NCBI GenBank assembly: GCA_023264975.1
Contig: JAHFUS010000031.1
Coordinates: 1 to 44,017 of the forward strand
DNA length: 44,017 bases
DNA from: Actinomycetes bacterium
GTDB taxonomy: Bacteria; Actinomycetota; Acidimicrobiia; Acidimicrobiales; GCA-2861595
Reading direction: 5' to 3'
The notes under the pieces were generated by a model. The model was not told the DNA's origin and made no database searches. It worked only from the letters and a program-made list of their open reading frames with translations. Each line of letters opens with the position of its first letter. Within the stretch, counting starts at the first letter, position 1. Positions 1 through 44,017 of the stretch are shown piece by piece. A program made the position numbers and the translations under genes.

Positions 1-59
1 CTAGCACCCGGGAACGGGTCAGGGACGACCGTGGCCCGGTCGGATACGCCGGCCGGGGG

Positions 60-1637
60 TCAGGGCTGGGGCTGGAGCGGGGGGGCGAAAGGGGTCATCA
101 GGATCTGCCGCGTGGCCTCGTCGATCACGCCGTCGTCGGGGAGCCGGGCCGCCCGCTGATAGTCCTTCACCGCGGCGGTGGTGGCGTCACTCCACACGCC
201 GTCGATCGGCGCCGGGAACCCGAGGCTTGTGAGCAGCGTCTGGTACGCCTTCACCTGGCCCGGCGTGAACGCAGCCGGGTCGCCGGTGGGCAGCCGGAAC
301 TCCGCCGCGTCCTTGATGGCGTCCCACGCCTCCTGGTCGGCGTGCTGCCACGACCACCACGAGACCCCCGCCGCGCCGACCTTGTCGCCGCTCTGCATGA
401 ACTGGATCAGCTCGTCGCGGGGAGGCACGCCCGGGGGCCCGCCCTCGCCGCCGCCGTCGTAGGCCTGGCCCACGGGCAGGATCGGCTTGCCGTACACCGC
501 GAGGTCGCGCACGGCGCCGGCGATGTGGTCGATTGGGTTCTGCCCAAGCCAGTACACCATCGGAGCGATGGCGTCGAAGGAGGCCACCAGGTCGGCGAAG
601 GGGAAGTGGGTGAGCGCCGGCGACGGCCGGGGGACGCAGGCGATCAGCGGGTAATTGGGCCCCACCGCCCGGCGCAGGGCCACGCCGAAGTGCTTTCCCG
701 TCTGCGCCGTGATGTTGACGCCCATGCTCCGGAGCTCGACGTCGGCTGCGTACCCGTCGACCCGGTGGCCGTCGGGTGTGAGGTACGTGATGGCCTGCAC
801 GGCGCGGGCCACGTCGCCGTCCACGTTGTCGAGGTAGGGGAAGTCCCAGGCGTAGACGCGGATGTTGGCGGCGTGGGCGGCGGGCAGCAACTGATCGAGG
901 AAGGGGGCGGCGTAGAAGCCCTGGGAGAGCGAGGCGGTGCGCACGTAGAGGTGGGTCAGCCCGACCTCCTGCGCGCGGGCCACGATGGACCGGGCGTTGC
1001 CGCCCTCGGTCTGGTCTGACAGCCAGATCCACATGCCCTTGCCCACCGGCAGGGCGCCCCGCTGGGCGGGGATGGTGCGGCCGGCCGTGGCCGGCGGAGG
1101 GGCGGGAGCGACGCCGCCGGCCACCACCGCCGTCGCCGGAGGGCCGACCGGGACCGGTCCGACGCCGTCGGTGGCGACGCCCTTCTCGGCACCCGTCCCT
1201 GCGCCGGTGGCGAGCGGCGCCAGCGCCTCGGCCTGTACCCTGCCGTCGGCGAGGCGCTCGAACACCAGCGTCTCGCCATCCGTACGCAGGTTGGTGCCGC
1301 CCAGGCCCACCACGCCCAGGGCGACAGCCACGGGGAGGAGCCGGCGGGCCACCCGGAGCTGGACGTCGGGCGACATCGTGAAGTGGGTCCGACGGCGGAC
1401 GGTGCCGTCCGCCGACACCACTGCGACCCGGGAGATGTGGTGGCGGATGCTCGCCAGCGCCGCCCGCGTGCGGGCCTTGGCGCCCGGACGCCACTGCTGG
1501 TAGCCGAGCTCGGCTTCGAAAAGGATGCGGATCGGTCGCGGTGCGGTGGCGGCCCGGCGCTGCAGGCGCTCCTGGCGGCTGCTCGTCTGACGCGCCCGTC
1601 CGGGCCGTCGGGTGCGCTCGTTCGAAGCCGCCGTCAT
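60..1637 (-). CDS. Membrane-anchored glycoside hydrolase-like protein with C-terminal peptidoglycan-binding domain
   Basis: Predicted 525-residue envelope protein. About 85 basic N-terminal residues precede a hydrophobic stretch (LLPVAVALGVVGLGG, around residues 95-115), then a Pro/Ala/Gly linker. A domain starting at GMWIWLSD and running to SWWSWQHADQ has the alternating strand and helix look of a TIM-barrel glycosidase. A typical peptidoglycan-binding repeat follows near the end (VKAYQTLLTSLGF, PIDGVWSDATTAAVKDYQR). I infer a wall-associated hydrolase or wall-binding protein; the substrate is unknown and I could not assign catalytic acids. The ATG at 1637 is preferred because GGGGGAC lies just upstream; a GTG overlaps it and a longer reading to 1709 lacks a ribosome site. 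It lies downstream of sdhAB on the same strand but has its own structured leader. Confidence 0.7.
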   Translation of the reverse strand: MTAASNERTRRPGRARQTSSRQERLQRRAATAPRPIRILFEAELGYQQWRPGAKARTRAALASIRHHISRVAVVSADGTVRRRTHFTMSPDVQLRVARRLLPVAVALGVVGLGGTNLRTDGETLVFERLADGRVQAEALAPLATGAGTGAEKGVATDGVGPVPVGPPATAVVAGGVAPAPPPATAGRTIPAQRGALPVGKGMWIWLSDQTEGGNARSIVARAQEVGLTHLYVRTASLSQGFYAAPFLDQLLPAAHAANIRVYAWDFPYLDNVDGDVARAVQAITYLTPDGHRVDGYAADVELRSMGVNITAQTGKHFGVALRRAVGPNYPLIACVPRPSPALTHFPFADLVASFDAIAPMVYWLGQNPIDHIAGAVRDLAVYGKPILPVGQAYDGGGEGGPPGVPPRDELIQFMQSGDKVGAAGVSWWSWQHADQEAWDAIKDAAEFRLPTGDPAAFTPGQVKAYQTLLTSLGFPAPIDGVWSDATTAAVKDYQRAARLPDDGVIDEATRQILMTPFAPPLQPQP

Positions 1638-1770
1638 CACCGTCCCCCGGGCCGAGACTCGATAAAGAGCCTCGGACGTCGGACGGAGTCGCCTGAGCGC
1701 TCCGCCCACCTGTGGTGATCAGGGTTCGACGCCCCGGTAGCGATTCCTGCCGTCTAGAGACAAAAAGCAC
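1638..1770 (-). promoter_or_regulatory. Structured leader of the glycosidase-like gene
   Basis: The leader read on the minus strand contains a hairpin at 1652-1675 (CCGAGGCTC, loop TTTATC, GAGTCTCGG; nine pairs, one G-T) ending about 14 bases before the start codon. Farther upstream are a GGCGGAG/CTCCGTC stem and a CCAC-AG-GTGG hairpin. It could be a regulatory leader or an attenuator. I do not recognise a known riboswitch class in it. Confidence 0.4.
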
Positions 1771-1787
1771 TTAGATCTGCCGGGCAT

Positions 1788-1835
1788 CTAGACCTTGTCG
1801 GTGAAGATCGCCCTTTGCGGTTCTTGGCGGCCTTT
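1788..1835 (-). pseudogene. Diverged second copy of the sdhB 3' end
   Basis: Read on the minus strand, this stretch encodes QEPQRAIFTDKV followed by a TAG stop. The real sdhB just upstream ends QEVKRAVFTDRV and TAG. About two thirds of the bases match, including CCAAGAA and TCTTCACCGACA. There is no start codon or remainder of the gene, so it is a fragment left by a partial tandem duplication or a replaced tail. Confidence 0.55.
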
Positions 1836-1880
1836 GGCGGTTGTCGCCCGGCACCACCGTCTCCGCCGGTCCTGTGCCGC

Positions 1881-2600
1881 CTACACCCTGTCGGTGAAGA
1901 CGGCGCGTTTAACTTCTTGGATGGCCTGGGTCACCTTGATACCCCGGGGGCACGCCTCGGTGCAGCTGTAGGCGGTGCGGCAGCGCCACACGCCGGAGCG
2001 CTGGTTCACGATGTCGAGCCGCTGGTCGCCGGCCTGGTCGCGACTGTCGAAGATGAACCGGTGGGCGTTGACGATGGCGGCCGGCCCCACGTAGCCAGAG
2101 TTGCCCCAGAACACCGGGCACGACGTGGTGCAGGCGGCGCAGAGGATGCACTTGGTGGTGTCCTCGTATCGGGCCCGCTCCTCGGGCGACTGTAGGCGCT
2201 CGGTGTAGCCGGGTTCGTCGTTGTTGACCAGGTATGGCAGCACCGACCGGTACTGGGCGAAGAACGGCTCCATGTCGACCACCAGGTCCTTGATCACCGG
2301 CAGGCCCCGGATCGGCTCGACCGTGATCCGGCCACCCTTAGGCCCCGCCGCCTTGTGGACCAGCTCGATGCAGGCGAGCGCGTTGGCGCCGTTGATCATC
2401 ATGGCGTCGGACCCGCACACGCCGTGGGCGCACGACCGCCGGAAGCTGAGCGTGCCGTCCTGCTCCCACTTCACCGTGTGCAGGGCGTCGAGGACCCGGT
2501 CCGTCGGGTCCGCCTGCACCTTGAACGTCTGCCAGTGCGGCTTGGGGTCGACGTCGGGGTTGTAGCGCCTGATCTTCAGCTCCAGGTCCACGAGCGTCAT
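1881..2600 (-). CDS. sdhB: Succinate dehydrogenase / fumarate reductase iron-sulfur subunit
   Basis: Electron-transfer subunit of complex II, 239 residues, the usual length. It passes electrons from the FAD of SdhA towards quinone. Ligands are visible: the [2Fe-2S] set C57, C62, C77 with Asp at position 65 in the fourth ligand position (GVCGSD, as in many SdhB), and CILCAACTTSCP (C151-C161) with C207, C213 and C217 (CTEACPRGI) for the [4Fe-4S] and [3Fe-4S] clusters. Its ATG overlaps the sdhA stop by one base (TGATG), so translation is coupled. No sdhC or sdhD lies on either side. A degraded copy of its last dozen codons follows at 1788-1835. Confidence 0.96.
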   Translation of the reverse strand: MTLVDLELKIRRYNPDVDPKPHWQTFKVQADPTDRVLDALHTVKWEQDGTLSFRRSCAHGVCGSDAMMINGANALACIELVHKAAGPKGGRITVEPIRGLPVIKDLVVDMEPFFAQYRSVLPYLVNNDEPGYTERLQSPEERARYEDTTKCILCAACTTSCPVFWGNSGYVGPAAIVNAHRFIFDSRDQAGDQRLDIVNQRSGVWRCRTAYSCTEACPRGIKVTQAIQEVKRAVFTDRV

Positions 2601-4348
2601 CAGTACTTGCGCTCCATGGGCAGGTAGGCGCCGGTCACCACCGGCTTGTACGAGAGCTCCACGGTGGCGTCCTCCTGCCTGGCCGCCAGTGTGTGGCGCA
2701 TCCAGTGCTCGTCGTCGCGGGTGGGGTGGTCGGTGCGGAAGTGGGCGCCGCGGCTCTCGGTGCGGGCCCGGGCGCTGACCACCGACGCCTCGGCCAGGTC
2801 GAGCAGGTACCCGAGCTCGAGGGCCTCGGTGAGGTCGTAGTTGAACGTCGGGCCCTTGTCGTCGATGGTGACGTGCTCGTAGCGGGCCTGGAGCTCGTGC
2901 ACCGCTTCGAGGGCGCCGGCCAGGAGCTCCTCGCTGCGGAACACGAAGGCTTTCCCGGTCATGGCCGCCTGCAGGTCGGCCCGAACGGCGCCGACCTTCT
3001 CATTACCGGCGCCCGACTTCATCGCCTCGATCCGCTGCACCACCTCGTCGGCTGCGCCGGGTGGCAGGGGAGGCAAATCGGCGGCGGCCGAGAAGGCGGC
3101 CATGGCGGCACCGCCCCGCTTGCCGAACACCACGATGTCGAGCAGGGAGTTGGTGCCCAGCCGGTTGGCGCCGTGCACGCTCACGCACGCGCACTCGCCG
3201 GCCGCGTAGAGGCCGGGGAACACGGTGCCGGCGGCGTCGACGACCACCTCGCCCGAGACGTTGGTCGGGATGCCACCCATGGCGTAGTGGGCGGTGGGCT
3301 GGATCGGGATGGGAGCGGTCTTGGGCTCGATGCCGAGATAGGTGCGCACGAACTCGGTGATGTCGGGCAGCTTCTCGTCGATCTGCTCCGGCGGCAGGTG
3401 GGTGAGATCGAGGTACACGGCGTCGGCCGCCTCGCCGATGCCCCGCCCTTCGAGGACCTCGGTCTGGATGGCCCTGCTCACCATGTCCCGGGGGGCAAGG
3501 TCCTTCACGGTGGGCGCGTAGCGCTCCATGAACCGTTCGCCGCCTGCGTTGCGCAGGATGCCGCCCTCGCCCCTTGCCGCCTCTGACAACAGGATGCCCA
3601 GCTTGTAGATGCCGGTGGGGTGGAACTGGAAGAACTCCATGTCCTGCATGGGGATCCCGCGCCGGTACAACAGGCCGGGACCGTCGCCGGTGAGGGTGTG
3701 GGCGTTGGAGGAGACCTTGAACATCTTCCCGAACCCGCCGGTGGCGAACATGGCGGCCTTGGTGTTGAACACGTGCAGGTCGCCGGTGGCCAGCTCGTAG
3801 GCGACCACGGCGGCCAGGCGGCCCTCGGCGAACGCCACATCGAGCACCTGGAACTCGTTGAAGAAGGTGACATCCCGTGCCACGCACTGCTGGTAGAGGG
3901 TCTGCAGGATCATGTGCCCGGTGCGGTCCGACGAGTAGCAGGCCCGCCGCACGGGCGCCTCGCCGTGGTTGCGGGTGTGACCGCCGAAGCGGCGCTGGTC
4001 GATGCGGCCCTCCGGCGTGCGGTTGAACGGCAGGCCGAAGTGCTCCAGCTCGATGACGGCGTCGACGGCCTCCCGGCACATGATCTCGGCCGCCGGCTGG
4101 TCGACCAGGTAGTCGCCGCCCTTGATCGTGTCGAACAGGTGCCACTCCCAAGAGTCGTCCTCCACGTTGGCCAGCGCCGCGCACATACCGCCCTGGGCAG
4201 CCCCGGTGTGCGACCGCGTGGGGTAGAGCTTGGTCAGCACCGCCGTGCGGCACTTGCCGGCCGTCTCGATGGCGGCCCGCAGCCCCGCTCCTCCGGCGCC
4301 CACGATGACGGCGTCGTAGCGGTGCTGATGGACCTTCACGACGGCCAT
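2600..4348 (-). CDS. sdhA: Succinate dehydrogenase / fumarate reductase flavoprotein subunit
   Basis: Catalytic FAD subunit of complex II, 582 residues, a normal length. It oxidises succinate to fumarate in the TCA cycle (or the reverse). Visible are the dinucleotide fold GAGGAG (residues 17-22), the covalent FAD His in RSHTGAAQGG (H47), and the active-site blocks HPTGI, RGEGG and HGANRLGTNSLLD. The start chosen is MAVVKVHQ at 4348; the reading frame runs on to 4561, but the extra 71 residues are low-complexity and not family-like. First gene of a two-gene operon with sdhB. The next gene upstream is divergent, so the cytochrome b/anchor subunits are not here. Confidence 0.96.
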   Translation of the reverse strand: MAVVKVHQHRYDAVIVGAGGAGLRAAIETAGKCRTAVLTKLYPTRSHTGAAQGGMCAALANVEDDSWEWHLFDTIKGGDYLVDQPAAEIMCREAVDAVIELEHFGLPFNRTPEGRIDQRRFGGHTRNHGEAPVRRACYSSDRTGHMILQTLYQQCVARDVTFFNEFQVLDVAFAEGRLAAVVAYELATGDLHVFNTKAAMFATGGFGKMFKVSSNAHTLTGDGPGLLYRRGIPMQDMEFFQFHPTGIYKLGILLSEAARGEGGILRNAGGERFMERYAPTVKDLAPRDMVSRAIQTEVLEGRGIGEAADAVYLDLTHLPPEQIDEKLPDITEFVRTYLGIEPKTAPIPIQPTAHYAMGGIPTNVSGEVVVDAAGTVFPGLYAAGECACVSVHGANRLGTNSLLDIVVFGKRGGAAMAAFSAAADLPPLPPGAADEVVQRIEAMKSGAGNEKVGAVRADLQAAMTGKAFVFRSEELLAGALEAVHELQARYEHVTIDDKGPTFNYDLTEALELGYLLDLAEASVVSARARTESRGAHFRTDHPTRDDEHWMRHTLAARQEDATVELSYKPVVTGAYLPMERKY

Positions 4349-4538
4349 CGTCGCACGGCCGGTGCGCGACAGTGGACGAGCGCCGCCGCCGGGCCCGGCC
4401 ACTGGCGGCGGGCAGCCCTTCTGGTCAGCCGGTCGGTACCGCCCCGGTACTGATCGGCTGACCGGGTGCGGGCGTGGCCGAGCGCTGCTCCCGTCGCGGG
4501 CGGGTCGCTGGCACAGGAGATCGGATCGCCGGCCGTCG

Positions 4539-4544
4539 TAGGCT
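4539..4544 (+). promoter_or_regulatory. Leaderless -10 element (TAGGCT)
   Basis: TAGGCT lies seven bases before the ATG of the MoxR gene at 4552, placing transcription start at or next to the start codon. No Shine-Dalgarno is present. Confidence 0.5.
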
Positions 4545-4551
4545 CGTCGCC

Positions 4552-5955
4552 ATGACCGCACGGCCCGCCACCCTGGGCCAGCTTCGCTCGTCCGGCTGGC
4601 GATCCGTGCCGGTGAAGGAGGAGGTCCGGCGAAACGCGGCGGCGCGTATCGCCGCCGGCCTGCCCATCGTCGACGGCGTGCTCGGCTACGAGGACACGGT
4701 CCTGCCGCAGCTGGAGAACGCCCTGCTGGCGGGCCACGACGTGATCCTGCTCGGCGAGCGGGGCCAGGCCAAGACCCGGCTCATCCGGTCGCTCACCAGC
4801 CTGCTGGACGAGTGGCTACCCATCGTCGCCGGGTCCGAGATCAACGACGACCCCGACCATCCGGTGTCCGCCGCCGCCCGCGCCCTGGTGGGGGAGAAGG
4901 GCGACGACACCCCGATCGAGTGGGTCCACCGCGACCGCCGGCTCGGGGAGAAGCTGGCCACGCCGGACACGTCCATCGCCGACCTCATCGGCGAGGTCGA
5001 CCCCATCCGGGTGGCCGAGGGCCGGTACCTGTCGGACGAGCTGACGCTGCACTACGGCCTCGTCCCCCGCACCAACCGAGGCATCTTCGCCATCAACGAG
5101 CTGCCCGACCTCGCCGAGCGCATCCAGGTCGGCCTGCTGAACGTGCTGGAGGAGCGCGACATCCAGGTGCGTGGCTACAAGATCCGCCTGCCCCTCGACA
5201 TCCTCCTGGTGGCGTCGGCCAACCCCGAGGACTACACGAACAGGGGCCGGATCATCACACCGCTGAAGGACCGCTTCGGCGCCCAGGTGCGCACCCACTA
5301 CCCGTTCGACCTGGGTACCGAGCTGGCCGTCATGCATCAAGAATCGGTCCCGTTGGTGGTCCCGGGTGTCGACGTGCACGTGCCCGACTTCATGAGCGAG
5401 ATCATCGGTACCCTGAGCCAGCTGGCCCGGGCCAGCAGCCAGATCAACCAGCGTTCTGGGGTCTCGGTGCGCCTCACCATCGCCAATCACGAGACGATGG
5501 TCGCCAACGCCGCCCGGCGGGCCCTGCGCCTCGGCGAGCCCGACGCGGTGCCGCGGGTTAGCGACCTGGGCTCGCTCGGCGCGTCCACCGCCGGCAAGGT
5601 GGAGATCGAGTCGCTCGACGAGGGTCGGGAGGAGGGCATCATCGACCGGCTGGTCTCGTCGGCCGTGCTCGCCGTGTTCAAGCGGCGGTACTCGCCGGCC
5701 CGCCTGGCCGAGGTGGTGGCCGCCTTCGACGACAGCGCCACGGTCGTGCACGCCGGGGACGACATGCCGGCCGCCTCGTTCGCCTCGGTGCTCATCGCCG
5801 TGCCCGCCCTGCGAGCGCCGGTGATGGAGCTGGCCGGTTCCGAGAGCAGGGCCGGCGTGGCCAGCGCCGTCGAGTTCGTCCTCGAGGGGCTCCACCTGTC
5901 GAGGCGCCTCAACAAGGAAGCGGTGGGCGCCCGCTCCACCTACAGGGGCCGCTGA
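4552..5955 (+). CDS. MoxR-family AAA+ ATPase
   Basis: 467-residue AAA+ ATPase of the MoxR/magnesium-chelatase type. The Walker A is GERGQAKT (residues 68-75), a Walker B-like strand reads GIFAINELPDL, and sensor-type SANPEDYTNRG follows. It often appears annotated as a magnesium chelatase, but MoxR proteins normally act as chaperone-like partners of a VWA-domain protein, assembling or activating target complexes. The following gene encodes exactly such a VWA protein, which supports that pairing. The ATG at 4552 is chosen over upstream codons because TAGGCT is seven bases away. The physiological target cannot be read from the sequence. Confidence 0.88.
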   Translation: MTARPATLGQLRSSGWRSVPVKEEVRRNAAARIAAGLPIVDGVLGYEDTVLPQLENALLAGHDVILLGERGQAKTRLIRSLTSLLDEWLPIVAGSEINDDPDHPVSAAARALVGEKGDDTPIEWVHRDRRLGEKLATPDTSIADLIGEVDPIRVAEGRYLSDELTLHYGLVPRTNRGIFAINELPDLAERIQVGLLNVLEERDIQVRGYKIRLPLDILLVASANPEDYTNRGRIITPLKDRFGAQVRTHYPFDLGTELAVMHQESVPLVVPGVDVHVPDFMSEIIGTLSQLARASSQINQRSGVSVRLTIANHETMVANAARRALRLGEPDAVPRVSDLGSLGASTAGKVEIESLDEGREEGIIDRLVSSAVLAVFKRRYSPARLAEVVAAFDDSATVVHAGDDMPAASFASVLIAVPALRAPVMELAGSESRAGVASAVEFVLEGLHLSRRLNKEAVGARSTYRGR

Positions 5956-6061
5956 CACCCGGGTCGCGAGCCTGCGTGAGCTCCGACCTGGTTTCCCGCC
6001 GGAGCGGATCGTTCTCGTCGCCACGCCCGGCCGAGCGCCCTCAAAGGCTCCGGTCCCGCCG

Positions 6062-6067
6062 TACGCT
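6062..6067 (+). promoter_or_regulatory. Leaderless -10 element (TACGCT)
   Basis: TACGCT lies six bases before the GTG start of the VWA gene at 6074. The 118-base gap after the MoxR gene shows no other feature. Confidence 0.5.
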
Positions 6068-6073
6068 CGGGCG

Positions 6074-8089
6074 GTGGCTCCCCGGTTCGGGTACTCGCGG
6101 TGGGACGGCACCCAGGTCGGCTTCGAGCTCGATGCCGACGACGTGCTCGGCGAGATCACCGACGACCTGCTGTACCACGGCGACGTGAGCCCGGCCCTGC
6201 GCCGGCTGCTCCAGCAGGGCTTCCGGGACCGCAACGGCGAGCGGGTGGCCGGGCTGGCGGAGCTGCTGGAGCGGCTCCGCCAGCGCCGCCAGGAGATGCT
6301 CGACCAGCACGACCTCGGTGGCGCCTACGAGGGCATCGCCGACCAGCTGCGGGACGTGGTCGACACCGAGCGGGCCGCCATCGACGATCTGGTCGACCAG
6401 GCCGAGCGCTCCGGCGATCAGCGCCGCCAGGACATCACCGCCGACGCCATGGCCGAGCGCCGCCTGCGCCTCGACCTCCTGCCCCCCGACCTCGCCGGCC
6501 GGGTGCGGGCGCTGAAGGAGTACGAGTTCACATCCTCGGAGGCCCAGCGGCGATTCGACGACCTCCTCGACCGCCTGCGCAAGGAGTTGCTCCAGAGCCG
6601 GTTCAACCAGATGGCCGGCGCCATGGGCGACGTGACGCCCGAGCAGGTGCAGCGCATGCGGGAGATGTTCGGGGCGCTCAACGACCTACTGGAGATGCGG
6701 GCCGCCGGCCACGACACCACGGCCGCCTTCGACCAGCTCATGGCCCGGTTCGGCGACATGGTGCCCGGCCACCCGGAGAGCCTGGACGAACTCTTGGAGC
6801 AGATGGCGGCCCAGATGGCGGCCGCCCAGGCCATGTTGAACTCGATGACCCCGGACCAGCGGGCACAGCTCCAGGCGCTGTCCGACGAGCTGCTGGGCGA
6901 CCTCGACCTGCGCTGGCAGGTGGACCGGCTCGCCCGAAACCTGCAGGAGGCTTTTCCGGGCGCCGGTTGGGGCCGCAGCTACGAGTTCGGTGGCCAGGAC
7001 CCGCTCGGCATGGCCGACGGGGCGGCGGTGCTGAACGAGCTCGGCGCGCTGGACGACCTGGAGCACCTGCTCGGCGGTGCCGTCAGCCCCGGAGCGCTGG
7101 CCGACGTCGACCTGGAGCAGGCCCGCCGGCTGCTCGGCCCCGACGACGCCCGATCGCTCGAGCACCTGGCCAAGCTGTCCCGGTCCCTTGAAGAGGCGGG
7201 CCTGGTGGAGCGCAAGCAGGGGCGCCTGGAGCTCACGCCCAAGGGCCTGCGCCGCATCGGCCACAACGCCCTGTCCGAGCTGTTCTCGAAGCTGGCCAAG
7301 GACCGTCTGGGCCGCCACCAGGTCGACAGCACGGGGGTCGGCCAGGAGCGCGCATATGAGACCAAGCCGTACGAGTTCGGCGATCCCTTCGACCTCAACA
7401 TCGAGCGCACCCTGCGCAACGCCCTCGTCCGCCGGGGCCCGAACGCCGGGCTGCCCGTGCGCCTGGCGCCCGACGACTTCGAGGTCGAGCGCAGCGAGAG
7501 CCTCACCCGCACGTCGACGGTGCTGATGCTCGACCTGTCGCTGTCGATGCCGATGCGGGACAACTTCCTGGCTGCCAAGAAGGTCGCCGTCGCCCTGCAC
7601 GCGCTCATCTCCAGCCAGTTTCCCCGCGACTACCTGGGCATCGTGGGCTTCAGCGAGATGGCGCGGGAGCTGAAGCCGCACCAGCTGCCCGAGGTGTCGT
7701 GGGACTTCGTGTTCGGCACCAACATCCAGCACGGCCTGGCCCTGGCCCGCCAGATGTTGGGCCGCCAGTCGGGCACCAAGCAGGTGATCCTCATCACCGA
7801 CGGCGAGCCCACCGCCCATGTCCGCCCTGACGGCGAGCCGTTCTTCCACTACCCGCCGGTGCGGGAGACGGTGGACGCCACCCTCACCGAAGTGAACCGC
7901 TGCACCAGGGACGGCATCCGCATCAACACCTTCATGCTCGACGCCGACAGCGCCCTCACCGGCTTCGTGGATAAGCTCACCGAGCTCAACCGGGGCCGCG
8001 CCTTCTTCACCACCCCCGACACCCTCGGCGACTACCTCCTCGTGGACTTCCTTGAGCAGCGCCGGTCGGTGCGGCGCAAAGGTGGATGA
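6074..8089 (+). CDS. VWA-domain protein, partner of the MoxR ATPase
   Basis: 671-residue cytosolic protein with no signal or membrane segment. The N-terminal 400 residues are mostly charged helices. The C-terminal third is a von Willebrand A domain with a complete-looking metal-ion-dependent adhesion site: DLSLS at residues 487-491, later a Thr-containing loop (FGTNIQHG) and ITDGEP. Such proteins bind a protein partner through Mg2+ and work with a MoxR ATPase, here the gene 118 bases upstream. The GTG start has its own TACGCT box, so it may be transcribed independently as well as from the MoxR gene. Confidence 0.85.
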   Translation: MAPRFGYSRWDGTQVGFELDADDVLGEITDDLLYHGDVSPALRRLLQQGFRDRNGERVAGLAELLERLRQRRQEMLDQHDLGGAYEGIADQLRDVVDTERAAIDDLVDQAERSGDQRRQDITADAMAERRLRLDLLPPDLAGRVRALKEYEFTSSEAQRRFDDLLDRLRKELLQSRFNQMAGAMGDVTPEQVQRMREMFGALNDLLEMRAAGHDTTAAFDQLMARFGDMVPGHPESLDELLEQMAAQMAAAQAMLNSMTPDQRAQLQALSDELLGDLDLRWQVDRLARNLQEAFPGAGWGRSYEFGGQDPLGMADGAAVLNELGALDDLEHLLGGAVSPGALADVDLEQARRLLGPDDARSLEHLAKLSRSLEEAGLVERKQGRLELTPKGLRRIGHNALSELFSKLAKDRLGRHQVDSTGVGQERAYETKPYEFGDPFDLNIERTLRNALVRRGPNAGLPVRLAPDDFEVERSESLTRTSTVLMLDLSLSMPMRDNFLAAKKVAVALHALISSQFPRDYLGIVGFSEMARELKPHQLPEVSWDFVFGTNIQHGLALARQMLGRQSGTKQVILITDGEPTAHVRPDGEPFFHYPPVRETVDATLTEVNRCTRDGIRINTFMLDADSALTGFVDKLTELNRGRAFFTTPDTLGDYLLVDFLEQRRSVRRKGG

Positions 8090-8098
8090 GCCTCGGCC

Positions 8099-8626
8099 TC
8101 AGCTGCCCGCCAACCCCGCCGCCGCCAGCTCCTTCTCGTAGAGGGCGAGCGTCTCGTCGTCGAAGGCGACGAGGCGGACCAGCTCCACGGCGGTCGGCGT
8201 GGCGAGCAGGGTGCGCACGGCGATGCGGGCCGCGTCCTCACGGGGGTAGCCGTAGACGCCGGTGGCGATGGCCGGGAAGGCGACCGACCTGGCGCCGAGC
8301 TCGTCGGCCACCTCCAGGCTGCGCCGGTAGCAGGAGGAGAGCCGCATCTCCTCGCCGAAGCCGCCCCCGCTCCACACCGGGCCGACGGTGTGGATGATCC
8401 AGCGGGCCGGCAGCTTGAAGCCGGGGGTGGACTTGGCCTCGCCCGGTTTGCACCGGCCGAGCGCGGCGCAGGCGGCGTGCAGCTCCTCTGCGCCGGCGGC
8501 CCGGTGGATGGCGCTGTCGACGCCTCCACCGCCGGCCAGGCCCTCGTTGGCGGCGTTGACGACGGCGTCGACGTGCTCGGTGGTGATGTCGCCGCGCACC
8601 GCTTCGATCCTCGGTTGTCCGGTCAT
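8099..8626 (-). CDS. Macrodomain protein, probable ADP-ribose / O-acetyl-ADP-ribose hydrolase
   Basis: 175-residue stand-alone macrodomain, like E. coli YmdB in size. Ligand-site blocks are intact: GDIT near the N-terminus, [24 protein letters not shown] (adenine and ribose loop) and [12 protein letters not shown] (phosphate loop). The family hydrolyses O-acetyl-ADP-ribose or removes ADP-ribose from proteins or nucleic acids; which applies here cannot be told. The ATG at 8626 has GGAGA seven bases upstream. It converges on the VWA gene and diverges from the WhiB gene, with palindromic sites between. Confidence 0.92.
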
Positions 8627-8669
8627 TCGAATCTCCGCTTGCTTTCAGGCCCTGTTGGGGAGGATGATG

Positions 8670-8686
8670 ACAACGTTGTAATTACA
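8670..8686. promoter_or_regulatory. Overlapping palindromes, candidate operator
   Basis: Two perfect 10-base palindromes overlap, ACAACGTTGT (8670-8679) and TGTAATTACA (8677-8686). They form an AT-rich island in the divergent gap between the macrodomain gene and whiB. The second could also contribute the whiB -10 region. Confidence 0.4.
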
Positions 8687-8717
8687 TCGGTGGCACGCCG
8701 GTGAGGGAGGATGCCCG

Positions 8718-8996
8718 ATGGAGCGACTGTTGCAGGCGCTCGGCGAAGCCGAGGTACCGAGCTGGCAGGACCAGGCCAACTGCATGGGGGTCGACCCCGA
8801 TCTGTTCTTTCCGGATCGGGGTGCGTCCACGCGGGAGGCCAAGGAGGTCTGCCGGGGGTGTGTTGTTCGTCTGGACTGCCTGGAGTATGCCCTCGACAAC
8901 TCCGAGAAGTTCGGGATCTGGGGGGGGATGAGCGAACGGGAGCGCCGGCGCCTGCGCCGCGCCCGAACGCTCACCAGGCGGGAGGCTGCCTCGTAG
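8718..8996 (+). CDS. WhiB-family iron-sulfur transcription factor, WhiB2/WhmD-like
   Basis: 92-residue WhiB protein, an actinobacterial regulator that binds a [4Fe-4S] cluster and usually sigma factor region 4. The four ligands are C22, C45, C48 and C54 (CxxC plus flanking Cys), followed by the G(I/V)WGG turn (FGIWGGMSERERRRLRR) and a basic tail. The segment STREAKEVCRGC and CLEYALDNSEKFGIWGG resembles the WhiB2/WhmD subgroup, linked to septation in mycobacteria and streptomycetes; that subgroup call is from memory of the motif. GGGAGG upstream serves as ribosome site for the ATG. Confidence 0.9.
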   Translation: MERLLQALGEAEVPSWQDQANCMGVDPDLFFPDRGASTREAKEVCRGCVVRLDCLEYALDNSEKFGIWGGMSERERRRLRRARTLTRREAAS

Positions 8997-9005
8997 GAGG
9001 CAGCC
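8984..9005 (+). terminator. Hairpin at the end of whiB
   Basis: GGCTGCCT, loop CGTAGG, AGGCAGCC form a perfect eight-pair stem that includes the whiB stop codon. No T-run follows, so termination is only inferred. The rest of 8997-9188, between convergent genes, shows no gene. Confidence 0.4.
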
Positions 9006-9188
9006 CGGCGCCGCATCCAGGGCCCGGTAGTGGCGACCACGACCGTCACTGCCGGCGCCCCGAACGAGGACTTCCCCCTCGTGCCCCCCCGACGGGAAAG
9101 GTGTGCTCGGTTCCTCGCCGGTAGCCACCGCCGGAATCGCCCGAAGCCCAGCGCCGGGAAGAGCGAGGAACCGGGCGAACCTTCACTG

Positions 9189-10028
9189 TCATGGCACGAG
9201 GCCCGCCTGCTCCAGGCGGGCCTCGATCGTTCGCTCCGGGCCGAGGCCCAGTTCGGCCCAACGTGCAGCGTCGACACGGTCGAGGACGGCGCACGGGAGC
9301 AGTCCGACCAGCTCGGCCCCGTCGACCCGCACGCCGGCCCCTGCCGCCATTCGAGTCACGGCGTCGTATGCGTCGGCCGGGCCGGTGGCGAGCGGGTCGA
9401 CCAGGTTGCACGACACCTGGGCCCGACCACCCACGTCGAGACCGAGCGCCCGCACGAGGTTGGATCGTACGGCCTTCGCCACCCGCCTCGCCTCGCCGAC
9501 ACCGGCGCCCGGCGCCAGCCACACGTTGTACGCCACCAGCACCGGCCGGGCGCCGACGGCGCAGGCGCCGGCGGTGGGATGCGGCTCAGCGGGGCCCGTG
9601 TCGGGGGCCAACGTGCGGAACGCCTCCCGCCGCACGTCCGGCAGGGCGCGCTCGGGCCCGTAGAGGAAGCACGGCACCCCGAGGTCGGCTCCTGCCCACC
9701 GGGCGAGGTCGTCCCGTGCCCTTCTGGCGTCGGCCATCGACGAGCCCGGAAGGGGGACGAACGGCACGACGTCGGCCGCCCCGAGGCGGGGATGGACGCC
9801 CGCGTGGTGGCGCAGGTCGATCCGGGCCACCGCCTCAGCCACCAGGGCCCGGGCCGCCTCCTCCACGACGGGCCCCGCCAGGGTGAACACGCTGCGGTGG
9901 TGGTGGGGGTCGGTGTGCACGTCGAGCAGGGCGGGACCGGCGGCGGCGGCCACAGCGGCCAGCACGTCGGCGTCTCGCCCCTCACTCACGTTCACCACGC
10001 ACTCGAGCACCCGGCCACACTCGCGCAT
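9189..10028 (-). CDS. Glutamate formimidoyltransferase (FtcD N-terminal type)
   Basis: 279-residue stand-alone formiminotransferase domain. The enzyme moves a formimino group between formiminoglutamate and tetrahydrofolate in histidine breakdown and one-carbon metabolism. Family blocks: VVNVSEGRD at the N-terminus, DVHTDPHHHRSVFT, and the active-site region LRHHAGVHPRLGAADVVPFVP. The cyclodeaminase domain present in bifunctional FtcD is absent. No other his-degradation gene is close, so a folate-related role could also apply. The last codons form a 12-pair hairpin at 9198-9224 immediately before the stop, which may double as a terminator. Confidence 0.85.
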   Translation of the reverse strand: MRECGRVLECVVNVSEGRDADVLAAVAAAAGPALLDVHTDPHHHRSVFTLAGPVVEEAARALVAEAVARIDLRHHAGVHPRLGAADVVPFVPLPGSSMADARRARDDLARWAGADLGVPCFLYGPERALPDVRREAFRTLAPDTGPAEPHPTAGACAVGARPVLVAYNVWLAPGAGVGEARRVAKAVRSNLVRALGLDVGGRAQVSCNLVDPLATGPADAYDAVTRMAAGAGVRVDGAELVGLLPCAVLDRVDAARWAELGLGPERTIEARLEQAGLVP

Positions 10029-10143
10029 GTGGTCGGGCCCGCAGTACCGGGCGGCGGGGGAACGCGACGAATTTCCGGGGGGTTGGTGCAGGCAGAAGCT
10101 GCGCCGGCGAATTCGTGCCGTTTCACCGACCGGAAGGGGCCCC

Positions 10144-10149
10144 TACGCT
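10144..10149 (+). promoter_or_regulatory. Leaderless -10 element (TACGCT)
   Basis: TACGCT stands six bases before the GTG at 10156 of the LLM oxidoreductase. Confidence 0.5.
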
Positions 10150-10155
10150 CGACGG

Positions 10156-11151
10156 GTGGACGTCGGCCTGGCCCTGCCGCACTACGACCACTCGGTGCCG
10201 GGCGAGCGCCCGCTGCGGTGGGAGACCGTCGTGGCGTGGGCCCAGGCCGCGGAGCGCGCTGGTCTGGCGTCGGTGTGGCTGTCGGACCACCTGTTCGTGT
10301 CGCCCGCCTGCCGGGGCGGTGCCGGCGACGACGAGGAGGGCTTCGAGCCCCTGGCCTCCCTTGCCGGCCTGGCCGAGGCCACCGGCCGGGTACGCCTCGG
10401 CACGCTGGTGCTGTGCCCGCACCTGCGCCCGCCGGGCTTGCTGGCGAAGGCCCTGGCCACCGTCGACGTGCTGAGCGGCGGGCGCCTCACCGTCGGCATC
10501 GGCGCAGGGTGGTTCGAGCCCGGGAGCGCCGCCGCCGGGCTGGCGCCCCCGCCCGCCCCGCAGCGCATCGAGCGCCTGGCCGAGACGGTGGAGGTGCTGC
10601 GCCTGGCCTTCACCGGCGAGCCGTTCGACTACCAGGGCCGCCACGTGCAGATGGAGCACATGGTCTGCCTGCCCCCGCCGGTCCAGCGCCCGGGCCCGCC
10701 CATCTGGGTCGGTGGGAGCGGGGACCGCCTGCTGGGAGTGGCCGCCGGCCACGCCGACGGGTGGAACGCCGGCGGCTGGTCCGGCACCGTCGCCGGGTAC
10801 CGGGAGAGGGCGGCCGTGCTGGACCGGGCGTGCCACCACGCCGGCCGTGACCCGGCCACCGTCGCCCGCTCGGTGAACCGCCTGGCCCTGGTGGGCGACG
10901 ACGAGGCCGACCTGCGCCGCCGCTTCGAGTTGCTCGCCGACCGGTCCGTCCCCGGCGCCCTCCGGGGCATGACGCTCGACGACTACCGCACCGGCCGCCT
11001 GGTCGGCACCGTGGCCCAGGTTCGCGAGCAACTGGACGAATGGGCGGAGGCGGGCGTCACGACACTCATCGTGAGCCTGGGGGCGCTACCGTTCACGGTG
11101 ACGGGATTCGACGGCCTAGAGCTGATGGCGTCGGCCTCGCGAGAGCACTAG
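10156..11151 (+). CDS. LLM-class, probably F420-dependent, oxidoreductase
   Basis: 331-residue luciferase-like monooxygenase-fold enzyme. N-terminal strand VGLALPH, then [48 protein letters not shown], and [19 protein letters not shown] are the family signature around the flavin or deazaflavin site. In actinobacteria, such proteins usually use cofactor F420 to reduce or oxidise alcohols or other small molecules; the substrate is unknown. The GTG at 10156 is selected because the upstream extension is not family-like and TACGCT is six bases away. The TAG stop overlaps the ribosome site of tatA. Confidence 0.87.
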
Positions 11152-11158
11152 GAGTCAC

Positions 11159-11338
11159 ATGAACCTCGGAGCGCCTGAGCTGATCATCATCCTGCTGGTC
11201 GTGCTGCTCCTATTCGGGTCGACTCGGCTGCCGAAGCTCGCCCGCTCCCTCGGCCAGGCGTCGAAGGAGTTCAAGCAGGGCGTCAGCGAGGGCAACAAGG
11301 ACAGCGAGGGCGAGGAAACCGAGAAGCACGGCGCCTGA
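11159..11338 (+). CDS. tatA: Sec-independent translocase component TatA
   Basis: 59-residue TatA/E protein. A short N-terminus (MNLGAPELI) leads into one membrane helix ([12 protein letters not shown]), then an [23 protein letters not shown] amphipathic helix and an acidic tail. It forms the protein-conducting element of the twin-arginine pathway, which exports folded proteins. Start ATG follows GGAG that overlaps the LLM stop codon. It sits directly before an ECF sigma gene cluster; in M. tuberculosis a tatB gene is likewise near sigE-rseA-htrA. No tatB or tatC is present in this window. Confidence 0.92.
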
Positions 11339-11406
11339 GAATTCGGCGTTCCTGTCTCTCGTCGCGGCCCAGCGACCGCGGAGGGTGCCGATCTCCGACG
11401 GCCGCC

Positions 11407-11433
11407 GGGAACTCATCGGGCGTAGCCGTCGTT
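11407..11433 (+). promoter_or_regulatory. ECF-type promoter of the sigma factor gene
   Basis: GGGAAC (11407-11412) and CGTT (11430-11433) are separated by 17 bases, matching the GGAAC/GTT pattern of SigE- and SigH-type ECF factors. CGTT ends four bases before the ATG at 11438, implying self-activated and nearly leaderless transcription. Confidence 0.6.
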
Positions 11434-11437
11434 CCTG

Positions 11438-11953
11438 ATGACGGAAGCGGAGGAGCAGCCGGTCCCGGATTGGGAGGAGGTGGCCCGTACCTACGGACGC
11501 TTCCTCTACACCGTCGCCTATCGCCTCGCGGGCAACCACGAGGATGCGCAGGACCTTGCCCAAGAGGTGCTCCTCCGGGTCCGAAGAGGGTTGGAGACGT
11601 ACAAACCGGGGTCGATGGAGGGGTGGTTGAGTCGCATTACGACGAACGTGTTCCTCGACGAGGTCCGACGGCGTCGACGCCGGCCTACCGACGCCCTGCC
11701 GGACGACCCCGACCGGGTGGTGCCACCGGCGCCTGCGGCAGACGTGGCCCTGGCCGAGCAGACCCTGCCGGAGGACGTCCAGGCCGCGCTGGCGGCCCTG
11801 CCGGACGAGTTCCGGGTGGCCGTGGTGCTGTGCGACGTGGCCGGGCGGTCGTACCAGGAGATCTCGGAGTCGCTCGGGGTGCCGCTCGGCACCGTGCGCA
11901 GCCGCATCCACCGCGGACGGGCGATCCTGCGCGAGCAGCTGACCCGGCCATGA
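11438..11953 (+). CDS. ECF sigma factor, SigE-like
   Basis: 171-residue group IV (ECF) sigma factor. Region 2 is clear (FLYTVAYRLAGNHEDAQDLAQEVLLRVRRGL, then WLSRITTNVFLDEVRRRRRR), and region 4 carries the helix-turn-helix (LPDEFRVAVVLCDVAGRSYQEISESLGVPLGTVRSRIHRGRAILRE). It directs RNA polymerase to envelope-stress genes, judged from the neighbours: an anti-sigma factor, RseB-like protein and HtrA protease, the same set seen around sigE in mycobacteria. Its own promoter matches the ECF pattern, so positive autoregulation is likely. A second GTG at 11480 with GGGAGGA upstream could give a shorter form. Confidence 0.92.
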   Translation: MTEAEEQPVPDWEEVARTYGRFLYTVAYRLAGNHEDAQDLAQEVLLRVRRGLETYKPGSMEGWLSRITTNVFLDEVRRRRRRPTDALPDDPDRVVPPAPAADVALAEQTLPEDVQAALAALPDEFRVAVVLCDVAGRSYQEISESLGVPLGTVRSRIHRGRAILREQLTRP

Positions 11954-11990
11954 CGCACGGGCCGGCAGTGGCGCGAACGGGAGCGCACCG

Positions 11991-12398
11991 ATGAGCGAGC
12001 ATCTGGGCGAGGCGCTGAGCGCCCTGGTCGACGGCCAGCTGAGCTCCGACGAGGAGATCGCCGCCCTCGACCACCTGGCCGGCTGCGAGGCGTGCGCGGC
12101 GGAGATGGCTGCCACCACGGCCGTCCGCGACCTGGTCCGCTCCCTGCCCCCCGTGGAGCCGCTGCGCCCGCTGGTGGCCGTGCCCGCCCATCCGCAGCCC
12201 CGTCCGGGCCGTCTGGCCGGCGTGCTCGCCGCCGCCGCCGCATCGGTCGCCATGCTGCTCCTGTCGGGCGTCCAGCAGGACGCCGGCACGGGACCCCAGG
12301 TCGCCCAGCTGGTGCAGGTCCACACGACCTCGCCGGTGAACGCCGACCCCATGAGCCAGGTCGCGCCGGCGGCGCTGCCGGTCTCGTTCACGCGGTGA
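11991..12398 (+). CDS. Zinc-binding anti-sigma factor, RseA-like
   Basis: 135 residues. The N-terminal half has the ZAS signature HLAGCEAC (HxxxCxxC), with an upstream LGEALSALVDGQLSSDEE helix, that holds an ECF sigma factor in the cytosol. A single membrane helix follows (AGVLAAAAASVAMLLLSG) with a short outside tail of about 35 residues. It should sequester the sigma factor encoded 37 bases upstream and release it on envelope stress, by proteolysis or by zinc-site oxidation. GGGAG precedes the ATG. The stop overlaps the start of the RseB-like gene as GTGA. Confidence 0.85.
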   Translation: MSEHLGEALSALVDGQLSSDEEIAALDHLAGCEACAAEMAATTAVRDLVRSLPPVEPLRPLVAVPAHPQPRPGRLAGVLAAAAASVAMLLLSGVQQDAGTGPQVAQLVQVHTTSPVNADPMSQVAPAALPVSFTR

Positions 12399-13423
12399 GG
12401 CTCCCGGCCAGGACCGTGGCGGCCCTGGCCGGCGTGAGCCTGGCCGGCTCCGTCGTCGTGCTGGCCGGAGCGGCGGCCGGGTCGACCGCCCGGGGACCGG
12501 TCGAGGATGCACGGGAGGCGGCCCGGCGGGTGCCGTTCTCGGCCCGCGTCGAGGTGTCCTGGGTCGACAAGGGTGAGGTGCACACGGCCCAGCTCGGGGT
12601 GCGTGCCGTCGGCGGCAGCATCAGGGTCCAGGGCCCGGCCGGCGACACCGCTGCTTCAGGTGACGGACTGAGCGGCGGATCGCCGATGGTGATCCAGGCC
12701 AGTGCCGTCACGCCCGCCACAGGCGGCGCCGGCGACCTGCTGGCTCCCGCGCTCGAGCGGAAGTACGACATCGAGCGAAGCGAGGGCCCGCTCGTCGCCG
12801 GTCGCCCGACCGATCAGTTCGTCCTCCGTTCAGGGGACGCGGTGCGCGAGCGGCTTGCCATCGACACCGAGACCGGGCTGGTGCTGCGCCGGGAGGTGCT
12901 CGGGACGGGCGGCGAGGCGGTGCGGGTCGTCACTGTCCTCCAGCTCGACACCGCGCCGGTGCCCGAGGCCGACGACGGGGGGACCACAGGCACGACCAGC
13001 GCCCCCCGGACCGTCAAGGTCGCCAAGCTGCCCTCGGCCTATCGGGCGCCCGCCGACCTCGCCGGCGGCTACCGCCGGGTGGGCGCCTACCGGCGTGACC
13101 GCCTCGTGCACCTCGTGTACACCGACGGTCTGCACGGCATGTCGCTGTTCAGCCAGCCCGGCACCGTCTCAGGTGGCTCCCTCCCGCCCGGCGGCGAAGC
13201 CGTGCAGGTCGGGTCGTCGTCAGGCGTCCATTACACGTGGCCCGGCGGCGACGTGGTGACGTGGCAGGCGGGCCCGGTTGTGCACACGCTGGTGGGCGAC
13301 GGCACGTCGGCCGACCTGCTGGCCGCCGCCCGGTCGTTGCCGCGGCCGGCCGAGCCGTCGGTGCTGGATCGCCTGCGCGGCACCGCCCGCCTGGTGACGG
13401 AGCTTGTCAGCGGCGGTCGGTAG
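12395..13423 (+). CDS. RseB/MucB-like exported regulator of the anti-sigma factor
   Basis: 342 residues with an N-terminal signal or anchor (VAALAGVSLAGSVVVLAGAAAG). The body resembles the two-part RseB/MucB fold: a beta-rich N-terminal half with FSARVEVSWVDKGEVH and LAIDTETGLVLRREVL, and a C-terminal half beginning LPSAYRAPADLAGGYRRVG and containing HLVYTDGLHGMSLFSQPG. RseB binds the outer part of RseA and guards it from cleavage, and senses envelope damage. The GTG start overlaps the anti-sigma stop by four bases, so the two proteins are made together, which strongly supports partnership. Converges on whiB with only two bases between. Confidence 0.78.
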   Translation: MRLPARTVAALAGVSLAGSVVVLAGAAAGSTARGPVEDAREAARRVPFSARVEVSWVDKGEVHTAQLGVRAVGGSIRVQGPAGDTAASGDGLSGGSPMVIQASAVTPATGGAGDLLAPALERKYDIERSEGPLVAGRPTDQFVLRSGDAVRERLAIDTETGLVLRREVLGTGGEAVRVVTVLQLDTAPVPEADDGGTTGTTSAPRTVKVAKLPSAYRAPADLAGGYRRVGAYRRDRLVHLVYTDGLHGMSLFSQPGTVSGGSLPPGGEAVQVGSSSGVHYTWPGGDVVTWQAGPVVHTLVGDGTSADLLAAARSLPRPAEPSVLDRLRGTARLVTELVSGGR

Positions 13424-13425
13424 GT

Positions 13426-13701
13426 TCAGCGGCGGTCGCTGAGCGACGTGGTGCCGGCAGCCGTGTTCCCGGCCCGCTCGAGGCGCCGCCGGCGGGCGAT
13501 GCGTCGCCGCTCGCGCTCTGACGCGCCGCCCCACACGCCGTGGTCGATCTTGTTCCGTAGGGCGTATTCCAGGCACGGGGCCTGCATCGGGCAGGTGGCG
13601 CAGATGCGCCGGGCCACCTCGACCCCGACGCCGTCACTCGGGAAGAAGGTGGCCGGCGGCACCTCACGACACTTGCCCTCGGCCATCCAGTCGGTTTCCA
13701 T
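13426..13701 (-). CDS. WhiB-family iron-sulfur transcription factor
   Basis: 91-residue WhiB protein. Cluster ligands C11, C34, C37 and C43, then the turn HGVWGGASERERRRI and a basic C-terminal tail (ARRRRLERAG). It differs from the WhiB at 8718 in the central segment (VPPATFFPSDGVGVEVARRICATC), so it belongs to another subgroup that I cannot name. The start is well placed: GGAGG six bases before the ATG. Its promoter region has GGGAAC and CGTT in ECF-type array, suggesting it is a target of the adjacent sigma factor. Confidence 0.9.
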   Translation of the reverse strand: METDWMAEGKCREVPPATFFPSDGVGVEVARRICATCPMQAPCLEYALRNKIDHGVWGGASERERRRIARRRRLERAGNTAAGTTSLSDRR

Positions 13702-13721
13702 GACACCTCCGTGCCCGGTTC

Positions 13722-13749
13722 AACGCAGGGCGTAGGGCGATTGGTTCCC
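13722..13749 (-). promoter_or_regulatory. ECF-type promoter of whiB
   Basis: On the minus strand GGGAAC (13749-13744), 18 bases, CGTT (13725-13722), then about 20 bases to the ATG with an intervening GGAGG. Same elements as the sigma gene promoter. Confidence 0.5.
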
Positions 13750-13750
13750 G

Positions 13751-13777
13751 GGTAACTGTTCGGTGAGGCGTAGCGTT
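13751..13777 (+). promoter_or_regulatory. ECF-type promoter of htrA
   Basis: GGTAAC (one mismatch to GGGAAC), 17 bases, CGTT, then four bases to the ATG at 13782. Spacing and start position are identical to the sigma gene promoter. The -35 abuts that of whiB, back to back. A TAGCGT that overlaps CGTT could alternatively act as a housekeeping -10. Confidence 0.5.
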
Positions 13778-13781
13778 ACGG

Positions 13782-15170
13782 ATGGAAGAGTTGTTGCGAC
13801 CAGGGAGGGATGCCGTGGCCGACGACGCCACAACGGGCAATTGGTCTTGGGGCCCGGGCGCCGGCGAACCCGACGAAGACGCCGACGCCGCTGAGGACAC
13901 CGCCCCTCTGGCGGTGCCTGCGGATGCGCCTCCGACGGGCACCGTCGGGCCGCGGCTGCCCGCCGGGGCCGCCGTCGAGCCGCCGCCGTCGACGTGGCCA
14001 TCCGTCCCGACCGGGGACGCACCGCCCGCCTCCCCGCCCGCCGCCGGCAGCGCCAGGAGCGCCGGGTGGGTCGCTGTCGCCGTGGTCGCCGCGCTGATCG
14101 GGGCCGTGGTCGGCGGGGGTGTCGCCGCCCTTGTCGCCGACGACGGAGGTGGCCACAAGACTGCGACGACCACCGCCGCCCGCTCGCCGTCCTCCGTCCC
14201 GTCGTTCGCCAACAACTCCAGCCGCCTGGCCCGGCCCCAGGACATCCAGGGCGTGCTGGCCAAGGTGCAGCCGGGGGTGGTGGCGATCCGCACGGGCGCC
14301 TTCCAGGGCGGCCAGGGCTTCGACCTCGGGGGCAGCCCCGTGCAGGGAGCAGGCACCGGGGTGATCCTCGACACCGACGGGAACATCCTCACCAATGCCC
14401 ACGTGGTGCGGGGTGCCGAGACGATCCAGGTGACCGTCTTCGGCGAGCGTGGGCCACGGGAGGCCGTCCTCGTCGGCGCCGACGATGTCGCCGATCTGGC
14501 CGTCATCAGGGTGAACGACCCCGCCGGGCTCGAGAGCCGGCCGGTGTCGCTCGGCGTGTCCGCCGACTTGAAGGTGGGCGACGACGTGGTGGCCATCGGC
14601 AACGCCCTGGCCCTGCGGGGCGGGCCCACCGTCACCACCGGCATCGTCTCCGCTTTGGAGCGCACCGTCGACCAGCTCTCGAACCTCATCCAGACCGACG
14701 CCGCCATCAACCCCGGCAACTCCGGCGGGCCCCTGGTGAACAGCAACGGCGAGGTGATCGGCATCAACACGGCGGTGGCGGCCAACAACGCGCAGGGCAT
14801 CGGCTTCGCCATCGCCATCGACACGGTGAAGCCGCTCCTCGCCCGCCTCATCGCAGGCGAGGCGGCGCCCGCCCAGGGGTTCCTCGGCGTGAGCACCGTC
14901 ACCCTCACGCCGGAGATCCGGGCCCAGTACGACTACGACGCAGAGGCGGGGGCGATCGTGGTCGACGTGGTGCCCGGCTCGCCCGCTGCTATCGCCGGCC
15001 TCCAGTCGGACGACGTCATCACCCGGATCGGCGACCAGTCAGTCGAGGACAGCGCCAACGTCCAGACGGCGGTCCGGTCCCACAAGCCCGACGAGAAGGT
15101 GGAGATGGAGTGGTCGCGCGGCTCCGACACGCGCACGGCCACCGTCACCTTGGGCTCGCGGCCCAAGTAG
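13782..15170 (+). CDS. Membrane-anchored HtrA/DegP-like serine protease with PDZ domain
   Basis: 462 residues. A cytosolic acidic and Pro-rich N-terminus (1-93) is followed by one membrane helix (residues 95-118), a trypsin-like domain with the full catalytic triad H207 (TNAHVV), D238 (DLAVI) and S314 (GNSGG), and a C-terminal PDZ domain (GFLGV to the end). It degrades or refolds damaged proteins outside the membrane. Mycobacterial HtrA and PepD have the same plan and belong to the SigE regulon. Here it follows the sigma/anti-sigma genes and has a matching promoter, so it is probably both an effector and a feedback part of the stress response. Confidence 0.93.
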   Translation: MEELLRPGRDAVADDATTGNWSWGPGAGEPDEDADAAEDTAPLAVPADAPPTGTVGPRLPAGAAVEPPPSTWPSVPTGDAPPASPPAAGSARSAGWVAVAVVAALIGAVVGGGVAALVADDGGGHKTATTTAARSPSSVPSFANNSSRLARPQDIQGVLAKVQPGVVAIRTGAFQGGQGFDLGGSPVQGAGTGVILDTDGNILTNAHVVRGAETIQVTVFGERGPREAVLVGADDVADLAVIRVNDPAGLESRPVSLGVSADLKVGDDVVAIGNALALRGGPTVTTGIVSALERTVDQLSNLIQTDAAINPGNSGGPLVNSNGEVIGINTAVAANNAQGIGFAIAIDTVKPLLARLIAGEAAPAQGFLGVSTVTLTPEIRAQYDYDAEAGAIVVDVVPGSPAAIAGLQSDDVITRIGDQSVEDSANVQTAVRSHKPDEKVEMEWSRGSDTRTATVTLGSRPK

Positions 15171-15247
15171 GACACGTCGTAGGCTGCTCCCCGGAGGCGA
15201 CGCATGGTCGCCACGCCGTCCCGGCAGGGCAAGCGAGGAGCGTCACC

Positions 15248-15538
15248 ATGTCATCCGTCCCCAACGGGCCAGCGGAACAGCCGCAGCAGCCCCCGCGTGG
15301 CCACGTCCGCATCCTCTACCTGGGCCCGGTGGCGCCCCACTGGGACCTGCAGTCGGCCTACGGCGACCGGGTGCTGATCGAGGAGTTCCGCCAGCGGGCC
15401 ATGGCCCGGCTCGTGCTCCTGCCCCCGCACGACCCCCAGTTCCGCCGCAACCGGGAGCGGGTGGCGCGCGACGCCGAGCGGGAGAACCTCCTGCTGGAGT
15501 GGGACCTCGGCATGCCCGAGGACGACGGAGGGGCGTAG
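15248..15538 (+). CDS. Small unknown protein
   Basis: 96 residues, not recognised. The N-terminus is Pro/Gln-rich; the core reads HVRILYLGPVAPHWDLQSAYG and then a charged helical part (FRQRAMARLVLLPPHDPQFRRNRERVARDAERENLLLEWDLG). No signal, membrane segment or Cys pair. GAGGAG eight bases before the ATG makes translation convincing, and codon use matches neighbours. It lies 77 bases after htrA and could be co-transcribed with it. Confidence 0.65.
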   Translation: MSSVPNGPAEQPQQPPRGHVRILYLGPVAPHWDLQSAYGDRVLIEEFRQRAMARLVLLPPHDPQFRRNRERVARDAERENLLLEWDLGMPEDDGGA

Positions 15539-15565
15539 ATGCCGTCCGGGACAACCCATCGCCGG

Positions 15566-15571
15566 TAGGTT
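15566..15571 (+). promoter_or_regulatory. Leaderless -10 element (TAGGTT)
   Basis: TAGGTT lies six bases before the GTG at 15578. Confidence 0.45.
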
Positions 15572-15577
15572 GTCGGC

Positions 15578-15976
15578 GTGGAGCGTTGGCGCAGGCGGAT
15601 CTTCTACATGCTCCTCGCCTATTGCGCGGGCATGCTCCTGTGGGCGTCGCGCCCGTGGACGGACACCCAGCGACTGGTGACGCCGCCCGAGGTGCCGTTG
15701 CCGATTGGGGAGCAGTTCGCGTTCGCCAGGTACCGGTGCCCGTCGGTGTTCTCGGGCGCCACCGAGGCGCCGGAGGCGAACGAGGCCACGCCCTACCCGC
15801 CGGCCGACACGCCCTGCAACGAGCAGAGCAGCCACCGGGCGCTGTTCGTGGTCGACCTGGCGGCGGCCGGCGCGGCCATGGCGCTGGTCAAGCGCAGCAG
15901 CATGCGCCACCGTGCCGCGGCCAAGGCGGCCAAGGCGGCCGACGCCCGCGACGCCGAGCTGGCCTCGTCGGCCTGA
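15578..15976 (+). CDS. Small unknown membrane protein
   Basis: 132 residues. One membrane helix at the N-terminus (FYMLLAYCAGMLLWA), an outside loop of about 55 residues with two Cys (YRCPS and TPCNEQ) that could pair, then a second helix (ALFVVDLAAAGAAMALV) and a basic, Ala-rich cytosolic tail (KAAKAADARDAE). No family recognised. The GTG is preceded by TAGGTT at six bases, matching other leaderless genes here. Confidence 0.6.
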   Translation: MERWRRRIFYMLLAYCAGMLLWASRPWTDTQRLVTPPEVPLPIGEQFAFARYRCPSVFSGATEAPEANEATPYPPADTPCNEQSSHRALFVVDLAAAGAAMALVKRSSMRHRAAAKAAKAADARDAELASSA

Positions 15977-16017
15977 GGATCGCTCCAGGCGGGCGCGTCC
16001 CCCGGACGTGCCCGCCG

Positions 16018-16023
16018 TACAGT
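16018..16023 (+). promoter_or_regulatory. Leaderless -10 element (TACAGT)
   Basis: TACAGT stands eight bases before the ATG of the kinase-like gene at 16032. Confidence 0.45.
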
Positions 16024-16031
16024 GGGTCGAC

Positions 16032-17294
16032 ATGGTCGAGCTCTCCAAGGGCGCGGCGATCGGCATCTGCGCCGGGGGCGCGGTCGTCGTGGCGGTCCTT
16101 CTGGCCCTGGTCGTGCGCTCGTCCCGGCGCTGGCGCGCCGCCTCCCGCCGCCTGTCCGCCACCGCCACCCGCCTCGAGGTCCCGGGCACCGCGCCGGCCG
16201 GTGACGACCGCGACCTGATCGGCCGGGTCGAGTGCCAGGCCCAGGCCGCCGTCCTCCGGGTGAGCGACGAGGCGGCGCGCGCCGACCGGCTGGCCGGGGC
16301 GCTGGAGCGCACTGGCGTCGGGGTGGTGGTGTGCGACGAGCAGGGCGCCGTCGCCTACCGCAACGCTCCGGCGCCGACCGCCTCTGCCGGGCCCGCGGCG
16401 GACGCCGTCGACGAGGTCCTGCGGGCGACGGTGGGCGGCGACCCGGGGACGGCCCGCACGGTCGAGGTCACCGGCCCGCCGTGGCGCACGCTGCGGGTCA
16501 CCGGTCACCCGCTCGATGACGGGCGCAGGGTGGTGGGCGCTGTCGCCATCGTGGAGGACGTGACCGAGCAACGCCGACTCGACGTGGTGCGGCGCGACTT
16601 CCTCGCCAACGTGACCGCCGAGCTGCGGTCACCCGTCGGCGCCCTCGGACTGCTGGCCGGCACCATCGTGGCCGAGGACGACCCTGCGCTCACCCGCCGG
16701 TTGGCCGGCCGTCTGGAGCAGGACGCGCTGCGGGTGGGGCGCATCGTCGACGACCTGGCCGAGCTGAGCCGCCTCGACTCGCAGGCCCTCCCGACCTCGC
16801 AGGTGGTCCCCGTGCACCTGCTGGTGGCCCAGGCCGTGCAGGAGGCGTGCGCCGCCGCCGCATGGGGTCGGAGCGCCACCGTCACGGTCGACGGAGCCGC
16901 CGATGATCTCGTGGTGGTGGGGGACCGCCGCCAACTCGTGTCCGCCCTCCGTCATCTGGTCGACAACGCCGTGCGGTTCTCCGGCGGCGGCGCGGCGGTG
17001 TCCGTTGGCGCCTCGTGCGGGAACGGGTGGGTCGACGTCGCCGTGGCCGACCGGGGCCCGGGCATCCCGGCCGGCGAGCTCGACCGCATCTTCGAGAGCT
17101 TCTACCGCAGCGGGCCCGACCGGGCCCAAACGCCGGCCGGCACCGGCCTCGGCCTTGCCATCGCGTCGCGGGTCGCCCGCGTCCATGGCGGCCAGGTTCT
17201 GGTGGCGTCCACCGAGGGCGCGGGCTCCACGTTCACCCTGCGGATCCCGTCCGCCGGCCGGGGCAACGGCGCCGCTCCGGCCGAGGTTTCCTAG
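16032..17294 (+). CDS. Histidine-kinase-like sensor lacking the phospho-acceptor His
   Basis: 420 residues, built like SenX3/PhoR kinases. One N-terminal membrane helix (GICAGGAVVVAVLLALVV), a PAS-like domain (GVGVVVCDEQGAVAYRN to VGAVAIVEDVTEQ), a dimerisation helix and a full ATPase domain with N box (HLVDNAVRFS), G1 (DRGPGIP) and G2 (GTGLGLAIA). In the H box, the usual SHELRTP reads TAELRSP: A196 (codon GCC, 16617-16619) replaces the phosphorylated His. No response regulator is next to it. It may be a pseudokinase that binds ATP or a partner kinase, or may phosphorylate elsewhere. The MFS gene begins two bases after its stop. Confidence 0.85.
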   Translation: MVELSKGAAIGICAGGAVVVAVLLALVVRSSRRWRAASRRLSATATRLEVPGTAPAGDDRDLIGRVECQAQAAVLRVSDEAARADRLAGALERTGVGVVVCDEQGAVAYRNAPAPTASAGPAADAVDEVLRATVGGDPGTARTVEVTGPPWRTLRVTGHPLDDGRRVVGAVAIVEDVTEQRRLDVVRRDFLANVTAELRSPVGALGLLAGTIVAEDDPALTRRLAGRLEQDALRVGRIVDDLAELSRLDSQALPTSQVVPVHLLVAQAVQEACAAAAWGRSATVTVDGAADDLVVVGDRRQLVSALRHLVDNAVRFSGGGAAVSVGASCGNGWVDVAVADRGPGIPAGELDRIFESFYRSGPDRAQTPAGTGLGLAIASRVARVHGGQVLVASTEGAGSTFTLRIPSAGRGNGAAPAEVS

Positions 17295-17296
17295 GT

Positions 17297-18625
17297 ATGG
17301 CGTCGGGCACCGCCGGCTGGCGACCGATACGCCATCCAGTCTCGGCCAACGGCCGCATCACCACGCCGCCGTTCCGGCGCCTGGCCGTCACCCACGCCAT
17401 GGCCGTGTCGGGCGACGCCCTCGTCACGGTGGCGCTGGCCGGCTCGCTGTTCTTCGACATCTCGCCCACCGCGGCGCGGAGCAGGGTCGCCCTGTCGCTG
17501 GTGCTCACCATCGCCCCCTTCGCCGTGGTGGCGCCGCTGCTCGGTCCCGCCATCGACCGGGTGCAGGGCGGGCGCCGGCTCATGGTGTCCGCCGCCTCCG
17601 CCGGCCGGGCGGTGGCCGCCCTGTTCGCGGCCGCCTGGATCGACGGCCTGCTGTTGTTCCCCGCCGCCTTCGCCCTGCTGGTGCTGTCGAAGACCCATGC
17701 GGTGGCAAAGAGCTCGCTGGTGCCGACGGTGGTGGAAGACCGCGACGACCTGGTGGGCGCCAACGCCCGCCTCGCCCTGGCCGGGGCGCTGGTGAGCACG
17801 GCCGCCGCCCTGCCCGGCGTGGCCGTGATGCAGCTGGTGGGTGCCGAGTGGGTGATGCGCCTCGCCGCGGCCGTCTTCGCGGTGGCAGCCGTGTCGGCTC
17901 TGCGGATCGTGCAGGTGCATCCCGATGTCGAGGACCTGGCGGAGCGGGCCGAGGCTGCTGAGGACCTCCGCCACGCCGGTGTTCGCCTCGCTGCCATCGC
18001 CACCGGCATTCTGCGGGCGTCCGTCGGGTTCCTGACCTTCCTGGTGGCGTTCGCCCTCCGCCGCGCCCACGAGCCCGCCTGGGTGTTCGGCCTCGTGCTG
18101 GCGGCGAGCATCGCCGGCACGCTCGTCGCCTCGGTGCTGGCCCCGCTCCTGCGACGCCGTGTGCCGGAGGAGCACATGCTGGCGGGGTCGCTCGGGCTGG
18201 TGGCGGTGGCGATGGTGGTTGCCGTGCAGGTGGACGGCCGGCCCGGCGCCGCCGTGGCCGCTGGCGCCGTGGGAGTGGCAGCCGGCGCCGGCAAGCTGGC
18301 CTTCGACTCGCTGGTGCAGCGTGACTCCCACGCCGCCGCCCAGGGCCGGGCGTTCGCCCGCTTCGAGGCGGTGTTCCAGCTGGCGTGGGTGGCGGGTGCG
18401 CTCCTGCCGGTGGCCCTCACCGTCCCCCGCCGGGCCGGCTACGTGCTGCTGGCGCTGGGCTGCGGGGCGGCGGCGATCTCGTACGTCACCGGCCTGACCG
18501 CCCACCGGCGCAGGAGCGCCAAGCGGGTCGAGCGGGTCAAGCGGCGCGCGGCCGATGGTGGCGCTGCGGGCGCGCCCGCCCTGGCCACGCCCAAGGGGCG
18601 GTCGCAGGGCCCGGGGGCCGAGTGA
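17297..18625 (+). CDS. Major facilitator superfamily transporter
   Basis: 442 residues with about 11-12 hydrophobic segments, in two halves around a charged loop (VHPDVEDLAERAEAAEDLRHAG). Small-residue-rich helices such as LALAGALVSTAAALPGVAVMQLV and loops with GPAIDRVQGGRRLM resemble MFS drug or metabolite exporters. Substrate unknown. The ATG lies two bases after the stop of the kinase-like gene and the stop overlaps the next start (GTGA), so the three genes appear to be one operon. Confidence 0.8.
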   Translation: MASGTAGWRPIRHPVSANGRITTPPFRRLAVTHAMAVSGDALVTVALAGSLFFDISPTAARSRVALSLVLTIAPFAVVAPLLGPAIDRVQGGRRLMVSAASAGRAVAALFAAAWIDGLLLFPAAFALLVLSKTHAVAKSSLVPTVVEDRDDLVGANARLALAGALVSTAAALPGVAVMQLVGAEWVMRLAAAVFAVAAVSALRIVQVHPDVEDLAERAEAAEDLRHAGVRLAAIATGILRASVGFLTFLVAFALRRAHEPAWVFGLVLAASIAGTLVASVLAPLLRRRVPEEHMLAGSLGLVAVAMVVAVQVDGRPGAAVAAGAVGVAAGAGKLAFDSLVQRDSHAAAQGRAFARFEAVFQLAWVAGALLPVALTVPRRAGYVLLALGCGAAAISYVTGLTAHRRRSAKRVERVKRRAADGGAAGAPALATPKGRSQGPGAE

Positions 18626-19113
18626 CCACCGAGGTCCTCGTCCTGTCGGACACGCACCTGCGACCTGGTGGTGTCCTGCCCGACAGCGTGTACCTGGCCC
18701 TCGACCGGGCCGACGTGGTCCTGCATGCCGGCGATATCGTGACGGCGGACCTGCTGCACGAGCTGTCCGGCTTCGCCCCTGTCCACGCCGTCCTCGGCAA
18801 CAACGACGTCGACCCGGCCCTGTCCGCACTCCCCGAGCGGCGCCTCGAGGTGGTGGACGGCGTCCGCATCGCCATGGTCCACGACAGCGGCGCCCGCACG
18901 GGCCGGGCGGCCCGCCTCCGCCGCTGGTTTCCCGACGCCGACGTGGTGGTGTTCGGCCACAGCCACATCCCCGTGCGGGAGACGGGGCTCGACGGCCAGC
19001 TCCTCCTCAACCCCGGCTCACCGACCCAGCGACGCGCCCAGCCCGTCCACACCTACGGCTGGCTGGAGCTCGGAGTCGGTCGGGTGGTGCGCAGCGAGAT
19101 CGTGGTCGCCTGA
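18622..19113 (+). CDS. YfcE-type metallophosphoesterase
   Basis: 163-residue calcineurin-fold phosphodiesterase. All metal-binding blocks are visible: SDTH (D, H), HAGD, GNND, MVHD, GHSHIP and the terminal NPGSPTQRR typical of the YfcE/MJ0936 group. Likely a cytosolic Mn-dependent phosphodiesterase; the natural substrate of this group is poorly known. GTG start overlaps the transporter stop by four bases. The gap to the convergent gene (19114-19238) contains only a weak GCCGGC/GCCGGC hairpin at 19157-19174. Confidence 0.88.
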   Translation: MTTEVLVLSDTHLRPGGVLPDSVYLALDRADVVLHAGDIVTADLLHELSGFAPVHAVLGNNDVDPALSALPERRLEVVDGVRIAMVHDSGARTGRAARLRRWFPDADVVVFGHSHIPVRETGLDGQLLLNPGSPTQRRAQPVHTYGWLELGVGRVVRSEIVVA

Positions 19114-19238
19114 CGTACCACTACTAGAGCAGGGGGGTCCCGGGCCCGACCGCCACGCCGGCATGGGCGCCGGCCTCTCGGGTCGCAGCCGGGCGTGCAG
19201 CGGGAAGGAGATCCGGCGCCCCACGCCGACGCAGGCGC

Positions 19239-20426
19239 TCAGTCAGGGATGTCGATGCGCTCTAGCCAGAGGCCGGGGGCGTCGACCTCGGCCGGTGTGG
19301 GCAGCTCGCGCTCGGAGTGCCACAACCGGGCCAGTCCTGCTTCGCCCGCCCGCTCGACCACACCCTTCACGAAGGTGCGGCCCCGCTCGTACTGTGCCGG
19401 CGTCACGTCGAGCCCGAAGAGGCGGGCCACGAACCGCTCGCCCTCGCCCCGCTCGGACCGGCGACGGCGCAGCGCCTCTACCAGCGCCCCGTAGCCCGAC
19501 ACGAGCGTCTGGCCCACGTTGTCCATCACGTGGTCCGTGTAACCCTCGATGGCGGCGACAAGAGCCTCGATGCGGGCCAGGATCACCTGCTGCTCGGGCG
19601 TCTCCATGGCCCCGAGGAGCTCGCCGGGCTCGCCCAGCACCGCCTGGAACGACATCGGGTCAGTGGGGTCGAGGGCGGTGAGCTTGTCCTGGAAGGCATG
19701 GGGATCAGGCCGGAACCCGGCTACGTACGACCGCAGCAGCCCGTCGAGCCGGACCCGCACGTGCGGGCGGCCGAGCACGGCGTGATGGGCGATCTCGTTG
19801 AGGCACAACCACAGGCGCACGTCGTCGATCGACAGGCTCCAGTCGGTGGCGAACTCCGTCACGTTGGCCGGCACGAGCACCAACGCGTCCGACGGGGGGC
19901 GGGGCACCGGCAGCTCGTACTCGCCCAGGGCCCGGCGGGCCAGGTGGCCCACCATGGACCCGGCCTGGATGCCGAGGAGCAGCGGGCCCACGACCTCGGT
20001 GACGCCGCCGAACGCGTACATCCCGGCCTCGGCGCCGGTGGGGTCGTCGTCCTCCTCGGCGCCGGCGGTCGACGCCAGCGCCCCGGCCAGGCCCTCGAAC
20101 AGCGGGTGGTAGGCCGAAAGCGTTCGCCGGGCCCACTCGGCCCGGCCCACCGTGGTGACCGTGAGCGGATGGCCGGTGACCGTGGTGGAAAGCCCGGTGG
20201 CCTTGGCCACGTGCAGGTCGGCCACCCGCACCAGCTCCTCGTACTTCATGCGCTCGACCGGGTCGGTGTTGGGCTCGGGCCGGCCGTCGGTGGCCAGCCA
20301 CAGGCTCATCTGACGGGCCACCTCGAGGTTCACGGCGCCCTGATTCGACAGCAGCTTGGCCAGCTCGCCGAACAGGCCCTCGAAAGGGTTGCCGGCGCCG
20401 CCTCCGAAGGGTTCCGAACCGCTCAC
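19239..20426 (-). CDS. Zincin_2 / DUF2342 family protein with altered HExxH motif
   Basis: 395 residues, recognisable as the actinobacterial zinc-dependent metalloprotease-like family also called F420-biosynthesis-associated. Typical pieces: LADLHVAKATGL-like segment near 70-80, ADRRTL-like helix (WARRTLSAYHPLFEGLAG), GPLLLGIQAGSMVGHLARRALGEYELPVPRP, LVLVPANVTEFATDWSL and EGYTDHVMDNVG. Where the family is expected to have a HExxH zinc site, this protein reads N210-E-I-A-H214 (codon AAC), so the first ligand is gone. It may be inactive or use another ligand. GTG start is preceded by TACCAT at six bases. True enzymatic function is unproven even for the family. Confidence 0.78.
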   Translation of the reverse strand: MSGSEPFGGGAGNPFEGLFGELAKLLSNQGAVNLEVARQMSLWLATDGRPEPNTDPVERMKYEELVRVADLHVAKATGLSTTVTGHPLTVTTVGRAEWARRTLSAYHPLFEGLAGALASTAGAEEDDDPTGAEAGMYAFGGVTEVVGPLLLGIQAGSMVGHLARRALGEYELPVPRPPSDALVLVPANVTEFATDWSLSIDDVRLWLCLNEIAHHAVLGRPHVRVRLDGLLRSYVAGFRPDPHAFQDKLTALDPTDPMSFQAVLGEPGELLGAMETPEQQVILARIEALVAAIEGYTDHVMDNVGQTLVSGYGALVEALRRRRSERGEGERFVARLFGLDVTPAQYERGRTFVKGVVERAGEAGLARLWHSERELPTPAEVDAPGLWLERIDIPD

Positions 20427-20432
20427 CCGTCC

Positions 20433-20438
20433 ATGGTA
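20433..20438 (-). promoter_or_regulatory. Leaderless -10 element (TACCAT)
   Basis: On the minus strand TACCAT lies six bases before the GTG at 20426. Confidence 0.45.
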
Positions 20439-20446
20439 GGACGCCC

Positions 20447-21661
20447 TCAGCGCTGGGCCGGTCGCTCCCTCAGCCGCACCCTCATCGTCTTCGTCTCGGC
20501 TCCCCGCACCACCGTCAACGTCACCACGTCGCCCGGCCTGTGGGCGCGCAGCAGCACGCGGAGGGCGCCCATGGAGCCCAACGGGGAGCTGTCGACCGAC
20601 GTGATCACGTCGTCGGCCACCAGCCCGGCCGCGCCTGCCGGGCTCCCGTCGCTGGTATCGGCCACCAGGGCGCCGCCGGCCACCCCGAGGAGCCTGGCGG
20701 CCTCGTCGGACAGGTCGCTGCCTTCGACACCCATCCAGGCCCGCACGACCTTGCCGGTGCTCAGCAACTGCTCAGCCACGGCCCGGGCCCAGTCGATCGG
20801 CGTGGCCATCCCGACGGACGCCCCCCGCCCGCCGTCGCCACCGACGGCGGTGATGATGCCGACGACGGCACCGCTGCCGTCCACCAGTGCCCCGCCCGAC
20901 GAACCGACGGCGACGGGCGCAGACGTCTGGATCATGTCGAGCAGCGCCGGCCCGGTGGGACGCTCGACCTCGCGGCCGAGGCCGTCGACCACGCCGACCT
21001 CGAGGGCCGGCTCCTCCTTCCCGGAGGGACCACCCATGGCCATCACCTTCTGGCCGACGGTGAGGCCGGCGGCCGAGCCCATGGTGGCCACGGGGACGGT
21101 GCCGGCGTTGTTCACCCTCACCACGGCGATGTCGCTCCAGATGTCGGCGCCGACCAGGCTGCCCTCTGCCCGGTGCCCGTCGGACATCACCACCACGATA
21201 CGGGTGGCGCCCTCCACCACGTGGTGGTTGGTGAGCAGGTGGCCGTCGCTGCGGAACATCACGCCGGCGCCCCGGATGCGGCGGTCGATGCCGTCGATCC
21301 CCACCTCGATGCCGACGACGGCGGGCTGGACCCGCCGGCTGATGGCCAGTACCTCGGGCGAGGCCTTCTCCATGGTGGGCGTCAGGCGATCCGACCGCTG
21401 TGTCACCCGCTCGATCACCGGGACCCGCTGGACCCGCCGCAGGTTGCCGGTGACGCCTATGAGGCCTACGGCGAACAGGGCGCCACACACGCCGGCCAGC
21501 GCCGCCACCATCCATACCTTCGGGGGCATCCCGGAGTGCCCTCCGCCCGCCGCCGTCATGCCGTGGGCGCTGACCTCCGACGGGTGCCGCCACAGGCGGT
21601 CGTCGGGGGGCAGGAGGCGGGAATGGGGCGCGTCGTCGCCGAGAGGATCGTCGGGCTCCAT
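20447..21661 (-). CDS. Second HtrA-like S1C serine protease with PDZ domain
   Basis: 404 residues. A cytosolic N-terminus (1-47), one membrane helix (VWMVAALAGVCGALFAVGLIGV), then a trypsin-like domain with triad H147 (TNHHVV), D177 (SDIAVV) and S255 (GSSGGAL instead of GNSGGPL), and a PDZ domain (AWMGVEG to the end). Probably an envelope protease, as for the htrA gene at 13782, from which it differs greatly in sequence. The frame is open much farther upstream, but the ATG at 21661 with TATCCT eight bases before is the sensible start. It could be co-transcribed with the zincin_2 gene 20 bases downstream. Confidence 0.87.
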   Translation of the reverse strand: MEPDDPLGDDAPHSRLLPPDDRLWRHPSEVSAHGMTAAGGGHSGMPPKVWMVAALAGVCGALFAVGLIGVTGNLRRVQRVPVIERVTQRSDRLTPTMEKASPEVLAISRRVQPAVVGIEVGIDGIDRRIRGAGVMFRSDGHLLTNHHVVEGATRIVVVMSDGHRAEGSLVGADIWSDIAVVRVNNAGTVPVATMGSAAGLTVGQKVMAMGGPSGKEEPALEVGVVDGLGREVERPTGPALLDMIQTSAPVAVGSSGGALVDGSGAVVGIITAVGGDGGRGASVGMATPIDWARAVAEQLLSTGKVVRAWMGVEGSDLSDEAARLLGVAGGALVADTSDGSPAGAAGLVADDVITSVDSSPLGSMGALRVLLRAHRPGDVVTLTVVRGAETKTMRVRLRERPAQR

Positions 21662-21669
21662 CAAGGTCG

Positions 21670-21675
21670 AGGATA
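21670..21675 (-). promoter_or_regulatory. Leaderless -10 element (TATCCT)
   Basis: On the minus strand TATCCT lies eight bases before the ATG at 21661 (five before an in-frame TTG). Confidence 0.45.
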
Positions 21676-21725
21676 ACGACGGGGCCGCTCCGAAGGAGGT
21701 CGGGGGCCGCCGGACGAGCACTAGG

Positions 21726-21731
21726 TAGCAT
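21726..21731 (+). promoter_or_regulatory. Leaderless -10 element (TAGCAT)
   Basis: TAGCAT lies six bases before the GTG at 21738 of moaE. Confidence 0.45.
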
Positions 21732-21737
21732 TGCCGT

Positions 21738-22223
21738 GTGCATGTCGCGGCACTTCCCCGCCCTGACGGCGCCGATTGGCTGGGCCTCGCCATGGGCCCG
21801 CTGCCGGCGGCGGAGGCTTTCGCGTGGGCGGTCGTCCCCGGTTGTGGGGCGGTGGTGTCGTTCGCCGGCACCGTCCGCGACCATGCCGAGGGCCGCCCCG
21901 GGGTCACCTCGCTCGAGTACGAGGCGTACGAGGAGCAGGTCGCGTCCCGCCTGCGGGCCATGGCCGACGAGGCCCGCAGGCAGTGGCCCGGCATCGGCCG
22001 ACTGGTCCTGCTACACCGTGTCGGCCCGCTTTCCGTCACCGAGATTTCGGTTCTGGTGGTGGTTTCGACGCCGCACCGACCCGAGGCGTTCGACGCCGCC
22101 CGCTGGTGCATCGACACCGTGAAGTCCACCCTCCCGATCTGGAAGCGGGAGACGTGGGAGGGCGGGTCCGACTGGGCGACGTGTGCGCATCCCGTCACCG
22201 GCGTCACCGGCGTCGCCTCGTGA
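21738..22223 (+). CDS. moaE: Molybdopterin synthase catalytic subunit
   Basis: 161-residue MoaE, the large subunit of molybdopterin synthase, which with thiocarboxylated MoaD adds two sulfurs to precursor Z (cPMP) in molybdenum cofactor synthesis. Family blocks: GAVVSFAGTVRDH, LEYEAYEE, HRVGPLSVTEISVLVVVSTPHR-EAFDA, and the catalytic and MoaD-binding VKSTLPIWKRE with the active-site lysines. No moaD or other cofactor gene is in the window. Its stop overlaps the start of a one-helix miniprotein (GTGA). Confidence 0.93.
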   Translation: MHVAALPRPDGADWLGLAMGPLPAAEAFAWAVVPGCGAVVSFAGTVRDHAEGRPGVTSLEYEAYEEQVASRLRAMADEARRQWPGIGRLVLLHRVGPLSVTEISVLVVVSTPHRPEAFDAARWCIDTVKSTLPIWKRETWEGGSDWATCAHPVTGVTGVAS

Positions 22224-22381
22224 GCAACCTCCTCTACCTGCTCGCTGCGCTGAGCCTCAGCGTGGTCGGTTCCGTCGCCCTCTGGTACCGCCACCGCAAG
22301 CCCCGCTCCCTTGAGTACGGGGTGGACGAGTTCCAGCGCGAGCTCAAGGCGCTCTCCCCCGATCGGCGTGAGAGTGACTGA
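22220..22381 (+). CDS. Single-helix membrane miniprotein coupled to moaE
   Basis: 53 residues: one N-terminal membrane helix (LLYLLAALSLSVVGSVALWY), a basic stop (RHRKPRS) and a short helical cytosolic tail (YGVDEFQRELKALSPDRRESD). Not recognised. The GTG overlaps the moaE stop by four bases, and mreB begins 22 bases after it, so it sits in a moaE-mreB transcription unit. The topology suggests a small adaptor at the membrane, perhaps for MreB, which is only an inference from position. Confidence 0.6.
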   Translation: MSNLLYLLAALSLSVVGSVALWYRHRKPRSLEYGVDEFQRELKALSPDRRESD

Positions 22382-22403
22382 CGTCCGGGCCCGGGGCCGG
22401 TAG

Positions 22404-23408
22404 ATGGGCCGCGACCTGGCCATCGACCTCGGGACCGCGAACACACTCGTCTACGCCCGTGACCGCGGCATCGTGCTGAACGAGCCCACCGTCATCGCCC
22501 TGAACGAGAAGACCCAGGCCGTGCTGGCCATGGGCCATGACGCCTGGCAGATGATCGGCCGCACGCCCGGCTACATCGTGGCGGTGCGCCCGTTGCGCAA
22601 GGGCGCCATCACCGACTTCGACATCACCCAGCGCATGATCCGGCTCCTGCTCAAGCGGGCCGGCGTCACCCGGTTCAACCGGCCCCGGGTCCTCATCTGT
22701 GTGCCGTCGGCCATCACCGAGGTGGAGCGCCGGGCGGTGGAGGAGGCGGCCCGGCGCGCCGGCGCCGCCGATCCCTATCTGATCCATCAGCCCATGGCGG
22801 CGGCCATCGGTGCTGGCCTGCCCATCCACGAGCCCCTCGGCAACATGGTGGTCGACATCGGCGGCGGCACCACCGAGACGGCAGTCATCTCGTTGGGCGG
22901 CATCGTCGCCCTCCAGGCCATCCGGGTGGGCAGCTTCGACATCGACGCCTCCATCCAGACCTACGTTCGGCGCGACTACGGCATGGCCATCGGCGAGCGC
23001 ACGGCCGAGGAGATCAAGCTGGCCATCGGCTCCGCCTACCCGGTCGACGACTCCGTCAAGGCCGAGGTGCGCGGGCGGGACCTGATGACCGGCCTGCCCA
23101 AGACGGTGATCCTGTCGCCGGACGAGGTGCGGGCCGCCATCGACGAGCAGGTGAGCGCCATCGTCGACTCGGTGGTGCAGTGCCTGGGCCAGGCGCCGCC
23201 CGAACTGGCCCAGGACCTCATCGGCCAGGGCATCCACCTCGTGGGCGGCGGCGGCATGCTGCGCGGCCTCGACCGCCGCCTGGAGGAGGAGACCGCCATC
23301 CCGGTCCACCTCGTCGACGCCCCGTTGGAATGCGTCGTGCTGGGCGCCGGCCGCTGCCTCGAGGCCTTCGACTCCCTCAAGGTCATGTTCATGGGCGCAG
23401 AGCGCTAG
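22404..23408 (+). CDS. mreB: Rod shape-determining protein MreB
   Basis: 334-residue bacterial actin. ATP-site blocks are intact: DLGTANTLVY (phosphate 1), DIGGGTTETAVISLGG (phosphate 2) and HLVGGGGMLRGLDRRL (adenosine). MreB filaments guide lateral wall synthesis. Unusually, mreC, mreD, pbp2 or rodA do not follow; bioB does. In mycobacteria MreB is missing altogether, while streptomycetes and many other actinobacteria keep it. It could also be an Mbl-type paralogue. Confidence 0.92.
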   Translation: MGRDLAIDLGTANTLVYARDRGIVLNEPTVIALNEKTQAVLAMGHDAWQMIGRTPGYIVAVRPLRKGAITDFDITQRMIRLLLKRAGVTRFNRPRVLICVPSAITEVERRAVEEAARRAGAADPYLIHQPMAAAIGAGLPIHEPLGNMVVDIGGGTTETAVISLGGIVALQAIRVGSFDIDASIQTYVRRDYGMAIGERTAEEIKLAIGSAYPVDDSVKAEVRGRDLMTGLPKTVILSPDEVRAAIDEQVSAIVDSVVQCLGQAPPELAQDLIGQGIHLVGGGGMLRGLDRRLEEETAIPVHLVDAPLECVVLGAGRCLEAFDSLKVMFMGAER

Positions 23409-23537
23409 AGCGTTTCGCCCCGGACGCGGCGCTTGCTTCGGCGAGCCTGTCGGAGAAGAGGACGGCGGCGGTGCCGGCTTCGCCGGCGCGAACCAGCCGC
23501 TTCCGCCACCGCGGCAGCCTCGGGGCGAGTCCTCCGG

Positions 23538-23543
23538 TAGCTT
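23538..23543 (+). promoter_or_regulatory. Leaderless -10 element (TAGCTT)
   Basis: TAGCTT lies seven bases before the GTG at 23551 of bioB. The rest of the gap 23409-23537 shows only a GCCGGC hairpin. Confidence 0.45.
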
Positions 23544-23550
23544 CCTCCTC

Positions 23551-24552
23551 GTGACGGCTCGTGCCCTGTTGGCGGCTGTCTCGGCGGCGCTGGTCGACGA
23601 GAGGCGGCAGCTGTCCCTCGACGAGCTGCGCTCCCTCTCGCAGGTGCCGGACGAGGCGGTGCCGGCGCTGGCCGCCGTCGCCCACGAGGTGCGGCTGGCG
23701 TGGTGCGGGCCTAGCGTCGAGGTGGAGGGGATCCTGTCGGTGCGGACCGGGGGGTGCCCGGAGGACTGCGGGTTCTGCAGCCAGTCGGCCAGGTTCGACT
23801 CGCCCGTGCTGGCCACCGCGTTCCTCGACCCTGCGTCGGTCGTGGCCGCCGCCCGCGAGACGGCGGCCCTCGGCGCCTCGGAGTTCTGCATCGTGCTCGC
23901 CGTCCGGGGGCCGGACGAGCGCACCATGGGGCGTCTCGAGGAGCTGGTGCCGATGGTGAAGAGGGAGACCGGGCTCGAAGTGGCCGTCAGCGCCGGCATC
24001 CTCGACGGCGCGCAGGCCGCCCGCCTGGCTGCCGTCGGCACCCACCGGTACAACCACAACCTCGAGACGGCCCGCTCCTTCTTCCCCGAGGTCGTCAGCA
24101 CCCACTCGTGGCAGGAGCGGTTCGACACCTGCCGCCTCGTCCGCGACGCCGGCATGCAGCTGTGCTGCGGCGTGCTGCTCGGCATGGGCGAGACCGACGA
24201 GCAACGCATCGAGCTGCTCGGCCAGATCCGCGACGTCGACCCGGCCGAAGTGCCCGTCAACTTCCTCAACCCCCGTCCCGGCACGCCGCTCGGCGGCCGC
24301 CGGCCGGTGGAGCCGCTGGAGGCGATCCGCTGGATCGCGCTGTTCCGGCTGGCCCTGCCGAGCGTGATCCTCCGCTACGCCGGCGGGCGGGAAGTCACCC
24401 TCCGCGACCTCCAGGCCATGGGCATGACGGCTGGCATCAACGCCCTCATCGTCGGCAACTACCTCACCACCCTCGGCCGCCCGCCGGCAGACGACCTCGC
24501 CATGCTGGCTGACCTCCGCATGCCGGTGGCCGCGCTGTCCAAGGTCCTCTGA
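23551..24552 (+). CDS. bioB: Biotin synthase
   Basis: 333-residue radical SAM enzyme that inserts sulfur into dethiobiotin, the last step of biotin synthesis. The [4Fe-4S]/SAM motif is C69-x3-C73-x2-C76 (GGCPEDCGFC), followed by YNHNLETARSFFPEVV-type and GMGET-type blocks. The start GTG has TAGCTT seven bases upstream. A small Cys-rich gene follows after three bases and is probably its auxiliary protein. The other pathway genes, bioF-bioD and bioA, converge from the opposite strand, so the cluster is complete from pimeloyl-CoA/ACP onward. Confidence 0.95.
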   Translation: MTARALLAAVSAALVDERRQLSLDELRSLSQVPDEAVPALAAVAHEVRLAWCGPSVEVEGILSVRTGGCPEDCGFCSQSARFDSPVLATAFLDPASVVAAARETAALGASEFCIVLAVRGPDERTMGRLEELVPMVKRETGLEVAVSAGILDGAQAARLAAVGTHRYNHNLETARSFFPEVVSTHSWQERFDTCRLVRDAGMQLCCGVLLGMGETDEQRIELLGQIRDVDPAEVPVNFLNPRPGTPLGGRRPVEPLEAIRWIALFRLALPSVILRYAGGREVTLRDLQAMGMTAGINALIVGNYLTTLGRPPADDLAMLADLRMPVAALSKVL

Positions 24553-24555
24553 CGG

Positions 24556-24762
24556 GTGACCGCCCTGCCCGCGGCCCATTGCGAGAGCTGCGGTCGACCG
24601 GCTGCGGCGTGCGTCGGGCCCTGCCGCCGGCCCCTCGACCCGCCCCGCCACTGCCCCGCCTGCGGGCGCCGGGTCGCCGTCCAGGTCACCCCCGCCGGCT
24701 GGACGGCGCGCTGCCGCGACCACGGCGCCCTTCCGTTGCTCGGAAGCGCTAGAGGAGACTGA
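24556..24762 (+). CDS. bsaP: Small Cys-rich protein, probable biotin synthase auxiliary protein BsaP
   Basis: 68 residues with four Cys pairs or near-pairs (CESCGRP, CVGPC, CPACGRR, ARCRDHG), a likely metal or Fe-S binding arrangement. In mycobacteria, a short Cys-containing protein encoded directly after bioB (Rv1590, BsaP) is needed for biotin synthase to work. Size, Cys content and position three bases after bioB match. The assignment rests on that context because I cannot align sequences here. The GTG start lies just behind the bioB stop. The 3' end overlaps the convergent bioFD gene by 14 bases. Confidence 0.7.
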   Translation: MTALPAAHCESCGRPAAACVGPCRRPLDPPRHCPACGRRVAVQVTPAGWTARCRDHGALPLLGSARGD

Positions 24763-26755
24763 CCAGGTCGTCGACCGTTGTAGTGACCTGGAGCCCCGAT
24801 CGTTCGGTCAGCCAGTGGACGTTGCCGGCGTGGACCGGGTCGGCGGGGTCGAACCGGTTGAGGAAGACCACGGGCCGGTGGGGGAGGGCGTCGACGGCGA
24901 GGAGGACGGCGTTGATGGCGCCGAGGCCGGCGTCGGCCACGAGCACGACAACGTCAGGGGCGAGGGCGGCGGCCAGGGCCACGTTGTCGGCGTCGGCCGC
25001 CAGTGGCGACCGGGGCCCGCCCACCCCTTCCACCAGGCCGACACCGGCGCCGGGCGGCCAGCGCACCTCGGCCAGCAGGTCGGCCAAGGTGAAGGGTGCC
25101 AGGCCGAGCGCCTCGGCCGCGAGGGGCGGGGCCATGGCGGCGGCGTAGGAGCGGTGGGGCGGGCACACCTCGGCCGCCGCCTCCCCGGTGGCGGCGGCGA
25201 GCACCTCGGCGTCGGTGGGCCACATGCCGGCGCCGCTCGCCTGGCCGCCGCCGGCCGGCATCCCGGCATCGGTGAGCCACGGGCCCGCGCCGGGAACCTG
25301 GCCGGTGGCGGCGTTCTCCGGTCCCGGTCCGGGCGCCTGGGCGCCGGCGGCAACGAGCTCGTCATGGTCGCATGCATGGGCGCCGGGCCCGAACGACTGC
25401 ACCGGTTTGCGGGCGGCCGGCGCAGATCCGTCGGCGCGCAACGCCCGGGCCAGGGCGGCGGTCAACCACGTCTTGCCCACGCCGGTCGCCGTTCCGAGCA
25501 CCAGCACCACCTTTTCGGGCCGGGCGCTCGTGGTGCCCGGAGCGACCGGCTCTCCCCGTCGTCCTGCACGCCGGTCGGCCGTCGGGACCAGTCCGAGTGC
25601 GGTCAACGCCTCGGCCAGGTGGTCGACCTGATCGGCGGAGTGGGCGGCGGACAGCGAGATGCGCAGGCGGGACGTGCCGGCGGGCACGGTCGGCGGGCGG
25701 ATGGCCGGTACAAGCAGGCCCTGCTCCAACAGTTCGGCCGATGCAGCGAGCGCCGCTGCCTCGTCGCCCACCACGACGGGGACGATGGCGCTCGGGTGCC
25801 CCGGTCGCAGCCGGTCGACGTTGGCCCGCAGGCGGGCCCGAAGCGCCTCGCCCTGCGCCGACTGCACGACCGACAGGGCGGACAGGGCGGCGGCGGTGTC
25901 GGCGGGGGTCGAGGCGGTGGTGAACACGAACGACCGCGCCCGTTGCACCACCAGCTCGCACAGCCCGGCCGGACCGGCCACGAACCCGCCGAGCGATCCG
26001 AGCGTCTTCGACAGCGTGCCGGTGCGGAGCACGCCTTCGGTCCCGTGCAGGTGGTCGGGGCCGAGGACGGCATGGGCGTCGTCGACCACGAGGAGCGCGC
26101 CGTGGCGCCAGCACAGCTCGACCAGTTGGTCGAGGGGCGCCACGTCACCGTCCATCGAGAACACCGACTCGGTGACCACGAGCACCCGGCCGGGCGCGGC
26201 TGCCACCGCCGCTTCGACGGCCGCCACGGCGACGTGCGGCGTCACCACCACGGCGGCCTTCGACAGGCGGCAGCCGTCGACGATCGACGCGTGGTTCAGG
26301 CCGTCGCTAACGATGGTGACATCCGGCCCGCCCAGCGCCTGGAGGACGCCGACATTGGCCATGTAGCCGGTGGCGAACAGCACCGCCGCCTCCGCTTCCT
26401 TCCAGGCCGCCAGTGCCGCTTCCAGCCTCCGGTGGGCCGGACGGGCGCCGGCCACCAGCCGGGCCGACCCGGCACCGGTCCCGTCACGACGAACCGCCTC
26501 GACTGCCGCCGCCAGCACGTCCGGGTGGTGGCAGAGTCCGAGGTAGTCGTTCGAGGCGAACGACACGACCGGCCGCCCGCCCGGTGTCGTCGCCTTGGGC
26601 GTGTGGCAAGCGGACGTCGACACCGCCGGCGCCGCCGCAGCCGGCGCCACCACCGTCGCCGGCCCCGGTCCGTCGACGTCGCGCACGGTGCGCCACCGGC
26701 CGGCGGCGCGGATGCGATCGGTCTCCACCGCCGCCCAGTCCGTCCAGCGGCCCAT
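24749..26755 (-). CDS. Fused 8-amino-7-oxononanoate synthase (BioF) and dethiobiotin synthetase (BioD)
   Basis: A single uninterrupted 668-residue frame. Residues 1-390 are BioF, a PLP enzyme joining pimeloyl-CoA/ACP and alanine to give KAPA: FASNDYLGLCHHPDVL, VVDDAHAVLG and the PLP lysine in GTLSKTLGSLGG. A Pro/Arg/Gly linker leads to BioD from about residue 411, which forms the ureido ring using ATP: Walker A GTATGVGKT (about 419-427), KPVQS, LVEGVGGPRSPL. BioD carries an extra Gly/Ala-rich segment with an imperfect internal duplication (GAGPWLTDAGMP / GAGMWPTDAEVL). Start ATG overlaps the bioA stop (TGATG). Confidence 0.88.
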   Translation of the reverse strand: MGRWTDWAAVETDRIRAAGRWRTVRDVDGPGPATVVAPAAAAPAVSTSACHTPKATTPGGRPVVSFASNDYLGLCHHPDVLAAAVEAVRRDGTGAGSARLVAGARPAHRRLEAALAAWKEAEAAVLFATGYMANVGVLQALGGPDVTIVSDGLNHASIVDGCRLSKAAVVVTPHVAVAAVEAAVAAAPGRVLVVTESVFSMDGDVAPLDQLVELCWRHGALLVVDDAHAVLGPDHLHGTEGVLRTGTLSKTLGSLGGFVAGPAGLCELVVQRARSFVFTTASTPADTAAALSALSVVQSAQGEALRARLRANVDRLRPGHPSAIVPVVVGDEAAALAASAELLEQGLLVPAIRPPTVPAGTSRLRISLSAAHSADQVDHLAEALTALGLVPTADRRAGRRGEPVAPGTTSARPEKVVLVLGTATGVGKTWLTAALARALRADGSAPAARKPVQSFGPGAHACDHDELVAAGAQAPGPGPENAATGQVPGAGPWLTDAGMPAGGGQASGAGMWPTDAEVLAAATGEAAAEVCPPHRSYAAAMAPPLAAEALGLAPFTLADLLAEVRWPPGAGVGLVEGVGGPRSPLAADADNVALAAALAPDVVVLVADAGLGAINAVLLAVDALPHRPVVFLNRFDPADPVHAGNVHWLTERSGLQVTTTVDDLVSLL

Positions 26756-28056
26756 CAGCCGGCGGCAACCTCGGCCAGCGCGGCGGCCAGCACGTCGACG
26801 ATGCGGTCGATCTCGGCGGCGGTGACGGTGAGCGGTGGCACGAGGGCGATGACGTCGCCCAGCGGGCGGAGCAGCACGCCGCGCCGTACGGCGGCGGCGC
26901 AGACCCGCCGGCCCCACCGGGCGTCCGGCCCCGGGGCCGCCAGTTCGACGCCGGCCAGCAGGCCCCGCACCCGGACCTCCCGTACCGACCGCAGCGGTCG
27001 CAGGTGGTCGGCGAGCAGCGCGGCCAGCTGCGCCGACCGCGCCGCGACGTTGGCCAGCACGCCCGTGTCCTGCAACAGCTGGAGGTGGCGCAGCGCCACC
27101 GCCGCAGCCAGGGCGTTACCGCCGAAGGAGTGGCCGTGCAGGAACGTCCTGGGACCGGGGTCGGCGCCGAGGAAGGCGTCGAACACCCGGCCGGACGCGA
27201 CCGTGGCCGACATCGGCAGGTACCCACCGGTGAGCCCCTTGCCCAGGCACAGGAGGTCGGGGCGCAGGCCCGCCTGGTCCGACGCGAACAGCGTGCCTGT
27301 GCGGCCGAACCCGGTGGCCACCTCGTCGCAGATCAGCAGCACGTCGTGGTCCCGGCAGGCGGCGCCGAGGGCGGCGAAGTCCTCCGGCGGGGCCATAAGC
27401 ATCCCGCCCGCGCCCTGCACCAGTGGCTCCACGACGACAGCCGTCAGCTCGGCTGCGTGCTCGGCGACCATTGCGGTCGCCGTGGCCAGCGCCGACGGGT
27501 CGGCGAAGCTGGGTGCCCGCAGCACCCCGAAGCGCAACGGACCGTACAGGTCGGCGCCGAAGCCGGAGCCCCCGAGCGACAGGGCGCCGATGCTGTCGCC
27601 GTGGTAGCCCGCCTCGAAGGCGAGAAAGGTGCGCCGCCCGGGCTCGCCTTCGTTGACCCGCAGGTGGAAGGCCAGCTTCAGCGCCTGCTCCACGGCCGAT
27701 GCGCCGTCCGACGCGAACAGGAAATGGGGCCGGTCGACGGGCACCACGGCGGCCAGCGCCTCGGCCAACTCGGTGACCACCACGTTGCCGTGCCCGAGCA
27801 GGGTCGAGTGGGCGACACGATCCAGCTGGTCCCGCACGGCCTCGTCGAGCTCCGCCACCCCATGGCCGAGGGTCGTGACCCACAGGGACGAGATGGCGTC
27901 GAGATAGCGGTTGCCGTCGACGTCGATCAGCTCTCGGCCCTCGGCGCGGGTCACCATCACCGGTTCCTCATCGAGGAAGGCGGCCATCTGGGTGAACCCG
28001 TGCCAGACGACCGCCGCGTCCCGCTCGGCCCAACCGGCCCCGGCGCCGTCAGCCAT
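26755..28056 (-). CDS. bioA: Adenosylmethionine-8-amino-7-oxononanoate aminotransferase
   Basis: 433-residue class III aminotransferase that turns KAPA into DAPA with SAM as amino donor. Visible: WHGFTQMAAFLDEEPVMVTRAEG and DVDGNRYLDAISSLWVTTLGHG at the start, HLRVNEGEPGRRTFLAFEAGYHGDSIGALSLGG (PLP phosphate region), LLICDEVATGFGRTG, and the PLP lysine in LCLGKGLTGGYLPMSATV. It precedes bioF-bioD with a one-base overlap. Its own start overlaps the stop of the HEAT-repeat gene by eight bases. Confidence 0.95.
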   Translation of the reverse strand: MADGAGAGWAERDAAVVWHGFTQMAAFLDEEPVMVTRAEGRELIDVDGNRYLDAISSLWVTTLGHGVAELDEAVRDQLDRVAHSTLLGHGNVVVTELAEALAAVVPVDRPHFLFASDGASAVEQALKLAFHLRVNEGEPGRRTFLAFEAGYHGDSIGALSLGGSGFGADLYGPLRFGVLRAPSFADPSALATATAMVAEHAAELTAVVVEPLVQGAGGMLMAPPEDFAALGAACRDHDVLLICDEVATGFGRTGTLFASDQAGLRPDLLCLGKGLTGGYLPMSATVASGRVFDAFLGADPGPRTFLHGHSFGGNALAAAVALRHLQLLQDTGVLANVAARSAQLAALLADHLRPLRSVREVRVRGLLAGVELAAPGPDARWGRRVCAAAVRRGVLLRPLGDVIALVPPLTVTAAEIDRIVDVLAAALAEVAAG

Positions 28057-28771
28057 CGAACGCGTCGCTGTCGGTGTCGCCGGACGGCCCGCCTGCGCCC
28101 AGCAGGTCCTCGGCCGCCTGGCGGACCTGCCAGTCGCGGTCCTCCAGGGCGCGAGTCAGTGCAGCCTCGACCTCGGGGCCTTCGAACGGCGCCAGTGCCA
28201 GCACGGCCCGCCGGCGCACGGCCGGCTTGTCGGTTGTCGCGGCCAGGATCGCCGGCAGCGCCGTCGCGTCCCCCACCGCGCCGAGGGCGGCCACCGCCGC
28301 CTCCCGGCACAGGGCATCGGCGTGCGACGCTGCCACCGCCGCCAGCGCCTCGACCACGCCGGCCGCCGTGCCGCGCTCGCCCAGGGCCCACGCAGCCGCC
28401 TCGACGACCATGGAGTCGCTGTCGGTGAGCAGGGACAGCAGATCGGCGCCAGGGACGGCGACGGCCACTGCGCACGCACGCCGCCGCACGAGCGGTTCAT
28501 GGTCGGCCAGCGCGCCGGCCACGTCGGCGATCGTCGCACGACCCAGCCGGGCGAGGGCGGCCAGCGCGGTGGCCCTCACGCGCGCCGACGGGTCGGCCAG
28601 CAGCCGGCGCGCCTCCGGTTCGCCGTCCCCGCCGCCGTGCCCGGCCGCCGCCGCCAGTCCGCGCCGGCGCCCCTCGTCCGCCGACGGAGCCTCCGCGGTC
28701 ACCAACCGCCTGCGACCGCGACCACCGGATGCGCCGTGCCCCGGAGGTCCGAAAGTAGCCGAACCTCGCAT
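28049..28771 (-). CDS. HEAT-repeat protein
   Basis: About 240 residues. From roughly residue 45 it consists of six HEAT-type helical pairs (RVRATALAALARLG, LVRRRACAVAVAV, MVVEAAAWALGERG, LCREAAVAALGAVGD, AVRRRAVLALAPFEG, QVRQAAEDLLGAGG), ending in an acidic tail. Such proteins are scaffolds; no catalytic residue is seen. Role in the biotin operon is unknown. Start is uncertain: ATG at 28771 is used, while GTG at 28816 would leave eleven bases to the divergent sortase gene and GTG at 28702 is also possible. Stop overlaps the bioA start. Confidence 0.7.
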   Translation of the reverse strand: MRGSATFGPPGHGASGGRGRRRLVTAEAPSADEGRRRGLAAAAGHGGGDGEPEARRLLADPSARVRATALAALARLGRATIADVAGALADHEPLVRRRACAVAVAVPGADLLSLLTDSDSMVVEAAAWALGERGTAAGVVEALAAVAASHADALCREAAVAALGAVGDATALPAILAATTDKPAVRRRAVLALAPFEGPEVEAALTRALEDRDWQVRQAAEDLLGAGGPSGDTDSDAFDG

Positions 28772-28810
28772 TTCGCGGTGATCAGGTGGGGTTGCGAGCA
28801 AGGCTGAATA

Positions 28811-28826
28811 GTGCACACTGTTGCAC
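28811..28826. promoter_or_regulatory. Inverted repeat in the HEAT/sortase divergent gap
   Basis: GTGCA, six bases, TGCAC immediately before the sortase ATG at 28828. Could be an operator for both genes; the arms are short. Confidence 0.3.
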
Positions 28827-28827
28827 C

Positions 28828-29478
28828 ATGGGAACGACCCGGCGGCTCGCGATCGTCCTCTGCTTCGGCCTCTTCGTGTCCAGCCTCGGGGCGTTGTGGG
28901 TGCAGCGGGCCGGCGAGGCGCAGGCCGAGCCGGACGATCCCACGCTGGCCGCCGTCGAGCCCGTCACCACGACCACAGCCGCCACCACCACCACCTCCAC
29001 CACCACCGCGGCACCACCACCGGTGACGGCCGCGCCGGCAACCGCCCGCCCGGTGAACGTGCCGAAGGACCCGTACGTGGTCGAGCCGCTGGTGGAGCTC
29101 GGCACCATCGAGATCCCGAGGATCGGCCTCACTCACCGGATCTTCGAGGGCATCAGCCTGCGCACCATCGACCAGGGCCCGAGCCACTGGCCTGGCACGG
29201 CCATGCCCGGCCAGGTCGGCAACGCCGTGTTCGCCGGCCATCGGGTCACCCACAGTCACCCGTTCCGCAACATCGACCAGCTGGTGGTGGACGACGAGGT
29301 CATCTTCACCGTGAACGGGGCCCGCTCCACCTACGTGGTCAGCGGTTCCGAAGTGGTGACCCCCAAGGCGCTGGGAATCGTGAACCAGTCGCCCACGCCC
29401 ACGGCGACCCTGTTCGCCTGCCACCCGCCGGGGTCGGCCAAGTTCCGGTACGTGGTGCACCTCTCCCTGCGGGCCTGA
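28828..29478 (+). CDS. Sortase, class E-like
   Basis: 216 residues. An N-terminal membrane helix (LAIVLCFGLFVSSLGALWV) is followed by a Thr-rich linker and the sortase barrel. Catalytic residues: H138 (FAGHR), C198 (LFACHPPG) and R207 (KFRYVV). The ACHPPGS form after the Cys resembles class E of actinobacteria. Sortases cleave a C-terminal sorting motif and attach proteins to the wall or polymerise pilins. I found no LPxTG or LAxTG protein in the window, so the substrate lies elsewhere. The adjacent unknown gene follows after 55 bases. Confidence 0.9.
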   Translation: MGTTRRLAIVLCFGLFVSSLGALWVQRAGEAQAEPDDPTLAAVEPVTTTTAATTTTSTTTAAPPPVTAAPATARPVNVPKDPYVVEPLVELGTIEIPRIGLTHRIFEGISLRTIDQGPSHWPGTAMPGQVGNAVFAGHRVTHSHPFRNIDQLVVDDEVIFTVNGARSTYVVSGSEVVTPKALGIVNQSPTPTATLFACHPPGSAKFRYVVHLSLRA

Positions 29479-29533
29479 GCGCCTCAAGGTCCCGCCCGCC
29501 CCGGCCGACAACCAAGGCGGAAAGGAGAGGTCC

Positions 29534-29878
29534 ATGTCGTTCATGGTGAACTTCCGCAGCGCCGAGGGGAAGCCGGGCTACCACCCGACCGATTCCCTGG
29601 AGGAGGCGGTCCGCTTCGTCGAGCACCTGCGGAATCAGGAGCAGGTGGCCGATGCACGCGTCTGGCGACTCCAAGAGGTGCCCCTGGAAGTGAAGACGTA
29701 CTACAAGGTCGTAGTCCCCTCGGGTGCCCCGGCGCCCGCGTCGCCGCCCGCCCCCGAGCCCGCGATTGCAGCGGTAGCACCTCCGGTCGCGGCGGACGAC
29801 AGCGCACCCAAGCCTGACGCCGGCGGCGACGCCGTCGGTGCCAACGGCGCCCGCTTCGGACGTTTCAACCGGACCTGA
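29534..29878 (+). CDS. Unknown small protein
   Basis: 114 residues. The first 60 form a compact alpha/beta-looking part (FMVNFRSAEGKPGYHPTDSLEEAVRFVEHLRNQEQVADARVWRLQEVPLEVKTYYKVVV); the rest is Pro/Ala-rich and disordered, ending NGARFGRFNRT. No signal or membrane helix. It has a very strong ribosome site (GGAAAGGAGAGG, three bases before ATG), suggesting high expression. Not recognised. Confidence 0.65.
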   Translation: MSFMVNFRSAEGKPGYHPTDSLEEAVRFVEHLRNQEQVADARVWRLQEVPLEVKTYYKVVVPSGAPAPASPPAPEPAIAAVAPPVAADDSAPKPDAGGDAVGANGARFGRFNRT

Positions 29879-29903
29879 CCCCGACGGAAAGGTTCGACCG
29901 GGC

Positions 29904-29929
29904 GGCTGCGCCTCGCGAGGGGCGCAGTC
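29904..29929. terminator. Hairpin between convergent genes
   Basis: GGCTGCGCCTC and GGGGCGCAGTC pair in 11 positions (two G-T) around a GCGA tetraloop of the GNRA type. It lies between the convergent genes ending at 29878 and 29947 and could stop transcription in both directions; no T-run. Confidence 0.55.
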
Positions 29930-29946
29930 GCTGCCGCGCCCGGGGC

Positions 29947-30951
29947 TCAACCGACGGCGTTACGCAGGGCGAGGCTGATGGCGAAGATCGCCACGGTGAT
30001 CAGCCCGGCCATCACCACGCCCACCGACAGCGCCACACCCACGAGCCCGAAGGCCGAGCGCACGCGATGGCTGCGATCGAGGGGCGGCTCCGGCCGGATG
30101 GCGCTGCCGGGTCTCGACGCCGACGCGGGCACGGCGCGCGTCGTCCGCACCGGCGGGCGCTCGGGTGGCAGGGGTGTGACCGGCGGGACGGCTACTTCCA
30201 CGCTGGTCGGCGGGTCCGCGTCGAACCCGACCGGCTCTGGGGCGAGCACCGGGGCGGACCCCCACCACGGGTGGTCCGACACGCCGGCCCACTCGTCGTC
30301 GCCGCCGCCGCCGTCGCCCGCATCCGCCTCGACGGTGTCGGGCGCATCGGGGGCCCGGGCCTCCTGCCCGCCTGTCTCCGCCGCACCCGGGACCCCTTCG
30401 CCGGCCGCCCCGCCGCCGTCGGGCGCCTGCGCCTCGTCGTCGGACGCAGCTCCGACCCGGTCCTCCTCGACCGGCGCCGCCACGTCGACGTCGTCCGGCT
30501 CCGGCTCCGCCACGAACGCCGGCTCCGCCACGAACGCCGGCTTCGCCACGAACGCCGGCTCCGCCACGAACGCCGGCTCCGCCACGAACGCCGGCTCCGC
30601 CACGAACGCCGGCTCCGCCACGAACGCCGGCTCCGCCTCTGCCAGCACGACCACTGGGTCCGTTTCCCCCACGACCGGCTCGGGCGCCACCTCGGGCGCC
30701 GGGGACACGTCCTCCGCGGCGGCGGGCGCATCAGGCGCTTGCGGCGCCGGCAACGACGCGCCCCCGGAGCTCTCGATCCAGCGCTTCCAGTCGTCGTTGG
30801 TCCACTCGAGCACGGGCTTGTCGGCAAGGTCCGCCGCCTCGCCCCCCGAGACCGCGGCCGGTCCCGCCCCGTCCGCCGCCTCACGCTGGTCGTCGATCCC
30901 ACCGACGGGCTCGTCCCGCGCGTCGGGGTCGACCCCCCCGGGATGGGTCAC
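29947..30951 (-). CDS. Tail-anchored acidic protein with seven EPAFVA-type repeats
   Basis: 334 residues, not recognised. An N-terminal acidic part includes LEWTNDDWKRWIESS. Residues about 106-147 are seven tandem hexapeptides, EPAFVA (one is KPAFVA), then a long acidic, Pro/Gly-rich disordered part. A single membrane helix sits at the very C-terminus (SAFGLVGVALSVGVVMAGLITVAIFAISLAL). So almost all of the protein should be cytosolic if inserted tail first. The start GTG at 30951 has no clear ribosome site and may lie elsewhere. Divergent from the Lon-like protease gene. Confidence 0.6.
   Translation of the reverse strand: MTHPGGVDPDARDEPVGGIDDQREAADGAGPAAVSGGEAADLADKPVLEWTNDDWKRWIESSGGASLPAPQAPDAPAAAEDVSPAPEVAPEPVVGETDPVVVLAEAEPAFVAEPAFVAEPAFVAEPAFVAEPAFVAKPAFVAEPAFVAEPEPDDVDVAAPVEEDRVGAASDDEAQAPDGGGAAGEGVPGAAETGGQEARAPDAPDTVEADAGDGGGGDDEWAGVSDHPWWGSAPVLAPEPVGFDADPPTSVEVAVPPVTPLPPERPPVRTTRAVPASASRPGSAIRPEPPLDRSHRVRSAFGLVGVALSVGVVMAGLITVAIFAISLALRNAVG
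30511..30636. repeat. 18-base tandem repeat, seven copies
   Basis: Unit CACGAACGCCGGCTCCGC; copies are nearly identical, one has CTTC in place of CTCC. In frame on the minus strand, encoding EPAFVA/KPAFVA. Near-perfect identity suggests recent expansion, and length could vary between strains without frameshift. Confidence 0.95.
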
Positions 30952-31023
30952 GTGGACGCCGACCGACGGGGACGTGACACAGCCGCCGAGCGGGCCCTAC
31001 CGCCGTCGATAGGAGGTGGTTCC

Positions 31024-32163
31024 ATGGCAGGCTGTGACCGACAGACGCGACGCACGGACGTGGACACGATCGATCAGATGGTAGTGCCGCCCCCCCAGGG
31101 CTGGGATACGTCAGAGTCCTCCGACTGGCGATGGGTGCGCTGGGGTGCCCCCGCGTTCGTCGTCGTGCTCATGCTCCTCGGTTCGATGCAGGTCAGCCTT
31201 CCCTACTACGCGCTGGCGCCCGGTGATGCCCGCCAGGTGAACGACCTGATCAGCGTTCCGAAGGACCGCGCCTTCCCGCCGCGCGGCAAAGTCCTGCTCA
31301 GCACCGTGTCGCTCAGCCGGGTCAACGCCTTGCAGGCCTTCTTCGGCTGGCTCGACTCCGACGTCGACGTCCTGCCCGAGGACCAGATCCTCGGCAAAAC
31401 GCCCCGCAAGGAGTTCACCCAGCAGAACATCCAGGAGATGGACACGTCGAAGCAGCTGGCCGCCGTGGTGGCGCTGCGCCGGCTCGGCTACGAGGTGGCC
31501 GAGCAGGGCAAGGGCGCCCGCGTGGTGCAGGTGGAGAAGGAGGCGTCTGCGGCCGGGCGCCTGATCCAGGGTGACGTCATCACCGGCATCGACGGCCGGC
31601 CCGCGTCGCTCTCGCAGGAGGTCGTCCGGGCCATCCGCCTCCACAAGCCGGGGGAGTCGGTGCGCCTCGACGTGCTCGGTGCGAAGGGTGGGACCCGGGT
31701 GGAGGAGATCGTGCTCGGTCACCGCCCCGACGGTGTCGAGGGGTACCTCGGCGTCGTTCTCGACACCAAGGAGCAGAAGTTCGACTACCCGTTCGACGTG
31801 GTGATCGACTCCGGCACCATCGGCGGGCCGTCGGCCGGCCTCGCATTCACCCTCGGGGTGCTCGACACCCTCACCGCCGGCGAGCTCACCGGCGGCAAGT
31901 CGGTCGCCGCCACCGGCACTATCGAGATCGATGGGCACGTGGGCGACGTGGGCGGCGTGGTCCAGAAGACCGCCGCCGTGCGTGCAGCCGGCGCATCGGT
32001 GTTCCTCGTGCCCCCCGGCGAGTACGAGGACGCGCGCAGCCACGCCGGGTCGAAGCTCCGGGTGATCAAGGTCACCAGCCTCGACGACGCCATCGCCGCC
32101 CTCGCCGGCCTCGGGGGCGACGTCAGCGCCCTCGGCGTCGCCCCCGCCGGCACACCCGGATGA
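31024..32163 (+). CDS. Membrane-anchored PDZ plus Lon-like serine protease (YlbL type)
   Basis: 379 residues. A cytosolic N-terminus, one membrane helix (APAFVVVLMLLGSMQVSL), a domain with YYALAPGDARQVNDLI, a PDZ domain (residues about 155-240; AGRLIQGDVITGIDGRPA) and a Lon-type proteolytic domain with Ser-Lys dyad S270 (GGPSAGLAF) and K315 (GGVVQKTAAV). Related proteins (YlbL, SepM) cut exported peptides or regulate cell division. AGGAGGT six bases before the ATG at 31024 fixes the start. Confidence 0.9.
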   Translation: MAGCDRQTRRTDVDTIDQMVVPPPQGWDTSESSDWRWVRWGAPAFVVVLMLLGSMQVSLPYYALAPGDARQVNDLISVPKDRAFPPRGKVLLSTVSLSRVNALQAFFGWLDSDVDVLPEDQILGKTPRKEFTQQNIQEMDTSKQLAAVVALRRLGYEVAEQGKGARVVQVEKEASAAGRLIQGDVITGIDGRPASLSQEVVRAIRLHKPGESVRLDVLGAKGGTRVEEIVLGHRPDGVEGYLGVVLDTKEQKFDYPFDVVIDSGTIGGPSAGLAFTLGVLDTLTAGELTGGKSVAATGTIEIDGHVGDVGGVVQKTAAVRAAGASVFLVPPGEYEDARSHAGSKLRVIKVTSLDDAIAALAGLGGDVSALGVAPAGTPG

Positions 32164-32256
32164 CCCGTCGGCGGGCAGGGCGCACGGCTACGCTTTCCAC
32201 ATTGGGCCGCGCAGAACACTCCTGAGCGCCTCCCGCTTGCCGATATAGGCCCCGGA

Positions 32257-34809
32257 ATGTCCGCTTCGAGCGCTCAGCTCCAATTCGCCGCCGAATTCGT
32301 CCTGTTCCTGGCCGCAATGTCGGGGCTCGCCGTCGTCGCGCTGCGGGGGGCGCTGCTGAGCGACAAGGTGTCCGGCGAAGCCGCGCTCACCGCCGGCTTC
32401 CTCGCCCTCGCAACCTCCGCCTTCCTTCACGGGTCGCGGCTGGTCGACGACGGCGGGTCCACCGTCATCGTGGGCCTGCGCACGGCCGGCATCGTGGGAG
32501 TCCTGGCCGGGTGCCTGCTGGGGTGGGTCGCCGGCGAGGCGGCCCGCATCCTCCTGGCTCTGGCGGTTGCCTCGCTGGCTGCCGCCACCTTCGTCGACTC
32601 GGGCGACTCGTCCACCTTCTCGCGCGTCACCCTCGTGGTCGGTGGCCTGGCCATGGGCGTGGCGGTGCTGGTGGCCAGCCGCCGCTCCATCGCCGCACGG
32701 GTCGCCGCCACGGCCGCCGTCACCCTGCTCATCGTGGTGCTGGTGCTGGGCGTGGCCCTCTCCGCCGTGCTTGTGAACACCGTCCAGGACAGCGCTGTCG
32801 ACCGTATCGAGCGCCGGGCCCTGAACGAGGCGAAACGGGCAGGCCTGCAGCCCGCCGATCGCATCCGGGATGCCAAGATCGTTGCGTCGACGCTTCTCGG
32901 CGACGATCGCATTGCCAACGTACTGGCGGCCAAACAGTCGCCCAACCCGTCGGACATCCTCACCCAGGACCTCCAGACGCTGTCGAACCGGTTCCTCGCC
33001 GACGTCGCGCTCGCGTATGTCTCCCCCGGAGGCCAGGTGCACGGCGTGGCCAACCTCGACAAGGTGCAGGTCTTCGAACTGGCGGGCAAGCCGGTGGTCA
33101 TCGAGGCGTTGCGGTCGGCCGACGAGCGGACGTCCGTCGAGCTTCTCGGCAACCAGGCCTACTCCGTGGGGGTCGAGCCCGTACAGTCGGCCAGGACGGC
33201 GGGCCTGGCCGGCGTGGCCATCGCCCTACAGAAGCTCGACGACACCTACCTGGAACAGGTCGCCACCGACGACGAAAGGCTGTCGCTCGCCCTCGTCAAG
33301 AGCTCGACGGTGGCCAAGCGCGGTGAGCAGCCCAGCGCCTCGGCGATCGCAGGCATGGTACGGGCCGCCCTGGTCGACGGCCGGGCGAGCAGGGGCGTCG
33401 TCGACGAGCGCTTCGTGGCTGTGGCCCCGGTTTTGCTGGGGGACGGGACGCCCCAACTCGCCCTGGTGGCGTCGAGCCCCACCACGCTGGTGGGCAAGAC
33501 CCGCGACGACCTGTTCCGCAGTCTCTTCCTCGTCGCACTGGGCGGGGCCATGCTGGCTTTGCTGTTCGCCGTCGTCGTCGGCGCCCGCATCGGGAGCGGC
33601 CTCGCCCGGTTGCGGACCGCCGCAGAGGCCATCCAGGGCGGCGACTTCGGCGTGCGTACGGGCATCGCCAGCGCCGACGAGGTTGGCGTTCTGAGTCGGG
33701 CCTTCGACAAGATGGCCTCGTCCGTGCAGGACAAGACGGCGGCCGAGGTGCGCTTGCGGGGCCGTCTCGAGGCGGTGGTGGGAGGGATGGGCGAGGCGCT
33801 GGTCGCCCTCGACGAGCAGGGCCTCATCACGGACTTCAACCGCGCCGCCGAGGAGCTGCTGGGCGTTCGCCAGAACTACGCGGTGGGAAAGCCCGTGGCC
33901 GACGTCGTCCGGCTCATCGACGAGGACGCCACGCCCATCCCGATCGATCCCACGCCCGGTGCCGGTCGGTGGAGCACGCTCGGGTCGGTGCAGGCCATCG
34001 ACGGCCGCCAGGTGCCCGTGGCCGTGTCGGTGGGCGCCCTGCACGGTCCCGGTGCCGAGTCCAAGGGCAGCGTCATCGTCCTCGCCGATCTCACGAGCGA
34101 GCGCGAGGTCGAGCAGATGAAGAAGGAGTTCCTCTCCCGGGTCGGCCACGAGCTCCGCCACCCGCTCGTGCCGCTCATGGGCTACGCCGAGATCCTGAAC
34201 CGCAAGGAGGTCTCGCCCGAGCAGGCCCGCTTGATGCACACGGAGATGCTCGACCAGTCCCGAAAGCTCCTGCGGATCGTGGAGATGCTCGAGTTCTTCG
34301 CCGCCGCCGGCGCCGGGCGGATCCTCCTTCGCCTCGAGGAGGTCGACCCCCGCACGGTCATCGACGACATCGTGCGCAAGTGGCAGATGCAGCTCGGCAC
34401 GCCCGAGGTGATCCGGCCGCGGGTGCGCCGCAGCACCCCCCTCGTGGTCGCGGATCGAGTGCGTCTCACCAAGTGCCTCGACGAATTGGTGGACAACGCG
34501 GTGAAGTTCTCCGTCAATGGTGGGAAAATCGTGGTGTCGGCCGAGCCGGGCCCCGATGGAGGCGTGGAGATCAGCGTGACGGACCATGGCCAGGGGATGA
34601 CGGCGGCGGAGCAGCAGCAGTCGTTCGAGGAATTCGTCCAGGGGGACCCCTCCGACACCCGCCCCCACGGTGGCCTCGGTCTCGGTCTGGCCTTCGTGCG
34701 CCGGGTCATAGAGGCGCACGGAGGAAGCTTGACCTGCACGTCCGCCGTAGGAAAGGGCTCGAAGTTCTCAATCTTTGTGCCTGATGTGCCGAGAGGAACG
34801 GCGGGATGA
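32257..34809 (+). CDS. Multi-domain membrane sensor histidine kinase
   Basis: 850 residues. Six or so N-terminal membrane helices (to about residue 175), an outside sensor domain (about 180-415), a further helix (about 421-443), HAMP (444-497), PAS (about 505-620), a HisKA domain with H631 in FLSRVGHELRHPL, and an ATPase domain (N box DELVDNAVKFS, G1 DHGQGM, G2 GGLGLGLAF). It phosphorylates a response regulator that is not in the window. The last four bases overlap the start of a lipoprotein gene, so the lipoprotein may be a signal partner. Possible leaderless start (TATAGG seven bases before ATG), a weak match. Confidence 0.88.
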   Translation: MSASSAQLQFAAEFVLFLAAMSGLAVVALRGALLSDKVSGEAALTAGFLALATSAFLHGSRLVDDGGSTVIVGLRTAGIVGVLAGCLLGWVAGEAARILLALAVASLAAATFVDSGDSSTFSRVTLVVGGLAMGVAVLVASRRSIAARVAATAAVTLLIVVLVLGVALSAVLVNTVQDSAVDRIERRALNEAKRAGLQPADRIRDAKIVASTLLGDDRIANVLAAKQSPNPSDILTQDLQTLSNRFLADVALAYVSPGGQVHGVANLDKVQVFELAGKPVVIEALRSADERTSVELLGNQAYSVGVEPVQSARTAGLAGVAIALQKLDDTYLEQVATDDERLSLALVKSSTVAKRGEQPSASAIAGMVRAALVDGRASRGVVDERFVAVAPVLLGDGTPQLALVASSPTTLVGKTRDDLFRSLFLVALGGAMLALLFAVVVGARIGSGLARLRTAAEAIQGGDFGVRTGIASADEVGVLSRAFDKMASSVQDKTAAEVRLRGRLEAVVGGMGEALVALDEQGLITDFNRAAEELLGVRQNYAVGKPVADVVRLIDEDATPIPIDPTPGAGRWSTLGSVQAIDGRQVPVAVSVGALHGPGAESKGSVIVLADLTSEREVEQMKKEFLSRVGHELRHPLVPLMGYAEILNRKEVSPEQARLMHTEMLDQSRKLLRIVEMLEFFAAAGAGRILLRLEEVDPRTVIDDIVRKWQMQLGTPEVIRPRVRRSTPLVVADRVRLTKCLDELVDNAVKFSVNGGKIVVSAEPGPDGGVEISVTDHGQGMTAAEQQQSFEEFVQGDPSDTRPHGGLGLGLAFVRRVIEAHGGSLTCTSAVGKGSKFSIFVPDVPRGTAG

Positions 34810-36002
34810 GGCGCCTGGCCGGAGTCGTCGCAGTGGCGATCCTGGCTCTCGGCGCGGGGTGCTCCGGGAACCGGATGAAAGCCGGCGAGGCCGTCGTCGA
34901 CATCGAGCCGGGCAGCCGGGTGCTCATCGGCGAGCGCGACCAGGGGCTCAAGCTGGCCGAAGGTCGTCGCACGGTGCACTTCGGTGCCGAGGTGAAGGTG
35001 CTGGAGGGTGCGGCGTCGATCGACCTCGGCGACGGCGGGAGCGTCGACGTCCGTACGGGCAGCGAGGTCGAGCTCAGCGCGCCGCTGTCGCTGGTGGCGG
35101 AGGACCTTCTCGTCACCAGTGGGAACAAGCCCTTGAAAGTGGCGGTGGGCGGCTCGGAGGTCACGGTCGACGGCGTTGCCCGGCTCACTCGCGACCTCGC
35201 GGTCTCCGCGGCCACCTACCGGGGCGTCCTCACCATCCGCTCGGCTGCTCGTTCGCTCCGGGTACCCGCACTACGCCAATCCGACGTTCCGTCGCTCGGC
35301 GTGCTGCCGGCCGAGGCCGAGCCGTTGCGCTACGACACCGGCGATGCGTGGGACCGCCGTTTCCTGTCGCAGGCCATGGATCTCGGTGAGCAGCTCGAGG
35401 CGCGCAGCAGAGGCTTCACTAACCAGCTTCCGGCCGGCTCGGGCTCGACGCCCGGCTTCTACCGGATCCTGCTGCCGGCCCTCGAGAACGAGCCGGCGTT
35501 CGGTGCGGAGCTCCTTCCCAAGGACGCCGTCCCTGGCGACACGCTCGTCGGCGCTGCTATCACGGTGAGCGGCAGGATCGGCACGTTCGCCCAGCGTTGG
35601 GCCGACGTGTTCAAGTTCAGGAACGCCGGCGCCGCCTGGGGCCTCGTGGCCCTCGATCAGCAGGTGAACGACGCCGATGCCCTCGTCCACACCGTCGATC
35701 TCGCCATCGGGAGTCAGCCCGTCGCCTTCGCCCCCCCGCCAGGCACTGTGGCGGCTGTCGCGAACCAGTCGCCCGCGCTTGCCGCCGTCACCGCGACGCC
35801 ACCGGCCAACACGCCTGGCCGTACGCCTGCCGCCCCGGTGACCCCGGCGCCGGTCGCCGCACCGGCTGCCGAGAAGCCGCTGATCGCCCTGCCCGAGCTG
35901 CCCGAGATCGTCCCACCGCCCGACCCGAACGCGCCGGGGCTGCTCACGCCCCTTCTCGACGTGGTCACCGACACCCTTGGCGGACTGCTCTCGGGCGGCT
36001 AG
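34806..36002 (+). CDS. Putative lipoprotein with FecR-like domain, coupled to the histidine kinase
   Basis: 398 residues. Signal peptide with a lipobox-like end (LALGAGC, Cys19), although Gly at -3 is unusual. The next 150 residues are beta-rich with a FecR-like pattern (VLEGAASIDLGDGGSVDVRTGSEVELSAPLSLVAEDLLVTSG). After that comes a mixed domain and a Pro/Ala-rich end (PPANTPGRTPAAPVTPAP) finishing LPELPEIVPPPDPNAPG. The ATG overlaps the kinase stop (ATGA). I infer an outer-face partner sensing or relaying a signal to the kinase; no family is certain. Confidence 0.65.
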   Translation: MRRLAGVVAVAILALGAGCSGNRMKAGEAVVDIEPGSRVLIGERDQGLKLAEGRRTVHFGAEVKVLEGAASIDLGDGGSVDVRTGSEVELSAPLSLVAEDLLVTSGNKPLKVAVGGSEVTVDGVARLTRDLAVSAATYRGVLTIRSAARSLRVPALRQSDVPSLGVLPAEAEPLRYDTGDAWDRRFLSQAMDLGEQLEARSRGFTNQLPAGSGSTPGFYRILLPALENEPAFGAELLPKDAVPGDTLVGAAITVSGRIGTFAQRWADVFKFRNAGAAWGLVALDQQVNDADALVHTVDLAIGSQPVAFAPPPGTVAAVANQSPALAAVTATPPANTPGRTPAAPVTPAPVAAPAAEKPLIALPELPEIVPPPDPNAPGLLTPLLDVVTDTLGGLLSGG

Positions 36003-36067
36003 GGCCGGCTCCGGCAGGGCCTCTCACGGCCCGGCCGGGCATACCCCCTCGCGGCCCTGTTCGGTCG

Positions 36068-36073
36068 TAACCT
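36068..36073 (+). promoter_or_regulatory. Leaderless -10 element (TAACCT)
   Basis: TAACCT lies six bases before the ATG at 36080. Confidence 0.45.
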
Positions 36074-36079
36074 CGGCCC

Positions 36080-38425
36080 ATGTCCGACGGGCCTCTTTCC
36101 CCCGAAGAGGTCGCCCACCGCGGCTTCGGCACCACGTTCCGGGGTTTCGACACGGCCGAGGTCCGGGCCTACCTCCAGAGGGTGGGCAACGAGCTGAAGG
36201 CGGCCACTGCACGCGAGCGGGAGCTCCACAAGCGGGTCGCCGACGCCGAGCACCGGGCCGCCCACCCGGTCCTCGAGGGCGACGCTCTCACCCGCGTCCT
36301 GGGCGATGAGATGGGCCGAATTCTGGCCACCGCCCAGGCGGCAGCCAACGGGCTGAAGGACAAGGCCGAGGAGAACGCAGCCCGCATCCTGCGGGAGGCG
36401 CACGACCAGGCGCAGCGCATCCGGGCCCAAGCCGAGGCGATCCTGGCCCTGCGCACCGAGGAGGCCGACGCCGAGGCGGCCGAGATCCGCAGGGTGGCCA
36501 CCGCCCAGGCGGCCGAGGTGGTGGAGCGGGCGGCTTACGACGCGGCAGGCGCCATGGCCGACGTGGAGGGCAAGGCCCGTCAACTGGTGCTGGACGCCCA
36601 GGCCGCGCGCGCCCGGGTCCTCGGTGACCTCACCCGCCGCCGCCGCCTCCTCCAGATCCAGGTCGAGCAGCTGCGCGCGGGCCGGGACCGCCTCCTCGAC
36701 GCCTACCGCAAGGTCCGCAGCACCACCGACGAGGTCGCAGACGAACTGCAACGGGTGGAGGACGAAGCCCGCGAGGCGGCGGGGGCGGCCGGCGAGCGGG
36801 TGGCCGCCGGCCCCATGGTCGACGATCTCAACGACGTGCTGGCCGCCTTCGCCGCTGCGCCGGCCACCGAGGGGGGCGGGCCGTCGCCGGGCCCGGCGGC
36901 GACGTCCGACGGCGATGCCCAGACGACGGCGAGCGCCACCGGCCCAACCGCTCACACGGCATCCGATCCCGCCTCCGTCGCTCCCGGCGGCGGCGATGCG
37001 GAGGCGGCGGCTGCGTCTCCGCAGGGCCCGGGGTTGTCGACCCCGTTCCCGGACGAGACCGCCATCGCCGGCCAACCTGCCGGTCAGGGGCAGGACGCGG
37101 CGCCGGGGTCGGCGGCGGAGTCGACGGCGCCAGAGGCAGTCGGGAGCACCCCGCTGTCGGACGCAGGGCCGTTGCCCCAACTCGTGTCGACCCGTCCCGG
37201 CGGCGAGCGGCGCCCGCTGCGCCTGCTGCGCCGGCCCAAGGGCGACGGCCGTCCTCTCGACGTGGTTCCCCTGCCGGCTGATGACGAGGCCGTACGCATG
37301 ATCCCTCCGACTCCCGAGCCGCCGCTGGCCGCCGCCGCGACCAGCGTCCCCGCGCCGGCCGACGAGCAGGCGGCCGGCGAGGACGTGCTGGCGCCGCCCG
37401 CTGCCGGCGAGGTCGAGACCCGAGCCGACCCGCCCGCTGCCGGCGAGTCGAATGAACCCGCCGCTCCGGCCATAGCCAGCGAGATGGGCGCCCCCGCCTC
37501 CGACACGCCCGCCCCCGGTGAGACGGACGCCGACGCCGTTGCTGGCGTTGCCGGAGTCGACGAGCTGTTCGCCCGCATCCGGGCGGGACGGGCCGGCGCC
37601 GTTGCGCGCGCCCACGAGGTCCTCACCGCCGACCCGGGCGCACCGGTTCAGCTTGGCACTCCTGCTGCAGCGTCGCCGGGCGACGAGGAGGCCAGCGTCT
37701 CCGCGGCCGCCTCTGCTCCGGACGGCCCGGTCGAGGAGGAGTCGCTGCTGCGGCGCCGCGACACCGCCGTCGAGGGGCTGGAGGCCAAGCTCGCCAGGAA
37801 GCTGAAGCGGGCCCTCCAGGACGAGCAGAACGAGGTCCTCGATCGGCTCCGCTCGGCCAAGGCGGGCGCCGGGCCCGAGGCTGTGCTGCCGGCGCCGGCC
37901 GATCAGGCCGGCCGCTACCGGCAGGCGGCGGAGGAGGCCTTGCAGGCGGCCGCCGCCGCCGGCATGACCTTCATGGCGCCATCCGACCCCACCGACGGGC
38001 ACCACGCCGCACCCGACGTCTCCCCGGTCGTCGACGAGCTGGTCTCGTCGCTCGGCGAGCCCCTGCGTCGAGCCCTCGAGAGGGCCATGCGCGGCGACGG
38101 CGCTGACCCGGCGGCGGTGGGGGAGCGCATCGGCGCCGCCTATCGCGAGTGCAAGGCACAGCGGATCGAGGGTCTGGCCGGTGACGCCGTCACCGCCGCC
38201 TTCTCGTGCGGGGAGCTGGCAGTCATGCCCGCCGGGGCCGCGTCGCGGTGGGTCGTCGACGACGACGGGCGCCCGTGCCCGGACTGCGACGACAATGCGC
38301 TGGCCGGGCCCACGCCCGCCGGCGAGGCCTTCCCCACGGGCCAGGCCCATCCTCCCGCCCACGCCGGATGCCGGTGCCTGCTGGCGCCGGCTGCCCTTGC
38401 CGCGGCCATGCGCGGCCACGACTGA
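36080..38425 (+). CDS. DivIVA-domain protein with phage MuF-like C-terminal domain
   Basis: 781 residues. A DivIVA membrane-curvature module (GFGTTFRGFDTAEVRAYLQRVGNEL, 1-60) is followed by a long coiled coil (60-245), a Pro/Ala-rich disordered stretch (250-540) with a REAs-like KLARKLKRALQDEQNEVLDRLR helix near 570-600, and a C-terminal domain (690-781) that ends with C733-x2-C736, FPTGQAHPPAHAGC764-R-C766. That C-terminal pattern (CPxC, then HPxCRC) is a hallmark of phage head-morphogenesis MuF/gp7-type domains and probably binds metal. DivIVA-type proteins guide polar growth and division; what MuF adds is unknown. Confidence 0.75.
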   Translation: MSDGPLSPEEVAHRGFGTTFRGFDTAEVRAYLQRVGNELKAATARERELHKRVADAEHRAAHPVLEGDALTRVLGDEMGRILATAQAAANGLKDKAEENAARILREAHDQAQRIRAQAEAILALRTEEADAEAAEIRRVATAQAAEVVERAAYDAAGAMADVEGKARQLVLDAQAARARVLGDLTRRRRLLQIQVEQLRAGRDRLLDAYRKVRSTTDEVADELQRVEDEAREAAGAAGERVAAGPMVDDLNDVLAAFAAAPATEGGGPSPGPAATSDGDAQTTASATGPTAHTASDPASVAPGGGDAEAAAASPQGPGLSTPFPDETAIAGQPAGQGQDAAPGSAAESTAPEAVGSTPLSDAGPLPQLVSTRPGGERRPLRLLRRPKGDGRPLDVVPLPADDEAVRMIPPTPEPPLAAAATSVPAPADEQAAGEDVLAPPAAGEVETRADPPAAGESNEPAAPAIASEMGAPASDTPAPGETDADAVAGVAGVDELFARIRAGRAGAVARAHEVLTADPGAPVQLGTPAAASPGDEEASVSAAASAPDGPVEEESLLRRRDTAVEGLEAKLARKLKRALQDEQNEVLDRLRSAKAGAGPEAVLPAPADQAGRYRQAAEEALQAAAAAGMTFMAPSDPTDGHHAAPDVSPVVDELVSSLGEPLRRALERAMRGDGADPAAVGERIGAAYRECKAQRIEGLAGDAVTAAFSCGELAVMPAGAASRWVVDDDGRPCPDCDDNALAGPTPAGEAFPTGQAHPPAHAGCRCLLAPAALAAAMRGHD

Positions 38426-38449
38426 CCCACAGACTCCCCGGGCAGTCCC

Positions 38450-38455
38450 TAGCAT
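38450..38455 (+). promoter_or_regulatory. Leaderless -10 element (TAGCAT)
   Basis: TAGCAT lies six bases before the ATG of the UPF0182 gene at 38462. Confidence 0.5.
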
Positions 38456-38461
38456 CGCCCC

Positions 38462-41413
38462 ATGCGTGCACAAACGGACCGTCCCCGGCGACGTCGGCGG
38501 TCCACCGGCCGCATCGGGCTCATCGCCTTCGGGGTCGTCGCTTTCTTCGGCCTGACGTCGCTGCGAGGTGTCGCCGGGTTCTGGACCACATACCTGTGGT
38601 TCGAGGAGCTGGGCCTCACCAGTGTCTGGAAAGGGGTGCTCGGCACCAAGATCCTCCTGGTCCTGGTGTTCACCTCCATCTTCTTCGCCCTGCTGTTCGC
38701 CAACCTCGTGATCGCCGACCGTCTCGCGCCCCGCTTCCGTGCCATCGGCCCCGAGGACGAGCTCGTCCAGCGCTACCGCCAGGTCGTCGGCCCCCACGCC
38801 GGCAATGTGCGCATCGGCGTGTCGGTGCTGTTCGCACTGCTGGCGGGCTCGGGCGTGTCGGCCCAGTGGCACAACTGGTTGCTGTACCGCAACGCAGTCG
38901 ACTTCGGTGTGAAGGACCCGCAGTTCGGCCGCGACGTCGGATACTTCGTCTTCAAGCTCCCGTTCCTGTCGTTCCTCGTGGACTGGGCCTTCGTGGCCGT
39001 GGTGATCGTCGCCGTGATCACCTTGGTGGCCCATTACCTCAACGGCGGGATCCGCATGCAGGCGCCGATGCAGCGGGTCACGCCTCAGGTGAAGGCGCAC
39101 GTTTCCGTGCTGCTCGCCTGCCTTGCCCTGATCAAGGCCGTCGGCTACTACTTCCAGCGCTTCGAGCTGAGCTTCTCGACCAGGGGTGTCGTCGACGGCG
39201 CCACCTACAGCGACGTGAAGGCGCAGCTGCCCGCCCTCGAGCTGCTGGTGATCATCTCCATCGCCGCCGCCCTCATGCTCTTCTACAACATCCGGCGCAA
39301 GGGCTGGGCCCTGCCTGTCATAGGCGTCGGCCTGTGGGCCCTGATCTCGGTGGTGGTGGGTGCCATCGTCCCCGCCTTCATCCAGAAGTTCCGGGTGGAG
39401 CCCTCCGAGCTGGCCCGGGAGCGGGTGTACATCGAGCGCAACATCAAGGCCACGCGGTCGGCGCTGCAGCTCGACGACGTCGAGGAGGTGCCCTTCAACT
39501 ACGACGAGACGCTCAACGCCGCCGAGCTGGCGGCCAACGCCGACACTGTGCGCAACGTGCGCCTCTGGGACCCCCTCTACGTGGAGGAGACGTTCCAGAA
39601 GCTGCAGGAGATCCGCTCCTACTACCAGTTCAACGACGTCGACATCGACCGCTATGAGCTGGACGGCCGCACCACCCAGACCATCGTGTCGGCGCGCGAG
39701 CTGAACTCGGCGGATCTTCCTTCCCAGTCGTGGGTCAACCGCCACCTGTCGTTCACCCACGGCTTCGGCGCGCTGGTGGCGCCGGCGAACGCGGTCACGT
39801 CCGACGGCCAGCCCAACTTCACCCTGAAGGACATCCCTCCCTCGGGAACGCCCGAACTCACCCAGCCCCGTCTCTACTACGGCGAGAACACCGGCGGCTA
39901 CGCAGTGGTGAAGACCAAGCAGCGCGAGATCGACTTCCAGGATCAGCAGAAGGGCACCACCCGCTTCAGTACCTACAACGGCACAGGCGGCGTGCCGCTG
40001 AGCTCGTTCTTCCGCCGCGCCGCCTTCGCCCTGCGCTTCGCCGAGGTCAACATGCTGATCTCGAACCTCATCACGCCCGAGTCCCGGGCCATCTTCATCC
40101 GCGACATCGGCGACCGCGTGCGCACCGCCGCGCCGTTCCTGCGCTACGACGCCGACCCGTACCCGGTGGTCGTCGACGGGAAGCTCCTCTGGGTCCAGGA
40201 CGCCTACACCACCACGTCGCGCTACCCCTACGCCCAGCGGGGCGACACCGACCGGATTCCTGACGGCAGCGGGTTGCGGGTCGGGTTCAACTACGCCCGC
40301 AACTCGGTGAAGGTCGTCACCGACGCCTTCAACGGCACCATGACCTTCTACGTGGTGGACGACAAGGACCCGATCATCAAGGCCTACCAGAAGGCCTTCC
40401 CCGACCTGTTCACGCCCGGAAGCGAGATCAGCGCCGAGCTGCGCAGCCACCTGCGCTACCCGGAGGACCTGTTCCGGGTGCAGACCACCATGTACGGCCG
40501 CTACCACATCACCGATCCCGCCGAGTTCTACAACGCCGGCGACGCATGGGACATCTCCCAGGACCCAGGGAACGGCTCCCCGGCCGTGCCGAACGAGGCG
40601 ACGACGTCCACCACGGCGGTCGGCGCCGCGCCCGGTTCGCTCGTGAGCGGCGCCAAGGGCAAGCGGATGGACCCCACATACCTCCTGCTCCGCCTACCCG
40701 GTGAAGACAACGCCAGCTTCCTCATTCTCCAGCCCTTCGTTCCCCGGTCCCAGGGTGACCGGCAACAGAACCTGTCGGCGTTCATGGTGGCCAAGAGCGA
40801 CCCCGACGAGTACGGAAAGCTCAAGGCATTTGTGATGCCCCGAGGCGAGCAGATCGACGGGCCGGCGCTGGTGGACGCGCGCGCCGCGGCCGACACCGAG
40901 ATCTCCCGTGAGATCACCTTCCTCAACCAGCAGGGATCGGAGGTCAAGCTTGGCAATGTCCAGGTGATCCCGATCGAGACATCGCTGCTGTACGTCAGGC
41001 CCCTGTACGTCCAGTCGTCGCGGAACCCCCTCCCCGAGTTCAAGCGGGCCATCGTGGTGTTCGGCAACAGGGCGGTGATCGGCGACACCCTGGCCGAGGC
41101 TCTCACCAAGATCTTCGGCGACGCACCCGAAACCCTGGAGGAGACGCCGGGTGGCACGCCACCCGTCCCTGTTCCCGGCCAGACGCCACCGGCCGGTGGC
41201 ACCGGGGACAGGGCCACGGTGCAGCGCCTGCTGAGCGAGGCCCAGGCCGCCTACGACGCGGCCCAGACCGCCCTCAAGGCGGGCGACCTGGCCGAGTACC
41301 AGAAGCAGATCAACCTGGTGGGCGACAGGGTGAAGCAGGCCCAGTCGGCTGCCGGGACCGCCGCTGTGCCAGCGGCCTCCACCACGACCTCGACGTCGGG
41401 CCCAACCGCGTAG
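38462..41413 (+). CDS. UPF0182 family large membrane protein
   Basis: 983-residue protein of the COG1615/UPF0182 family, widespread in actinobacteria and of unknown function. Seven or so N-terminal membrane helices (first VVAFFGLTSLRGVAGFWTTYLWFEELG), then a large outside region from about residue 305 with family blocks such as ERVYIERNIKATRSA, YYQFNDVDIDRYELDG, YGENTGGYAVV, LIQTP-like and RFWTTY-like segments. The C-terminus is Thr/Ala-rich with a helix (VQRLLSEAQAAYDAAQTALKAGDLAEYQKQINLVGDRV). It precedes a tRNA gene. Length agrees with the family. Confidence 0.92.
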   Translation: MRAQTDRPRRRRRSTGRIGLIAFGVVAFFGLTSLRGVAGFWTTYLWFEELGLTSVWKGVLGTKILLVLVFTSIFFALLFANLVIADRLAPRFRAIGPEDELVQRYRQVVGPHAGNVRIGVSVLFALLAGSGVSAQWHNWLLYRNAVDFGVKDPQFGRDVGYFVFKLPFLSFLVDWAFVAVVIVAVITLVAHYLNGGIRMQAPMQRVTPQVKAHVSVLLACLALIKAVGYYFQRFELSFSTRGVVDGATYSDVKAQLPALELLVIISIAAALMLFYNIRRKGWALPVIGVGLWALISVVVGAIVPAFIQKFRVEPSELARERVYIERNIKATRSALQLDDVEEVPFNYDETLNAAELAANADTVRNVRLWDPLYVEETFQKLQEIRSYYQFNDVDIDRYELDGRTTQTIVSARELNSADLPSQSWVNRHLSFTHGFGALVAPANAVTSDGQPNFTLKDIPPSGTPELTQPRLYYGENTGGYAVVKTKQREIDFQDQQKGTTRFSTYNGTGGVPLSSFFRRAAFALRFAEVNMLISNLITPESRAIFIRDIGDRVRTAAPFLRYDADPYPVVVDGKLLWVQDAYTTTSRYPYAQRGDTDRIPDGSGLRVGFNYARNSVKVVTDAFNGTMTFYVVDDKDPIIKAYQKAFPDLFTPGSEISAELRSHLRYPEDLFRVQTTMYGRYHITDPAEFYNAGDAWDISQDPGNGSPAVPNEATTSTTAVGAAPGSLVSGAKGKRMDPTYLLLRLPGEDNASFLILQPFVPRSQGDRQQNLSAFMVAKSDPDEYGKLKAFVMPRGEQIDGPALVDARAAADTEISREITFLNQQGSEVKLGNVQVIPIETSLLYVRPLYVQSSRNPLPEFKRAIVVFGNRAVIGDTLAEALTKIFGDAPETLEETPGGTPPVPVPGQTPPAGGTGDRATVQRLLSEAQAAYDAAQTALKAGDLAEYQKQINLVGDRVKQAQSAAGTAAVPAASTTTSTSGPTA

Positions 41414-41435
41414 CTGGCGGCCCGGCCAACCCGAT

Positions 41436-41463
41436 TTGGCACCAGGGGCGCTGCTGCTACGAT
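41436..41463 (+). promoter_or_regulatory. Housekeeping promoter of the initiator tRNA
   Basis: TTGGCA (41436-41441), 16 bases, TACGAT (41458-41463); predicted start about 41470, six bases before the mature tRNA. Confidence 0.6.
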
Positions 41464-41475
41464 GGGCAGTTCCGC

Positions 41476-41552
<77 letters not shown>

Positions 41553-41567
41553 AAGAACATGCAGGTC

Positions 41568-41593
41568 AGGCCCCACTTCTCGGAGTGGGGCCT
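41568..41593 (+). terminator. Hairpin downstream of the tRNA
   Basis: AGGCCCCACT, loop TCTCGG, AGTGGGGCCT: ten perfect pairs, with outer ATGCAG/CTGCAT (41559-41564, 41595-41600) extending it, followed by a short T-containing run. Likely terminator of the tRNA transcript. Confidence 0.65.
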
Positions 41594-41600
41594 TCTGCAT

Positions 41601-41685
41601 TCCGGAGGATCTTCTACCGGATCTTCTACCGAACGCTCCGGCACGACACATCAGCCGACGACACTCGGCGGCACTATCCTCCGGA
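41601..41685. repeat. Inverted repeat next to the tRNA
   Basis: TCCGGAGGAT (41601-41610) recurs inverted as ATCCTCCGGA (41676-41685). The core CTCCGG also occurs at 41636-41641. They frame the 12-base direct repeats and the start of the putative element. Confidence 0.5.
41608..41631. repeat. Tandem 12-base repeat GATCTTCTACCG
   Basis: Two identical adjacent copies, 41608-41619 and 41620-41631, in the gap between the tRNA and the first gene of the putative element; candidate integrase arm sites or an operator. Confidence 0.6.
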
Positions 41686-41714
41686 AACCGGCTGATTCTC
41701 AGAGCCTGTGGCGG

Positions 41715-41720
41715 TACCCT
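41715..41720 (+). promoter_or_regulatory. Leaderless -10 element (TACCCT)
   Basis: TACCCT lies six bases before the GTG at 41727. Confidence 0.45.
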
Positions 41721-41726
41721 GTCGGC

Positions 41727-42179
41727 GTGAGCTTGATCGCCGATGTGAGCGCCGCCGAGGCTGCAATACAGGACTTGATCGACCTCGACGTGGCCATGCA
41801 CGACCCTTCGGTGAGCCCACAGCTCCGGCGCCGGTTGACGCTGATGCGTCAACGCCGCGAGCAGGAGGTGCCCGGGGTGCGGGTGTCGGTCGCCGCCAAG
41901 ATGTTGGGGCTGTCGGAACGGACGACGCGGGACTGGTTGGCGCATGGCCCGCTTGACGCGGTGCCTGGCGCGAAGCCGGCACGGGTGTCGACGGCGTCGC
42001 TGGCCGAGGTGCTGCCTGCGGTCGCGAAGCTCCGGGAGCTCGGCCAGGACCGCGAGCTGCTCCGTGCGCTCATCGACCGTCTCGAGGACGATCGGATCCG
42101 TCACCATCCGCGCGTTCGCAAGTCGATCGAGCAGATGCGCCGGGGCGAGTACGAGCCCTTCACGAGCGCGGATCTCTGA
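41727..42179 (+). CDS. Helix-turn-helix protein, possible antitoxin
   Basis: 150 residues. N-terminal helices (AAEAAIQDLIDLDVAMHD, PQLRRRLTLMRQRREQE) precede an excisionase/MerR-like helix-turn-helix (RVSVAAKMLGLSERTTRDWLAHG) with a short wing (ARVSTASLAEVLPAVAKLRELG), then charged helices. A gene for a RelE/ParE-like protein follows immediately, so it may be the antitoxin of a pair and autoregulate. The GTG start is set by TACCCT six bases upstream; earlier frame is not protein-like. Part of the putative integrated element. Confidence 0.6.
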   Translation: MSLIADVSAAEAAIQDLIDLDVAMHDPSVSPQLRRRLTLMRQRREQEVPGVRVSVAAKMLGLSERTTRDWLAHGPLDAVPGAKPARVSTASLAEVLPAVAKLRELGQDRELLRALIDRLEDDRIRHHPRVRKSIEQMRRGEYEPFTSADL

Positions 42180-42247
42180 CCGAGAGAGGGTTTAGGCTGG
42201 TCTGGACGCCGGTCGGCAAGCAGGCGGCCGGCAAACTCCGCGGACCG

Positions 42248-42616
42248 GTGAAGGTCGCCTTCACCGACGCGACCGAGGCCCTGGAACGCGTCGGATGTGA
42301 CGCCGCCGGCTATCGACTGGCCGGCGACGACCTGGACAAGCTGTGCGTGGTCCATCTGTGGGGTCCCTGGCGAGTGGTCCTTGCCTTCCCGGAGGTCGAC
42401 GTCGCGCTGGTGGTCGACATCGGCGAGCACCTCGACAACGACCGAAGCCGTGACGTCTACACCCGCCTCTACGACGCGTTGGACATCGATCCGCCCGCCG
42501 AGCCGAGGGACAAGCCGCCGTGTTGCGACGAGAGTGGCCCACCCACCGACGACGCGCAGCTTGATGCGGTCGAGCGCGGCTACCGGGCCCTTACTCGTCG
42601 TCGGCGGCGTCGCTGA
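42248..42616 (+). CDS. RelE/ParE-like toxin candidate, start uncertain
   Basis: At least 122 residues. The pattern KVAFTDATEALERVGCDAAGYRLAGDDLDKLCVVHLWGPWRVVLAFPEVDVALVVDIGEHLD resembles a RelE/ParE toxin fold (helix, then three or four strands with WRVVLAF). The first strand would be RLVWTPVGKQAAGKL, encoded upstream of the first normal start (GTG 42248), with no ATG, GTG or TTG in frame. A CTG at 42176 overlaps the antitoxin stop (CTGA) and would include it. The C-terminus is Arg-rich and overlaps the convergent integrase by 26 bases. Confidence 0.5.
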   Translation: MKVAFTDATEALERVGCDAAGYRLAGDDLDKLCVVHLWGPWRVVLAFPEVDVALVVDIGEHLDNDRSRDVYTRLYDALDIDPPAEPRDKPPCCDESGPPTDDAQLDAVERGYRALTRRRRRR

Positions 42617-43793
42617 TCGCCACCGCGGGTGGGAGAACTCCGGCGACGAGGTCGGAGAACACGGTGGCGGCGTCGGCTTGCATTCCTGGGATGATGTGCT
42701 GGTACACGGTGATCGTGAACGCGGGGTTGGCGTGGCCGAGCCGTTCGCTGACGACCTTCACCGGGACGCCGGCCTTGAGAAGGATCGAGGCGTGGGCGTG
42801 CCTGAGATCGTGAAGCCTGATCCGCGGTAGGGGCGAACGGGCGACGAGCCGGTCGAAGGACTGGGAGAAGGCGTCGGGGTTGATCGGGGTCCCGTCGGGG
42901 CGGGCGAATACGAGGTCGTTGTCCTGGTAGCCGGGGCCGACGAGCATCCGTTCCTCGAGCTGACGCTTCCGCCAGGTCCGCAGCATCGCGATGGTGCGCT
43001 CGTCGAGGTCGATTGAACGGCGGCCGGTGTCGGTCTTCACATCGGAGATCGTGAGCTTGTAGGCGACGAGGATCACCGCTTGGCGCACCGACAGGCGGCG
43101 CGCGTCGAGGTCGGCGTCGCCCCACCGCAGGCCGAGCACCTCGCCGCGGCGCATCCCGGTGTGTGAGGCGAGGAACCAGGCGGCGTGATGGCGGTTGTCG
43201 GCGGCGAGGGCGAGGAAGGCACGGAGTTCCTCGAGGGTCCACACCTTGATCTCGGGGCGCTTCGCCGCCGAGCGGGTCTTCGGGGCGTCGGCGACCTCGG
43301 CCACGTTGCGGGTGAGGGTGCCCTTGCGTCGGGCGTCGGAGAGCGCCTTGTGCAGGATCGAGTGGACGATGCGAACGGACTTCGGGCTGAGGCCGCCCTT
43401 CTTGCCGTCGCGGCGTCCTCCGGCGGTGGAGAGCGCGGCGTAGAGCCCGTCGAGGTCCTCGGCGGCGAGCTTTTGAAGCGGGACGCCGCCGATGCGGGGG
43501 ACCACGTGCAGGTCAATGTTACGGCGGTAGGAGTCGAACGTGGACGGGCTGAGCTGGCTTACCTGGCCAGGGAGCCAGCGTCGGGTCAGGTACTCGCCGA
43601 GGGTGAGCCGATCGGGACCGCGGTAGGTGCCGTCGTCCTTTCGTTTGACCAGCTCGTTGACGAGCCGCTCGGCGTCGCGCTTGAGCGGGCCGCCAGGGTG
43701 CCAACGACGGCGTTCCTTCCCGGTGGTCGGGTCGAAGCCCTCGTAGATCACCGCGTAGTACTGGTTGCCCTTCTTGACGACGTAGCCGCGCAC
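42591..43793 (-). CDS. Tyrosine recombinase / phage-type integrase
   Basis: 400 residues, a typical actinophage/ICE integrase. An N-terminal arm-binding region (YYAVIYEGFDPTTGKERRRWHPGG), a SAM-like core-binding domain (LGEYLTRRWLPGQVSQLSPSTFDSYRRNIDLHVVPRIG) and the catalytic domain with R215 (TGMRRGEVL), K253 (VKTDTG), H328 and R331 (HDLRH), H354 (LGHAN) and Y364 (VYQH) are all present. It should integrate DNA at an att site, likely the tRNA-fMet gene on its 3' side. GTG start with GGGAGG seven bases upstream. Confidence 0.94.
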   Translation of the reverse strand: MRGYVVKKGNQYYAVIYEGFDPTTGKERRRWHPGGPLKRDAERLVNELVKRKDDGTYRGPDRLTLGEYLTRRWLPGQVSQLSPSTFDSYRRNIDLHVVPRIGGVPLQKLAAEDLDGLYAALSTAGGRRDGKKGGLSPKSVRIVHSILHKALSDARRKGTLTRNVAEVADAPKTRSAAKRPEIKVWTLEELRAFLALAADNRHHAAWFLASHTGMRRGEVLGLRWGDADLDARRLSVRQAVILVAYKLTISDVKTDTGRRSIDLDERTIAMLRTWRKRQLEERMLVGPGYQDNDLVFARPDGTPINPDAFSQSFDRLVARSPLPRIRLHDLRHAHASILLKAGVPVKVVSERLGHANPAFTITVYQHIIPGMQADAATVFSDLVAGVLPPAVAISDAADDE

Positions 43794-43813
43794 GGACGTT
43801 CCTCCCTGTCGCT

Positions 43814-44017
43814 CTACCGCTTGGTGGCGCTCCCCCGAGCGCGAGGTGTCCGGTCCGCAATGCCGGCTGGTGCCATCTCGTCAGCAATGCCGGCTGGTGT
43901 CGTCTCGTCCAGCAGTCGCAGCGCCTCGGCCAGCCGTTCGAGCACCTCGCTGGCACCGCCGAGCTCACCGAAGGCCTGGCGCAGCAGCGCCTTGGCCCGC
44001 ATCGCCCCCAGCGGCTC
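43814..44017 (-). CDS. C-terminal end of an ORF truncated by the window edge
   Basis: The frame is open to the end of the window (EPLGAMRAKALLRQAFGELGG...), so the 5' part is missing, although an ATG at 44002 would also make a 62-residue protein. Helical N-terminal part (ASEVLERLAEALRLLDE), then a tail with a nine-residue repeat, PAGIADEMA and PAGIADRTP, and a basic end. No family recognised. It ends 20 bases before the integrase start and is in the same orientation, as small accessory genes of integrating elements often are. Confidence 0.4.
   Translation of the reverse strand, partial: EPLGAMRAKALLRQAFGELGGASEVLERLAEALRLLDETTPAGIADEMAPAGIADRTPRARGSATKR
43857..43910. repeat. 27-base tandem repeat, two copies
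   Basis: GCAATGCCGGCTGGTG starts both units (43857 and 43884); the units differ at few bases. In frame, encoding the duplicated PAGIAD segment of the truncated ORF. Confidence 0.7.

Follow-up and report, generated by a model that had tools for sequence, protein, structure and literature searches.

A SenX3-like histidine kinase of the Acidimicrobiales with a conserved alanine at the phospho-acceptor position

Introduction

To our knowledge, only a few pseudo-histidine kinases found in nature have been worked out, DivL and RocA among them. DivL of Caulobacter has a histidine kinase fold without the acceptor histidine, which is a tyrosine in this case, and a PAS input; DivL is reported to be devoid of kinase and phosphatase activity, to bind DivK~P, and to bind ATP weakly (PMC4211667). 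RocA of group A Streptococcus is likewise a histidine kinase-like pseudokinase, and it is described to act through the canonical kinase CovS (PMC7028121). According to passages of the same report, RocA keeps its histidine (H246), has a CA domain that is short of some residues essential to a kinase, and possesses six putative membrane helices, which is nearly the reverse of the pattern reported here (PMC7028121). Among actinobacterial paralogous kinases, inactive ChrS of Corynebacterium glutamicum raises HrrS signalling, and passages of that study describe heterodimerization of the native pair and mention that no heterodimer was seen with truncated ChrS; however, this ChrS pseudokinase is a laboratory frameshift in the CA domain that is not described there as natural, and its histidine is present but dispensable (PMC9491836). 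A histidine-to-alanine exchange in a HisKA kinase bound to its regulator is seen in the HK853 H260A–RR468 crystals (6rh7, 6rh8, as far as their entries describe them), but there the exchange was engineered.

The kinase analyzed here resembles SenX3 of the SenX3–RegX3 system, a phosphate-sensing system of the PhoR–PhoB type, in its PAS-HisKA-HATPase architecture with an N-terminal helix and in the phoU and regX3 genes that accompany it in syntenic relatives. Passages of a study on SenX3 of M. smegmatis describe that the PAS domain is required for Pi sensing and that PhoU shifts SenX3 to a phosphatase mode (PMC12301784). In contrast to SenX3, our kinase lacks the acceptor histidine, has a serine in place of the threonine at position +4, and has neither regX3 nor phoU next to its gene. 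It thereby adds to the known class of pseudo-histidine kinases; our searches of open-access papers brought up no report of a SenX3 without histidine, nor of any SenX3-like member of this class, and no paper on a histidine kinase pseudokinase from Acidimicrobiia.

Results

The window, i.e., the whole stretch of 44,017 nucleotides that was analyzed, encodes the kinase P0001 (420 residues) at 16032-17294 (+) in a clean frame, the start of which is backed by the beginnings MVELS/MLELS in two relatives, G003 and G001 (labels with G, C or L, and f are our handles for genomes, contigs or loci, and families). The H box reads NVTAELRSP, with alanine at residue 196 and the codon GCC at 16617-16619 (sequence around the H box: ...RRDFLANVTAELRSPVGALGLL...). 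A preliminary description, made from the letters of the window alone, had named the clean frame and the alanine in place of the phospho-acceptor histidine, and both observations hold. The features of the kinase gene are:

16032..17294, + strand: SenX3/PhoR-like histidine kinase without the histidine, P0001, by translation and by HisKA and HATPase_c matches
16284..16559, + strand: PAS-like domain, residues 85-176, by a PAS_4 match of 22.8 bits and the helix-strand pattern of the predicted structure
16563..16778, + strand: DHp helices, residues 178-249, by the predicted-structure helices 178-214 and 218-249, with a dN/dS of 0.13 (residues 176-255)
16617..16619, + strand: Ala196, codon GCC, phospho-acceptor His position, a column with His in 120/133 rows
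16629..16631, + strand: Ser200, codon TCA, at the +4 Thr position, with Thr in 118/120 His rows and 3/13 non-His rows
16899..17255, + strand: CA (HATPase) domain, residues 290-408, by Pfam, conserved residues, and the predicted structure
16965-16967, + strand: N312 in the CA domain
17049-17051, + strand: D340 in the CA domain
17139-17153, + strand: G370-G374 in the CA domain

As HisKA (32.8 bits, Pfam cut-off 26.9) and HATPase_c (91.5 bits, cut-off 26.4) both exceed their cut-offs, the gene would otherwise pass for an ordinary sensor kinase; the H-box histidine expected of the HisKA type is missing. The PAS_4 match stays slightly under its Pfam cut-off (22.8 vs 23.1 bits). The predicted structure (mean pLDDT 80.2, pTM 0.65, from a 23-row alignment) consists of a low-confidence N-terminal helix, the PAS-like segment, a pair of DHp helices, and the CA domain; Ala196 is located on the first DHp helix. 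The best fold matches were WalK and a CovS/VicK-like kinase; the HK853 H260A complexes were also found, and DivL (4q20) was found at ranks 6 and 9, which is not specific because many ordinary kinases match as well.

By sequence, we class the protein as a SenX3/PhoR-like paralogue. It stays below the curated NCBIfam cut-offs of the PhoR equivalog TIGR02966 (182.5 vs 334.2 bits needed) and of the PnpS equivalog NF046044 (176.7 vs 400 bits needed). Its own genome contains a second, histidine-bearing relative at C130:98028-99194, which is 44% identical, has the H box NVSHELKTP, and precedes genes for an OmpR-type regulator and a PhoU protein (Pfam PhoU, Response_reg, Trans_reg_C). The names SenX3, RegX3, and PhoU are assumed by us from gene order and general knowledge, and neither from a curated SenX3 model nor from a comparison with mycobacterial SenX3. 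RegX3 has one close copy in this genome, and the next regulator is 49% identical. Common descent of the window kinase with histidine-bearing, RegX3-linked SenX3-like kinases is indicated by the shared MFS-Zincin locus and by two quick trees, one with 92 and one with 133 rows, in which it groups among such kinases, next to the SenX3 copies of that locus; the forks nearest to it have weak support.

In the DHp region, 43/70 residues are identical between the window kinase and the SenX3 of the same genome, and of the positions +7, +11, and +12, which we take to determine regulator specificity, +11 and +12 match and +7 is Gly vs Ala (2/3 same). Co-evolution with the resident SenX3 was considered, but the 13 pairs from one genome have a mean DHp identity of 0.48, barely higher than the 0.47 of 138 between-family pairs, and there is therefore no sign of it in this comparison.

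We compared the acceptor site in 133 distinct SenX3-like rows from 113/298 genomes of the order; this is not a random sample, as genomes with two copies and genomes with the MFS locus were included deliberately. Identical rows were counted once, and one row (L138, from G071) was dropped, its H box being cut by a contig end. The acceptor column holds His in 120 rows, Ala in 4, Gln in 4, Tyr in 2, Asp in 2, and Glu in 1. A histidine-bearing copy is also present in all 13 genomes that have a His-less one, and the 20 genomes with two rows divide into 13 with one His and one non-His copy and 7 with His in both. An adjacent regX3 accompanies 110 of the His rows (8 are without, 2 undecidable) and a single non-His row, the tandem in G269 (12/13 are without); since the rows share ancestry, this tabulation is not a test of independence. 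Of the eight unpaired His rows, three (f40) are accompanied by a regX3-like gene about 600 bases away on the opposite strand, two (G033, G239) adjoin phoU, with regX3 at a distance of about 6 to 7 kb, and the remaining three (G051, G126, G083) showed no regX3-like gene within the stretch examined. Beyond the order, profile A2 at a strict threshold (E <=1e-100) matched 14/296 genomes of a phylum sample, 13 of them within the order and 1 from another part of the class; the threshold is too strict to argue for absence from other groups.

Within the window's own family f1, the alanine copy occurs in 4/6 genomes, namely its own (G000), G003, G001, and G005, with identities to the window kinase of 74%, 65%, and 55%, respectively; the relative L196 is 54% identical. 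Of the other two genomes, G002 has the locus without the kinase, and in G004 (85% complete) the His-bearing copy is the sole close match. A search for kinase remnants gave low-score matches only in G002, G034, and G029. The four alanine loci share the flanking WhiB, HtrA, MFS, YfcE, and Zincin_2 genes, the frames are intact in all four species, and the alanine is kept across three genera. The preliminary description had regarded histidine in orthologues as a sign of sequencing error or recent loss. The close orthologues have alanine; it is the distant syntenic relatives that have histidine, and regX3 adjoins the kinase gene in almost all of these (not in G083). In a genome of 139 contigs, an error of assembly or sequencing, or a fortuitous substitution confined to this genome, could be suspected, but the same alanine at the same syntenic locus in three other genomes rules this out, as it does a recent loss, and GCC is two base changes away from CAC, the commonest His codon (97/120), so that we assign a vanishingly small probability to this explanation. 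The substitution is thus confirmed as real and conserved, and a histidine kinase fold without the acceptor histidine, a state conserved in orthologues, agrees with a pseudo-histidine kinase of the DivL kind; the sequence suggests that kinase and phosphatase activity are both lost.

The residues around the acceptor site have not been kept equally. Glu at +1 is present in 120/120 His rows vs 11/13 non-His rows, and Thr at +4 in 118/120 vs 3/13. We assume that this threonine belongs to the ExxT phosphatase motif of this kinase class, and therefore acceptor and phosphatase chemistry both look relaxed. In the CA domain, the ATP-site core of the window kinase is complete (N312, D340, G342, G344, G370, G372, G374), and in the non-His rows N312 is kept in 12/13 and the other six in 13/13. 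The ATPase motifs, which had been described as intact in the preliminary description, are so in their core residues but not over the whole CA domain, where 31/40 of the positions with a conservation of at least 95% among His-bearing relatives are kept and 9/40 are changed. For comparison, eight sampled His rows keep 35/40 to 39/39 of these positions and the His-less copy of G042 keeps 19/40. The G042 copy (L292) is more degenerate, with Asp at the His site and the N-box Asn missing.

The retained N-, D-, and G-box residues and the HATPase_c score, which in a comparison across the genome (93.5 bits) takes the 12th place among 39, would fit an active kinase that phosphorylates a partner kinase or another of its own residues; phosphorylation of another residue had been suggested in the preliminary description. 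However, a substitute acceptor at the His site itself is weakened, because Ala and Gln, both present, cannot take up phosphate and no single residue is favored: the presence of A, Q, D, and E speaks against a preferred replacement such as Tyr, which we reject. We consider an active kinase with another acceptor very unlikely.

The neighborhood of the kinase gene in the window is as follows:

13426..13701, - strand: WhiB-family regulator, conserved upstream flank, by Pfam and synteny
13782..15170, + strand: HtrA-like trypsin/PDZ protease, upstream flank, common to the four Ala loci
15578..15976, + strand: hypothetical protein between HtrA and the kinase, with a 59% identical copy in G003
17297..18625, + strand: MFS transporter, its ATG 2 bases past the kinase stop; regX3 lies between in many relatives
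18622..19113, + strand: YfcE-type metallophosphoesterase, with a GTG start and a 4-base overlap with the MFS stop
19239..20426, - strand: Zincin_2/TIGR03624-type protein, conserved flank, by domain matches and synteny

For the hypothetical protein, neither Pfam nor NCBIfam gave a match at E 0.001. Judging from the spacing, the kinase, MFS, and yfcE genes are probably co-transcribed. Both regX3 and phoU are absent at this locus, and no RegX3-like gene adjoins the kinase, which thus lacks the adjacent OmpR-type regulator of a SenX3–RegX3 pair; the earlier statement that no response regulator lies beside the kinase is hereby borne out. A regulator between the kinase and the MFS gene was considered and rejected, as the window leaves only 2 bases of room.

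A search with the MFS gene at E 1e-60 matched 130 of the 298 genomes in the order, and we examined 80 regions, 20 from kinase matches and 60 taken almost entirely from the higher-ranking MFS matches, of which 66 had a kinase match and 14 had none (some being cut by contig ends). The commonest arrangement is senX3(His)-regX3-MFS within 2.5 kb (40/66 loci), with phoU upstream in 31 of these 40. A His kinase with regX3 and a more distant MFS gene was found in 5/66 loci, a His kinase with the MFS gene and without regX3 in 1/66 (G083), a His kinase without the MFS gene in 10/66, and a kinase cut before the H box in 1/66. A non-His kinase with the MFS gene and without regX3 was found in 9/66 loci, ten with the window: Ala in f1 (G003, G001, G005), Tyr in f8 (G012), Gln in f14 (G018) and in genus g32 of f29 (G033, G117, G239), and Asp in f10 (G014, upstream side cut by a contig end). 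Syntenic copies with His and regX3 also occur in f12 and f40. The SenX3-like paralogue identity, the regulator in the commonest operon, and the sharing of the MFS gene with His-bearing relatives had been missed in the preliminary description.

The gap between kinase and MFS gene contains only a minus-strand open frame in G005, G012, and G083, and no named gene in G018. The minus-strand frames (L118:10923-11387, L119:10208-10897, and L141:5842-6384, all -) start like MxDLSxxLGDLY and occupy the place that regX3 has elsewhere; the window has no such gap.

The window kinase is under purifying selection, and the DHp region is the most constrained of its three parts. Between G000 and G003, the whole kinase has an NG86 dN/dS of 0.26, and residues 1-175, 176-255, and 290-410 have 0.36, 0.13, and 0.15, all of them approximate values in genes this rich in GC; the neighbors have 0.19 (MFS), 0.22 (HtrA), and 0.25 (YfcE), and the canonical pair has 0.14 (SenX3) and 0.06 (RegX3). 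Against G001, the values are 0.45 (whole kinase), 0.50 (HtrA), and 0.29 (MFS). The kinase is therefore held like its operon neighbors and less tightly than the canonical SenX3.

These values bear on the question of whether the kinase is a relic without present function that is decaying while the second SenX3-RegX3 pair does the work. In favor of a relic, the His site is occupied by several residues, most His-less copies have lost the +4 Thr, their CA positions are drifting, and the N-box Asn is gone from the G042 copy. Moreover, G002 and G034 have the HtrA-MFS-YfcE-Zincin locus without the kinase, which can therefore be lost. On the other hand, intact frames in four species, a dN/dS near that of the operon neighbors with the low value in the DHp region, an alanine that is constant across three genera, and an ATP-site core kept in 12 or 13 of 13 non-His rows speak against decay, and we regard a relic as unlikely.

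On the 133-row quick tree, 4 changes are required to explain the non-His state, and well-supported branches force 3 of them. In the AU test, a single clade of the nine A/Q/Y rows from f1, f8, f14, and f29 was not rejected (p-AU 0.913); its likelihood was higher than that of the free tree, which is thus not the best tree. One loss of the histidine at the MFS locus with subsequent drift of the residue is possible. The copies of G269, f47, and f38 are candidates for separate losses; those of f47 and f38 group with His-bearing copies that lack regX3, and several rows among all these candidates lie on long branches.

In G269 (f7), the order is phoU, senX3 (His), a second senX3-like gene with Tyr (NISYELRTP), regX3, and an MFS match. 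In the ten other f7 genomes examined, a single match was obtained at E 1e-45, and it bears His. The feature concerned is:

L265:1480-3549: tandem gene pair of G269, SenX3 (His) plus SenX3-like (Tyr), flanked by phoU and regX3

This row is the strongest link of a His-less copy to the canonical pair.

Discussion

The sequence evidence argues strongly that the window kinase is a pseudokinase. This had already been proposed in the preliminary description, and it is supported by the alanine in close orthologues, by Q, Y, D, or E in others, and by the His copy with regX3 and phoU elsewhere in the genome. We see an even chance that it is a pseudo-histidine kinase that is kept by selection and modulates the canonical SenX3–RegX3 pair. 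A SenX3-like kinase, at a locus that in relatives unites phoU, senX3, and regX3, would have been left without regulator, phoU, and acceptor histidine; it would be incapable of normal autophosphorylation and probably have no normal phosphatase activity, and its DHp helices may still mediate dimerization and/or regulator docking. The signal read by the PAS domain would then modulate the output of SenX3–RegX3, and this signal could be PhoU or phosphate, because in passages of the M. smegmatis study the PAS domain of SenX3 senses Pi and PhoU shifts the mode of SenX3 (PMC12301784). Two sub-mechanisms are conceivable: the pseudokinase could form a heterodimer with SenX3, in which its CA domain possibly phosphorylates the SenX3 histidine in trans, or it could sequester or read out RegX3~P. 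All 13 genomes with a His-less copy keep a His copy, and this, together with the tandem in G269, is counted in favor of modulation. We also count for it the purifying selection, the DHp identity to the resident SenX3 with two matching specificity positions, the single close RegX3 copy of the genome, the HK853 H260A–RR468 crystals, and ChrS as an actinobacterial precedent. We count against it that 12/13 His-less copies do not lie beside regX3, that the CA domain drifts, that co-evolution with the resident SenX3 gave no sign, that ChrS heterodimers were reported for the native proteins and not for the truncated one, and that the locus exists without the kinase in G002 and G034.

A different destination of the signal would be given by a read-out as in DivL, i.e., the protein would sense an input, bind RegX3~P or some other regulator, and signal to a different partner. 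The PAS and DHp-CA architecture, the Tyr in two relatives (G012 and G269) as in DivL, the presence of DivL among the fold matches, and the mostly lost +4 Thr agree with this. However, DivL belongs to a different pathway and binds ATP weakly, whereas the ATP-site core looks normal here, and we hold a DivL-like read-out to be distinctly improbable.

Returning to modulation of the canonical pair, the idea can be extended to the order: SenX3 kinases that lose their operon regulator may repeatedly become His-less, ATP-competent partners of a second SenX3–RegX3 pair, acting in mixed dimers or as readers of RegX3~P to retune a phosphate-type response. We offer this extension tentatively and consider it doubtful. 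If true, it would describe a recurrent route from sensor kinase to pseudokinase with visible intermediates, i.e., the histidine-bearing kinases without adjacent regX3 in G051, G083, and G126. This one kinase family shows paired His, unpaired His, and unpaired His-less kinases plus the tandem His and Tyr row beside regX3, and it makes testable whether the regulator is lost before the histidine and whether the His-less copies act through the intact paralogue.

Some further observations concern the surroundings of the kinase. In G012, a surE gene (Pfam SurE, L119:6847-7650) lies between HtrA and the kinase, and sequence similar to it was recognized by eye in L149 and L162; this may point to an older HtrA-SurE stretch that is absent from the window. 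A second histidine kinase of the window, at 32257-34809, has 850 residues and a HAMP-PAS-HisKA-HATPase architecture. Upstream of the kinase locus, Pfam domains identify a zf-HC2 anti-sigma-like gene, WhiB, and HtrA at 11991-15170, an arrangement that, as we assume, resembles the sigE-rseA-htrA neighborhood of mycobacteria.
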